Of a DNA stretch of 46,104 nucleotides, positions 1-46,104 are shown one piece after another. Positions within the stretch are counted from its first letter, which is position 1; the number at the start of each line of letters is the position of its first letter. This stretch comes from Rhodospirillaceae bacterium (GTDB lineage: Bacteria > Pseudomonadota > Alphaproteobacteria > TMED109): contig CABZPW010000003.1 of NCBI GenBank assembly GCA_902527765.1, forward strand, positions 1-46,104, read 5' to 3'. A model generated the notes under the pieces. The model ran no database searches, was not told the DNA's origin, and saw only the letters and a list, made by a program, of their open reading frames with translations. The position numbers and the translations under genes were made by a program.

Positions 1-57
1 AAGACTCTAGCTTTATTTTATAGTTAATAATTAAGTAAGTAATTAAGGAGATTTTTT

Positions 58-192
58 GTGAAAAGAACTTTTCAGCCCAGTAAATTAGTTAGAAAAAGAA
101 GACATGGTTTTAGAGCTAGAATGGCAACCAAGTCTGGAAGGTTAGTGCTTTCAAGAAGACGTGCAAAAGGCAGACAGAGACTCTCTGCATAA
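58..192 (+). CDS. rpmH: 50S ribosomal protein L34
   Basis: This 44-residue, very basic protein is a structural component of the large ribosomal subunit. The start [17 protein letters not shown] and the Arg-rich end [12 protein letters not shown] are the hallmarks of L34, and the length equals the family norm. The start is GTG at 58, preceded by a good AGGAG ribosome binding site at 46-50, 7 nt upstream. It heads the classic rpmH-rnpA-yidC cluster; rnpA follows after 8 nt. Only 57 bases lie upstream in the window, so the promoter cannot be judged. The identification is close to certain from the sequence alone. Confidence 0.97.
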
Positions 193-200
193 TTTAACTA

Positions 201-422
201 ATGAATACATATCTAATCAAGAAAAAACAAGATTTCGCGCATGTATTTAGAAATGGAAGTTTCTTGAATTGTAACTCTTTTACAATTAATTATGCTAAAA
301 AGTCAAAAGCAGCTAGCACAAACTCACCTAGATTTGGTATAATTGCCAGTAAGAAAGTTGGTAATGCGGTTCAGAGAAATTTTGCAAAAAGAAGAACCAA
401 AGCTTTAAAAAATATTAGATAG
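201..422 (+). pseudogene. rnpA: Ribonuclease P protein component, 3'-truncated
   Basis: RnpA is the small basic protein that assists the RNase P RNA in cutting tRNA precursor 5' ends. The N-terminal part is present: KKKQDFAHVFRNG, then FGIIASKKVGNAVQRN and the RNA-binding signature RNFAKRR near residues 59-65. Family members are usually about 110-125 residues, but this frame stops at TAG 420-422 after 73 residues. The C-terminal strand and helix are missing. Downstream, no frame encodes the rest; instead, from about 412 another frame encodes the periplasmic domain of YidC. A loss event (true deletion or assembly join) therefore seems to have removed the end of rnpA and the start of yidC. The junction lies beside an A6 run at 407-412. 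Whether the 73-residue product is functional is unknown. Confidence 0.85.
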
Positions 423-621
423 AGAAGAAATAGTTAAAAATAATAAAAGAATATACTTTTCCGAATCCTCTAGAATAAAAGGTTCAATTTCTCTTATAGG
501 AGCACGCTTTGATGATGTTATACTGAAGGATTACAAAGACACCATCAAGCCTGAAGCCAGACAAGTAACCCTTCTATCTCCTAACAACACTCTTAACCCT
601 TATTTTGTTGAATTAGGTTGG
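409..621 (+). pseudogene. yidC: 5' coding remnant of yidC without a start codon
   Basis: This stretch is open in the same frame as the downstream yidC and encodes recognisable YidC sequence: RIKGSISLIGARFDDVILKD, then VTLLSPNN and NPYFVELGW. In the family this follows the first membrane segment and linker and opens the periplasmic P1 domain. The frame contains no ATG, GTG or TTG between the stop at 406-408 and ATG 622. The family's N-terminal membrane segment is also absent, because the sequence to the left is rnpA in another frame. The segment is therefore genuine yidC coding sequence that cannot be translated by a conventional start, except through a frameshift from the rnpA frame at the A run 407-412. 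Confidence 0.8.
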
Positions 622-1920
622 ATGTCGCAAGAAAATATTAATTTACCAAATAAAAATAGTGAATGGCAATTGATTGAAGGTAAAGAGTTAGGTCCTGAAA
701 ATCATATTACTATAAAATGGGTATCTCCTGAAGGAATAGAGTTTTTTAGAAAAATAGAAGTAGATAAAGATTATCTAATAACAGTTGAACAAAAAGTAAC
801 TAATGTTTCAAATAAAGATATTTCATTAACACAATATGGTAGAATAAATAGAACTGGTACACCAAAAACATCCGGTTTTTATATATTGCATGAAGGGCCA
901 ATCGCTGTCCTTAATGAAAGACTATTAGAAATAGATTACGATGATATTATTGAGGAAGGATCCAAAAGCATTATAAGTAAAGGGGGCTGGGTTGGAATAA
1001 CTGATAAGTATTGGTTAGCAGCCCTTATACCTGATCAAAGATCCAGAATTGAAGGTGGCTTTAAGGCCGTTCTAAAAAATATTGAACGTTACCAAGCTCA
1101 ATACACCAGTAATGAGATAGTTCTAGAAAAAGGAGAGACAGCTTCAGTAAAGTCTAATGTATTTATAGGAGCTAAAGAGGTAGACCTCTTAGATAAATAT
1201 TCTAATCAACTTTCTATAGAAATGTTTGATAGGGCAGTAGATTTTGGCTGGTTTTATGTAATAACAAAACCTTTATTTTTATTGTTACATAAATTATCTG
1301 ATTTGCTTGGTAATGTTGGCCTATCTATTTTAGCTCTTACCGTTTTAATTAGAATTGTATTATTTCCTCTAGCTAATAAGTCCTTTAAATCTATGAGTAA
1401 AATGAAAATACTAACACCTAAAATGACTGAAATAAGAGAAAGATATAAAACTGATAAATTAAAAATGCAACAAGAAATAATGGCTTTATATAAGTCTGAA
1501 AAAGTTAATCCTCTATCAGGTTGTCTTCCTATATTAATACAAATACCAATATTTTTTGCATTATACAAAGTGCTATTTGTAACATTAGAGACAAGACATG
1601 CTCCTTTTTATGGATGGGTAAAAGATTTATCTGCTCCAGATCCAACTACTATTTTTAATTTATTTGGCTTATTCAACTTTATGCCTCCTTCATTTTTAAT
1701 GATAGGTGCTTGGCCTTTATTAATGGCTTTAACAATGTATTTACAACAAAAGTTAAACCCTGCACCACCTGACCCATTACAGGCAAAAATTATGTCTTTT
1801 CTTCCATTGATGTTTCTCTTTTTATTTGCTACTTTCCCAGCAGGTTTAGTTATATATTGGACATGGAACAATATTCTCTCTATAGGACAACAGTGGATTA
1901 TAATGAAAAAGACAAAATGA
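622..1920 (+). CDS. yidC: Membrane protein insertase YidC, N-terminally truncated
   Basis: YidC (Oxa1 family) inserts and folds inner-membrane proteins, alone or with SecYEG. ATG 622 is the first conventional start, but homology begins about 70 codons earlier, so this 432-residue frame lacks the first transmembrane segment and the start of the periplasmic domain. Residues 1-210 are the rest of the P1 beta-sandwich. The conserved 60KD_IMP core follows: a helix with the functional Arg (ALTVLIRIVLFPLA, about 236-250), the cytoplasmic helical hairpin rich in Lys and Met, QIPIFFALYKVLF near 310, and two to three further membrane helices before a basic tail. engB follows after 4 nt. Alphaproteobacterial YidC is usually 550-600 residues. 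Family assignment is certain; integrity of the 5' end is not. Confidence 0.9.
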   Translation: MSQENINLPNKNSEWQLIEGKELGPENHITIKWVSPEGIEFFRKIEVDKDYLITVEQKVTNVSNKDISLTQYGRINRTGTPKTSGFYILHEGPIAVLNERLLEIDYDDIIEEGSKSIISKGGWVGITDKYWLAALIPDQRSRIEGGFKAVLKNIERYQAQYTSNEIVLEKGETASVKSNVFIGAKEVDLLDKYSNQLSIEMFDRAVDFGWFYVITKPLFLLLHKLSDLLGNVGLSILALTVLIRIVLFPLANKSFKSMSKMKILTPKMTEIRERYKTDKLKMQQEIMALYKSEKVNPLSGCLPILIQIPIFFALYKVLFVTLETRHAPFYGWVKDLSAPDPTTIFNLFGLFNFMPPSFLMIGAWPLLMALTMYLQQKLNPAPPDPLQAKIMSFLPLMFLFLFATFPAGLVIYWTWNNILSIGQQWIIMKKTK

Positions 1921-1924
1921 CTTT

Positions 1925-2524
1925 ATGAAAACTTTTAGTTTTAAAGTTTTTGCTGAAGGTATTAGTTTTAATAGTTATAATGAGTTAAAATATTATGGAA
2001 TTCCTGAAATATGTTTTACAGGAAGATCAAATGTTGGTAAGTCTTCACTAATTAATGCTATTACAAACAGAAAGTCACTGGCCTCTACTTCCAATAAGCC
2101 AGGCCATACACGAAAAATTTTTTTTTATAATATAGCAAAGAAATTTATGCTTGTTGATTTGCCTGGATATGGATATGCCAAAGCATCAAAAAATAAAATA
2201 GAAAAAATGTCTGAATTAGTATTTTTATATTTGACGAAACGTACTTATTTAAAAATAGTTTATATTCTGATAGACTCCAGACATGGATTTAAAGAGAGTG
2301 ATATTAGTTTCTTAGAATTTTTAGATACTAATAAAATTTCCTTTCAAATTGTATTTACTAAAATTGATAAAATAAATAAAAGTGAAAAAGAAGTTTTAAT
2401 TAAAGGAATGCAGTTTCATAAGCTTATTAAAAATAGTCATCCTTTTTTTACAAGTTCAAAAACTAAACTAGGTGTAAAAGATATAAAAAAACAAATAATA
2501 GATAATTTAAAAAACTATGAGTAA
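1925..2524 (+). CDS. engB: Ribosome biogenesis GTP-binding protein EngB (YihA/YsxC)
   Basis: This 199-residue TRAFAC-class GTPase takes part in late assembly of the large ribosomal subunit. All GTPase motifs are visible: G1 GRSNVGKSSLINA near residues 33-45, G2 with the conserved KPGHTRKI segment, G3 LVDLPGYGYAK near 78, G4 TKIDK near 140 and G5 SSKT near 178. The length fits the EngB family. It lies 4 nt after yidC and overlaps argB by 8 nt, so it is translated within the rpmH-to-dapD string. The yidC-engB-argB order is typical of alphaproteobacteria. Confidence 0.96.
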   Translation: MKTFSFKVFAEGISFNSYNELKYYGIPEICFTGRSNVGKSSLINAITNRKSLASTSNKPGHTRKIFFYNIAKKFMLVDLPGYGYAKASKNKIEKMSELVFLYLTKRTYLKIVYILIDSRHGFKESDISFLEFLDTNKISFQIVFTKIDKINKSEKEVLIKGMQFHKLIKNSHPFFTSSKTKLGVKDIKKQIIDNLKNYE

Positions 2525-3392
2525 TTTAATCAATAAAACAGCAAAACAAATTTCTGCTTCGAAAAAAGAAGTTACATTCAATCTTCAAAAATATATTAAT
2601 GAAATTATTGTTATTAAATATGGTGGCAGTGCTATGTTAGATAAAAAACTATCTTTAAACTTTTTTCAAAATATCAAAGCACTAGTTGAGTTAGGCATTA
2701 AACCAATTATTGTTCACGGCGGGGGACCTCAGATAAATTTAATGTTAGATAAAGTAAATATAAAACATAAGTTTTTCAAAGGTATGAGAATAACAGACAA
2801 AAAAACTTTTGATATAGTAGAAATGGTTTTATCAGGAGTAATTAATAAAAATATTTCATATTGTCTTTCGAATAAGAAAGTTAATGCTTTAGGACTTTCA
2901 GGCGTTGATTCTAAAATTATAATAGCTAAAAAATATAAAAAAAAAAATGTATCTGATCCAGACTTAGGACTCGTGGGACAACCATATAGTATCAATAAAA
3001 GTCTTTTATTAAAACTCGTCTCTAATAAAATTGTTCCGGTTATAGCTCCCATAGGAGCTAATGCCAAAGGAACTAAATTTAATATTAATGCTGATTTAAC
3101 CGCAGGTTTTATAGCATCAGAAATTGGTGCTAGGAGATTACTAATGTTAACTGATGTAAATGGAGTTATAGGGAAGGATAACAAAATAATAAGTGAATTA
3201 AAGCTACGTGAAATCAACCAGCTAATATCTAAAAAAATCATATATGGTGGCATGATACCTAAAGTAAAGACTTGTGTTGAAGCTGTTAAAGCAGGGATTA
3301 GAGCATCCGTAATACTTGATGGTAGGCTCAATAATGTAATACTTAAAGAGCTTTTAAGTGATAAAGGTATAGGTACATTATTTAGAAAGTAA
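2517..3392 (+). CDS. argB: Acetylglutamate kinase
   Basis: ArgB phosphorylates N-acetyl-L-glutamate with ATP, the second step of arginine biosynthesis in the cytoplasm. The 291-residue protein has the amino-acid kinase fold signatures: KYGGSAM near residue 34, the substrate loop HGGGPQIN near 67, the region around NADLTAG near 182, and LMLTDVNGV near 204. The C-terminal GGMIPKVKTCVEA segment is the conserved part that carries an ATP-binding lysine. The start ATG lies inside the last codons of engB (8-nt overlap), suggesting translational coupling. An N-terminal helix of about 25 residues precedes the core, as in arginine-sensitive hexameric ArgB enzymes; feedback control is inferred, not seen. 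Confidence 0.96.
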   Translation: MSNLINKTAKQISASKKEVTFNLQKYINEIIVIKYGGSAMLDKKLSLNFFQNIKALVELGIKPIIVHGGGPQINLMLDKVNIKHKFFKGMRITDKKTFDIVEMVLSGVINKNISYCLSNKKVNALGLSGVDSKIIIAKKYKKKNVSDPDLGLVGQPYSINKSLLLKLVSNKIVPVIAPIGANAKGTKFNINADLTAGFIASEIGARRLLMLTDVNGVIGKDNKIISELKLREINQLISKKIIYGGMIPKVKTCVEAVKAGIRASVILDGRLNNVILKELLSDKGIGTLFRK

Positions 3393-3396
3393 TATT

Positions 3397-4038
3397 ATGC
3401 AAGACTTATTGATTGATCTCGACAATACCGTTTACCCAGAAGACTCAAATATATTTGCGCAAATAGACTTAAAAATGAAAAGTTTTATTGCAAAAAATTT
3501 AAATGTTTCATTAGATGAAGCTTTCAAAATACAGAAAAAATACTTTGTTAATAATGGAACCACTCTTAGAGGGTTAATGCTATACCATAATATACAACCA
3601 GAGATGTTTTTAAACTATGTACATGAAATTGATTTAACTAGCATAAAGAAAAATGAAGAACTGAGTGATGAATTAAAAAAATATAAAGGGAAAAAAATTA
3701 TATTTACTAATGGTTCAGATAAGCATGCTAAAAAGGTTCTTAAGCAAATTGGTTTAGATAAAACAATAGATCATATTTTTGACATCATAAAAGCAGACTA
3801 TATACCTAAACCTGATATCTCAACATATCAAAAAGTAATTAAAGAGTACTCATTGGACCCTGATAAAACTATTATGATTGATGATTTACCTAATAATTTG
3901 AAAACCGCTAAGGAATTAGGTATCAAAACCGTATTAATTAAAAAAGATTTTTTTAATAGTAAAACTCATAATTATATTGATATAATATGTGCTAATTTAT
4001 TAGATACAATAAGAAAAATAAATAAAGGAATTATCTAG
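3397..4038 (+). CDS. HAD-family pyrimidine 5'-nucleotidase-like hydrolase
   Basis: This is a 213-residue haloacid dehalogenase superfamily phosphatase. The four HAD motifs are present: motif I LIDLDNTVYPED near residue 6 with the nucleophile Asp, motif II IIFTNGSD near 98, motif III Lys in IPKPD near 137, and motif IV MIDDLPNNL near 161. The DLDNTLY-type motif I and the helical cap are those of the pyrimidine 5'-nucleotidase (SDT1/PhoG-like) group, which dephosphorylates UMP or CMP. This gene commonly sits between argB and dapD in alphaproteobacteria. It starts 4 nt after argB and ends directly at the dapD start. The exact substrate is inferred from family membership only. Confidence 0.88.
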   Translation: MQDLLIDLDNTVYPEDSNIFAQIDLKMKSFIAKNLNVSLDEAFKIQKKYFVNNGTTLRGLMLYHNIQPEMFLNYVHEIDLTSIKKNEELSDELKKYKGKKIIFTNGSDKHAKKVLKQIGLDKTIDHIFDIIKADYIPKPDISTYQKVIKEYSLDPDKTIMIDDLPNNLKTAKELGIKTVLIKKDFFNSKTHNYIDIICANLLDTIRKINKGII

Positions 4039-4863
4039 ATGCTTACAAGTAAATTAGAAAAAGAAATTAATGTAATTTGGAAAACAAGAGACTCTTTGAG
4101 CTCTAAGTCAAATAAAAAAACTATTAATACAATTGATAAAACAATAGATTTAATTGATAAAGGAAAAATAAGAGTTGCAGAAAAAACTAAAAATAAATGG
4201 AAAGTTAATGAATGGATAAAAAAAGCTATTTTACTTTCCTTTAGAGTAAATGAACAAAAAGTAATTTCAAATGGACCAGGTAGCTCTTCTTGGTGGGATA
4301 AAGTTCCATCTAAATTTTCTAATTGGAATAAAAAAGATTTTAAAAAAGCTAACTTCAGAGTTGTTCCTAATGCAGTAGTAAGAAAGGGTACACATATAGA
4401 GGAAAATGTAGTACTTATGCCTTCTTTTATAAATATTGGTGCTTATGTTGGGTCAGAGACTATGATTGATACATGGGCAACAGTTGGAAGCTGCGCTCAG
4501 ATAGGAAAAAAATGTCATATTTCAGGTGGCGCTGGTATTGGTGGTGTTTTAGAACCATTGCAAGCATCCCCCGTTATTATTGAAAATAACTGCTTTATAG
4601 GGGCTAGATCTGAAGTTGCCGAAGGTGTAATTGTTGAAGAAGGAAGTGTTTTATCTATGGGAGTTTATATAGGAGCTTCAACAAAGATTGTTGATAGAGC
4701 CAGTGGAAAGATATTTTATGGCCGTGTTCCTAAATACTCCGTTGTAGTTCCTGGCTCACTTGAAGGAAAAAAGGGTATAAATCTTTATTGTGCTGTGATA
4801 GTCAAAACTGTTGATGCAAAAACAAGATCTAAAACTTCAATAAATGATCTCTTAAGAAATTAA
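4039..4863 (+). CDS. dapD: 2,3,4,5-tetrahydropyridine-2,6-dicarboxylate N-succinyltransferase
   Basis: DapD transfers a succinyl group from succinyl-CoA to tetrahydrodipicolinate in the lysine and meso-diaminopimelate pathway, which feeds peptidoglycan. The 274-residue protein has an N-terminal helical domain and a left-handed parallel beta-helix of hexapeptide repeats ([20 protein letters not shown], then [19 protein letters not shown]). The conserved active-site region around [15 protein letters not shown] and the loop [15 protein letters not shown] are intact. Its ATG follows the TAG of the HAD gene with no spacer. Its TAA abuts the stop of the convergent gpsA with no intervening base, so no terminator fits between them. 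Confidence 0.96.
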
Positions 4864-5865
4864 CTATTCTTTTTTAAGTGGTCTTGCTAATAAAAGATTA
4901 ACAATTTTTTTTACAGAATAATCCTTAATTAATATCTTATAAATTGAATCTAATATAGGTGTATCTAAGTTACACTTTTTTTTGATCAAATAAAGTGCCT
5001 TAGCATTTTCTAAACCTTCAGTAATAGTACTGTTTTTTTTTAAAATATCATTTTTACTTTTTCCTTTTCCTATCAAAAATCCAAAAGTATAATTTCTTGA
5101 TGATACTGATGAGCAAGTTAAAAAAATATCTCCTAAACCAGACAAACTTAAGGTAGTTTGTTTTTTACCTCCAAATGCCAAAGACACTTTTTCAATTTCA
5201 TTTATTCCTCTACAAATTATTGCTGCCCTAGCATTTTCTCCATATCCTAATCCTTCTGTTATACCTGCTGCTATTGCTAAAATATTTTTAGTAGCACCAT
5301 AGATCTGAACACCTATAATATCGTTATTAATATAAACCCTAAATTTTTTATTAATTAGCAAGCCTCTAACTTTTTCAGAAAGTTTCAAATTTTTGGATGC
5401 TACGGTTACGGCAGTAGGCTTACCTTGAGCTACTAAATCCGCAAATGAAGGTCCACTTAAAATTGCAATTTTTTTTAATGGGAATATAGACTTTAAAACA
5501 TCGCTTAATAATAGTCTTCTTTTTAGGTCGAAGCCCTTTGAACAAATTATTATTGATATTTTTTTTCTACTATCCTTTGAAATACTGTCTGAATAGTTTT
5601 TTACTATGCTATAAACAAATTGGGAAGGAACTACAATGAATATGTAAGCCGGTCTAACTCCTTGAAAATCATTGATAGCTAATATATTTTTATTTAATTT
5701 AATTTTTGGTAAAAAAAAAGTGTTGATTTGTTTATTATTTATAGAATTAGATACCTTTTTCTCATAGGCCCATAAAAAAATTTTTTTATTACAATTTTCA
5801 GCTAATAAGTTTGCAATGGCTGTACCCCAGGCGCCTGCCCCTAAAACTAAAATATCATTTCTCAT
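4864..5865 (-). CDS. gpsA: NAD(P)-dependent glycerol-3-phosphate dehydrogenase
   Basis: GpsA reduces dihydroxyacetone phosphate to sn-glycerol 3-phosphate, the backbone for phospholipids. The Rossmann motif LGAGAWGTAIA opens the protein; the conserved KGF segment, LSGPSFA and the C-terminal substrate domain with CRGINEIEK and LSGLGDIFLTC follow. The start at 5865 gives 333 residues, begins just before the nucleotide-binding motif and has an AGGAGA ribosome binding site just upstream. A longer frame from 5895 would add ten residues but is less likely. The ATG overlaps the tsaD stop by 4 nt (ATGA), so the two genes are probably translated together. Confidence 0.95.
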   Translation of the reverse strand: MRNDILVLGAGAWGTAIANLLAENCNKKIFLWAYEKKVSNSINNKQINTFFLPKIKLNKNILAINDFQGVRPAYIFIVVPSQFVYSIVKNYSDSISKDSRKKISIIICSKGFDLKRRLLLSDVLKSIFPLKKIAILSGPSFADLVAQGKPTAVTVASKNLKLSEKVRGLLINKKFRVYINNDIIGVQIYGATKNILAIAAGITEGLGYGENARAAIICRGINEIEKVSLAFGGKKQTTLSLSGLGDIFLTCSSVSSRNYTFGFLIGKGKSKNDILKKNSTITEGLENAKALYLIKKKCNLDTPILDSIYKILIKDYSVKKIVNLLLARPLKKE

Positions 5866-6890
5866 ACTCTTTCTCCTATACTTTCTAATGGCCACCTTGG
5901 CTTTGCTTTTATATTTAGTTTACTCTTCACTCCTGCGGTATACAACTCATACCCAGCCCAAGCTATCATTGCTCCATTATCAGTACATAAATCAGTAGGT
6001 GGGAAAAAAACTAATTTATTCTTTAATTTAACATTCTCTATTATTTTTTTCCTTAAATAATTATTTGCAGCCACTCCACCAGAAACTACTACGTTTTTAT
6101 AAATAGAAAATTCTTTATTACTAATATCTATAGCTAAGGAAATTTTTTTACATAATACATCAGCCACTGACTTTTGGAAACTTGCAGCCAAATCGCATCT
6201 AGAGATATTATTTTTATCAATTTCATTATTACAATTAAAAGCAGCTGTCTTTAATCCAGAAAAAGACATATCTAAACTTTTGATGTTAATTAAGGGCTTA
6301 GGAAGACTAACTTTTTTGTAGTCTCCTTTCATAGCTAATAATTCTAATTGAGGACCTCCTGGAAAATCAAGCCCTAGAATATTTGCAACTTTATCAAAGG
6401 CTTCCCCTAGAGCATCATCTAGAGTTCCACCTAAAAATTTGTAGTCATTTATATCAGAAATAAAATAAAAATTAGAATGTCCACCTGATACTAATAAAAG
6501 TAAAAAAGGATATTCAACTTTATTAGCAAGCCTAGCGGTTAGTGCATGCCCTTCTAAATGGTTAACTCCAATGAATGGTATTCTATTTACTTGAGATAAT
6601 GTCTTAGCAAAAGTAAGCCCTACTAGTAGACCCCCTACTAATCCTGGCCCCACTGTAGCGGCAATTAAACTTATATCAGTTATCCTAAGTTGTTGTTTTT
6701 TTAGTATACGCTTAAGTATTTTATCAATGTATAAAACATGATTTCTGGCTGCCAACTCTGGGACTACTCCATTATAATCCTTGTGAATTTGATTTTGTGA
6801 AATAGTTTCATTAGCTATAATATTTTTATTATTATCTATAATACTTATTGAAGTATCATCACAACTGCTTTCTATTCCTAAAATTTTCAT
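5862..6890 (-). CDS. tsaD: tRNA N6-adenosine threonylcarbamoyltransferase TsaD
   Basis: TsaD (Kae1/YgjD, ASKHA fold) transfers the threonylcarbamoyl group to A37 of ANN-decoding tRNAs, working with TsaB, TsaC and TsaE. The start KILGIESSCDDTSISI, the metal-binding HLEGH motif near residue 112, the conserved LVSGGHS near 138, DDALGEAFDK and FPGGPQLE near 176, and the C-terminal SGGVAANNYLR and DNGAMIAWAG all match. The length of 342 residues is normal for the family. It is the first gene of a two-gene unit with gpsA and is divergent from hemC across a 35-nt spacer consisting only of A and T. Confidence 0.97.
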   Translation of the reverse strand: MKILGIESSCDDTSISIIDNNKNIIANETISQNQIHKDYNGVVPELAARNHVLYIDKILKRILKKQQLRITDISLIAATVGPGLVGGLLVGLTFAKTLSQVNRIPFIGVNHLEGHALTARLANKVEYPFLLLLVSGGHSNFYFISDINDYKFLGGTLDDALGEAFDKVANILGLDFPGGPQLELLAMKGDYKKVSLPKPLINIKSLDMSFSGLKTAAFNCNNEIDKNNISRCDLAASFQKSVADVLCKKISLAIDISNKEFSIYKNVVVSGGVAANNYLRKKIIENVKLKNKLVFFPPTDLCTDNGAMIAWAGYELYTAGVKSKLNIKAKPRWPLESIGERV

Positions 6891-6925
6891 ATTAATATTT
6901 TATATAATAAATTAATATAAAATAT
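6891..6925. promoter_or_regulatory. Divergent tsaD/hemC spacer, candidate promoters
   Basis: The 35 bases between the two start codons contain no G or C. A TATAAT hexamer lies at 6903-6908 on the plus strand, 17 nt before the hemC ATG, and TATTAT/TATAAA-like hexamers lie on the minus strand. The octamer ATTAATAT occurs twice (6891-6898 and 6911-6918). No good -35 box is seen for either direction. Promoter function is inferred from position and the -10 match. Confidence 0.4.
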
Positions 6926-7843
6926 ATGATAAATAAAAAAATAATCATAGCTTCTAGAAATAGTAATTTAGCTAAAATTCAAACAGAGTTAGTAATTTCA
7001 AAATTAAAATATGCAGGATATAAAAATATTAAAAAAATTTTTTTAAAGTCTAAAGGAGATATTATCAGTAAAACCAAATTCAAAAAGTTTGGAGGCAAAG
7101 GTTTATTTACTGAAGAAATTGATAAACTTATTATAGATAATAAGGTTCATTTAGGCGTGCACTCTGCGAAAGATGTTCCTGCAGTATTAAATAAAAAACT
7201 TGGCATAGGAGCTTATATGAATAGAGAAGATGTGAGAGATATTTTAATTACAAAAAACTCTAATATTAAAAAAATATCACAACTACCAAAAAACTCTACT
7301 TTGGGAACCTCCAGCCCTAGAAGGGCTGCATACATTAAATTATTAAGACCTGATTTAAAGATTGTAGAAATTAGAGGAAATATAGAAACTAGAATAAAAA
7401 AAGTATTTAATGAAAAAATTTTTGCTATTATTTTGGCTAAAGCAGGGTTAAATAGAATAAAAAAGTTACAATTAGAATTCAACTTTTGTAGTATACCTTT
7501 ATCTCAAATATTACCTGCTCCAGGGCAAGGGGCGATTGCAGTCACCTATAATAAAGAAAATATTTTTATCAAAAAAATATGTAAAAGGATTGATTGTCCA
7601 GACACTAGAGTATCTTTAAATTCAGAGAGGAGTTTAATTAAAAAAATAAATGGCGATTGCTTCACTCCTATAGCTGCACTTGCAATAATTAAAAATGGCT
7701 CAATTATGTTAAAAGCTCGCTTATTTTCTAAAGATTATAAAAATTTTGTGGATGATTCCAGATTAGGGCCGATTAAAGCAGCTAAGTCTCTTGGAAAAAA
7801 ATGTGCTGAAAGCTTATTAAAAAAGTTAAAAACACTAGAATGA
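6926..7843 (+). CDS. hemC: Porphobilinogen deaminase (hydroxymethylbilane synthase)
   Basis: HemC polymerises four porphobilinogens into hydroxymethylbilane in tetrapyrrole (heme) biosynthesis. The 305-residue sequence shows the conserved IASRNSNLAKIQTELV start, the substrate-binding region KFGGKGLFTEEID near residue 53, HSAKDVP with the catalytic Asp near 80, GTSSPRRAA near 128, and APGQGAIAV near 198. The dipyrromethane-cofactor cysteine is in NGDCFTPIA near residue 242. The start ATG lies directly after an A/T-only spacer without a clear Shine-Dalgarno. hemD overlaps the end by 4 nt. Confidence 0.97.
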   Translation: MINKKIIIASRNSNLAKIQTELVISKLKYAGYKNIKKIFLKSKGDIISKTKFKKFGGKGLFTEEIDKLIIDNKVHLGVHSAKDVPAVLNKKLGIGAYMNREDVRDILITKNSNIKKISQLPKNSTLGTSSPRRAAYIKLLRPDLKIVEIRGNIETRIKKVFNEKIFAIILAKAGLNRIKKLQLEFNFCSIPLSQILPAPGQGAIAVTYNKENIFIKKICKRIDCPDTRVSLNSERSLIKKINGDCFTPIAALAIIKNGSIMLKARLFSKDYKNFVDDSRLGPIKAAKSLGKKCAESLLKKLKTLE

Positions 7844-8589
7844 AAAAAAATAAATACATAATAATTTTTAGATCCAGTGGTCCTTTAAAAAACACTTATC
7901 TATTAGATAAGCTTGCAAGATTAAATTATAAAATAGAAGATTATCCTATTTTAAATGTAAAAAAAATATATACAAAAGAAATTAAGATTAATGATAACGA
8001 TGTAGTAATAACTTCTTCTTTTAATAGTGTATATTATTTATCACAACTTACTCAAAATAGAACTTTCATTTTATATACGCTCGGCAAAGCTGCCACATTC
8101 TTAGCAAAAGAATTAGGCTTTAAAAATATAATTGAATGTAATGGAGATAGTGGTAATATATTGTTGAATTTTATTAAGAATAATAAAAGTAAAACGTTTA
8201 ATAAGGGGAGTATTATTTACGCTGGCGCAAAAGAAATTTCTTTTAATCTTCCTAAAGAGTTAAGTTGCTTGGGATATAAAGTTAAAAGATATAAAATTTA
8301 CAGTACTGAGGCAATAAGTCAATTTTCTTCTAATTTCTTAAATTTAGTGAAGAAAAGAAATGTTTCTTGGATTGTACTTCTTTCTTCTAAAGGAGCAAAA
8401 GCTTTTCACGATAATGCTAAAAAGGCCTTAAATAAAGAAGACCTTTCCTTTATTAATTTTGCTTGTATAAGCTCAAATGTTGCTAAGAATTTAAATAAAA
8501 AGTATTTCAAAACCTTTTATCCAAAAACTCCTAATACAAATTTTATTAAAAAAATAATTTCACAATATGAGGAAAAATATGGCTCCTAG
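7840..8589 (+). CDS. hemD: Uroporphyrinogen-III synthase
   Basis: HemD closes hydroxymethylbilane with inversion of ring D to uroporphyrinogen III, the step after HemC. HemD is poorly conserved; the assignment rests on the 249-residue length, the two-domain pattern (IIFRSSGPLKNTYLLDKLA at the start, VITSSFNSVYYL near residue 48, then WIVLLSSKGAKAFHDNA near 178) and the 4-nt overlap with hemC. The frame ends inside the next gene (8579 onward), so the hemC-hemD-Mic60-hemY genes are translationally packed. I am confident in the role because of sequence plus context. Confidence 0.9.
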   Translation: MKKNKYIIIFRSSGPLKNTYLLDKLARLNYKIEDYPILNVKKIYTKEIKINDNDVVITSSFNSVYYLSQLTQNRTFILYTLGKAATFLAKELGFKNIIECNGDSGNILLNFIKNNKSKTFNKGSIIYAGAKEISFNLPKELSCLGYKVKRYKIYSTEAISQFSSNFLNLVKKRNVSWIVLLSSKGAKAFHDNAKKALNKEDLSFINFACISSNVAKNLNKKYFKTFYPKTPNTNFIKKIISQYEEKYGS

Positions 8590-9760
8590 AAAAAAACAGA
8601 AAAGAAATAAGAAAGCTGTAAATAGAAAAACACCTTTAAATAAAAAGTCCTCTAATAACAAACAAAAAAATTCCAATGACTTTTCTTTAATATTTACGAA
8701 AATAATATCAACTATTTTGGCTAAGCCATTCTTTTTAATTAACCTAGTGATAAATAGAGCATTTATAATAATAAAGAGTGTATTCATACAGCTATTTAAT
8801 TTAATTAAGCAGGCCTTAAAGTTATTATTCGAAGCTAAGGAAGCCTTCTTTAGTATACTTTTTGGACTTTTAGCAGGAGGAATTGGAGCAGTAGTAATAT
8901 TTTCTTATTTGGATTTAAGTTCACAAGGACAAAATGCTGAGTACGAAACTAAAATTTTGGAAAGTGAGAAAGTTATATCTTCTCTTCAATTAGAAATTAA
9001 GAAAAATAATGCAAGATTTGAAGAATTTGAAAATACTATTTCTGTTTTAAAAAATAAACTAGATACTGCCGAAAATAACAGCTTAATAAATAAAAATTTT
9101 ATTGATGAACAAAATATTAAATTGGAGGAACTAGCAACGAAAACTAACGAGGCTAATGAAAAGATATCATCAGCAGAAGAAAAAAATAATAATAAAATAG
9201 TAGAACTTGAACAAAAAATTCAGAATACTTCCAAGCTAATGCTATCCTCAAGTAAATCAGAATTATCTGATCGTTTATATTTAGCAAAAAGTTTGGTAGA
9301 TAGGCTTAAATCTGGAGTACCGTACGCCCCTCAGCTAGTAGCTTTGGGCCAAGAAGGACTTGATCCTGCCTTGTTAAGATTTGCTAAAGGAGGAGCTCCT
9401 ACTTTATCAGATTTAGCTGCTAGATTAAGTGCAAGAGCAGGAGAGTTAAGAGACTCAATGAAAACAAAAAATGATCTAACCTGGAAAGATAGTTTAAAAG
9501 ATGAAATCTCAAAATTAGTTAAAATTAGACCGACTAATAGTGAAAATATCGAAGGTATGGAAGGCGTTTTATTAAGAGCTGAAGAAGCTATTTCTAAAGG
9601 GAATTTAGAAAAGGCTATAATAGAAATTGATACTTTAGAAGTAGCTGCTAGAGGTGCGTTAGATGCTTGGCTTAAAGAAGCTAAAGCAAAAAAAGATGCT
9701 AGTGTTGCCGCAGAAAATATTCTGGCAAAAACTACTGCAGCACTAAAAATTAAAAATTAA
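8579..9760 (+). CDS. Mitofilin/Mic60-like membrane protein (COG4223)
   Basis: Alphaproteobacteria encode a homolog of mitochondrial Mic60 beside the heme genes, and this 393-residue protein fits. It has a highly basic, low-complexity cytoplasmic N-terminus (about residues 1-35), hydrophobic segments including LLAGGIGAVVIFSYLDL near residue 105, a long predicted coiled coil (about 125-215, rich in Glu, Lys, Asn and heptad hydrophobics), and a C-terminal helical domain (LAKSLVDRLKSGVPYAPQL onward) typical of the mitofilin signature. I chose ATG 8579 because GAGG at 8569-8572 is well spaced before it; ATG 8567 would add four residues. It likely bridges envelope membranes or shapes inner-membrane domains; this role is inferred from the family. 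Confidence 0.82.
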   Translation: MAPRKKQKRNKKAVNRKTPLNKKSSNNKQKNSNDFSLIFTKIISTILAKPFFLINLVINRAFIIIKSVFIQLFNLIKQALKLLFEAKEAFFSILFGLLAGGIGAVVIFSYLDLSSQGQNAEYETKILESEKVISSLQLEIKKNNARFEEFENTISVLKNKLDTAENNSLINKNFIDEQNIKLEELATKTNEANEKISSAEEKNNNKIVELEQKIQNTSKLMLSSSKSELSDRLYLAKSLVDRLKSGVPYAPQLVALGQEGLDPALLRFAKGGAPTLSDLAARLSARAGELRDSMKTKNDLTWKDSLKDEISKLVKIRPTNSENIEGMEGVLLRAEEAISKGNLEKAIIEIDTLEVAARGALDAWLKEAKAKKDASVAAENILAKTTAALKIKN

Positions 9761-11089
9761 TTGTTTAAAATTTTTTTTCTAATATTACTAATGACTACTA
9801 TAAGTTCATTAGCTATGTGGTTTTCTAATAGCAAAGGAACAGTGGTTATAGAATGGTTTGGTTGGCAGGTTACAACTTCTCCTTCTTTTTTAATTATCTC
9901 GGTATTATTATTATTTTTTTTTATTTATATAATGCTATCACTTATATTAAGTTTATATAATTTTCCTAAAAAAACATTGCTAAAAATGAAGAAAAGAAAA
10001 AAAAATAATGCTATTACAGCATTAAATGAAGGTATTATTGCCTCTTTTTACGGTAATAAAAAGGAAGTTTTTAAAAATTTAAATATTGCAAAAAAATCAC
10101 TTCATGATGCTCCATTACTTGTTTTACTAGAATTACAAAACTCTCTCTATAGAGGTGAGCAAAATAATGCATTTACTCTTCTGACTAAAATGTTAGATAT
10201 TAAAGTTTTAAAACCATTGGCTATTAAGAGCCTAATAGCCTATTCAGTTAAAAATAAAGATCGAAAGCTTTTTAATAATATATTAAATAAATCCTTAGAC
10301 AAAAGAATTGATTTCTCATGGATTCAAAAAGATATATTTAAGTTTTGCATTCAAAATAATAATTGGAATGATTTATCAAACTACTTAGAAAAAAAAATAG
10401 CAGCAAGCAACAAAGCTAACAAAGAAATACTTAGTATTACTTATTTTCAAGCTGCTTTAGGACATTATTACTTAAAAGAAACAAATAATGCAAAAAGCTT
10501 TTTAAAAAGAGCAATTAAGTTAAATAATTTTTTTCCACCTTTTATGGAGTTGTATTGCAAATTAAATTTAGCAAAAAACCAAAATCAACTTATAAAAATT
10601 TTAAGAAGATATTGGTGCGCAAAGCCTAACCCTAATATAGAGCAATGCCTAGAAAATAGCTTTACAGATAAAGATGCTCTTTCTAAGTTAAAAATAATTT
10701 CAAAAATTTTAGTTAAAAATGACCATTTATATTACAAATATTTAATTTTGGGAAAACTTAAATACAAAGCAAAAATATGGGGATCATCAAAAAGGGATCT
10801 AAAAAGATCTATAAGCTTAAAACCTTCAAAAGAGGCATATTACTTTTTATATAAAATAGAAAAAAAATTAAAAAAAAATGAAAGTCTAACTCTAGAACTT
10901 AAATCATTATATGAAAAAAGCACTAATGACATTTACTGGAAATGTACTATTTGTAACTTAAGTTATAAAAATTGGTATTCTTTTTGTAATTCATGTGATT
11001 CATTTAATTCTATACAGAACATAAATACAAATGAAAATTATAAAGAAAATAGAAAATATCAATTAATTAATAGTGGTTCGATATTATGA
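9761..11089 (+). CDS. hemY: HemY-type heme-biosynthesis-associated TPR membrane protein
   Basis: This 442-residue protein has the HemY N-terminal domain: two membrane segments flanking the VVIEWFGWQVTTS hairpin (about residues 28-40), then a basic stretch and a long helical TPR-like region (about 80-375). The C-terminus carries a CxxC-x13-CxxC pair (CTIC...CNSC), a zinc-ribbon-like end seen in alphaproteobacterial HemY proteins. It is not the unrelated protoporphyrinogen oxidase of the same name; the biochemical role is unclear. The frame opens with TTG directly after the TAA of the Mic60-like gene; the next ATG (9791) would cut the first membrane segment, so TTG is preferred. The next gene overlaps by 4 nt. 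Confidence 0.82.
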   Translation: MFKIFFLILLMTTISSLAMWFSNSKGTVVIEWFGWQVTTSPSFLIISVLLLFFFIYIMLSLILSLYNFPKKTLLKMKKRKKNNAITALNEGIIASFYGNKKEVFKNLNIAKKSLHDAPLLVLLELQNSLYRGEQNNAFTLLTKMLDIKVLKPLAIKSLIAYSVKNKDRKLFNNILNKSLDKRIDFSWIQKDIFKFCIQNNNWNDLSNYLEKKIAASNKANKEILSITYFQAALGHYYLKETNNAKSFLKRAIKLNNFFPPFMELYCKLNLAKNQNQLIKILRRYWCAKPNPNIEQCLENSFTDKDALSKLKIISKILVKNDHLYYKYLILGKLKYKAKIWGSSKRDLKRSISLKPSKEAYYFLYKIEKKLKKNESLTLELKSLYEKSTNDIYWKCTICNLSYKNWYSFCNSCDSFNSIQNINTNENYKENRKYQLINSGSIL

Positions 11090-11565
11090 TAAGAATTTTA
11101 CTTTTTTTACTACTATTTTCTAAAAATCTATACGCTTTAGAAAATATAGATTTCATAATAGTTAATAAAGAAAAAAGAGATATTACTATGTACAAGAGAG
11201 GTAAGGTATTAAACAAATTTAAAATTTCTCTTGGGTTTGAACCAATAGGTACTAAAATTAAGAGAGGTGACGGTAAAACACCTGAAGGCCTTTACTATAT
11301 TGAAGATAAAATTAGAGATAGCTCTTTCTTTCTTGCCTTAAAAGTTTCCTATCCAAACCCTTGGGATATAAGGAGGGCATTAGAACTTAATTATCACCCA
11401 GGTGGACAAATTATGATACATGGAGTGCCAAATATAGGATATGATCAAAGATACCATAACTCAAATAATGATTGGACAGAAGGATGTGTAGCCATTTCTA
11501 ATCAGCAAATGCTTAAAATATGGAAAAAAATATCTATAGGGACACCTATTTTAATAAAAAAATAA
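11086..11565 (+). CDS. YkuD-family L,D-transpeptidase
   Basis: L,D-transpeptidases of the YkuD fold form 3-3 peptidoglycan cross-links or attach proteins to the wall. The 159-residue protein begins with a hydrophobic signal sequence (IRILLFLLLFSKNLYA) likely cleaved after Ala, then shows the catalytic pattern: His in IMIHG near residue 110 and the Cys motif DWTEGCVAIS near 135, separated as in the family. It is a minimal catalytic domain without LysM or binding modules and should act in the periplasm. Its start overlaps the hemY stop (ATGA). It faces the penicillin-binding protein gene with only 2 nt between the stop codons, so two wall cross-linking enzymes converge here. Confidence 0.88.
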   Translation: MIRILLFLLLFSKNLYALENIDFIIVNKEKRDITMYKRGKVLNKFKISLGFEPIGTKIKRGDGKTPEGLYYIEDKIRDSSFFLALKVSYPNPWDIRRALELNYHPGGQIMIHGVPNIGYDQRYHNSNNDWTEGCVAISNQQMLKIWKKISIGTPILIKK

Positions 11566-11567
11566 AG

Positions 11568-13295
11568 TTAAATTCTTTCTGCTATACTTTTGTATATAGT
11601 TAAAGGTAATGTAGAACCAAATATATTCTTCATGCTTTTATCATCATCTCTACCATTCCATACACCTATTACATATCCTTTAGAGCACCCTATAAACCAA
11701 GCATCTCTATTATTTTGTGTTGTTCCTGTTTTCCCTAATACCGTAAACGGTAATTTAGATAACTGCTTACCGGTTCCTTGAGTTACTACTTTTCTTAATA
11801 ATCTCTTCATATTATTATTAACGTTATAACTTATAATTTTTTTTCTTTCTGGCTTTAATCTTTTCCAATAGTTATCACCGTTTCTCAAATTTATTTCTTC
11901 TATTCCGTATGGTATTATAGGTCTTCCTTTACCGCATATTGGCACATATGAGCCGACCACTTCCAGTAAAGACATTGCCGCTACACCTAGGGGCATTGAT
12001 AATTCATTTGGAATCTTAGAAGTAACACCTAGCTTTCTAACCTCCTCAATTATTAAATCTCTTCCCACCATATCTGAGAGTTTTACAGCTACTACATTAG
12101 ATGATTTTGCAAATGCTCTTTCTATTGATATTCTTCCTTCATATTTATTGCCAAAGTTTTTAGGAGACCAATCTTGACTAACTATTGGAGTATCAAGCAT
12201 AGTTTGATTAATAGAGGTTCCCTTATTTAATGCAGCTAGATATACGTAAGTTTTAAATATTGATCCTACTTGTCTTTTTGATTGAGTGGCTCTATTAAAC
12301 TTACTAAAATTCCAATCTTTTCCTCCTTTCATAGCTTTTACTGCTCCATCGTAGTTCATTACAATAACAGCTACTTGTATATTTTTATTTTTACTTTCTA
12401 ACTTTGACTCTACAACTTCATTAACTATTTTTTGGATTCTTGAATTCAGTGTTGATTTAATTAATAAATCTTTTTTAGATTTTAAAATTTCATCTGGTGT
12501 TTGTGTATATATCCAATCTATAAAATACCTAGCTTTAACTTGTTCAAGATTTTTACTTTTTAATAATAGTGAGTCTAAATCTTTGTTTGCCAAATTTTTT
12601 TCTGTCTCAGAAATAATGTTTTCTTTAAATAATAGACTAATTATTAATTTAGCTCTTTTTATATTTAAATCTTTATTTACTAAAAAAGATAACTTACTGG
12701 GTGCTTTTAAAGTGCCTGCCAATATTGCCGACTCAGCTAAATTTAATTTTTTAGGCGAATTAGAAAAATATCTTCTAGAAGCTGCCTTTACTCCATATAA
12801 TCCGGAGCCAAAATAAGCTCTATTTAAATACATTGTTAGTATATCTTCTTTGGTAAATTTATACTCTAAATAAAGAGCTATTATCAATTCTCTCATTTTT
12901 CTTGATAAGGTTTTTTTGCTATCTAAAAAAATTAATTTTGACAATTGCTGCGTTATTGTTGATGCGCCTTGTGCATATCTTACTTCCTGTATATTATAGA
13001 AAATTGCTCTAACTATACCTTTAAAATCTAGTCCAAAATGTTCATAAAATCGTTTATCCTCTATATGTATTACCGCTTTAATTAAATTATCAGAAATATC
13101 CTTGAAATTTGTACTTCCTGCATAAACATCACCAGATGAGCCCATTATTTTTCTATCATCATCTAAAACACTAATTGAAGGCTTTCTAGTCTTATTTCCC
13201 AATCCTGATAAATCTGGTAATGTTATAATACAATAAAAAATCCATAATAGTGCTGATAAAAATAATAATAAGATTATTACTTTTATGGTTTTCAT
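11568..13295 (-). CDS. Bifunctional class A penicillin-binding protein
   Basis: The 575-residue protein polymerises glycan strands and cross-links peptides. It has one N-terminal membrane anchor (IKVIILLLFLSALLWIFYCI), a GT51 glycosyltransferase domain with the catalytic Glu in EDKRFYEHFG (near residue 77) and GASTITQQLSKL near 110, and a transpeptidase domain with the SxxK serine in GSIFK near 342, SSN near 397 and KTGTT near 519. Class A enzymes of the 1A type are usually 650-850 residues; the extra OB-like and C-terminal regions are missing here, so it is a compact version. It lies 7 nt after gyrB in the same direction and may be co-transcribed with the dnaA-gyrB unit. Confidence 0.92.
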   Translation of the reverse strand: MKTIKVIILLLFLSALLWIFYCIITLPDLSGLGNKTRKPSISVLDDDRKIMGSSGDVYAGSTNFKDISDNLIKAVIHIEDKRFYEHFGLDFKGIVRAIFYNIQEVRYAQGASTITQQLSKLIFLDSKKTLSRKMRELIIALYLEYKFTKEDILTMYLNRAYFGSGLYGVKAASRRYFSNSPKKLNLAESAILAGTLKAPSKLSFLVNKDLNIKRAKLIISLLFKENIISETEKNLANKDLDSLLLKSKNLEQVKARYFIDWIYTQTPDEILKSKKDLLIKSTLNSRIQKIVNEVVESKLESKNKNIQVAVIVMNYDGAVKAMKGGKDWNFSKFNRATQSKRQVGSIFKTYVYLAALNKGTSINQTMLDTPIVSQDWSPKNFGNKYEGRISIERAFAKSSNVVAVKLSDMVGRDLIIEEVRKLGVTSKIPNELSMPLGVAAMSLLEVVGSYVPICGKGRPIIPYGIEEINLRNGDNYWKRLKPERKKIISYNVNNNMKRLLRKVVTQGTGKQLSKLPFTVLGKTGTTQNNRDAWFIGCSKGYVIGVWNGRDDDKSMKNIFGSTLPLTIYKSIAERI

Positions 13296-13302
13296 TAAAT
13301 GA

Positions 13303-16849
<3,547 letters not shown>

Positions 16850-16864
16850 TTACTCTATTATCAT

Positions 16865-17980
16865 TTATATATGCATAGGCATTAATAAGTATAAAGCTTG
16901 TTTATCATCATCATCAAATATTAGAGTAGGGGATAGTTTATCTGAAAGTAAAAACTTTACTTGAGCACCGCTAATTTGTTTTGCTATATCTAATAAGTAT
17001 CTTGAGTTAAACCCTATCTCCAAACTTTGACCAGTATAATGGACATTTAAATATTCCTTTGCGCTTCCTTGATCAGGGTTTTCTGCACTAATTATTAATT
17101 GTTTTTCACTTAATTCAAATTTTATTGCTCTAGTTCTGTCTGAAGAAACTGTGGATACTCTATCGACTGCATCTATAAATTCTTTATTATCAATAATTAA
17201 TTCTTTAGTATTATTGTTTGGAATAACTTTCTCATAGTCAGGAAATGCACCGTCTAGTAGTTTGGAAGTCAAAGAAATATTATCTATAACAAACCTAATC
17301 TTATTTTTTGAAAGTTGTATTTTTACAGTATTTTGTTTGCTGTCAATTATTTTTCTTAATTCAATAACTGTCTTTCTGGGTATTATAACTCCTTCCAAAT
17401 TTTTTGCATTTAAAGGAAGTTCTGTGCTTAAACGGGATAGCCTATGACCATCAGTAGCTACCACCCGGAATCGCTCTTCATTTTCCTCTTTAACAGAATG
17501 AATATAAATACCATTCAAATAATATCTAGTTTCTTCAGTAGAGACTGAAAACAAAGTTTTATCTATAAGCCTGGATAGTTTATCTGTTTCAATTTCAAAG
17601 CTATCTGGAAAACTTCCTGAATGAATATCTGGAAAATCTTTTGGATTTAAACACATTAAAGAGAAGGATATTTTATCAGTTTTAATTTCTAGTTTTTTCC
17701 CTTCAAAGCTTTCAAGTTCTATGACAGCATTTTCAGGTAATTTTCTTACTATATCATGAAGTACATGGGCTGGTGTTGTAATTACTCCGCTTTGTTCAAT
17801 TTCACATGTGACTTTTTGTAATTCTGCTATTTCCATATCTGTCGCTGCTAGTGATAAAAAATTATCTTTAGCTTCTATTAAAACATTTGCTAATATTGGA
17901 ATAGTATTTCTTTTTTCTACAACTCCGTGAAGGTGAGTTAATGCTTGCATTAACTTCTTTTTTTCTATAATAGCTTTCAT
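16865..17980 (-). CDS. dnaN: DNA polymerase III subunit beta (sliding clamp)
   Basis: DnaN forms the ring that tethers DNA polymerase III to DNA and docks many replication proteins. From ATG 17980 it has 371 residues; the start KAIIEKKKLMQAL and VVEKRNTIPILANVLIEA, the LSRLIDKTLFSVSTEETRYYLNGI segment near 125-150 and the C-terminal LMPMHI (the family's PMR/L end) fit the clamp. A frame starting at GTG 17989 would add three residues; ATG is chosen because it fits the family start and an AGG lies 8 nt upstream. The gene follows dnaA after a spacer of about 100 nt that may hold its own promoter. Confidence 0.96.
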   Translation of the reverse strand: MKAIIEKKKLMQALTHLHGVVEKRNTIPILANVLIEAKDNFLSLAATDMEIAELQKVTCEIEQSGVITTPAHVLHDIVRKLPENAVIELESFEGKKLEIKTDKISFSLMCLNPKDFPDIHSGSFPDSFEIETDKLSRLIDKTLFSVSTEETRYYLNGIYIHSVKEENEERFRVVATDGHRLSRLSTELPLNAKNLEGVIIPRKTVIELRKIIDSKQNTVKIQLSKNKIRFVIDNISLTSKLLDGAFPDYEKVIPNNNTKELIIDNKEFIDAVDRVSTVSSDRTRAIKFELSEKQLIISAENPDQGSAKEYLNVHYTGQSLEIGFNSRYLLDIAKQISGAQVKFLLSDKLSPTLIFDDDDKQALYLLMPMHI

Positions 17981-18007
17981 GCCTAACACCTATGTTATAA
18001 ATATAAG

Positions 18008-18045
18008 TAGTATAGTATATAATATAAAATACTAAATATAGTATT
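18008..18045. repeat. TAGTAT motif cluster with hairpin in dnaA-dnaN spacer
   Basis: The hexamer TAGTAT occurs at 18008-18013, 18013-18018 and 18039-18044, and inverted (ATACTA) at 18029-18034. The last two form a perfect 7-bp stem (18028-18034 with 18039-18045) around the loop AATA. This is the only structured element seen in the spacer. It could be an operator for dnaN or chance in an AT-rich spacer. Confidence 0.35.
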
Positions 18046-18071
18046 ATAAACAAAATCTAAATAAAATCCAA
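18043..18071 (-). promoter_or_regulatory. Candidate dnaN promoter
   Basis: On the minus strand a perfect TATAAT (18048 to 18043) lies 17 nt after TTGGAT (18071 to 18066), upstream of dnaN. The -35 match is weak (TTG only), the -10 match and spacing are good. The -10 box overlaps the hairpin built from TAGTAT repeats. Function is inferred. Confidence 0.35.
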
Positions 18072-18084
18072 CAACTTAGTCTTA

Positions 18085-19500
18085 TTAAATAAAAGACTTT
18101 TTCAAAACTTTTATATGTTCTGAAAAAGAAATATCTGTTTTATATAAGCTTTCCACTTTTTTAACTGCATGGATAACTGTTGTATGGTCTCTGCCTCCAA
18201 ATAATTTCCCTATCTCAGGCAAAGATTTTGAGGTGCAAATTTTCGCTAAATACATTGCTATCTGTCTTGGTCTAGCAACAACTCTCGACCTTCTTGTAGA
18301 CAACATATCACTTTGCCTGATATTAAAATACTCTGAAACTCTTTTTTGTATTTCTTCAATAGTAACACTCTTATTATTTGCCTTAAGTATATCATGGAGT
18401 ATCTGTTTAGCTGTATCTAGTGTTAATGGTCTATTAACTAGTTCAACATGAGCACATAATCTTCTATAGCCCCCCTCTAATTCTCTAATATTAGAAGTAA
18501 TATGTTTTGCTAAATATTCTACTATCTCATTATCAACTTTTATATTCTTGTTTTCAGTAACCTTTGATTTTAGGATACGCACCCTTAATTCATAGTCAGT
18601 TTTATGTAATTCTGCTACCACTCCAAAGCTTAATCTAGACCTGAGCCTCTCTTCAACTCCGTCCAAATCAGACGGAGATCTATCTCCACTTATGATAATT
18701 TGTTTTTTCTGGTCAACTAGTGAATTGAATGTGTGAAAAAACTCTTCTTGTGTGCTGTCCTTACCTGCTATAAATTGAATATCATCAATCATTAAAACAT
18801 CAACTGATCTGAATTTTTCTTTAAATTCCATTATATCTTTATGGCGCAATGATCTCACAAATTCATACATGAATTTTTCTGCTGATAAATATACAACTTT
18901 TCTTTCAGGGTTTTTCTCTTGAATATTCCAGGCTACTGAATGCATAAGGTGTGTCTTGCCTAGTCCAACACCTCCAAAAAGAAAAAGTGGGTTAAAAGAA
19001 ACTTTGTTTATCTCAGCTACTTTTTTAGCTGCAGCAAAAGCAAACTCATTAGATTTACCAACTACAAAATTGCGAAAACTAAACCTAGGATCTAGAGGAG
19101 AAGGAACATTGCTATAGTTAGTATTACCTTTGTTTGTTAAGTCAACAAAATCATGTAGGTTATTGCTTTTTTCTTTGAATTTTGAATTTACAATTATCTT
19201 AGTTTTTTTGATACCTACAAAAACTTTCTTACATATTGTGTCAATCTTATTACCATAGTGAGGTATAACCCAATCACTTAAAAAGCTAGATGGCAAAGAT
19301 AAATATAATATATTATTATCTATCTTATTAAATCTTAATGATGAAAGCCAACTTTTAAAAGCTGATTGTCCTACGTCTTCTAACAGGCTAACTTGAACCT
19401 TCATAAATAGTTTATTTAGTGCAGTTTCTTGATCACTATCTATTTTATCAATATTAAAATTATGCAAAACTCTCCCCCAACGTAAGATAATATTTTTCAC
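18085..19500 (-). CDS. dnaA: Chromosomal replication initiator protein DnaA
   Basis: DnaA binds origin DNA and melts it to start replication. Domain I is the N-terminal helical part (QSAFKSWLSSLRF near residue 45); the AAA+ domain has Walker A GGVGLGKTHLMH near 177, Walker B VLMIDDIQFIAGK near 238 and the box around ISGDRSPSDLDGVEERLRSR. The C-terminal domain IV ends with the DNA-binding signature GGRDHTTVIHAVKKV near 440. The frame opens at GTG 19500 (471 residues); TTG at 19467, preceded by a GGGAG ribosome-binding-like sequence, is a credible alternative that removes 11 residues. It heads dnaA-dnaN-recF-gyrB, downstream of rpsT as in many alphaproteobacteria. Confidence 0.96.
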   Translation of the reverse strand: MKNIILRWGRVLHNFNIDKIDSDQETALNKLFMKVQVSLLEDVGQSAFKSWLSSLRFNKIDNNILYLSLPSSFLSDWVIPHYGNKIDTICKKVFVGIKKTKIIVNSKFKEKSNNLHDFVDLTNKGNTNYSNVPSPLDPRFSFRNFVVGKSNEFAFAAAKKVAEINKVSFNPLFLFGGVGLGKTHLMHSVAWNIQEKNPERKVVYLSAEKFMYEFVRSLRHKDIMEFKEKFRSVDVLMIDDIQFIAGKDSTQEEFFHTFNSLVDQKKQIIISGDRSPSDLDGVEERLRSRLSFGVVAELHKTDYELRVRILKSKVTENKNIKVDNEIVEYLAKHITSNIRELEGGYRRLCAHVELVNRPLTLDTAKQILHDILKANNKSVTIEEIQKRVSEYFNIRQSDMLSTRRSRVVARPRQIAMYLAKICTSKSLPEIGKLFGGRDHTTVIHAVKKVESLYKTDISFSEHIKVLKKSFI

Positions 19501-19577
19501 TCACGACACTAAATTTTAAATTTTTTATATAATTTAAAGATATATAAATGAAGAAACTTTAAAAGATAAAATTTAAA

Positions 19578-19847
19578 TTATTTTTTTTTTAATTGAACAA
19601 CCCTTGAATTCAGTCTTTTCTGAATACGAGAAATTTTAGCTTTGGAAAAGATTTTTTTATTTTTTGAAGCTTGTAATTTTGGATCAACTTTTTTAAGTAA
19701 TTCCATGGCAGATTTCTGGTCTTTTTCAGTTATCAATGATTCGACCTTTTTGATGTAAGTTTTAATTTTATTTCTATACATTTCTCTAGAAATAGTTTTT
19801 CTTTCAATAACCCTAACTTTCTTCTTAGCTGAACTCGTATTAGCCAT
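19578..19847 (-). CDS. rpsT: 30S ribosomal protein S20
   Basis: S20 is a small basic protein that binds 16S rRNA early in small-subunit assembly. The 89-residue sequence starts ANTSSAKKKVRVIERKT, has the long Lys-rich helices of the family (NKIKTYIKKVE, then MELLKKVDPKLQ and a basic end with RIQKRLNSRV) and the normal length. An AGGAG ribosome binding site lies just before the ATG. It sits between the enoyl-CoA hydratase gene and dnaA on the same strand, a conserved alphaproteobacterial arrangement. The 77 bases to dnaA hold only AT-rich sequence without a clear terminator or DnaA box. Confidence 0.96.
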   Translation of the reverse strand: MANTSSAKKKVRVIERKTISREMYRNKIKTYIKKVESLITEKDQKSAMELLKKVDPKLQASKNKKIFSKAKISRIQKRLNSRVVQLKKK

Positions 19848-19906
19848 ATTTTCTCCTAAAAAGTATTACAATATAGAATTTTTCTATTTTTTCAATGATA
19901 AACCGT

Positions 19907-20680
19907 TTAATTATTTTTAAACTTTGGTGATCTTTTTTCTAAGAAGGCCATCATACCTTCTTTTCTATCATCTAATTCAAAAGTAGATTGAAATAATCTT
20001 CGTTCATTGATCATACCTTCAGATAGTGTAGACTCAAATGATCTTAATATTGCTTCTTTAGCTAGAATTAGGATGGGTAAAGACTTATTAGCTATATTTT
20101 CTGCTAAATTAATTGTTTCCTTATCTAAATCTTCTATAGGAACTACTTTTGATACCAAACCATAATTTAAGGCTTCTTCAGCATTTATTGTAGAACCTGA
20201 TAGCACTAACTCCATTGCCTTTGATTTTCCAACTGACTTGACTAGCCTTTGAGTACCTCCTGCAGCAGGTATTGTCCCAAGGTTTATTTCAGGTTGTCCA
20301 AATTTAGCATTATCGGCAGCTATAATTACATCACACATCATAGCAATTTCGCATCCACCTCCCAAAGCATATCCAGCAACGGAAGCAATAATAGGTTTTT
20401 TAAATTTACTTATTTTTTCCCATGGTTTAATAAAGTCTTTTTTAATATGGGAAATGAGCTTTAAATCTTTCATTTCATTTATATCTGCTCCCGCCGCAAA
20501 AGCTTTATGGCTGCCTTTAAGGATTACTACGTGCACTTCATCATCCTTTGATAACAAATCTAAAATATAATTAATTTCTTTAATTAGTTGATCGCATAGA
20601 GCATTCAAAGACTTTGGTCTATTTAATGTGATAGTGGCTATTTTGTTAGCCTTTTTAAAAATTATATTTTCCAAATCCAT
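19907..20680 (-). CDS. Enoyl-CoA hydratase
   Basis: This 257-residue crotonase-family enzyme hydrates trans-2-enoyl-CoA in fatty-acid beta-oxidation. The oxyanion-hole segment FAAGADINEM (near residue 61) and VAGYALGGGCEIAMMCD (near 103-119) are intact, and both catalytic glutamates of the true hydratases are present: one in GGGCE and one in FGQPEINLG near 134. It begins with ATG after an AGAGGA ribosome binding site. It sits between mutM and rpsT on the same strand. With both Glu residues present I favour a genuine short-chain enoyl-CoA hydratase rather than a diverged crotonase; the chain-length preference cannot be read. Confidence 0.92.
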   Translation of the reverse strand: MDLENIIFKKANKIATITLNRPKSLNALCDQLIKEINYILDLLSKDDEVHVVILKGSHKAFAAGADINEMKDLKLISHIKKDFIKPWEKISKFKKPIIASVAGYALGGGCEIAMMCDVIIAADNAKFGQPEINLGTIPAAGGTQRLVKSVGKSKAMELVLSGSTINAEEALNYGLVSKVVPIEDLDKETINLAENIANKSLPILILAKEAILRSFESTLSEGMINERRLFQSTFELDDRKEGMMAFLEKRSPKFKNN

Positions 20681-20700
20681 AACACTTCCTCTCGTTCAAG

Positions 20701-21516
20701 CTACTTTTGGCATTTTATACAAAAAAATGTTGATCTACCACCTTGTTTTACCCTAGTTATCAAAGATTTACAATAATAGCAAGGTAATCCCTCTCTATCA
20801 TATACTTGAAATTGTGTTTGAAAATACCCTAAATCATCTTGCGGACTTGTATAATCTTTAATGCTAGAGCCTCCTTTTTTAATAGCTTCGTCAATAATAT
20901 TTTGTAAAGCTTTTAAAAGATCTATAAACTCATTTTTATAAAATTTTATTCCTTTTTTAAAAGGTGAAATTTTTGCTTTATATAGAATTTCGCTTGCATA
21001 AATATTACCAACACCACATATAAAACTTTGATCTAATAAAATATCTTTTATAGAGGCTTTGCGTCTTTTAATTTTAGCAAATAAAATATCCCTAAAATTT
21101 GTAACTATAGAGGGCTCATATCCTAGATTTTTAAAATTAAAAATATCAAATGGCTTTTCAGCTAATTTAATATATCCAAATTTTCGTACATCATTATAAA
21201 TTAATTTTAAATTATTATTGAATTCTAATACTAAATGATCATGCTTTGTTTTTTTATAAACCCTTAAATCGATTTTGAATTTTCCTGTCATTCCTAAATG
21301 AAAAATTATTACATTTGTATTACTTAATAAAATTAACCCATATTTACCCCTTCTTATTATTGACTTTATATTAGCTTGAAATATTTTTTTTTTAATATTG
21401 GAAGGTAAAGGATATCTTAAATTCTTATTAATGATTTCCACATTTTTTATAGTCAAACCAATAATATTTTTTGATAGCACTCTACAAACAGTTTCAACTT
21501 CTGGTAATTCTGGCAT
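20701..21516 (-). CDS. mutM: Formamidopyrimidine-DNA glycosylase (Fpg/MutM)
   Basis: MutM removes oxidised purines such as 8-oxoguanine and nicks the abasic site. The protein begins PELPEVETV, whose proline provides the catalytic amine and whose Glu is also catalytic; the helix-two-turn-helix segment DQSFICGVGNIYASEIL is near residues 153-170, and the C-terminal zinc finger CYYC...CIKC (near 246-269) ends the protein. Length 271 is standard. It is divergent from ubiE across a 27-nt spacer and precedes the enoyl-CoA hydratase gene by 20 nt. Lys in the TGKFKI loop near residue 60 is conserved. Confidence 0.96.
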   Translation of the reverse strand: MPELPEVETVCRVLSKNIIGLTIKNVEIINKNLRYPLPSNIKKKIFQANIKSIIRRGKYGLILLSNTNVIIFHLGMTGKFKIDLRVYKKTKHDHLVLEFNNNLKLIYNDVRKFGYIKLAEKPFDIFNFKNLGYEPSIVTNFRDILFAKIKRRKASIKDILLDQSFICGVGNIYASEILYKAKISPFKKGIKFYKNEFIDLLKALQNIIDEAIKKGGSSIKDYTSPQDDLGYFQTQFQVYDREGLPCYYCKSLITRVKQGGRSTFFCIKCQK

Positions 21517-21543
21517 AATAAATATTTTTAAAAAGAATATAAA

Positions 21544-22269
21544 ATGAATAAAGTAAAATTTGGAAAAAAGATAGTTGAAATTAAAACCAAAAAAGAATTG
21601 GTAAAAAGTTTATTTAATAAAGTATCAAATCAGTATGATCTAATGAACGATTTAATGAGTTTTGGTTTACATAGGTTATGGAAGAAAGATCTTATACAAA
21701 ATATTGATAATCCAAAACCTTCTGTAATATTAGATTTAGCAGGAGGGACTGGAGATATTAGTGAGCGATTATATAAAAAATTTAAAAAGAGCACCATTAT
21801 AATTTATGATTTAAGCTATGAAATGATAAAAAAAGCAAAATATAGATTTAAAAATAAAAATATATTTTGTATAAATGGTTCTGCTGAATTAATGTCACTT
21901 CCTAATAATTGTATAGACTTAATTACTCTATCATTTGGACTAAGAAATTTTTCTGATATAGAAACATCAATTCAAGAATGTTATCGCGTTTTAAAATATG
22001 GAGGGAAGATTTATTGTTTAGAATTTTCACCATCTTACAGTAATTTAATCAAACCTTCATATGAGTTTTATTCAAATAAGATTATACCTAAAATTGGCAA
22101 GCTAATAGCTAAAAACGAAAATGCCTATCAATACTTAACAGATTCAATTCAAAATTTTTATTACAACCCAGAATTAAAGAATATTTTTAACAAGAATGGC
22201 TTTTTTTGCTACACTGAAAAAAAATATTTAGGTGGAATAGCAATACTTAATGTATTTAGTAAGGTATAA
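21544..22269 (+). CDS. ubiE: Ubiquinone/menaquinone C-methyltransferase UbiE
   Basis: UbiE is the SAM-dependent C-methyltransferase of ubiquinone (and menaquinone) synthesis. The 241-residue protein has VSNQYDLMNDLMSFGLHRLWK near residues 27-47, SAM motif I ILDLAGGTGDIS near 64, the signature SFGLRNFSDI near 128, and RVLKYGGKIYCLEFS near 148. The TAA of ubiE is immediately followed by the coaBC ATG with no spacer. In many alphaproteobacteria ubiB lies between ubiE and coaBC; here it does not. Context suggests an aerobic, ubiquinone-using organism. Confidence 0.95.
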   Translation: MNKVKFGKKIVEIKTKKELVKSLFNKVSNQYDLMNDLMSFGLHRLWKKDLIQNIDNPKPSVILDLAGGTGDISERLYKKFKKSTIIIYDLSYEMIKKAKYRFKNKNIFCINGSAELMSLPNNCIDLITLSFGLRNFSDIETSIQECYRVLKYGGKIYCLEFSPSYSNLIKPSYEFYSNKIIPKIGKLIAKNENAYQYLTDSIQNFYYNPELKNIFNKNGFFCYTEKKYLGGIAILNVFSKV

Positions 22270-23460
22270 ATGCGAAAAAAAATATTAATTGTAATTACAG
22301 GTAGCATCGCTGCATATAAAACTCTTTACTTAATTAGAAAATTAAGAGAAAAAGATTTTTTTGTTAACGTAATTATGACTAAATCAGCTAAAAAATTCAT
22401 AACCCCTTTATCAGTTTCTTCGCTTTTAGAAAAAAGAGTATATGAAAATCTATTCGACTTAACAGAAGAAACAGAGATGGGTCATATTAAACTTGCTAAA
22501 ATGCATGATTTAATCATAGTAATGCCATCCTCTGCAAATTTTATAGCTAAAGTGAGTAGCGGGTATGCAGATGATTTGGCTACGACTGTCCTACTAGCAT
22601 CTAAAACTAAAGTTTTATTTGTGCCGGCAATGAATATTAATATGTTAACTAACGCAATTACTCAAAAAAATATCAAATATTTACAAAGCTTAGGTTATGA
22701 TTTTATCTTCGGGAATGAGGGCAAGCTGGCTTGTGGAGACTACGGCTTGGGAAGAATGTCAGAGCCTGATGATATTGTAAATTATTTAGATATATTATTT
22801 CATAAAACAAAGCCTTTAGATGGTATTGAAGCACTTATAACTGCTGGCCCAACTCAAGAGCCTATAGACCCCGTTCGCTTTATAAGTAATAAATCTTCTG
22901 GCATTCAAGGCTATCTAATAGCTGAAGAATTAGTAAAAAACGGGGCCAACGTTTCTTTGATTTCAGGACCTACAAATTTATCTATCCCTTCAAACCTATC
23001 AAACTTTATTAAGGTAGAAACCGCTGAAGAAATGCTAAAAGTTTGTTTAAGAAAAATCCCTAAAGATTTATTTATATCAGTTGCTGCTGTTACTGATTGG
23101 AAAATAAACTATAATAAACATAAAATGAAAAAAGAGGAGGGTGCCCCTAAGTTAAAGTTAATTGATAATCCTGATATACTTAAAAGCATTTCACTTCATA
23201 AAAAAAGACCAAAGTTAGTAGTAGGTTTTGCTGCTGAAACAAAGCATCTAACACAAAATGCTATGAAAAAAATTAAACAAAAAAAATGCGATTTTATAAT
23301 TGCAAATAATGTAGCTAATAGCAAAGAAGTATTTGGTAGTAATATGAATGAAGTTGCTATTATGAATTCTAAAGGTATTTTTTTAAAACTTAAAAAAATG
23401 GATAAAAAAAAACTAGCGAAAAAAATTGTTAAAGAAGTAATAGTACCTTCTTTGAATTGA
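22270..23460 (+). CDS. coaBC: Bifunctional phosphopantothenoylcysteine decarboxylase/synthetase
   Basis: CoaBC joins cysteine to 4'-phosphopantothenate (CoaB) and decarboxylates the product (CoaC) in coenzyme A synthesis. The N-terminal flavoprotein domain (about residues 1-180) shows ITGSIAAYKTLYLIRKL, the catalytic His in MGHIKLAK near 73, PSSANFIAKVSSGYADDLA and PAMNINM; the C-terminal domain (about 185-396) shows ITAGPTQEPIDPVRFISN and SSGIQGYLIAEE, and VGFAAET. The 396-residue length is standard for the fused enzyme. It directly abuts ubiE and is followed by dut after 7 nt; coaBC-dut is a widely conserved pair. Confidence 0.96.
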   Translation: MRKKILIVITGSIAAYKTLYLIRKLREKDFFVNVIMTKSAKKFITPLSVSSLLEKRVYENLFDLTEETEMGHIKLAKMHDLIIVMPSSANFIAKVSSGYADDLATTVLLASKTKVLFVPAMNINMLTNAITQKNIKYLQSLGYDFIFGNEGKLACGDYGLGRMSEPDDIVNYLDILFHKTKPLDGIEALITAGPTQEPIDPVRFISNKSSGIQGYLIAEELVKNGANVSLISGPTNLSIPSNLSNFIKVETAEEMLKVCLRKIPKDLFISVAAVTDWKINYNKHKMKKEEGAPKLKLIDNPDILKSISLHKKRPKLVVGFAAETKHLTQNAMKKIKQKKCDFIIANNVANSKEVFGSNMNEVAIMNSKGIFLKLKKMDKKKLAKKIVKEVIVPSLN

Positions 23461-23467
23461 AGTTATC

Positions 23468-23914
23468 ATGAATGAAATTAATTTAAACATACAAATTTTA
23501 AATAATGCTAAAGGCGAACCAGAGTATGGTTCGCTAGAAGCCTCTGGTCTTGATTTAAAAGCAGGCATTGATAACCAAATTACTATTAAAAGAAACGAAT
23601 TTTTTGTTGTCCCAACTGGAATAATAATTGAAATACCTAAAGGCTATGAGGCACAGGTAAGACCAAGGTCAGGGCTTGCTGCTAAAAATGGAATTTCAGT
23701 TTTAAATACTCCTGGTACAATTGATAGTGATTATAGAGGAGAATTAAAAGTAATTCTAATTAACCATGGAAAACAAGACTTTTCAGTAACGCCTGGCATG
23801 AGAATAGCTCAACTTATCATAGCTCCATCTTATAAAGTGAAAATGAATCTTGTAAAGGAAATCTCAACTAATACAAAAAGAGGTAAGCAAGGTTTTGGTT
23901 CTACAGGGCTATAA
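23468..23914 (+). CDS. dut: dUTP diphosphatase
   Basis: Dut hydrolyses dUTP to dUMP, keeping uracil out of DNA and feeding dTMP synthesis. The 148-residue protein carries the five trimeric dUTPase motifs: motif 1 SGLDLKA near residue 26, motif 2 RPRSGLA near 67, motif 3 with the catalytic Asp in GTIDSDYRGE near 81, motif 4 RIAQLII near 110 and motif 5 RGKQGFGSTGL at the C-terminus. It follows coaBC by 7 nt and precedes the ThiF/MoeB gene by 14 nt, in the same operon. Confidence 0.97.
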   Translation: MNEINLNIQILNNAKGEPEYGSLEASGLDLKAGIDNQITIKRNEFFVVPTGIIIEIPKGYEAQVRPRSGLAAKNGISVLNTPGTIDSDYRGELKVILINHGKQDFSVTPGMRIAQLIIAPSYKVKMNLVKEISTNTKRGKQGFGSTGL

Positions 23915-23928
23915 ATTGTTTTTTTCAA

Positions 23929-24684
23929 ATGCAACTATCAGATAAAGATATAGATAGATATTCCAGAAATATTATACTTCCCGAAATAGGGGGAGAAGGC
24001 CAGTCTAAGCTTTTACAATCTAAAGTTTTAGTAATTGGAATGGGCGGTCTAGGAAGTCCTCTGCTTATGTATTTAGCTGCTGCTGGTATTGGGAATATAA
24101 CTATTATAGATAATGACAACGTGGAATTATCAAACTTACAAAGACAAGTCATTCATAGCACTCAAAATATTGGCAAACCTAAAGTTGATAGCGCAAAGTC
24201 TTTTATTGAAAAAATCAACCCAGAGATAAAGATTACTAAAATTAATTCAAGAATTGATACAGACAATATAATTGAATTAATTGCTAAGCAGGATGTTATT
24301 GCTGATGGCAGTGATAATTTTAAAACAAGATTTTTAGTAGCTGATACTTGCTTTAAATTAAAAAAGACTTTAATCTCTGCTGCAATCACTAAATATGAGG
24401 GTCAGATTTCCACTTGGAAAAATAAAAAAAACCTACCTTGTTACCGTTGTCTTTTTGCTAGTGAACCTAATGATAGTAATATAAATAATTGCTCAAGCAA
24501 TGGAGTTTTAGGAAGTATAGGGGGAGTCTTTGGTTCTTTACAAGCTACAGAAGTAATAAAAGAAATATTAAATATTGGAAGTTCCTTATCAGGATTTCTA
24601 AATATCTATGATTTATTAAACAATACTTTTAGGAAAATAAAAATTAATAAAGATCCTAATTGTAAATTTTGTTCAGGTAAATAA
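23929..24684 (+). CDS. moeB: MoeB/ThiF-family sulfur-carrier adenylyltransferase
   Basis: This 251-residue E1-like enzyme adenylates the C-terminal glycine of a sulfur carrier (MoaD for molybdopterin, ThiS for thiazole). It opens with RYSRNIILPEIGGEGQ, then the nucleotide-binding GMGGLGSPLLMYLAAAGIG near residue 37, the Arg finger NLQRQV near 73, and ADGSDNFKTRFLVAD near 126. The zinc cysteines CYRC (near 172) and the C-terminal CKFC are present. No rhodanese domain is attached, as in bacterial MoeB. No MoaD or ThiS gene is in the window, so whether it serves molybdopterin or thiamine cannot be decided. The ATG at 23929 lacks a clear ribosome binding site. Confidence 0.9.
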   Translation: MQLSDKDIDRYSRNIILPEIGGEGQSKLLQSKVLVIGMGGLGSPLLMYLAAAGIGNITIIDNDNVELSNLQRQVIHSTQNIGKPKVDSAKSFIEKINPEIKITKINSRIDTDNIIELIAKQDVIADGSDNFKTRFLVADTCFKLKKTLISAAITKYEGQISTWKNKKNLPCYRCLFASEPNDSNINNCSSNGVLGSIGGVFGSLQATEVIKEILNIGSSLSGFLNIYDLLNNTFRKIKINKDPNCKFCSGK

Positions 24685-24685
24685 A

Positions 24686-25084
24686 GTGGGTAAGCCCAAT
24701 TCAAACTCTAGTAACTTAATTATTACATTTAGCAATGATTTTTATAAATTTTATTATGCCCTTTCACTAGCATCTACTTTAAAAGCTACTGACAAAGATG
24801 TTAGTATATTTATTTCTGGTTATGCTTGTCATTTTATAAAAAAAAATTGGCAAGACTATGACAAAGAAGGTATTAATGAAAAATTAAAAAAAAAAAAAAT
24901 GGGATCAATCGAAGAAATGTTAGCATATTGCAAAGAGCTAGAAGTAGAAATTTTCTATTGTGAGTCTGCTATAGAGTTTTTAAATATTAATACTAAAGAA
25001 ATTACTAATTTAGTAAGCATAAAACCTAAAAGTATGTATTCAGTTTTAAACTCCTATAAGCAAGGAGAAATAATATTTATATAA
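24686..25084 (+). CDS. DsrE/F-like (DrsE_2) family protein
   Basis: The 132-residue protein begins at GTG, 1 nt after the moeB stop. It looks like the DrsE_2 group of DsrE-fold proteins: a first strand LIITFSNDFYKFYYALSLAS, a second DVSIFISGYACHF, a helix SIEEMLAYCKELEVEIFYC, and the motif YCESAIEFLNI which matches the family's Cys-x-x-Ser/Ala-x-x-(Leu/Met)-Gly/Asn-Ile. The cysteine after the IF strand (near residue 93) is the likely sulfur-handling residue. A 14-base A run (24886-24899) encodes part of a Lys-rich loop. Adjacency to a sulfur-carrier E1 suggests sulfur transfer, but that is inference. Its 3' end overlaps the convergent dehydrogenase gene by 8 nt. Confidence 0.72.
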   Translation: MGKPNSNSSNLIITFSNDFYKFYYALSLASTLKATDKDVSIFISGYACHFIKKNWQDYDKEGINEKLKKKKMGSIEEMLAYCKELEVEIFYCESAIEFLNINTKEITNLVSIKPKSMYSVLNSYKQGEIIFI

Positions 25085-26051
25085 TTCTATTTGGAGGGTT
25101 GTGCCCGTCAATAAATGTTTTAATATTTACGATTACTTTCTCTCCCATTTCTATTCTACCTTCAACTGTTGCTGATCCCATGTGAGGAATTAATATTGTA
25201 TTAGGTAAATCTAATAACTCGGTTTTAAGTTTTTTTTCCGCACCGAAAACATCTAAACCTGCACCTGCTATTTTTTTTTCTTTTAGCATTCTTACTAATG
25301 CCTTCTCATCAATAATCTCACTTCTAGAAGAATTAATTATATAAGAGTTAGGCATCATTAACTCTAGGATGTTTTCTGATATAATTCCTTTAGTTTTTTC
25401 TGTTAATGGGCAATTAATAGATACTATGTCCATCCTCTTAACCATTTCTCCTAAATTTTTCCAATAAGTTGCTTCATATGCTTCTTCTATTTGAGAAGGT
25501 AACTGGTTTCTATTATGGTAATGGATAGATATACCAAAAACTTTAGCTCTTTTAGCTATAGCTTGACCTATTCTTCCCATACCTATTATACCTAACCTTT
25601 TGCCATGAATTCTGCTTCCTAGCATATGCGTTGGACTCCAGCCATTCCATTTACCTTGAACTACTATTTTAGACCCTTCATAGATTCTTCTAGGCAGAGC
25701 TAGCATTAAAGTAAGTACTAAATCTGCTGTATCTTCCGCTAATAACCCAGGAGTATTAGTAACTATAATGTCTCTATTCTTTGCTGTTTTTAAATCAATG
25801 TGATCAATCCCCGCACCAAAATTAGCTATTAGCTTAGTTTTTTCGCTAGAACTTTCTATTATCTTTTTAGAAATGTTATCTGCTATTGAAGGTACTATGA
25901 TCTCATAATTTTTAAAAACATCTATCAACTCATCTTCTGTTAATAAAAAATCTTTTTCGTTCAAAGTAGTATCAAACAACTCCATCATTCTAGTTTCTAT
26001 TTTTTTAGGCAATCGCCTAGTTATAAAAACTTTAGGTTTTTTTTTATACAT
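25077..26051 (-). CDS. D-isomer 2-hydroxyacid dehydrogenase (glyoxylate/hydroxypyruvate reductase type)
   Basis: The 324-residue protein belongs to the D-2-hydroxyacid dehydrogenases and most resembles the GyaR/GRHPR group that reduces glyoxylate or hydroxypyruvate. Visible are KVFITRRLPKKIETRM at the start, NFGAGIDHIDL near residue 77, the NAD(P) motif GMGRIGQAIAKRA near 157, the catalytic Arg in SSRSEIIDEKAL near 240, the Glu in DVFGAEKKL near 270 and the His in PHMGSAT near 290. It ends 8 nt inside the convergent DsrE gene. Upstream is an excellent sigma-70-type promoter with a very short leader. Cofactor and exact substrate cannot be fixed by eye. Confidence 0.88.
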   Translation of the reverse strand: MYKKKPKVFITRRLPKKIETRMMELFDTTLNEKDFLLTEDELIDVFKNYEIIVPSIADNISKKIIESSSEKTKLIANFGAGIDHIDLKTAKNRDIIVTNTPGLLAEDTADLVLTLMLALPRRIYEGSKIVVQGKWNGWSPTHMLGSRIHGKRLGIIGMGRIGQAIAKRAKVFGISIHYHNRNQLPSQIEEAYEATYWKNLGEMVKRMDIVSINCPLTEKTKGIISENILELMMPNSYIINSSRSEIIDEKALVRMLKEKKIAGAGLDVFGAEKKLKTELLDLPNTILIPHMGSATVEGRIEMGEKVIVNIKTFIDGHNPPNRII

Positions 26052-26059
26052 AGTAGTTT

Positions 26060-26088
26060 ATTATAATTTAATTGTTAAAGTTGTTCAA
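26060..26088 (-). promoter_or_regulatory. Sigma-70-type promoter with palindromic -10 (divergent)
   Basis: On the minus strand TTGAAC (26088 to 26083) and TATAAT (26065 to 26060) are separated by exactly 17 nt and point at the dehydrogenase gene, whose ATG starts only 8 nt after the -10 box. Transcription would then begin within a few bases of the start codon. The octamer ATTATAAT (26060-26067) is its own reverse complement, so TATAAT is also present on the plus strand (26062-26067) in front of the M48 gene. The plus strand lacks a good -35. Confidence 0.65.
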
Positions 26089-26090
26089 TT

Positions 26091-27119
26091 ATGCATTATA
26101 AAATTTATATATTTATATTTTTAAGTTTTACCTTTTTAGTGTCATGTTCTACTAATGTTAATAAGTCCTATAATACAGAAATAAGTATAGCAGAAGAAAA
26201 AGAAATAATTGTCCAAAAAAAAATTTTAATTAATGAAATGGCTAAAGCCTCAATAAAACTTCACAAAATAACTTGGCCAATTCTTTTAGCCAATAAACAA
26301 AAGTGTAAAGATAATAGAAAAAAATCTTACGGTAGTCTTTTTGCAGATGTTAATGATTTACCAGAAGAGGATAAAAAAATATTTTTAACTCTTTTTAATA
26401 GTAATATTGATCCTAAATACTTTTATAAATATCACGTTGATGGTTTCCCTATAATACTCTCAATAGCTAAAGACAGCCCAGCATATAATGCTGGACTTTT
26501 AAAAAATGATATAATTTTAGAAATAAATGAAAAAAATACAAAAAACTTTAGAAAAAAATTGTTATTTATTCTAGAAAATAAGCAAAATTTAACACTTAAA
26601 ATATTAAGGGGAAAAGAAGAAATCAAAGTAAATATGTTAGGAATTCAAAGTTGTTCTTATAATGTACAAGTCCTTCCTTCAGGTTTTCCCAATGCATTTG
26701 CTGACGGAGAAAAAGTTTTTATTACCATGGCTGCTATAAAGTTGGCGCAAACAAATGATGAATTAGCTTTTTTAATAGGACATGAGTTAGCACATAATAT
26801 TTTACACTATAAAAACTTTGATGCCAATGAAGCAAACTTGCTTGCAATTGATTATTTAGATAAACCTAAAATTAGACAAATAAAAAGTATATTAGTCTGG
26901 TCTAATGAAAGCAGAGAAGTAGAAGCCGACATAGAAGGGATGCATTTAGCATTTAAAGCAGGGTTTTCTTTAGAAAATGTGAATGATTACTGGCGTAGAT
27001 TATCAGTATTTAACCCTGAATTGATCAAAAATTCTATCAATATCTATAAAAGCAATGCCTATAGAGCTGCTTTGATTAATAAAACACTTAAAAAATTAAA
27101 AGAACAAGCTAATGAATAA
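26091..27119 (+). CDS. PDZ-domain M48-family metalloprotease, lipoprotein
   Basis: The 342-residue protein starts with a lipoprotein signal peptide: a hydrophobic stretch ending in the lipobox LVSC (Cys at about residue 20), so it should be acylated and envelope-bound. A PDZ domain covers roughly residues 115-185 (ILSIAKDSPAYNAGLLKNDI). The zincin motif HELAH lies near residue 234 (LIGHELAHNILHY), and an EVEAD segment near 280 supplies the third zinc ligand typical of M48 peptidases. A role in outer-membrane quality control like BepA or LoiP is possible but inferred. Its end overlaps the downstream MFS gene by 8 nt; upstream it is divergent from the 2-hydroxyacid dehydrogenase. Confidence 0.88.
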   Translation: MHYKIYIFIFLSFTFLVSCSTNVNKSYNTEISIAEEKEIIVQKKILINEMAKASIKLHKITWPILLANKQKCKDNRKKSYGSLFADVNDLPEEDKKIFLTLFNSNIDPKYFYKYHVDGFPIILSIAKDSPAYNAGLLKNDIILEINEKNTKNFRKKLLFILENKQNLTLKILRGKEEIKVNMLGIQSCSYNVQVLPSGFPNAFADGEKVFITMAAIKLAQTNDELAFLIGHELAHNILHYKNFDANEANLLAIDYLDKPKIRQIKSILVWSNESREVEADIEGMHLAFKAGFSLENVNDYWRRLSVFNPELIKNSINIYKSNAYRAALINKTLKKLKEQANE

Positions 27120-28344
27120 AGAAAAAAAAAAAAGACTTTATTATTATTTATTTGATTGGGCTAACTCTCCTTATTCTACAATTATAATTACATTTATATT
27201 TTCAAGCTACTTTGTAAATGTTATAGCTGAAGACAAAATTCAGGGAACTTCACTTTGGGGATGGACAATTGCTTTATCAGGTATTTTGATTGCTTTACTG
27301 AGCCCTATATTCGGAATATTAGCTGATGCAAATAAGAAACTTTCTAAGACTATTATTTTATTATCTACAATAATAGTATGCTCAGGAAGTTTTCTCCTTT
27401 GGTTTGCAATCCCCTCTGTAAACTTTATTATTTATACATTAATTGTAATTTTTTTAACAAATACTTTTTTTGAGTTCAGCCAAGTGTTCTACAATTCAAA
27501 ATTATTAGACTTTAAAAGCAACCTGTCTCTGGGAAGGTTTTCAGGTATAGCTTGGGGAGCTGGTTATTTAGGAGGAATTGTTTGTTTGCTTCTTGTATTA
27601 ACTTTTTTAGTTTTGCCAGAAAATAATTTATTAGGTTTAAACAAAGATAAATATGAGCATATCAGATTTTGTGGAGTAATAGTTTGTTTTTGGTATTTGC
27701 TTTTTAGTATACCTTTTTTAATCCATTTTGAGCATAAGAAAGTTAATAGAAAAAAACTATCCTTTTCTAAATTATTAAAATTACTTATCAATACAATTAA
27801 AGAAAAAAACAAGTTTAATTTTTTATTAGCTAGAATGTTTTACACAGATGGATTGATCACATTATTTAGTTTCGGAGGAATTTATGCCTCTGGAGTTTTT
27901 AACTTTACTTTTTATGAAATTATTTATTTTGGAATTGCTTTAAATATATCCGCTGCATTAGGTTCATTTTTATTGGGTTATTTAGAAGACATTGTGGGTA
28001 TAAAAAAAATATTAACTATTTCATTAATAGGATTAATTTTTTTAGCATTTTTCATATTAGTTATAGATAATAAATTATTGTTTTGGATATTAGGTATTTC
28101 TTTAGGATTTTTTATAGGATCTATACAATCAAGTAGTAGAACAGCATTAATTACAGTATCCAGTGAAAAAGATTTAAATCAAATGTTTGGGCTTTATGCT
28201 GTATCCGGTAAAGTAACAAATTTTTTGGGCCCAATGCTTGTAGCATCTTTTACATTATACTTTGAAAGTCAACGTGCAGGAATGGCATCAATATTAATTT
28301 TCCTAATTGTAGGTTTAATATTGTTAAGAAAAACTAAAATATAA
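27112..28344 (+). CDS. MFS transporter, UMF1/Atg22-like family
   Basis: This 410-residue polytopic membrane protein has about 12 hydrophobic segments. The start RLYYYLFDWANSPYSTIIITF is the signature of the UMF1 (Atg22-like) group of the major facilitator superfamily, and SSRTALITVSSEKDLNQMFGLYAVSGKVTNFLGP near residues 340-375 is the other conserved part of this family. The DANKKLSK loop near residue 66 corresponds to the MFS cytoplasmic loop 2-3. Substrate is unknown; eukaryotic Atg22 exports vacuolar amino acids. It overlaps the protease gene by 8 nt and ends 6 nt from the convergent purH. Confidence 0.85.
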   Translation: MNKEKKKRLYYYLFDWANSPYSTIIITFIFSSYFVNVIAEDKIQGTSLWGWTIALSGILIALLSPIFGILADANKKLSKTIILLSTIIVCSGSFLLWFAIPSVNFIIYTLIVIFLTNTFFEFSQVFYNSKLLDFKSNLSLGRFSGIAWGAGYLGGIVCLLLVLTFLVLPENNLLGLNKDKYEHIRFCGVIVCFWYLLFSIPFLIHFEHKKVNRKKLSFSKLLKLLINTIKEKNKFNFLLARMFYTDGLITLFSFGGIYASGVFNFTFYEIIYFGIALNISAALGSFLLGYLEDIVGIKKILTISLIGLIFLAFFILVIDNKLLFWILGISLGFFIGSIQSSSRTALITVSSEKDLNQMFGLYAVSGKVTNFLGPMLVASFTLYFESQRAGMASILIFLIVGLILLRKTKI

Positions 28345-28350
28345 AAAATA

Positions 28351-29919
28351 CTAGTGACTAAATGACCTTTTAAATGAAAATATCATAGACAACTTTTTTT
28401 CATCTACTTCTCTGATAACCAAATCATCCTTTAAAGAACCTCCAGGCTGAATTATTGATTTAACTCCTGCTTTATAAGCAAGCGTAATACTATCAGGAAA
28501 AGGAAAAAAAGCATCAGAAGCCATTACTGATCCTGAAAGAAAATTCTTCTTGTTTTTAGAATTAGCTCTTTTTGACTTTTGAATTGCAAAGTTTACAGAA
28601 TCTACCCTACTTGTATTTCCTGATCCAATACCTAAAGTAATTTTATTTTTTGCTAGTACAATAGCGTTTGACCTTACGTGCTTAACTACTTTATTAGCAA
28701 AAATTAAATCATCAAGCTCTCTGCTTGTTGGTTTTTTTTTCGAAACAACTTTAATATTTTTTTTTGTAATATTTGAAGTATCACGGTTCTGTACTAAAAA
28801 TATATCTGGCATTGTTATAATGCTTTGAGGTTTTTCTTTTTTAAATTTTTTAAGTCCTAGTATTTTAATTACCCTAAGATTTTTCTTTTTATTTAACACT
28901 TCTAATGCTTCTTTAGAAAAAGCCTTAGCCGCTATTACCTCTAAAAATATAGAGCTTAACTTGATGGCTAGCTTTTTATCAACATTACCATTTAAGGCTA
29001 CTACACCTCCAAAAGCACTAAGCTCATCTGCTTGGCAAGCTTTCACCCATGAATTATAAATATTATTAGTCTCTGCTACACCGCAAGGTATTGCATGTTT
29101 AATTATTACTGCTGTAGGATTTTTAAACTCAGCTAATAAAGATAGACCAGCTCTTAAATCATTTAAATTATTGAAGGAGAGTGCTTTGCCATTAAGTTGT
29201 TTAAAAAACCTTTCTTTATTATTATTGAAACTAAAAATACTAGCAACCTGATGTGGGTTTTCACCATACCTGAGATTGTCTATTTTTTGCCCTTCTAATA
29301 ATAAATATTCTTCTTGATTTTTTATTATTTTATTAGAAAACCAGTTTAAAATTGCGTTATCATACTGCATTGTTTTTTTAAATGCCTTTATTGCTAAAAA
29401 CTTTCTTAACTCAATACTTATGCCACCTAGTTCTTTTATTTCATTAATAACTTTTTTATAGTCATCTTTATCAGTAATGATAGCCGTAGATAAAAAGTTT
29501 TTAGCTGCTGCCCTTATTAAAGAAGGTCCTCCTATGTCAATATTTTCTATACATTTATTAATGTTATTTGAAATTTTAATAGTCTCTTTAAATGGGTATA
29601 AGTTTACAGCAACTAGTTGAATTTCAAGAATAGAATGCTGTTTTAATTGTCTTGTATGTGATTGATCAAGTTTATTTGCTAAAATTCCTCCAAAAATCTT
29701 TGGATGTAGAGTCTTAACTCTACCACTTAATATTTCTGGAAAAGAAGTAACTTCTTCAATTTTTTTAGCATTTATTTTATTTTTTTTTAATTCTTTAAAA
29801 GTATTACCAGTTGATATTATCTCTATATCTTCTTTAGCTAGGGCTTTGGCAAAGGGTACTATTTTTCCTTTATCTGAAACAGATATCAGGCTTCTTTTTA
29901 TTCTTAATACATTGCTCAT
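28351..29919 (-). CDS. purH: Bifunctional AICAR transformylase/IMP cyclohydrolase
   Basis: PurH performs the last two steps of IMP synthesis. The N-terminal MGS-like IMP cyclohydrolase domain (about residues 1-190) begins IKRSLISVSDKGKIVPFAKAL and has STGNTFKEL and GRVKTLHPKIFGG; the transformylase domain (about 195-522) has LRYGENPHQ, the catalytic Lys-His pair in IIKHAIPCG near 268, GSGNTSRVDSV near 435 and MASDAFFPFPDSI near 470, ending in SFKRSFSH. Length is normal. Its ATG overlaps the stop of the upstream sugar-nucleotide dehydratase gene (ATGA), so it is the third gene of an unexpected surface-polysaccharide/purine unit. Confidence 0.96.
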   Translation of the reverse strand: MSNVLRIKRSLISVSDKGKIVPFAKALAKEDIEIISTGNTFKELKKNKINAKKIEEVTSFPEILSGRVKTLHPKIFGGILANKLDQSHTRQLKQHSILEIQLVAVNLYPFKETIKISNNINKCIENIDIGGPSLIRAAAKNFLSTAIITDKDDYKKVINEIKELGGISIELRKFLAIKAFKKTMQYDNAILNWFSNKIIKNQEEYLLLEGQKIDNLRYGENPHQVASIFSFNNNKERFFKQLNGKALSFNNLNDLRAGLSLLAEFKNPTAVIIKHAIPCGVAETNNIYNSWVKACQADELSAFGGVVALNGNVDKKLAIKLSSIFLEVIAAKAFSKEALEVLNKKKNLRVIKILGLKKFKKEKPQSIITMPDIFLVQNRDTSNITKKNIKVVSKKKPTSRELDDLIFANKVVKHVRSNAIVLAKNKITLGIGSGNTSRVDSVNFAIQKSKRANSKNKKNFLSGSVMASDAFFPFPDSITLAYKAGVKSIIQPGGSLKDDLVIREVDEKKLSMIFSFKRSFSH

Positions 29920-31757
29920 TTGATTAACTTTAAGAGATGACTTTTGATACTAGTATTACTGTAATTATAACTATTTTTCAAGCTATCTAATTTTTTTATT
30001 AAATCTTTCCTATTTGATAATTTACTTTTAACTAAAAAAAATCCTTTTTCCCCTATCTCAACTTTTTGTTCTGCTTTACTGTAAAGTGATTCATGCAACT
30101 TTTCACCTTTTGTTAAACCTGTATAAACTATCTTAATCTGCTTATTAGGCACAAAGCCTGCTAATTTTATCATCTGCTTTGCTAATATATCTATTTTTAT
30201 AGATGCACCCATATTTAAAACGCTTACACAACCTCTAAGGTCTGCAGAAGTACGATATTGTTCCAAGGTTGCATTTAAGACCAATGCTACAGCCTCATTA
30301 ATGGTCATAAAAAACCTTGTAACATCTTTATGAGTAACTGTAACAGGGCCCCCATCAGAAATTTGTTTTTTAAAAAGTGGTACTACTGAACCTTGAGATC
30401 CAAGCACATTACCAAACCTAACTGTTATAAATCTAGTAACGCTTTTAGAAAAACGATCCTTAGATTGAATAATACTTTCAGCAAATTTTTTGGTAGCCCC
30501 CATCACACTAGAAGGATTAACTGCTTTATCAGTAGATATCAAAACAAAACATTTTACTTGGTACTTTTCAGATAAATTAGCTAATGAATATGTGCCAAAA
30601 ATATTGGTCCTTATAGCCTCAGTAGGGTTTTCTTCGCAAATAAATACATGTTTCAGTGCAGCTGCGTGATAAACTATACTAGGCTTATATTTTATAAAAA
30701 CCTTTTCTAGCTCATCACCATTTCTTAAATTACAGCACACTAAAATAGTTTTTTTCTTTTGCACGTATTTTTTCAGTTCGTTAGCTAAATTAAAAATAGA
30801 GTTCTCACTTATATCTAATAGAATTAGTTTTTTTAACCCTAGTGATATTATTGTTCTAGATAATTCACTGCCAATACTACCACCTGCTCCTGTTATTAAA
30901 ACTGTTTGATTTTTTAAGAAACTCTTCATTTTACTGTGTTCTAATTTATTTTGCCTTCTTCCCAATAAATCCTCAATGCTGATATCTTTAACATGAGAGT
31001 TGATATTACTTCCTTCAATTAATTGATTAGGAGATTGCGCGCGGCCTATTGTCATTCCTTTTGCATCTACTGTTTTCATTACATTCGACATATCTTTAGC
31101 ATTTAAGCTATTTGAGGTAATAATTATTTTCTGTGGATTTTTTTTGTTAAATTGTAATTTATCAATTATTTTATCTAAATCCTTAACGCTACCTAATACA
31201 GAAACGCCTCTAATTAAAAGCTCTTTAGTTTTATTGTGATCTAGGTCAAGTATACCAATTACATTATAAATAGAATCGGTTCTTTCAGTAGCTCTTATGA
31301 AAAAGTCTGCATTGTCTCCAGAGCCTATCAATAAAGTTGGTATTCTCGTTTTATCAGAGGAGGAGAGAAAAGCAAACTTTTCAAATATTGTTCTATATAT
31401 TATTCTTGTACCGCCTGTTACGAAAACTAGTATAAATAAATTTAAGACTGTTACTAACCTGGGAATATTTTCTAATCTATTAAATATAAATATTGCTAAA
31501 AAAATAAAAATATTAGCTAAAAGACATGCCTTTACTAAAGACCATAAATCATCTATTGAAAAATATTTCCATGGCCTTTTATATATGCCTAGAAAAATAA
31601 AAACTACTGGTAACAATAAACAAGCACTTATTGTTTCTACTTTAATTACTTCAAAGAAGCTTAAACGAATATAGTTAGAAATATTGATTGCTAACCCAGA
31701 TAAAATAAAGTCAATTACTATAGCTATAATTATTTTTAAATTTAAGAAGTTTTTCAT
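29916..31757 (-). CDS. Membrane-bound UDP-sugar 4,6-dehydratase (WbpM/CapD/PglF type)
   Basis: The 613-residue protein has four N-terminal membrane helices (about residues 8-115), a CoA-binding-like Rossmann domain (about 140-260) and a C-terminal extended short-chain dehydrogenase domain. The latter shows the NAD motif TGAGGSIGSELSR near 290 and the catalytic region FVLISTDKAVNPSSVMGATK near 405, where the Tyr of normal SDRs is replaced by Met as in the FlaA1/WbpM dehydratases. These enzymes convert UDP-GlcNAc to its 4-keto-6-deoxy derivative, the precursor of QuiNAc, FucNAc or bacillosamine. It lies 6 nt after a WbpL-like sugar-phosphate transferase gene and overlaps purH by 4 nt. Confidence 0.9.
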   Translation of the reverse strand: MKNFLNLKIIIAIVIDFILSGLAINISNYIRLSFFEVIKVETISACLLLPVVFIFLGIYKRPWKYFSIDDLWSLVKACLLANIFIFLAIFIFNRLENIPRLVTVLNLFILVFVTGGTRIIYRTIFEKFAFLSSSDKTRIPTLLIGSGDNADFFIRATERTDSIYNVIGILDLDHNKTKELLIRGVSVLGSVKDLDKIIDKLQFNKKNPQKIIITSNSLNAKDMSNVMKTVDAKGMTIGRAQSPNQLIEGSNINSHVKDISIEDLLGRRQNKLEHSKMKSFLKNQTVLITGAGGSIGSELSRTIISLGLKKLILLDISENSIFNLANELKKYVQKKKTILVCCNLRNGDELEKVFIKYKPSIVYHAAALKHVFICEENPTEAIRTNIFGTYSLANLSEKYQVKCFVLISTDKAVNPSSVMGATKKFAESIIQSKDRFSKSVTRFITVRFGNVLGSQGSVVPLFKKQISDGGPVTVTHKDVTRFFMTINEAVALVLNATLEQYRTSADLRGCVSVLNMGASIKIDILAKQMIKLAGFVPNKQIKIVYTGLTKGEKLHESLYSKAEQKVEIGEKGFFLVKSKLSNRKDLIKKLDSLKNSYNYSNTSIKSHLLKLIK

Positions 31758-31763
31758 ATTAAA

Positions 31764-32765
31764 TTATTTATTTTTTGAAAAAATATACATAAAAAGTGAG
31801 CACCAGACTAAAGCCATAATAAAAATGATGATATTATTTTTATATATATAAGAATAAAAAGAAAGAAAAAATAAACCTATATTTACTATTAATAATTTTA
31901 AACTAACAGAAGAGTGAGAAAATCCATTTTTAATAGCCTGTTGATAGAAATGTTCTTTATGGGCTTCCCAAAATCTTTGCCTTTTATAAACTCTCTTTAT
32001 TAAAGTTATACTTGTATCCATCAAGTAATAAAGTGGTAGAATACCAGAAACAATCCACATTCCTTTTAATGCATAATCAGTTAATAAAACAAAAACAATA
32101 AAACCTAGGGGTATACTTCCCGCGTCCCCTAAAAAAATACTTGCAGGAGTCCAATTAAAGTAACAAAAAACTAAAATAATAATTAGTACAGAGAAAGCTA
32201 AAATATTTATTTCATTGTTAATATAATAGTCCAAGGCTAATAAGCTTAAACATATTGAAATAACCTGTACTGAGGTAATGCCATTAATCCCATCCATAAA
32301 GTTGAAAGCATTTATAAACCAAACAATACCAAAAATTAAAAATACACTAGATATGAAAAGTATATTTTTATTATCAATAAAATCATTGTCTATTTGTGGG
32401 TATAAATAAAAAATGACATATATAGTAACTGCAAGGAAATGAAAAAAAAGCCTAGGTAGTGGTTTAATATTTTTTAAATCATCCCACATCGAGATAAAAA
32501 AAAGTATTAAAATGCTTATTAATATATTTAGATTCCAAATATAATTATTAAGAAAAGAAAAAATAATTATTAACGGAATTATTATTATTCCACCTCCTAG
32601 AGCAACTGGTTTTTTATGATTAGACCTAAAATTAGGTTTATCTACAAACTTCCATCTAAAAAATATTTTTTTTGCTGTGATTAGACTTATGACTGTTATA
32701 AAAACAAAGATAAATGCTTTCAGCAAAGCATCACCATTATTAAAGAAACCATAAAAATCTTGCAT
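31764..32765 (-). CDS. Polyprenyl-phosphate sugar-1-phosphate transferase (WecA/WbpL-like)
   Basis: This 333-residue membrane protein belongs to the MraY/WecA (glycosyl transferase 4) family, which links a sugar phosphate to undecaprenyl phosphate to start O-antigen or capsule synthesis. About ten membrane segments are seen. The Asp motifs are present: MWDDLKNIKPLPRL near residue 91, FNFMDGINGI near 155 and FLGDAGSIPLGF near 212. The cytoplasmic loop FWEAHKEHFYQQA near 270 resembles the EAHRSHxYQ motif of WbpL-type enzymes, which prefer FucNAc or QuiNAc. The adjacent WbpM-like dehydratase would make such a sugar, so the pair is functionally coherent. Confidence 0.88.
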   Translation of the reverse strand: MQDFYGFFNNGDALLKAFIFVFITVISLITAKKIFFRWKFVDKPNFRSNHKKPVALGGGIIIIPLIIIFSFLNNYIWNLNILISILILFFISMWDDLKNIKPLPRLFFHFLAVTIYVIFYLYPQIDNDFIDNKNILFISSVFLIFGIVWFINAFNFMDGINGITSVQVISICLSLLALDYYINNEINILAFSVLIIILVFCYFNWTPASIFLGDAGSIPLGFIVFVLLTDYALKGMWIVSGILPLYYLMDTSITLIKRVYKRQRFWEAHKEHFYQQAIKNGFSHSSVSLKLLIVNIGLFFLSFYSYIYKNNIIIFIMALVWCSLFMYIFSKNK

Positions 32766-32784
32766 AATATTTTTTTTATCAGTT

Positions 32785-32814
32785 ATATTAGCTACATAAC
32801 ATATAAAATGTAAA
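32785..32814 (-). promoter_or_regulatory. Candidate promoter of polysaccharide-purH unit
   Basis: On the minus strand TTTACA (32814 to 32809) and TAATAT (32790 to 32785) are separated by 18 nt, upstream of the WbpL-like gene. The -35 differs from consensus at one position and the -10 at two. The 77-nt divergent spacer (32766-32842) otherwise holds only AT-rich sequence. Function is inferred from position. Confidence 0.35.
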
Positions 32815-32842
32815 TATTCTTTAATTTTTGATTAGAAAATAA

Positions 32843-33769
32843 ATGGTAAAAATAATATCAAGTCACTACGAGTTAGGACAAAAAAAAGAAAGTCTAAAAG
32901 ACTTATGTGAAATTAACAAAGACTGGGACTACAATAGGCTTCTTTTAAAAACAGGCATTAAAAACAGACATGTACTAGCGGAAAATGAAACTCCAGAAGC
33001 GCTCAGTATAAGAACAGGAAGAGCCTGTATAAACAAATCTAAAAATAAAAATATTGATGGTATTATATATGTCACACAGTCTCCTAGCTTACCTTTACCA
33101 ACCAGAGCATGTCTTTTACAAGACAAGTTAGGAATTAATAAAAACTCTTTTGCTTTTGATATAAACCAAGGGTGCTCAGGATTTGTTTATGCGTTATCCG
33201 TAGCTACCTCATTAATAAAAAATGATTGTGCTTCTAGGGTTTTAATAATATGTGCTGATCATTATTCAAAATATATTTCAAAAAGGGATAGAACCTCAAG
33301 ACCTATATTCAGTGATGCAGCCGCAGCCGTTATATTAGAAAAGTCTGAAACAAATAAAATTGGGCCTTTTATATTTAAAACATCAGGAGATGGAGGAGAT
33401 TTTTTAACCGTAAAAAATAGAAATAAAGAGCTTTATATGGATGGGCCAGCTGTTCTAAAATTTTCTTTAAATTTAGTCCCAGAAGCAACTCACGAATTGT
33501 TAGAAAAAGCTAACTGTAAAAAAGAAGATATAGATACCTTTATTTTTCATCAAGCTAGTGCTGTAGTTTTAAATAAATTGAAAAAGAAATTAGATATTTT
33601 AGATTTACAATGGTTTAACCAAATAGAAAATATTGGCAATACTGTTTCAGCAACTATTCCTATAGCTATTAGTATTTTACAAAATGAAAATAAATTTTCT
33701 TATTCTAAAAAATACCTACTAATGGGGTTTGGTGTAGGATTGTCTGTTGCTGGATGTATGATTTCTTAA
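32843..33769 (+). CDS. 3-oxoacyl-ACP synthase III (FabH)-like enzyme
   Basis: The 308-residue protein is a type III ketoacyl synthase. The catalytic triad is complete: Cys in NQGCSGFVYAL near residue 110, His in FIFHQAS near 235 and Asn in IGNTVSATIP near 270. Condensing enzymes of this type join acyl-CoA with malonyl-ACP, or transfer acyl groups. The early segment is short compared with FabH (the usual first strand and YLP-type motif are poorly recognisable), and the RTGI-like element reads LKTGIKNRHV. It is a single-gene unit between the polysaccharide genes and the heparinase-like gene, not in a fatty-acid cluster. It may be a dedicated KASIII for a modified lipid or sugar, or simply the housekeeping FabH; I cannot decide. 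Confidence 0.82.
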   Translation: MVKIISSHYELGQKKESLKDLCEINKDWDYNRLLLKTGIKNRHVLAENETPEALSIRTGRACINKSKNKNIDGIIYVTQSPSLPLPTRACLLQDKLGINKNSFAFDINQGCSGFVYALSVATSLIKNDCASRVLIICADHYSKYISKRDRTSRPIFSDAAAAVILEKSETNKIGPFIFKTSGDGGDFLTVKNRNKELYMDGPAVLKFSLNLVPEATHELLEKANCKKEDIDTFIFHQASAVVLNKLKKKLDILDLQWFNQIENIGNTVSATIPIAISILQNENKFSYSKKYLLMGFGVGLSVAGCMIS

Positions 33770-33773
33770 AAAA

Positions 33774-35390
33774 TTAGTTTTTTGTAAATCCCCATAAAAC
33801 CTCTGTCCTCTCTTCTAAAGTTTCTCCATGTAGGATCAATTGATTAGTTTGCTTAACTTTCCCATTGTCTTCTACAAATATACTAGGCTCTAACAATAGT
33901 TTCACATTTCCTTGAAAACTAAAATCCCACCCTTGCCCGTCGAGAATTAAAAGTGCTTTATTTTTATCCAAAGACAAAGAAACTTTAACTTTAGGGTTTA
34001 AATGTACTCTTATATCAAACTTCAAAATTTTAAATGCTTGTATTTCTTCTAGTATGGCAATATTTTTTCCTGTCTTATTAATTTCTATTGTTCTAGAACA
34101 AGTAGCAGTAAATTTATTTTTATACCCCTCATGTCTTAAAAAAACTATTTCTGATCCATCTTTTTGGTAACGTTTGGAAAAAGCAAAAGCATCTGATCCA
34201 TTATTTTTATTGGGATCAGTGTTTTCTAATATCAAAGAAGAATGAGCAGAAGCAGAAAGCAAACTATCTCTCCAACTTTTATTTTTTTTATAAATAGTTC
34301 CACAAGAGCCCAAGAGACGATTCTTTCCTAGATTTATTTCAATAGCATGCGGGGCATTTGAACAGCTTTTGTTACTATTATCATAAGTATCTACAAATAA
34401 CGTTATTCCATTACAGACTATTTTTTCAAACCCGCTTTTAAATAAACTAATTGGACCTCTTCCTCTAGGTTGCCCATCAGCTTGATTTATAATTTTATCA
34501 ATTAAAAACTTAGTTTCCTGTTTTGATCCATTAAATATAGCCAAGGTTCCGGCTGGCGTTCTAAAAAATTTTAATGAGTGCGCTCCTTTTTTAATTATTG
34601 TTTCTAAAAAATCTGGACTTTTCAATTGCTTAGAAACTATTGCCTCTCTAATAGTTACTAGGTCACCTAACATCTCTAACTGAGTTGAAGGAGACTTGCT
34701 TTCATGCATACCATCAATATTGAAATTATTTTTAAGTTCAGATTCCAATATTTTTATGTAATTAGAAAATCTAACTGATTGGCTTTCAAAACACATACTA
34801 CTTAAAATAAGTGCTCGCAGAATTTTTATTTTCTTGATTGAACTTTCTTCTAATCCATATTTTTTTTCTAAAAAAGAAAAATAGCTTTTGTTGGTTTGGT
34901 TTCTTAAAAATTTTATTTGTTTGAACAGATTTTTTAATAAGATATCCGAAAATTTTTTATCTTTTTCAGCAAGGAGGAAATCAAAATTAGTAATCCAAGC
35001 AGAAACTCTTCGTGATAAAACTTCTAATTCCCATGTTTTATTATTATAATTTTTATATAGCTTTAACCAATCTAATATCAGTAGCCTCGCATGTTTTCTA
35101 GCAAGTGAACCTGATCTAGCCTTAAGGTGCCTCAGCCAGGAAAAGCTATGGGCTTCATTTTGCCAAAACTTATTGGTATTAGAGATTTGCCATAAAGTTT
35201 CTTCAGGAGAATATATTTTTTTATTTGCTAAGTTATAATAACCTTGAACTAGTTGGTCACCTAAAATAGGATCACCTGGCCAAATATCTTTTGGAGTAAA
35301 AGAAATTTCTTCAATACTATTTTTTGATAAATAGTAATCATATAATTTGGTTCTAAAAAAAATATTTTTAACAATTCTGAAAATTATCAC
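33774..35390 (-). CDS. Heparinase II/III-family protein
   Basis: The 538-residue protein has a mainly helical N-terminal half (about residues 60-300, with LKARSGSLARKHARLLILDWL and LEVLSRRVSAWITNFDFLL) that fits the alpha/alpha toroid, and a beta-rich C-terminal half (about 330-538; APHAIEINLGKNRLLGSCG, SAHSSLILENTD) that fits the heparinase II/III-like sandwich. Such genes occur beside rsmB, rpe and purH in alphaproteobacteria. The natural substrate in these bacteria is unknown; a polysaccharide lyase role is by family only. No signal peptide is evident. The GTG start overlaps the rpe stop by 4 nt. It converges with the KASIII gene with a 4-nt gap. Confidence 0.82.
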   Translation of the reverse strand: MIIFRIVKNIFFRTKLYDYYLSKNSIEEISFTPKDIWPGDPILGDQLVQGYYNLANKKIYSPEETLWQISNTNKFWQNEAHSFSWLRHLKARSGSLARKHARLLILDWLKLYKNYNNKTWELEVLSRRVSAWITNFDFLLAEKDKKFSDILLKNLFKQIKFLRNQTNKSYFSFLEKKYGLEESSIKKIKILRALILSSMCFESQSVRFSNYIKILESELKNNFNIDGMHESKSPSTQLEMLGDLVTIREAIVSKQLKSPDFLETIIKKGAHSLKFFRTPAGTLAIFNGSKQETKFLIDKIINQADGQPRGRGPISLFKSGFEKIVCNGITLFVDTYDNSNKSCSNAPHAIEINLGKNRLLGSCGTIYKKNKSWRDSLLSASAHSSLILENTDPNKNNGSDAFAFSKRYQKDGSEIVFLRHEGYKNKFTATCSRTIEINKTGKNIAILEEIQAFKILKFDIRVHLNPKVKVSLSLDKNKALLILDGQGWDFSFQGNVKLLLEPSIFVEDNGKVKQTNQLILHGETLEERTEVLWGFTKN

Positions 35391-36064
35391 TTCTTGACTC
35401 GAGGAACTTTTAAGGCTCTGATATTTTTTTCATAATAATCTTTTCCATCCTTAAATATAGCATTACCAGCTACCATTAAATTTGCTCCTGATTGTACTAA
35501 ATTTTTAATATTCAAAGGATTTACTCCTCCATCAACCTCCAGATATATATTTTTTTTATGCTTTTTAAGCATAGTACTAATAGATTTAACTTTTTTGATT
35601 TGTGATAAAATTGTTTTTTGTCCGCCAAAACCTGGATTTACTAACATCACTAAAATTAAATCACAATAATCCAAAAGACTTTCTAAAACTACTTCAGGTG
35701 TTGCTGGATTGATAGCTATGCCTGCTTTAATGCCCTTACTTTTAATGTAATCTAGCGTTCTAATTGGATGAAGATCAGCTTCATAATGTATAGTTAAAAT
35801 ATCAGCACCCGCAGCAATAAACTCATCAACATGTTTTGATGGCTCATTAATCATAAGGTGTACATCAAATGGTTTCTTGGAAAATGGCCTAATTTTAGAT
35901 ATTACAGAAGGTCCTATGGTGATATTTGGAACAAAGCTTCCATCCATAACATCAATATGGATCATATCAATACCAGCTTTATCTACATCCTTGACTTCTT
36001 TTCCTAAAATTGAAAAATCTGCAGATAATATTGAAGCTGCTATATTTACTTTTTTTTTTACCAT
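35387..36064 (-). CDS. rpe: Ribulose-phosphate 3-epimerase
   Basis: Rpe interconverts ribulose 5-phosphate and xylulose 5-phosphate in the pentose phosphate pathway. The 225-residue TIM barrel shows all signatures: AASILSADFSILGKEV at the start, HIDVMDGSFVPNITIG near residues 36-51 with metal-binding His and Asp, DVHLMI near 68, MLVNPGFGG near 140 and the Asp of LEVDGGVNPLNI near 178. It lies 9 nt after rsmB and overlaps the heparinase-like gene by 4 nt, so the three genes form one unit. Confidence 0.97.
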   Translation of the reverse strand: MVKKKVNIAASILSADFSILGKEVKDVDKAGIDMIHIDVMDGSFVPNITIGPSVISKIRPFSKKPFDVHLMINEPSKHVDEFIAAGADILTIHYEADLHPIRTLDYIKSKGIKAGIAINPATPEVVLESLLDYCDLILVMLVNPGFGGQKTILSQIKKVKSISTMLKKHKKNIYLEVDGGVNPLNIKNLVQSGANLMVAGNAIFKDGKDYYEKNIRALKVPRVKK

Positions 36065-36073
36065 ATTTAAATA

Positions 36074-37366
36074 TTAAGCTTTAATAAACCTTGCTATAAA
36101 AAACCCGTCTAAACCACCAAACTCATTATACATGTAAGGTAATGTTCTAATAAATCCATTTTTAAAAATTTCCTTAGGAAAAAGTTTAAGCTCTTCGGGT
36201 TTTATTGGCAATAATTTTACTCTTTTTTTTTTAATAAAAAAATCTATCACTTTTTCTCCTTCTTCAAACTGCATAGAGCAATTACAATATACCAATATTC
36301 CTTTATCACTTAATTTACTTATTGCCTTATCTAGTAAATTTTTTTGTGTATTTGCAAGTCTTTCAATATCCTTTTCGTCTTTATTCCATAATATATCAGG
36401 GTTTTTTCTTACAGTGCCTGTAGCACTACAAGGAGCATCTAATAAAATTTTATTATATTTTTTTTCACTATTCCAATTCAAAAAATCTTTAGAAATTGCA
36501 GTAAGATTTTTTTCTAAATTAAGCCTAGAAATATTACTATTAAGTTTTTTAATTTTTTTTTCTGATATGTCTAAAGCTGTTACTATTGCTCCTTCATTAA
36601 GTAATTGGGCAGTTTTTCCTCCTGGCGCAGCACATAGATCTAATACCTTTTCATTTTTAATATTACCCATTAACTCTACTGGTATTTGTGCTGCGAGATT
36701 TTGCACCCACCATGCCCCCTCTTTATAACCACTAATTTTTTTAGTATCCCCTGATTTTTTTAATCGCAAAGTATTATATGCAATCTGTTCGCCTCTAATT
36801 TCTTTTTTCCAAAAATTAAAATCTTTTTTAATTTTTAAATCTAAGGTCGGTTCTTTAAAAATAAAATCTATAATTTTTTCCGTGTTCTTTTGTCCATATT
36901 GTTTTTTCCATACCTTGTATAACCAATTAGGAACATTTAAACGAAGCTCATACTTTTTGTTTTTATAATTTTCTTCTCTAATTATTTTTCTTAATATAGC
37001 ATTTGATAATCCTCTCCATTTTTTAAGTCTTCCTTCAAAGAAATTAACTGTAGTATTTACTGCAGCGTAATCTTCAGTTCTTGTAAATAAAATTTGAGCT
37101 ACCCCCATAATTAATATTGCCTTAATTTCTGTCAATTTTTTTGGTAATGGTCTATCAAGATACTTAGCAATAACATTTTCTAATATCCCTCTATTTCTTA
37201 TGCTAGTTAAAGTTAAATTTTTAACAAAAGCCTTATCCCTTATATCTAAATTATTTTCTTTAAAATATTCGTCTTGTATTACTTCTATTTCTTTTAAGGT
37301 CAATCCTTGAAGATGCTTATGAACTCCAATTTTTACTATTGTTCTACTTTTATCTTTATTTTTCAT
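36074..37366 (-). CDS. rsmB: 16S rRNA m5C967 methyltransferase RsmB
   Basis: RsmB (Fmu/Sun) methylates C967 of 16S rRNA with SAM. From ATG 37366 it has 430 residues. An N-terminal NusB-like RNA-binding domain (about 20-130, with LDRPLPKKLTEIKAILIMG and YAAVNTTVNFFEG) precedes the methyltransferase domain. That domain shows LCAAPGGKTAQLLN near 248, LDAPCSATGTVRKNPDI near 315 with one catalytic Cys, and LVYCNCSMQFEEGEKV near 363 with the second. A TTG at 37372 would extend it by two residues. It is divergent from the SDHAF4 gene across only 23 nt. Confidence 0.94.
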   Translation of the reverse strand: MKNKDKSRTIVKIGVHKHLQGLTLKEIEVIQDEYFKENNLDIRDKAFVKNLTLTSIRNRGILENVIAKYLDRPLPKKLTEIKAILIMGVAQILFTRTEDYAAVNTTVNFFEGRLKKWRGLSNAILRKIIREENYKNKKYELRLNVPNWLYKVWKKQYGQKNTEKIIDFIFKEPTLDLKIKKDFNFWKKEIRGEQIAYNTLRLKKSGDTKKISGYKEGAWWVQNLAAQIPVELMGNIKNEKVLDLCAAPGGKTAQLLNEGAIVTALDISEKKIKKLNSNISRLNLEKNLTAISKDFLNWNSEKKYNKILLDAPCSATGTVRKNPDILWNKDEKDIERLANTQKNLLDKAISKLSDKGILVYCNCSMQFEEGEKVIDFFIKKKRVKLLPIKPEELKLFPKEIFKNGFIRTLPYMYNEFGGLDGFFIARFIKA

Positions 37367-37389
37367 TATCAATATTGTTTAATTTAATT

Positions 37390-37539
37390 ATGAACAAAGT
37401 CAAAAAAAAAGAAAATAAAAGTAATAATAAAAAAAATAAGAATAAAAACAAAAAAGTTAAAGAAATAGGAGGGCCTAAAGGTCCTGAACCAACTAGATAT
37501 GGAGACTGGGAAGTTAAGGGTAGAGTTTCTGACTTTTAA
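37390..37539 (+). CDS. SDHAF4/DUF1674-family protein
   Basis: This 49-residue protein ends with the highly diagnostic segment GGPKGPEPTRYGDWEVKGR followed by VSDF, the C-terminal signature of DUF1674, the family of the mitochondrial succinate dehydrogenase assembly factor 4. In mitochondria the factor binds flavinated SdhA and promotes complex II assembly. The first 25 residues are almost only Lys and Asn. ATG 37390 is the natural start; a frame from 37339 would include sequence overlapping rsmB and is unlikely. sdh genes are not in the window, so its role is inferred from the family. It converges with the giant adhesin gene with 25 nt between stops. Confidence 0.88.
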   Translation: MNKVKKKENKSNNKKNKNKNKKVKEIGGPKGPEPTRYGDWEVKGRVSDF

Positions 37540-37564
37540 AATAATATTGGTTTGTATATTAATT

Positions 37565-40500
37565 CTAATTGCTAGCTATATTAGACAATAAATCTATTAC
37601 TATGGTTTTTATTTGAAAAGTTGGTATGCCGAAATTCTCTTGTACCGCCCCCATTGCTTTATCAATAACTACTGATTTATTAAATTCTGCGAAGCTAAAT
37701 GAATCTAAGTTTTTAGGTTTAATTAAAATACCTCCGTCTCTTACTTCTAAGTTATAGTTGTATGTTTTATTCTCAGATTCAATTTGAACTAGATAATCTA
37801 CAACTCCTATTATTTCTCCAAGCTTTTGAAAACTCTCATTATTTTTTTCTGGTGGTTTTAACCTATCTTCATCTTCATTATTTGAAAATTCATAAATTCC
37901 TTCTGTGGCAGGAACAAGATTAGGCCTTAAAACTATTACCTTTGCTTGTGATGAAATTACGCTATTTTTTCCAGCAGATATAGAACTACCTGAAATAGAA
38001 GTATTATTTAGATTACTATTAGATCCTCTTATAGAAATGTTACCACTACTATTACTTACATTTTCGTTCATACTTCTTATTGCTGTATATGTAGCAACTT
38101 GAGAAGGGGATCCATTACTAGTAGGCCTTGTACTTATAGTTAAAATATAAGTTGCACTTGCTGCATTATAGTTTGATGTAGCTGCGATAGAAGCAGTAAT
38201 TGTAGATGCTCCTGTTGATAATATAGAAACTGCTCCTGTTGAAGAATCTACACTAGCTATATTAGTATTACTAGAAGAATAGGCAATACTTAAACCACTA
38301 ATACTTGGAATTCCTGCTAAAGTATAACTTTCATCCGAATACTTTGATTGTGCACTTAAGCCACTAATAGTTGGAGAAGCTTTAGTTATATCTGCACCCG
38401 TAGAAGATTGGTCTGTTATAGAATAATTATTTATATCATCTCCTGAATAAGAAGAAGAAATTGTAACTAGCTTACTAGTTCCTACATTAGCATTATTAAA
38501 AGTTCCCGTGTAACTTCCAGAAAAACTATCCCCACTTACTAAACCTGCATATGAAATATTAGAAGTATCTAAAGTTGCAGAAGTTGTTGCATCATAGGTC
38601 TTATTTGAAGCAGTTAGTCCTGAAACTGTTAAAGTTCTAGCAGTAATGTTTGCTGTAGTACTAGATTGATCTGTTACTGTATAATTTCCAGAATCCACTC
38701 CTGAATAAGAAGCAGAAATTGATACTGTCTTACTGGTTCCTATATTTTTGTTATCAAAAGCTCCTGAAAATGCACCTCCTATATCATCTCCTGAAACCAA
38801 ACCAGAATAAGAAATATTGGATATATCTAAAGGAGCATTTGTATTTCCATCATAAGTTTTATTTGGTGCAGTTATACCTGAAACTGTTAATGATTTTCCT
38901 GTGATATTTGCTGTTGTAGTTTGGCCTGCACTAATAGTATAATTACTAGCCAAACCTCCGTTGCTTCCATCAGATAAGGTTATAGAATTTACGGTTACAG
39001 TTTTTCCTGTACCCACGTTTTTATTATTGAATGTTGATGATACGGATTGTCCTAAAGTTTCAGACCCAACTAAACCAGAAAATGAAAGTGTAGTAGTTGC
39101 AGTTGCATCTCCATTATAAGTTTTATTAGAAGATGATGTAGTAGCTGTTAGAGATTTTTTAACAATAGCTGCTGTAGTACTAGATTGATCTGTGACTGAA
39201 TAGTTTGACACATCATCTCCAGAATAAGTGGAAGAGATAGTAACAGTTTTACCACTTGCTACATTTGCATTATTAAAGGTCCCTGTATAAATTCCTGAAA
39301 AATCATCACCACTTACTAAGCCATTATATAAAATATTTGATGTTCCTAAAGTTGCAGTTGTAGAACCATCATAACTTTTATCTGAAGCAGTAATACTAGA
39401 GACCGTTAATGATCTAGCTGTAACATTTGCAATAGTACTAGATTGATTTGTAATAGAATAATTAGAAACATCACTTCCTGAATATGATGAAGATATCGTT
39501 ACTGTTTTTCCAGTCCCAATATTTTTATTATCGAAGGTTCCTGTAGCTGAAACTACAACATTATCACCACTTAATAGCCCTGAATATGATGCTGAAGTGA
39601 CAACCATCGTAGCATTTGTATTAGCGTCATACGTTTTATTAGAAGCTGTAATTCCAGAAACTGTTAAAGCTTTTGCTGTAATATTTGCCGTTGTAGTTTG
39701 GCCTGCACTAATAGTATAGTTACTTGCTAGTCCCCCATTGCTTCCATCAGATAATGTAATCGCACTTATTGTAACTGTTTTTCCTGTTCCAACATTTTTA
39801 TTATTAAATGCTGATGTTACAGATTGTCCTAAAGTCTCTGATCCAACTAAGCCAGAGAAAGTTAGAGACGAAGTTGCAGTTGCATTTCCATTATACGTTT
39901 TATTAGAAGCTGAAGCTGAAGCAGTTAAAGCCTTTTTAATAATTGTAGCTGTTGTACTAGATTGATCTGTGACTGAATAGTTTGACACATCGTCTCCAGA
40001 ATACGATGAAGATATCGTAACTGTTTTACCAGTTCCTACATTTTTATTATCAAAAGTTCCTGTATAAGAACCTGAAAAACTGTCTCCACTTACTAGTCCA
40101 GTATATAAAATATTTGATGTTCCTAAAGTTGCAGTTGTAGAACCATCATAACTTTTATCTGAAGCAGTAATACCAGAAACTGTCAATGCCTTAGCTGTAA
40201 TGTTCGCTGTTGTACTTGATTGATCTGTAATAGAGTAATTGGAAACATCGCTTCCAGAATATGAAGAAGATAAACTAACTGTTTTTCCTGTTCCTACATT
40301 TTTATTATTAAAAGTTCCCGTGGCAGCAACTACGAAATTATCACCGCTTACTAATCCAGAATAAGATGCTGAAGTAACATCAGTTGTAGCATTTGTATTT
40401 CCATCATACGTTTTATTAGATGCGGTAATACCAGAAACTGTTAAAGATTTTGCTGTAATATTTGCTGTTGTTGTTTGCCCTGCACTAATACTATAATTGC

Positions 40501-43500
40501 TTGCTAGACCTCCATTACTTCCATCAGATAAAGTTATAGCACTCACATTTACTGTTTTTCCCGTTCCTACATTTTTATTATTAAAAGCTGCTGTAACTGA
40601 TTGTCCTAATGTTTCAGAACCAATTAACCCTGAAAAAGATAATGTAACTGTTGCTGTAGTATTTCCATTATAAGTTTTATTAGATGCTGCAGCAGTTGCT
40701 GTTAGTGCTTTTGCAATTATATTTCCCGTAGTAGTGCTCTGGTCCGTTATAGTATAATTTCCTACATCAGCTCCTGAATAAGAAGAACTAATATTTACAG
40801 TTTTATTAGATCCTACATTTGCATTACTAAAAGTACCAGAAAATGAACCTGTAACATCATCTCCTTCAACTAGTCCTGAGTATGAGACATTTGAAGTATC
40901 TAGAGTTGCTGAATTATTTCCATCATAAGTCTTATTAGATGCTGTTATTCCCCTAACAGTAATGCCACTTACACTTGCTGTTATATTTGCTGTGGTAGTG
41001 GCTTGATCAGTAATAGAATAGTTTCCTACATCAGATCCAGAATAAGAGGAACTAATATTTACAGTCTTACCTGTTCCAACATTTTTATTATCAAAAGAAC
41101 CAGAAGCTGAAATTGATACATCATCTCCTGAAACTAATCCTGAATAAGATGTTCCTGTTAAGTCTAAAGTTACAACTGTATTTCCATCATACGTTTTATT
41201 GGAAGCTGTTATTCCTGAGACTGTCAAAGCCTTTGCTGTGATGTTTGCCGTAGTAGTTTGTCCTGAACTTATGCTATAATTACTAGCAACTCCCCCATTG
41301 CTACCATCAGATAAAGTTATAGAGTTTACAGTTACTGTTTTCCCTGTACCCACATTTTTATTATTGAATGTTGATGATACAGATTGCCCTAATGTTTCAG
41401 ATCCGACTAAGCCAGAAAACGAAAGTGTGGTAGTTGCGGTAGTATTGCCATTATAAGTTTTGTTAGAAGCTGTAGCCGACGCAGTCAAAGATTTTTTTAC
41501 TATACTGGCAGTAGTACTTGATTGACTCGTTACAGAATAATTTGATACATCATCACCTGAGTAAGATGAAGAAATAGTAACTGTTTTTCCTGCTCCCACA
41601 TTTGCATTGTTAAATGTGCCAGAATAAGATCCTGAAAAACTATCTCCATTAATTAAACCACTATATAATACATTTGATGTTCCTAAAGTTGCACTTGTAG
41701 AACCATCATAAGTTTTATCTGAAGCTGTAATTCCAGAAACTGTTAAAGCCTTTGCTGTAACATTAGCCGTAGTGCTAGCTTGATTAGTAATTGAATAATT
41801 AGAAACATCACTTCCAGAATAAGAAGAAGACAAAGTAACTGTCTTTGCAGTTCCTATATTTTTATTATCAAAAGTACCAGATACAGAAACAGTAACATTA
41901 TCTCCACTTACCAAACCAGAATATGAAACAGAACCGATATTAACAGTAGCATTTGTATTAGCATCATACGTTTTATTAGATGCAGTTATTCCTGAAACTG
42001 TTAAACTTTTTGCTGTGATATTTGCTGTTGTAGTTTGACCTGCACTTATAATGTAATTGCTAGCAAGCCCTCCATTGCTTCCATCAGATAAAGTTATAGA
42101 GTTTACAGTTACTGTTTTTCCTGTTCCTACATTTTTATTATTGAATGTTGATGATACGGATTGTCCTAAAGTTTCTGATCCTGCCAAGCCAGAAAAAGAG
42201 AGTGTAGTAGATGCAGTAGTATTTCCATTATATGTTTTGTTTGATGCACTTGCAGAAGCAGTTAATGCTTTTTTAATAATTGCAGCGGTAGTACTTGATT
42301 GATTAGTTATTGAATAATTAGATGCATCATCTCCTGAATAAGATGATGAAATCGTAACTGTTTTTCCTGTTCCTACATTTTTATTATCAAAGGTGCCTGT
42401 ATAAGAACCTGTAAAACTATCTCCATTTACTAAACCAGTATATAAAATATTTGATGTGACTAAAGTAGCGCTAGTGGATCCATCATAACTTTTATCAGAG
42501 GATGTAATACCTGAAACTGTTAACGCCTTAGCTGTAACATTAGCCGTAGTGCTAGCTTGATTAGTAACAGAGTAATTTGAAACATCGCTTCCAGAATATG
42601 AAGAAGATAAACTAACTGTTTTTCCTGTTCCTACATTTTTATTATCAAAAGTTCCTGTAGCTGCAACCACAAAATTATCACCACTTACTAATCCAGTATA
42701 TACCGCTGAAGTAACATCAGTTGTTGAATTCGTGTTACCGTCATACGTTTTATTAGAAGCTGTAATTCCAGAAACAGTTAATGCCTTTGCCGTAATATTT
42801 GCTGTTGTAGTTTGCCCTGCAGAGATTGAATAATTACTTGCTAGTCCTCCGTTGCTTCCATCAGATAAAGTAATTGCGCTTACAGTCACTGTTTTTCCTG
42901 TTCCCACATTTTTATTATTAAAAGCTGCAGTTACTGACTGCCCTAAAGTTTGTGAGCCAACTAATCCAGAAAAAGATAATGAAACCGTTGCTGTAGTATT
43001 TCCATTATAAGTTTTATTAGATGCTGAAGCATTTGCTGTTAGAGTTTTAGCAAAAATGTTTGCAGTAGTACTAGATTGGTTTGTTATAGAATAATTAGAA
43101 ACATCATCTCCGGAGTATGATGAAGATATCGTAACTGTCTTCCCATTTGCAACGTTTGCATTATTAAATGCACCCGTAGCCGCTAAAGTAAAATCATCTC
43201 CACTAACTAAGCCTGTATATATTGCCCCTGTCTTACTTATAGAAGCAGTTGTGCTTGCATCATAGGCTTTATTAGAGGCAGTTAGACCTGAAACAGTTAA
43301 AGATCTTGCAGTTATATTGGCTGTAGTACTAGATTGGTCAGTAATCACGTAATTATCAATATCATCTCCAGAATACGCACTACTAATGGTTACTGTTTTA
43401 CCAGTTCCTATATTTTTATTATCAAACGTTCCAGTAGGGGTAACAGTAAAACTATCACCTGAAACCAACCCAGAGTAAGTAACGCCTGAGGTACTTAAAG

Positions 43501-46104
43501 TTGCTCCTACAGAGCCATCGTAGGTTTTATTTACACCTGTAATTCCAGATACTGTCAAAGCTTTTGTAGTAATATCTGCTGTAGATGTTTGTCCAGAAGA
43601 AATAGAATAGTTACCTGCTAGTCCTCCATTAGAACCATTTGACAATGTAATAGAGTTAACAGTAACAGTTTTTCCAGTACCTACATTTTTATCTGAAAAA
43701 GTAGCTGAAACTGACTGACCAAGAGTTTCAGAGCCTATTAAACCAGAGAAAATCAAAGTAACAGTAGCAGTGGTTGTTGCATCATACGATTTATTAGAAG
43801 CAGATGCTGTAGCAGTAAGAGTTTTTTGCGTCACATTTGCCGTAGTAGATGCTTGATCGGTAATAGAGTAATTATTTACATCATCGCCTGCATATGAAGA
43901 TGTAAGAGTTACTGTCTTACCAGAACCTACATTGGCGTTATCAAATACTCCTGAAGCAGATACTGACAAACTTTCTCCGCTTACTATTCCTGAAAAAGAA
44001 GCACTGCTCACATCAACCGTTGCTGAAGTGGTTGCATCATAAGTTTTATTAGATGCTGTAATACCAGAGACAGTAATAGTCTTTGCTGTAATATTTGCTG
44101 TAGTAGTTTGTCCAGAACTAATACTATAGTTACTTGCTAAGCCTCCATTTGAACCATTTGATAATGTAATAGAGTTAACGGTAACAGTTTTTCCAGTACC
44201 TACATTTTTATCTGAAAAAGTAGCTGAAACTGACTGACCAAGAGTTTCAGAGCCTATTAAACCAGAGAAAGTTAATGTTACTGTTGCAGATGTTCCTCCA
44301 TCATAAGTTTTATTAGAGGCTGATGCGCTTGCTGTCAATGTTTTTGTATTTATTACAAGTGTGAAACTATCAGAAGCTGCATTATATTCATTTGTTTCTG
44401 CACCACTTGCTGTAATAGTAGTACTTCCTGCTGCTACCGAAGCTGATGCTCCTGATGATGAGTTAACTGTTGCTATACTAGTATCTGAACTTGAGTAAGT
44501 AATAGTACCATTAGTATTTTCTGTTAATGTATCTGCTGAAATTCCTGTATCACCGTAAGTTGCGCTTTTACTATCATTAGAAAAAGTAAATGTTGGTGTA
44601 GGTTTATTTACAATAGAACCATTATTGGTCTTGGTATTATGAATTAAAGTAGTATTCACATCCAAAGTGGCACCAGAGTTTACAGTTATGGATCCAGTTC
44701 CTACAGGTCCTCTAGATGCTGAACCAATTGAACCTGAACTTGAGCCTTCTAAGGATAAAGTGCCTGCTGCAACAGTAGTACCTCCTGAATAATCACTTGA
44801 GGAAGAAGATAAAACCAATCTTCCTAAACCTGATTTTGTTAATGATCCTGATCCTTTAATGATACCTGCATAAGTTAGAGTTGTTGAACCATCAACATCA
44901 ACAGTTCCATTACTACCTCCTAGTGATATTCCTCTGTTTGAACTCAAAGTAAAAGTAGATGAACTATTTAAAGTACCTCCGTTCAAAGTCAAATGTCCTG
45001 CTGTAGCAGAGCTAGGGGAAGATCCTAACCCTGAGTCTGCTGCAATACTTATAGTGCCAGCTGTTATTGAAGTAGCTCCTGTATATGTATTTTCCCCTGA
45101 TAAAGTTAATGTTCCTGATCCTGATTTTGTAAATAATCCAGCTCCAGATATTACACCTGAAATTGTATCATCCCCTGAGTCTCCTGTTGTTAAAGTAATA
45201 GAACTTGCAAGTTCTACAGCACCAGATCCACTTAATGACTGGATTGTATCCGTAGCATCCACATCATAAATTCCTGAATTTATTATATCCGTGCTATCAG
45301 AAAGCGTTCCTGTTAATTTAAGTGTTCCTGTACTAATTGTAGTATTTCCTGAAAATGTATTAGACCCTGATAAAGTTAAAATTCCAGTTCCTGCTTTGGT
45401 TAAAGACCCTGATCCAGAAATAACACCAGAAACTGTGTCATTTCCAGAATCACCGGTAGTTAAAATGATACTACTTGCTAATTCTACTCCTCCAGATCCA
45501 CTCAGTGATTGAATAGTATCGGTTGAGTCTACATCATATATACCCGAATTTACAACGTCGGTAGTATCAGCTAAAGTTCCTGATACTGTGATCTTTCCTG
45601 CACTAATAGTGGTGTCTCCTGTATATGTATTAGTACCAGAAAGAGTTAAAGTTCCTGATCCCACTTTAGTTAAAGAGCCTGCACCAGAAATTACTCCCGA
45701 AACAGTATCATTTCCTGAGTCTCCAGTAGTTAAAATTATTCCGCTTGCTAATTCTACTGCACCAGAACCACTTAGTGACTGAATAGTATCTGTTGCATCT
45801 ACATCATAAGTACCAGAATTTATTACATCAGTTGTATCTGCTAAGGTGCCGGAAACTTTAAAAATTCCTGCACTTACAGTAGTATCTCCTGTATATGTAC
45901 TTGCTCCTGTTAACAAAAATGTTCCTGTACCTGACTTTGTTAAATTAGAAGACCCAGTTATGACTCCTCCATAGGTAAGAGTAGTAGATGAGTCCGTATT
46001 AATAGTTCCGTCGCCGGTTAAAGTAATCCCCTTATTGGAACCAAGAGTAAAAGTTTCTGTCGTATTTAGCGTTCCTCCATTAAAAATTATATTATCTGCA
46101 TCTG
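37565..46104 (-). CDS. Giant YDG-repeat surface protein, partial (5' end outside window)
   Basis: One frame stays open from its stop at 37565 to the right edge, about 2,845 codons; its start is beyond the window. In protein order: autotransporter-type beta-strand repeats (about 44640-46104; units such as GSGSLTKAGTGILTLSGSNT), an Ig-like/MBG-like segment (about 44342-44610, TITYSSSDTSIATVNSSSG), 23 YDG domains (38378-44341; SNKTYDG, FDNKNVGTGKTV, NYSI), a second Ig-like segment (about 38125-38377, IAYSSSNTNIASVDSSTG) and a unique C-terminus of about 185 residues. I see no Cys and no Trp. No autotransporter beta-barrel or RTX repeat is visible. Similar proteins are adhesins secreted by two-partner or related systems; the secretion domain would be upstream, outside the window. 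The gene is clearly less AT-rich than its neighbours. Confidence 0.88.
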   Translation of the reverse strand, partial: DADNIIFNGGTLNTTETFTLGSNKGITLTGDGTINTDSSTTLTYGGVITGSSNLTKSGTGTFLLTGASTYTGDTTVSAGIFKVSGTLADTTDVINSGTYDVDATDTIQSLSGSGAVELASGIILTTGDSGNDTVSGVISGAGSLTKVGSGTLTLSGTNTYTGDTTISAGKITVSGTLADTTDVVNSGIYDVDSTDTIQSLSGSGGVELASSIILTTGDSGNDTVSGVISGSGSLTKAGTGILTLSGSNTFSGNTTISTGTLKLTGTLSDSTDIINSGIYDVDATDTIQSLSGSGAVELASSITLTTGDSGDDTISGVISGAGLFTKSGSGTLTLSGENTYTGATSITAGTISIAADSGLGSSPSSATAGHLTLNGGTLNSSSTFTLSSNRGISLGGSNGTVDVDGSTTLTYAGIIKGSGSLTKSGLGRLVLSSSSSDYSGGTTVAAGTLSLEGSSSGSIGSASRGPVGTGSITVNSGATLDVNTTLIHNTKTNNGSIVNKPTPTFTFSNDSKSATYGDTGISADTLTENTNGTITYSSSDTSIATVNSSSGASASVAAGSTTITASGAETNEYNAASDSFTLVINTKTLTASASASNKTYDGGTSATVTLTFSGLIGSETLGQSVSATFSDKNVGTGKTVTVNSITLSNGSNGGLASNYSISSGQTTTANITAKTITVSGITASNKTYDATTSATVDVSSASFSGIVSGESLSVSASGVFDNANVGSGKTVTLTSSYAGDDVNNYSITDQASTTANVTQKTLTATASASNKSYDATTTATVTLIFSGLIGSETLGQSVSATFSDKNVGTGKTVTVNSITLSNGSNGGLAGNYSISSGQTSTADITTKALTVSGITGVNKTYDGSVGATLSTSGVTYSGLVSGDSFTVTPTGTFDNKNIGTGKTVTISSAYSGDDIDNYVITDQSSTTANITARSLTVSGLTASNKAYDASTTASISKTGAIYTGLVSGDDFTLAATGAFNNANVANGKTVTISSSYSGDDVSNYSITNQSSTTANIFAKTLTANASASNKTYNGNTTATVSLSFSGLVGSQTLGQSVTAAFNNKNVGTGKTVTVSAITLSDGSNGGLASNYSISAGQTTTANITAKALTVSGITASNKTYDGNTNSTTDVTSAVYTGLVSGDNFVVAATGTFDNKNVGTGKTVSLSSSYSGSDVSNYSVTNQASTTANVTAKALTVSGITSSDKSYDGSTSATLVTSNILYTGLVNGDSFTGSYTGTFDNKNVGTGKTVTISSSYSGDDASNYSITNQSSTTAAIIKKALTASASASNKTYNGNTTASTTLSFSGLAGSETLGQSVSSTFNNKNVGTGKTVTVNSITLSDGSNGGLASNYIISAGQTTTANITAKSLTVSGITASNKTYDANTNATVNIGSVSYSGLVSGDNVTVSVSGTFDNKNIGTAKTVTLSSSYSGSDVSNYSITNQASTTANVTAKALTVSGITASDKTYDGSTSATLGTSNVLYSGLINGDSFSGSYSGTFNNANVGAGKTVTISSSYSGDDVSNYSVTSQSSTTASIVKKSLTASATASNKTYNGNTTATTTLSFSGLVGSETLGQSVSSTFNNKNVGTGKTVTVNSITLSDGSNGGVASNYSISSGQTTTANITAKALTVSGITASNKTYDGNTVVTLDLTGTSYSGLVSGDDVSISASGSFDNKNVGTGKTVNISSSYSGSDVGNYSITDQATTTANITASVSGITVRGITASNKTYDGNNSATLDTSNVSYSGLVEGDDVTGSFSGTFSNANVGSNKTVNISSSYSGADVGNYTITDQSTTTGNIIAKALTATAAASNKTYNGNTTATVTLSFSGLIGSETLGQSVTAAFNNKNVGTGKTVNVSAITLSDGSNGGLASNYSISAGQTTTANITAKSLTVSGITASNKTYDGNTNATTDVTSASYSGLVSGDNFVVAATGTFNNKNVGTGKTVSLSSSYSGSDVSNYSITDQSSTTANITAKALTVSGITASDKSYDGSTTATLGTSNILYTGLVSGDSFSGSYTGTFDNKNVGTGKTVTISSSYSGDDVSNYSVTDQSSTTATIIKKALTASASASNKTYNGNATATSSLTFSGLVGSETLGQSVTSAFNNKNVGTGKTVTISAITLSDGSNGGLASNYTISAGQTTTANITAKALTVSGITASNKTYDANTNATMVVTSASYSGLLSGDNVVVSATGTFDNKNIGTGKTVTISSSYSGSDVSNYSITNQSSTIANVTARSLTVSSITASDKSYDGSTTATLGTSNILYNGLVSGDDFSGIYTGTFNNANVASGKTVTISSTYSGDDVSNYSVTDQSSTTAAIVKKSLTATTSSSNKTYNGDATATTTLSFSGLVGSETLGQSVSSTFNNKNVGTGKTVTVNSITLSDGSNGGLASNYTISAGQTTTANITGKSLTVSGITAPNKTYDGNTNAPLDISNISYSGLVSGDDIGGAFSGAFDNKNIGTSKTVSISASYSGVDSGNYTVTDQSSTTANITARTLTVSGLTASNKTYDATTSATLDTSNISYAGLVSGDSFSGSYTGTFNNANVGTSKLVTISSSYSGDDINNYSITDQSSTGADITKASPTISGLSAQSKYSDESYTLAGIPSISGLSIAYSSSNTNIASVDSSTGAVSILSTGASTITASIAATSNYNAASATYILTISTRPTSNGSPSQVATYTAIRSMNENVSNSSGNISIRGSNSNLNNTSISGSSISAGKNSVISSQAKVIVLRPNLVPATEGIYEFSNNEDEDRLKPPEKNNESFQKLGEIIGVVDYLVQIESENKTYNYNLEVRDGGILIKPKNLDSFSFAEFNKSVVIDKAMGAVQENFGIPTFQIKTIVIDLLSNIASN
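38378..40708 (-). repeat. Nine-YDG-domain block, copy 2
   Basis: This is the second copy of the nine-domain block, tandem to copy 1 at 40709-43045. The offset between equivalent points is about 2,331-2,337 bp, which implies a block duplication after the triplet had formed, rather than domain-by-domain growth. Confidence 0.8.
40709..43045 (-). repeat. Nine-YDG-domain block, copy 1
   Basis: Three successive A-B-B triplets (nine domains, 2,337 bp) match, triplet by triplet, the next three (38378-40708, 2,331 bp). Shared triplet-specific features: FVVAATGTF in the first triplet of each block, DANTNAT with FDNKNIGT and NNANV...IVKK in the second, GNY and SATLDTSN in the third. The extra two residues VSGITV near 40973 occur only in this copy. 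Confidence 0.8.
45089..45898 (-). repeat. Three 270-bp passenger-type beta-strand repeats
   Basis: Three tandem copies of exactly 90 codons each begin with TYTGDTT or TFSGNTT and contain SGTLADTTDV, DTIQSLSGSG and ILTTGDSGNDTVSGVISG. They match the autotransporter-associated beta-strand repeat (PATR) pattern, where SLTK(A/S)G(S/T)G precedes LTLSGxNTYTG. A fourth, diverged unit follows at 45088 downward. The copies are close in sequence at protein level. Confidence 0.85.

What the first reader, a model, noticed from the sequence alone, without database searches (positions are those of the whole stretch)
26052..26090. Bidirectional promoter with palindromic -10 and nearly leaderless transcript
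The 39-nt divergent spacer contains ATTATAAT (26060-26067), identical on both strands, so one -10 box can serve both genes. Toward the dehydrogenase a TTGAAC box is spaced by exactly 17 nt, and the ATG begins 8 nt after the -10, implying a start of transcription at or within a few bases of the start codon. Symmetric -10 elements giving divergent transcription have been described in bacteria; a leaderless metabolic gene here would be notable.
Basis: partly seen in the sequence, partly recalled or inferred. Interest (0 to 1): 0.5.

Follow-up and report, generated by a model that had tools for sequence, protein, structure and literature searches.

The report
Shared promoter that changed its partner
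A 39-base gap between two opposite genes in a marine bacterium holds a conserved, near-symmetric promoter that probably serves both genes and may start one mRNA right at its start codon; the promoter looks older than the gene pair, because a chromosome rearrangement seems to have put a new gene on one side of it.

Summary
The sequence is as described. Both start codons are pinned by nearby in-frame stops. By sequence alone the motifs are weak evidence: shuffled copies of this AT-rich spacer hold ATTATAAT in 2.5% and a -35/TATAAT pair in 1.9% of cases. Comparison makes the case. A TTGAAC/TATAAT pair with an overlapping -10 on the other strand is kept in 8 of 9 orthologous spacers, although fourfold sites are only 34-57% identical between the main lineages. 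The form TATAATA/TATTATA is steadier than the perfect palindrome, which one genome (L004) lacks.

The leaderless reading is plausible but local. The -10 lies 8 nt from ATG in four genomes of this genus, 16 nt in a sister genus. Lineage-wide, TATAAT peaks 18-22 nt before starts, without clear excess at leaderless distances; no lineage -35 was detectable.

In 24 of 30 relatives the dehydrogenase diverges from an SH3 gene; M48 is there only in four genomes of this genus. The two genes have exchanged loci, consistent with one inversion cutting near their start codons. No transcript was measured.

The parts
26052..26090 (.). 39-nt divergent spacer, proposed bidirectional promoter
26060..26067 (.). 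ATTATAAT palindrome; with flanking base T26059 gives minus TATAATA / plus TATTATA
   Evidence: TATAATA/TATTATA read by eye in the 8 spacers that hold TATAAT; full palindrome in 7 of those 8 (not L004)
26060..26065 (-). proposed -10 (TATAAT) of the dehydrogenase gene, 8 nt before its ATG
26083..26088 (-). proposed -35 (TTGAAC) of the dehydrogenase gene, 17 nt from the -10; also the 5' flank of the partner's start codon (GTTCAATT-ATG)
   Evidence: invariant in 8 of 9 orthologous spacers
26062..26067 (+). proposed -10 (TATAAT) of the M48 gene, 23 nt before its ATG
   Evidence: near the lineage's preferred -10 position
26059..26064 (+). alternative overlapping -10 (TATTAT) of the M48 gene, 26 nt before its ATG
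   Evidence: kept in 8 of 9 loci (by eye sequences)
26051..26054 (-). predicted transcription start zone of the dehydrogenase mRNA (A26054, C26053 or A26051; leader 3, 2 or 0 nt)
   Evidence: inference from -10 to start distance; not measured
26071..26074 (+). predicted transcription start zone of the M48 mRNA (A26071 or G26074; leader about 17-20 nt)
   Evidence: inference; not measured
25077..26051 (-). D-isomer specific 2-hydroxyacid dehydrogenase (glyoxylate reductase-like), 324 aa
   Evidence: PF00389/PF02826; best NCBIfam match glyoxylate reductase 278.6 bits, below its cut-off of 455; closest solved chain by E-value glyoxylate reductase 5aov
26091..27119 (+). M48-family metallopeptidase with PDZ domain and lipoprotein-like N-terminus, 342 aa; recent divergent partner
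   Evidence: PF01435, PF17820
26081..26103 (+). 23-nt stretch TTGTTCAATT-ATGCATTATAAAA across the M48 start, identical to the 5' end of the SH3 gene of G014: likely remnant of the former partner
   Evidence: L031 against L061
27112..28344 (+). MFS transporter that moved together with the M48 gene
   Evidence: PF11700/PF07690

Best explanation
The spacer is a compact sigma70-type bidirectional promoter: one symmetric -10 region (TATAATA/TATTATA) is read by RNA polymerase in either orientation. Toward the dehydrogenase it probably starts RNA 0-3 nt before the ATG (leaderless or nearly so); toward the other side it gives a leader of about 17-20 nt. The two orientations exclude each other sterically, so the genes should share and compete for polymerase. 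The promoter predates the present pair: it served a dehydrogenase/SH3 pair, and in this genus a chromosomal rearrangement, most simply one inversion with break points near the start codons of the SH3 and M48 genes, put the M48-MFS unit under it and moved the SH3 gene to the M48 gene's old place behind tRNA-Gly. Shown: the sequence, its conservation, the exchanged gene order. Inferred: transcription in both directions, the start sites, the inversion as the mechanism.
For: TTGAAC...TATAAT with an overlapping opposite-strand -10 in 8 of 9 orthologous spacers; each meets the rule in 1.0-3.1% of dinucleotide shuffles. Fourfold sites of the dehydrogenase are 34-57% identical between the main lineages, yet AATTGAAC and TATAATA are unchanged in those 8. 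The 8-nt gap is the same in L001-L004. Divergent genes of the lineage show a TATAAT peak 18-22 nt before the start (21 seen, 7.7 expected, z 5.4) and for related words also at 23-28 (48 against 29.4, z 3.8), next to which the M48-side -10s fall (gaps 23 and 26). SH3 is the divergent partner in 24 of 30 and M48 in 4 of 30 loci; in G007, G010 and G014 M48-MFS lies next to tRNA-Gly and a thioredoxin-like gene, in G002 the SH3 gene does. A 23-nt stretch across the M48 start equals the SH3 gene's 5' end of G014.
Against: No transcript data. L008 fails the strict rule. The -35 to -10 distance changes (17 to 15). No -35 enrichment in the lineage. TATAAT at gaps 5-10: 12 seen in 252 genes, about 9 expected. 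Symmetric -10s are only weakly and not specifically enriched in divergent spacers: TAT[AT]ATA 38 of 87 against 24.8 (z 3.5), but control palindromes reach z 2.4 there, and in co-directional spacers a control exceeds it (3.3 against 2.7). The SH3-behind-tRNA junction was seen in one genome only (G002), and no contig holds both break points. The M48 of G007, still behind tRNA-Gly, begins MNYK, so part of the MHYK likeness may be native to M48 and the break point is not fixed to the base.
Confidence: 0.55

Rival explanations
1. The TATAAT block is the promoter of one direction only, the M48 (formerly SH3) side; the dehydrogenase is transcribed from a -10 inside the partner's 5' end (minus TATAAT 26100-26095 or CATAAT 26093-26088) and has a leader of about 30-37 nt.
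For: The M48-side gap (23-26 nt) fits the lineage's preferred -10 distance, the dehydrogenase-side gap of 8 does not. No -35 signal in the lineage supports the TTGAAC argument. The upstream minus TATAAT exists in L001, L002, L006, L007 and L009 (sequences).
Against: That upstream hexamer is TGTAAT in L003 and L005 and TACAAT in L004, and absent in L008, while the spacer TATAAT does not vary in the 8 loci. It lies 43 nt from the ATG, outside the peak.
Confidence: 0.25
2. Two ordinary promoters that happen to overlap because the genome is streamlined and its spacers are very AT-rich; symmetry is a by-product of composition and has no regulatory meaning.
For: TATAAT turns up on either strand in 28% of shuffles of this spacer; short divergent spacers are common (31 of 87 at 39 nt or less); the excess of symmetric -10 words is modest and not specific.
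Against: The block is kept in several lineages that are saturated at fourfold sites, which composition alone does not explain.
Confidence: 0.3
3. GTTCAATT before the partner's ATG is kept for translation of the partner gene, not as a -35 of the dehydrogenase.
For: It abuts the partner start codon in 8 of 9 loci and keeps that place although its distance to TATAAT changes; no -35 signal in the lineage.
Against: It has no Shine-Dalgarno character and a known translational role is not apparent; it reads TTGAAC on the other strand at 15-17 nt from the -10.
Confidence: 0.25
4. The change of partner arose by separate gene transfers or by loss and insertion rather than by one inversion.
For: Assemblies are fragmentary (57% complete for the window's genome), and no contig holds both junctions.
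Against: Whole gene blocks changed sides reciprocally: PurH and following genes stay with M48-MFS as in G007, and the genes behind SH3 stay with it as in G010.
Confidence: 0.15

Closest known systems
Bidirectional promoters of E. coli and Salmonella with symmetric -10 elements (PMC12825309, Introduction read; PMC10268837, Results read)
   Same: One symmetric -10 on both strands between divergent genes; most common distance of opposite start sites 18 bp, pairs defined at 7-25 bp; predicted here 17-21 bp.
   Different: Here no start site is measured; one direction is predicted leaderless, and the divergent partner changed while the promoter stayed.
Leaderless mRNAs of Alphaproteobacteria, e.g. 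[quoted passage not shown]
   Same: ATG start 8 nt behind the -10, no Shine-Dalgarno sequence.
   Different: Not measured here; not a visible habit of this lineage; the sister genus has a predicted leader of about 8-11 nt.
SH3-domain gene divergent from a 2-hydroxyacid dehydrogenase, the usual arrangement in Alphaproteobacteria
   Same: Same dehydrogenase gene and same spacer block.
   Different: M48 peptidase in place of the SH3 gene in this genus.

Membership tests
bidirectional promoter (symmetric -10) | overlapping -10 elements on both strands | tested here: met
   8 of 9 orthologous loci
bidirectional promoter (symmetric -10) | divergent start sites 7-25 bp apart | not testable with these tools
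   predicted 17-21 bp; no transcript data; definition
bidirectional promoter (symmetric -10) | RNA made in both directions | not testable with these tools
   none
leaderless mRNA | transcription start at or within about 5 nt of the start codon | not testable with these tools
   predicted leader 0-3 nt from the 8-nt gap
leaderless mRNA | ATG start that cannot be moved upstream | tested here: met
   in-frame stop ends 6 nt before the ATG
leaderless mRNA | arrangement kept in relatives | tested here: inconclusive
   8-nt gap in L001-L004, 16 nt in L005-L007 and L009; L004 has the ATG out of frame as assembled
sigma70 promoter | -35 and -10 hexamers 16-18 nt apart | tested here: inconclusive
   17 nt in L001-L004, 15 nt in L005-L007 and L009, L008 fails; no -35 signal in the lineage

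The most novel reading that the evidence does not exclude
A ready-made bidirectional promoter with its start-codon region acted as a unit of exchange: one inversion with break points near two start codons gave two secreted-protein genes each other's promoter and first codons, while a near-leaderless divergent gene kept its own.
Probability: 0.35. Interest if true: 0.55.

Novelty: new member of a known kind. Interest (0 to 1): 0.38.

Why it matters
If true, it is a natural promoter swap: the same divergent promoter drives a different gene after a rearrangement, with the old locus as a built-in control. It lets one ask whether a bidirectional promoter ties its two genes together functionally or only by place, and it gives a case of a leader shrinking to nothing in a streamlined ocean bacterium. 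The promoter architecture itself is ordinary.

Tried and rejected
Rejected as proof: consensus matches alone. Tried without gain: a search for sigma70 dyads with E. coli weights in divergent genes of G000, G001 and G010 (10, 6 and 5 seen against 8.3, 6.4 and 6.2 in shuffles at threshold 8); a search for a -35 upstream of 124 -10-like words at gaps 16-30; Rfam on window 24000-46104 (no match); tRNA genes in the window (none); naming the lineage as AEGEAN-169 (AG-919, AG-430, AG-390, TMED93 and SP81 not found in the main text of PMC10308909; no paper holds AG-919-G06). Papers on promoter exchange by inversion: searches listed 1 and 2 papers; titles and abstract beginnings look unrelated, none was opened. 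Leaderless with bidirectional promoter: one search listed 3 papers, none opened. Considered and put aside: that the palindrome itself is the conserved element (L004 lacks it). Not done: structure prediction, fold searches and scans of viral or metagenome collections, as they do not bear on a promoter.

Full report
Observation. The described elements are in the sequence at the stated places. ATTATAAT 26060-26067 gives TATAAT on both strands, minus TTGAAC lies 17 nt from minus TATAAT, and 8 nt separate that -10 from the dehydrogenase ATG. Stops in frame end 6 nt (dehydrogenase) and 12 nt (M48) before the start codons, so both starts are firm. Shuffles of the spacer give the palindrome in 2.5% and the -35/-10 pair in 1.9% of cases: suggestive at most, since a genome has many such spacers.

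Conservation. I aligned the dehydrogenase-upstream region of the nine closest orthologues (L001-L009, order of kinship). Eight of nine hold TTGAAC followed by TATAAT and an overlapping -10 on the other strand; L008 does not by the strict rule, though it holds TTGTAC-17-TATACT over a plus-strand TATAAT, 8 of 12 matches, which I noticed afterwards. Fourfold-degenerate sites of the dehydrogenase are 34-57% identical between the main lineages and 88-90% between close pairs, in the 12 pairs computed, so unchanged blocks in the spacer point to selection. The lineages share ancestry, so the shuffle fractions of 1.0-3.1% per locus should not be multiplied as if independent. What stays is TATAATA facing TATTATA; the perfect palindrome fails in L004. 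The gap from -10 to ATG is 8 nt in L001-L004 and 16 nt in L005-L007 and L009. L004 carries an A run of 11 that puts its ATG out of frame as assembled.

Lineage background. I called genes in stretches of G000 (with the window), G001 and G010 (440, 398 and 371 kb) and examined 252 divergent genes with spacers of 10-299 nt. Exact TATAAT is in excess 18-22 nt before the start (21 against 7.7, z 5.4) and weakly at 29-35 (19 against 11.5, z 2.4). At gaps 5-6, 7-8 and 9-10 it is 4, 5 and 3 against 3.0, 2.9 and 3.2. Genes within operons (485) show no such peak. So leadered starts of roughly 11-16 nt are the visible norm and the dehydrogenase is an exception, while the M48-side elements (gaps 23 and 26) lie at or near the norm. 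No -35 signal appears around 124 -10-like words, and sigma70 dyads with E. coli weights are not enriched. Shine-Dalgarno-like words are found before 22 of 100 divergent genes of G000 by a loose test, 18 by a strict one. Symmetric -10 words are in modest excess in divergent spacers, but control palindromes come close, and in co-directional spacers one exceeds them.

Leader over the family. By eye, the five loci of genus g5 (L013, L014, L015, L017, L020) have AAGG or GAGG shortly before the dehydrogenase ATG, while the nine loci L001-L009 have none within 20 nt. With the gaps above this suggests that the leader shrank on the way to this genus; it is an impression, not a tested trend.

Change of partner. 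Two further genomes of the genus (G004, G005) show no close orthologue of the dehydrogenase. In G007, G010 and G014 the M48-MFS pair stands beside tRNA-Gly and a thioredoxin-like gene; in G002 the SH3 gene stands there. The flanking blocks moved along: PurH and its followers with M48-MFS as in G007, the genes behind SH3 as in G010. Two new junctions that exchange sides in this way fit one inversion. The SH3 gene was found in one of the six genomes of the genus (G002), the others being 54-67% complete, and a close thioredoxin-like neighbour only in G002, so the second junction rests on one assembly.

Break point. The window reads TTGTTCAATT-ATGCATTATAAAA across the M48 start; G014 reads the same 23 letters across its SH3 start. 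M48 proteins of g6 begin MMRIYLF or MKVYLN, those of this genus MHYK or MHCK. Against a sharp placing, the M48 of G007 begins MNYK. I place the break between the end of the spacer and about codon 5.

Mechanism. RNA polymerase with sigma70 would bind the -10 region in either orientation. From the usual 7-nt distance I predict starts at 26051-26054 (minus) and 26071-26074 (plus), 17-21 bp apart for the main candidates, inside the range reported for bidirectional promoters, where 18 bp is most common. Those papers report that such promoters have low basal activity and that competition appears when one direction is activated. All of this is inference for the present locus.

Verdict. The architecture is a new member of a known kind. 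The partner exchange is the more interesting part.

Noticed in passing
window 37565-46102, minus: A frame of at least 2845 aa that runs off the contig end, with 23 YDG-domain stretches and 5 PATR repeats and 258-270 bp tandem repeats: a giant repeat protein, probably a surface or autotransporter-like adhesin.
   Followed up: partly
L004 1494-1511 (G001): A run of 11 A right behind the dehydrogenase ATG puts the start out of frame; a sequencing error, a real frameshift or a slippage site. The window has 9 A there.
   Followed up: no
window 25077-25084 and 27112-27119: Gene ends overlap by 8 nt: the DsrE-like gene with the dehydrogenase (convergent), and M48 with the MFS gene (same direction).
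   Followed up: no
L037 2519-3758 (G010): The MFS gene is split into two frames (242 and 169 aa), by damage or an assembly error.
   Followed up: no
L036 (G014): The M48 match holds one TAA stop, possibly another damaged copy.
   Followed up: no
L221 6177-6690 (G002): The SH3 gene begins about 20-40 nt behind tRNA-Gly, as M48 does in sister genera; the gene may be co-transcribed with the tRNA.
   Followed up: no
divergent genes of G000, G001, G010: TATAAT peaks 18-22 nt before start codons without a detectable -35, a hint that -10-only promoters with short leaders are the rule in this lineage.
   Followed up: partly
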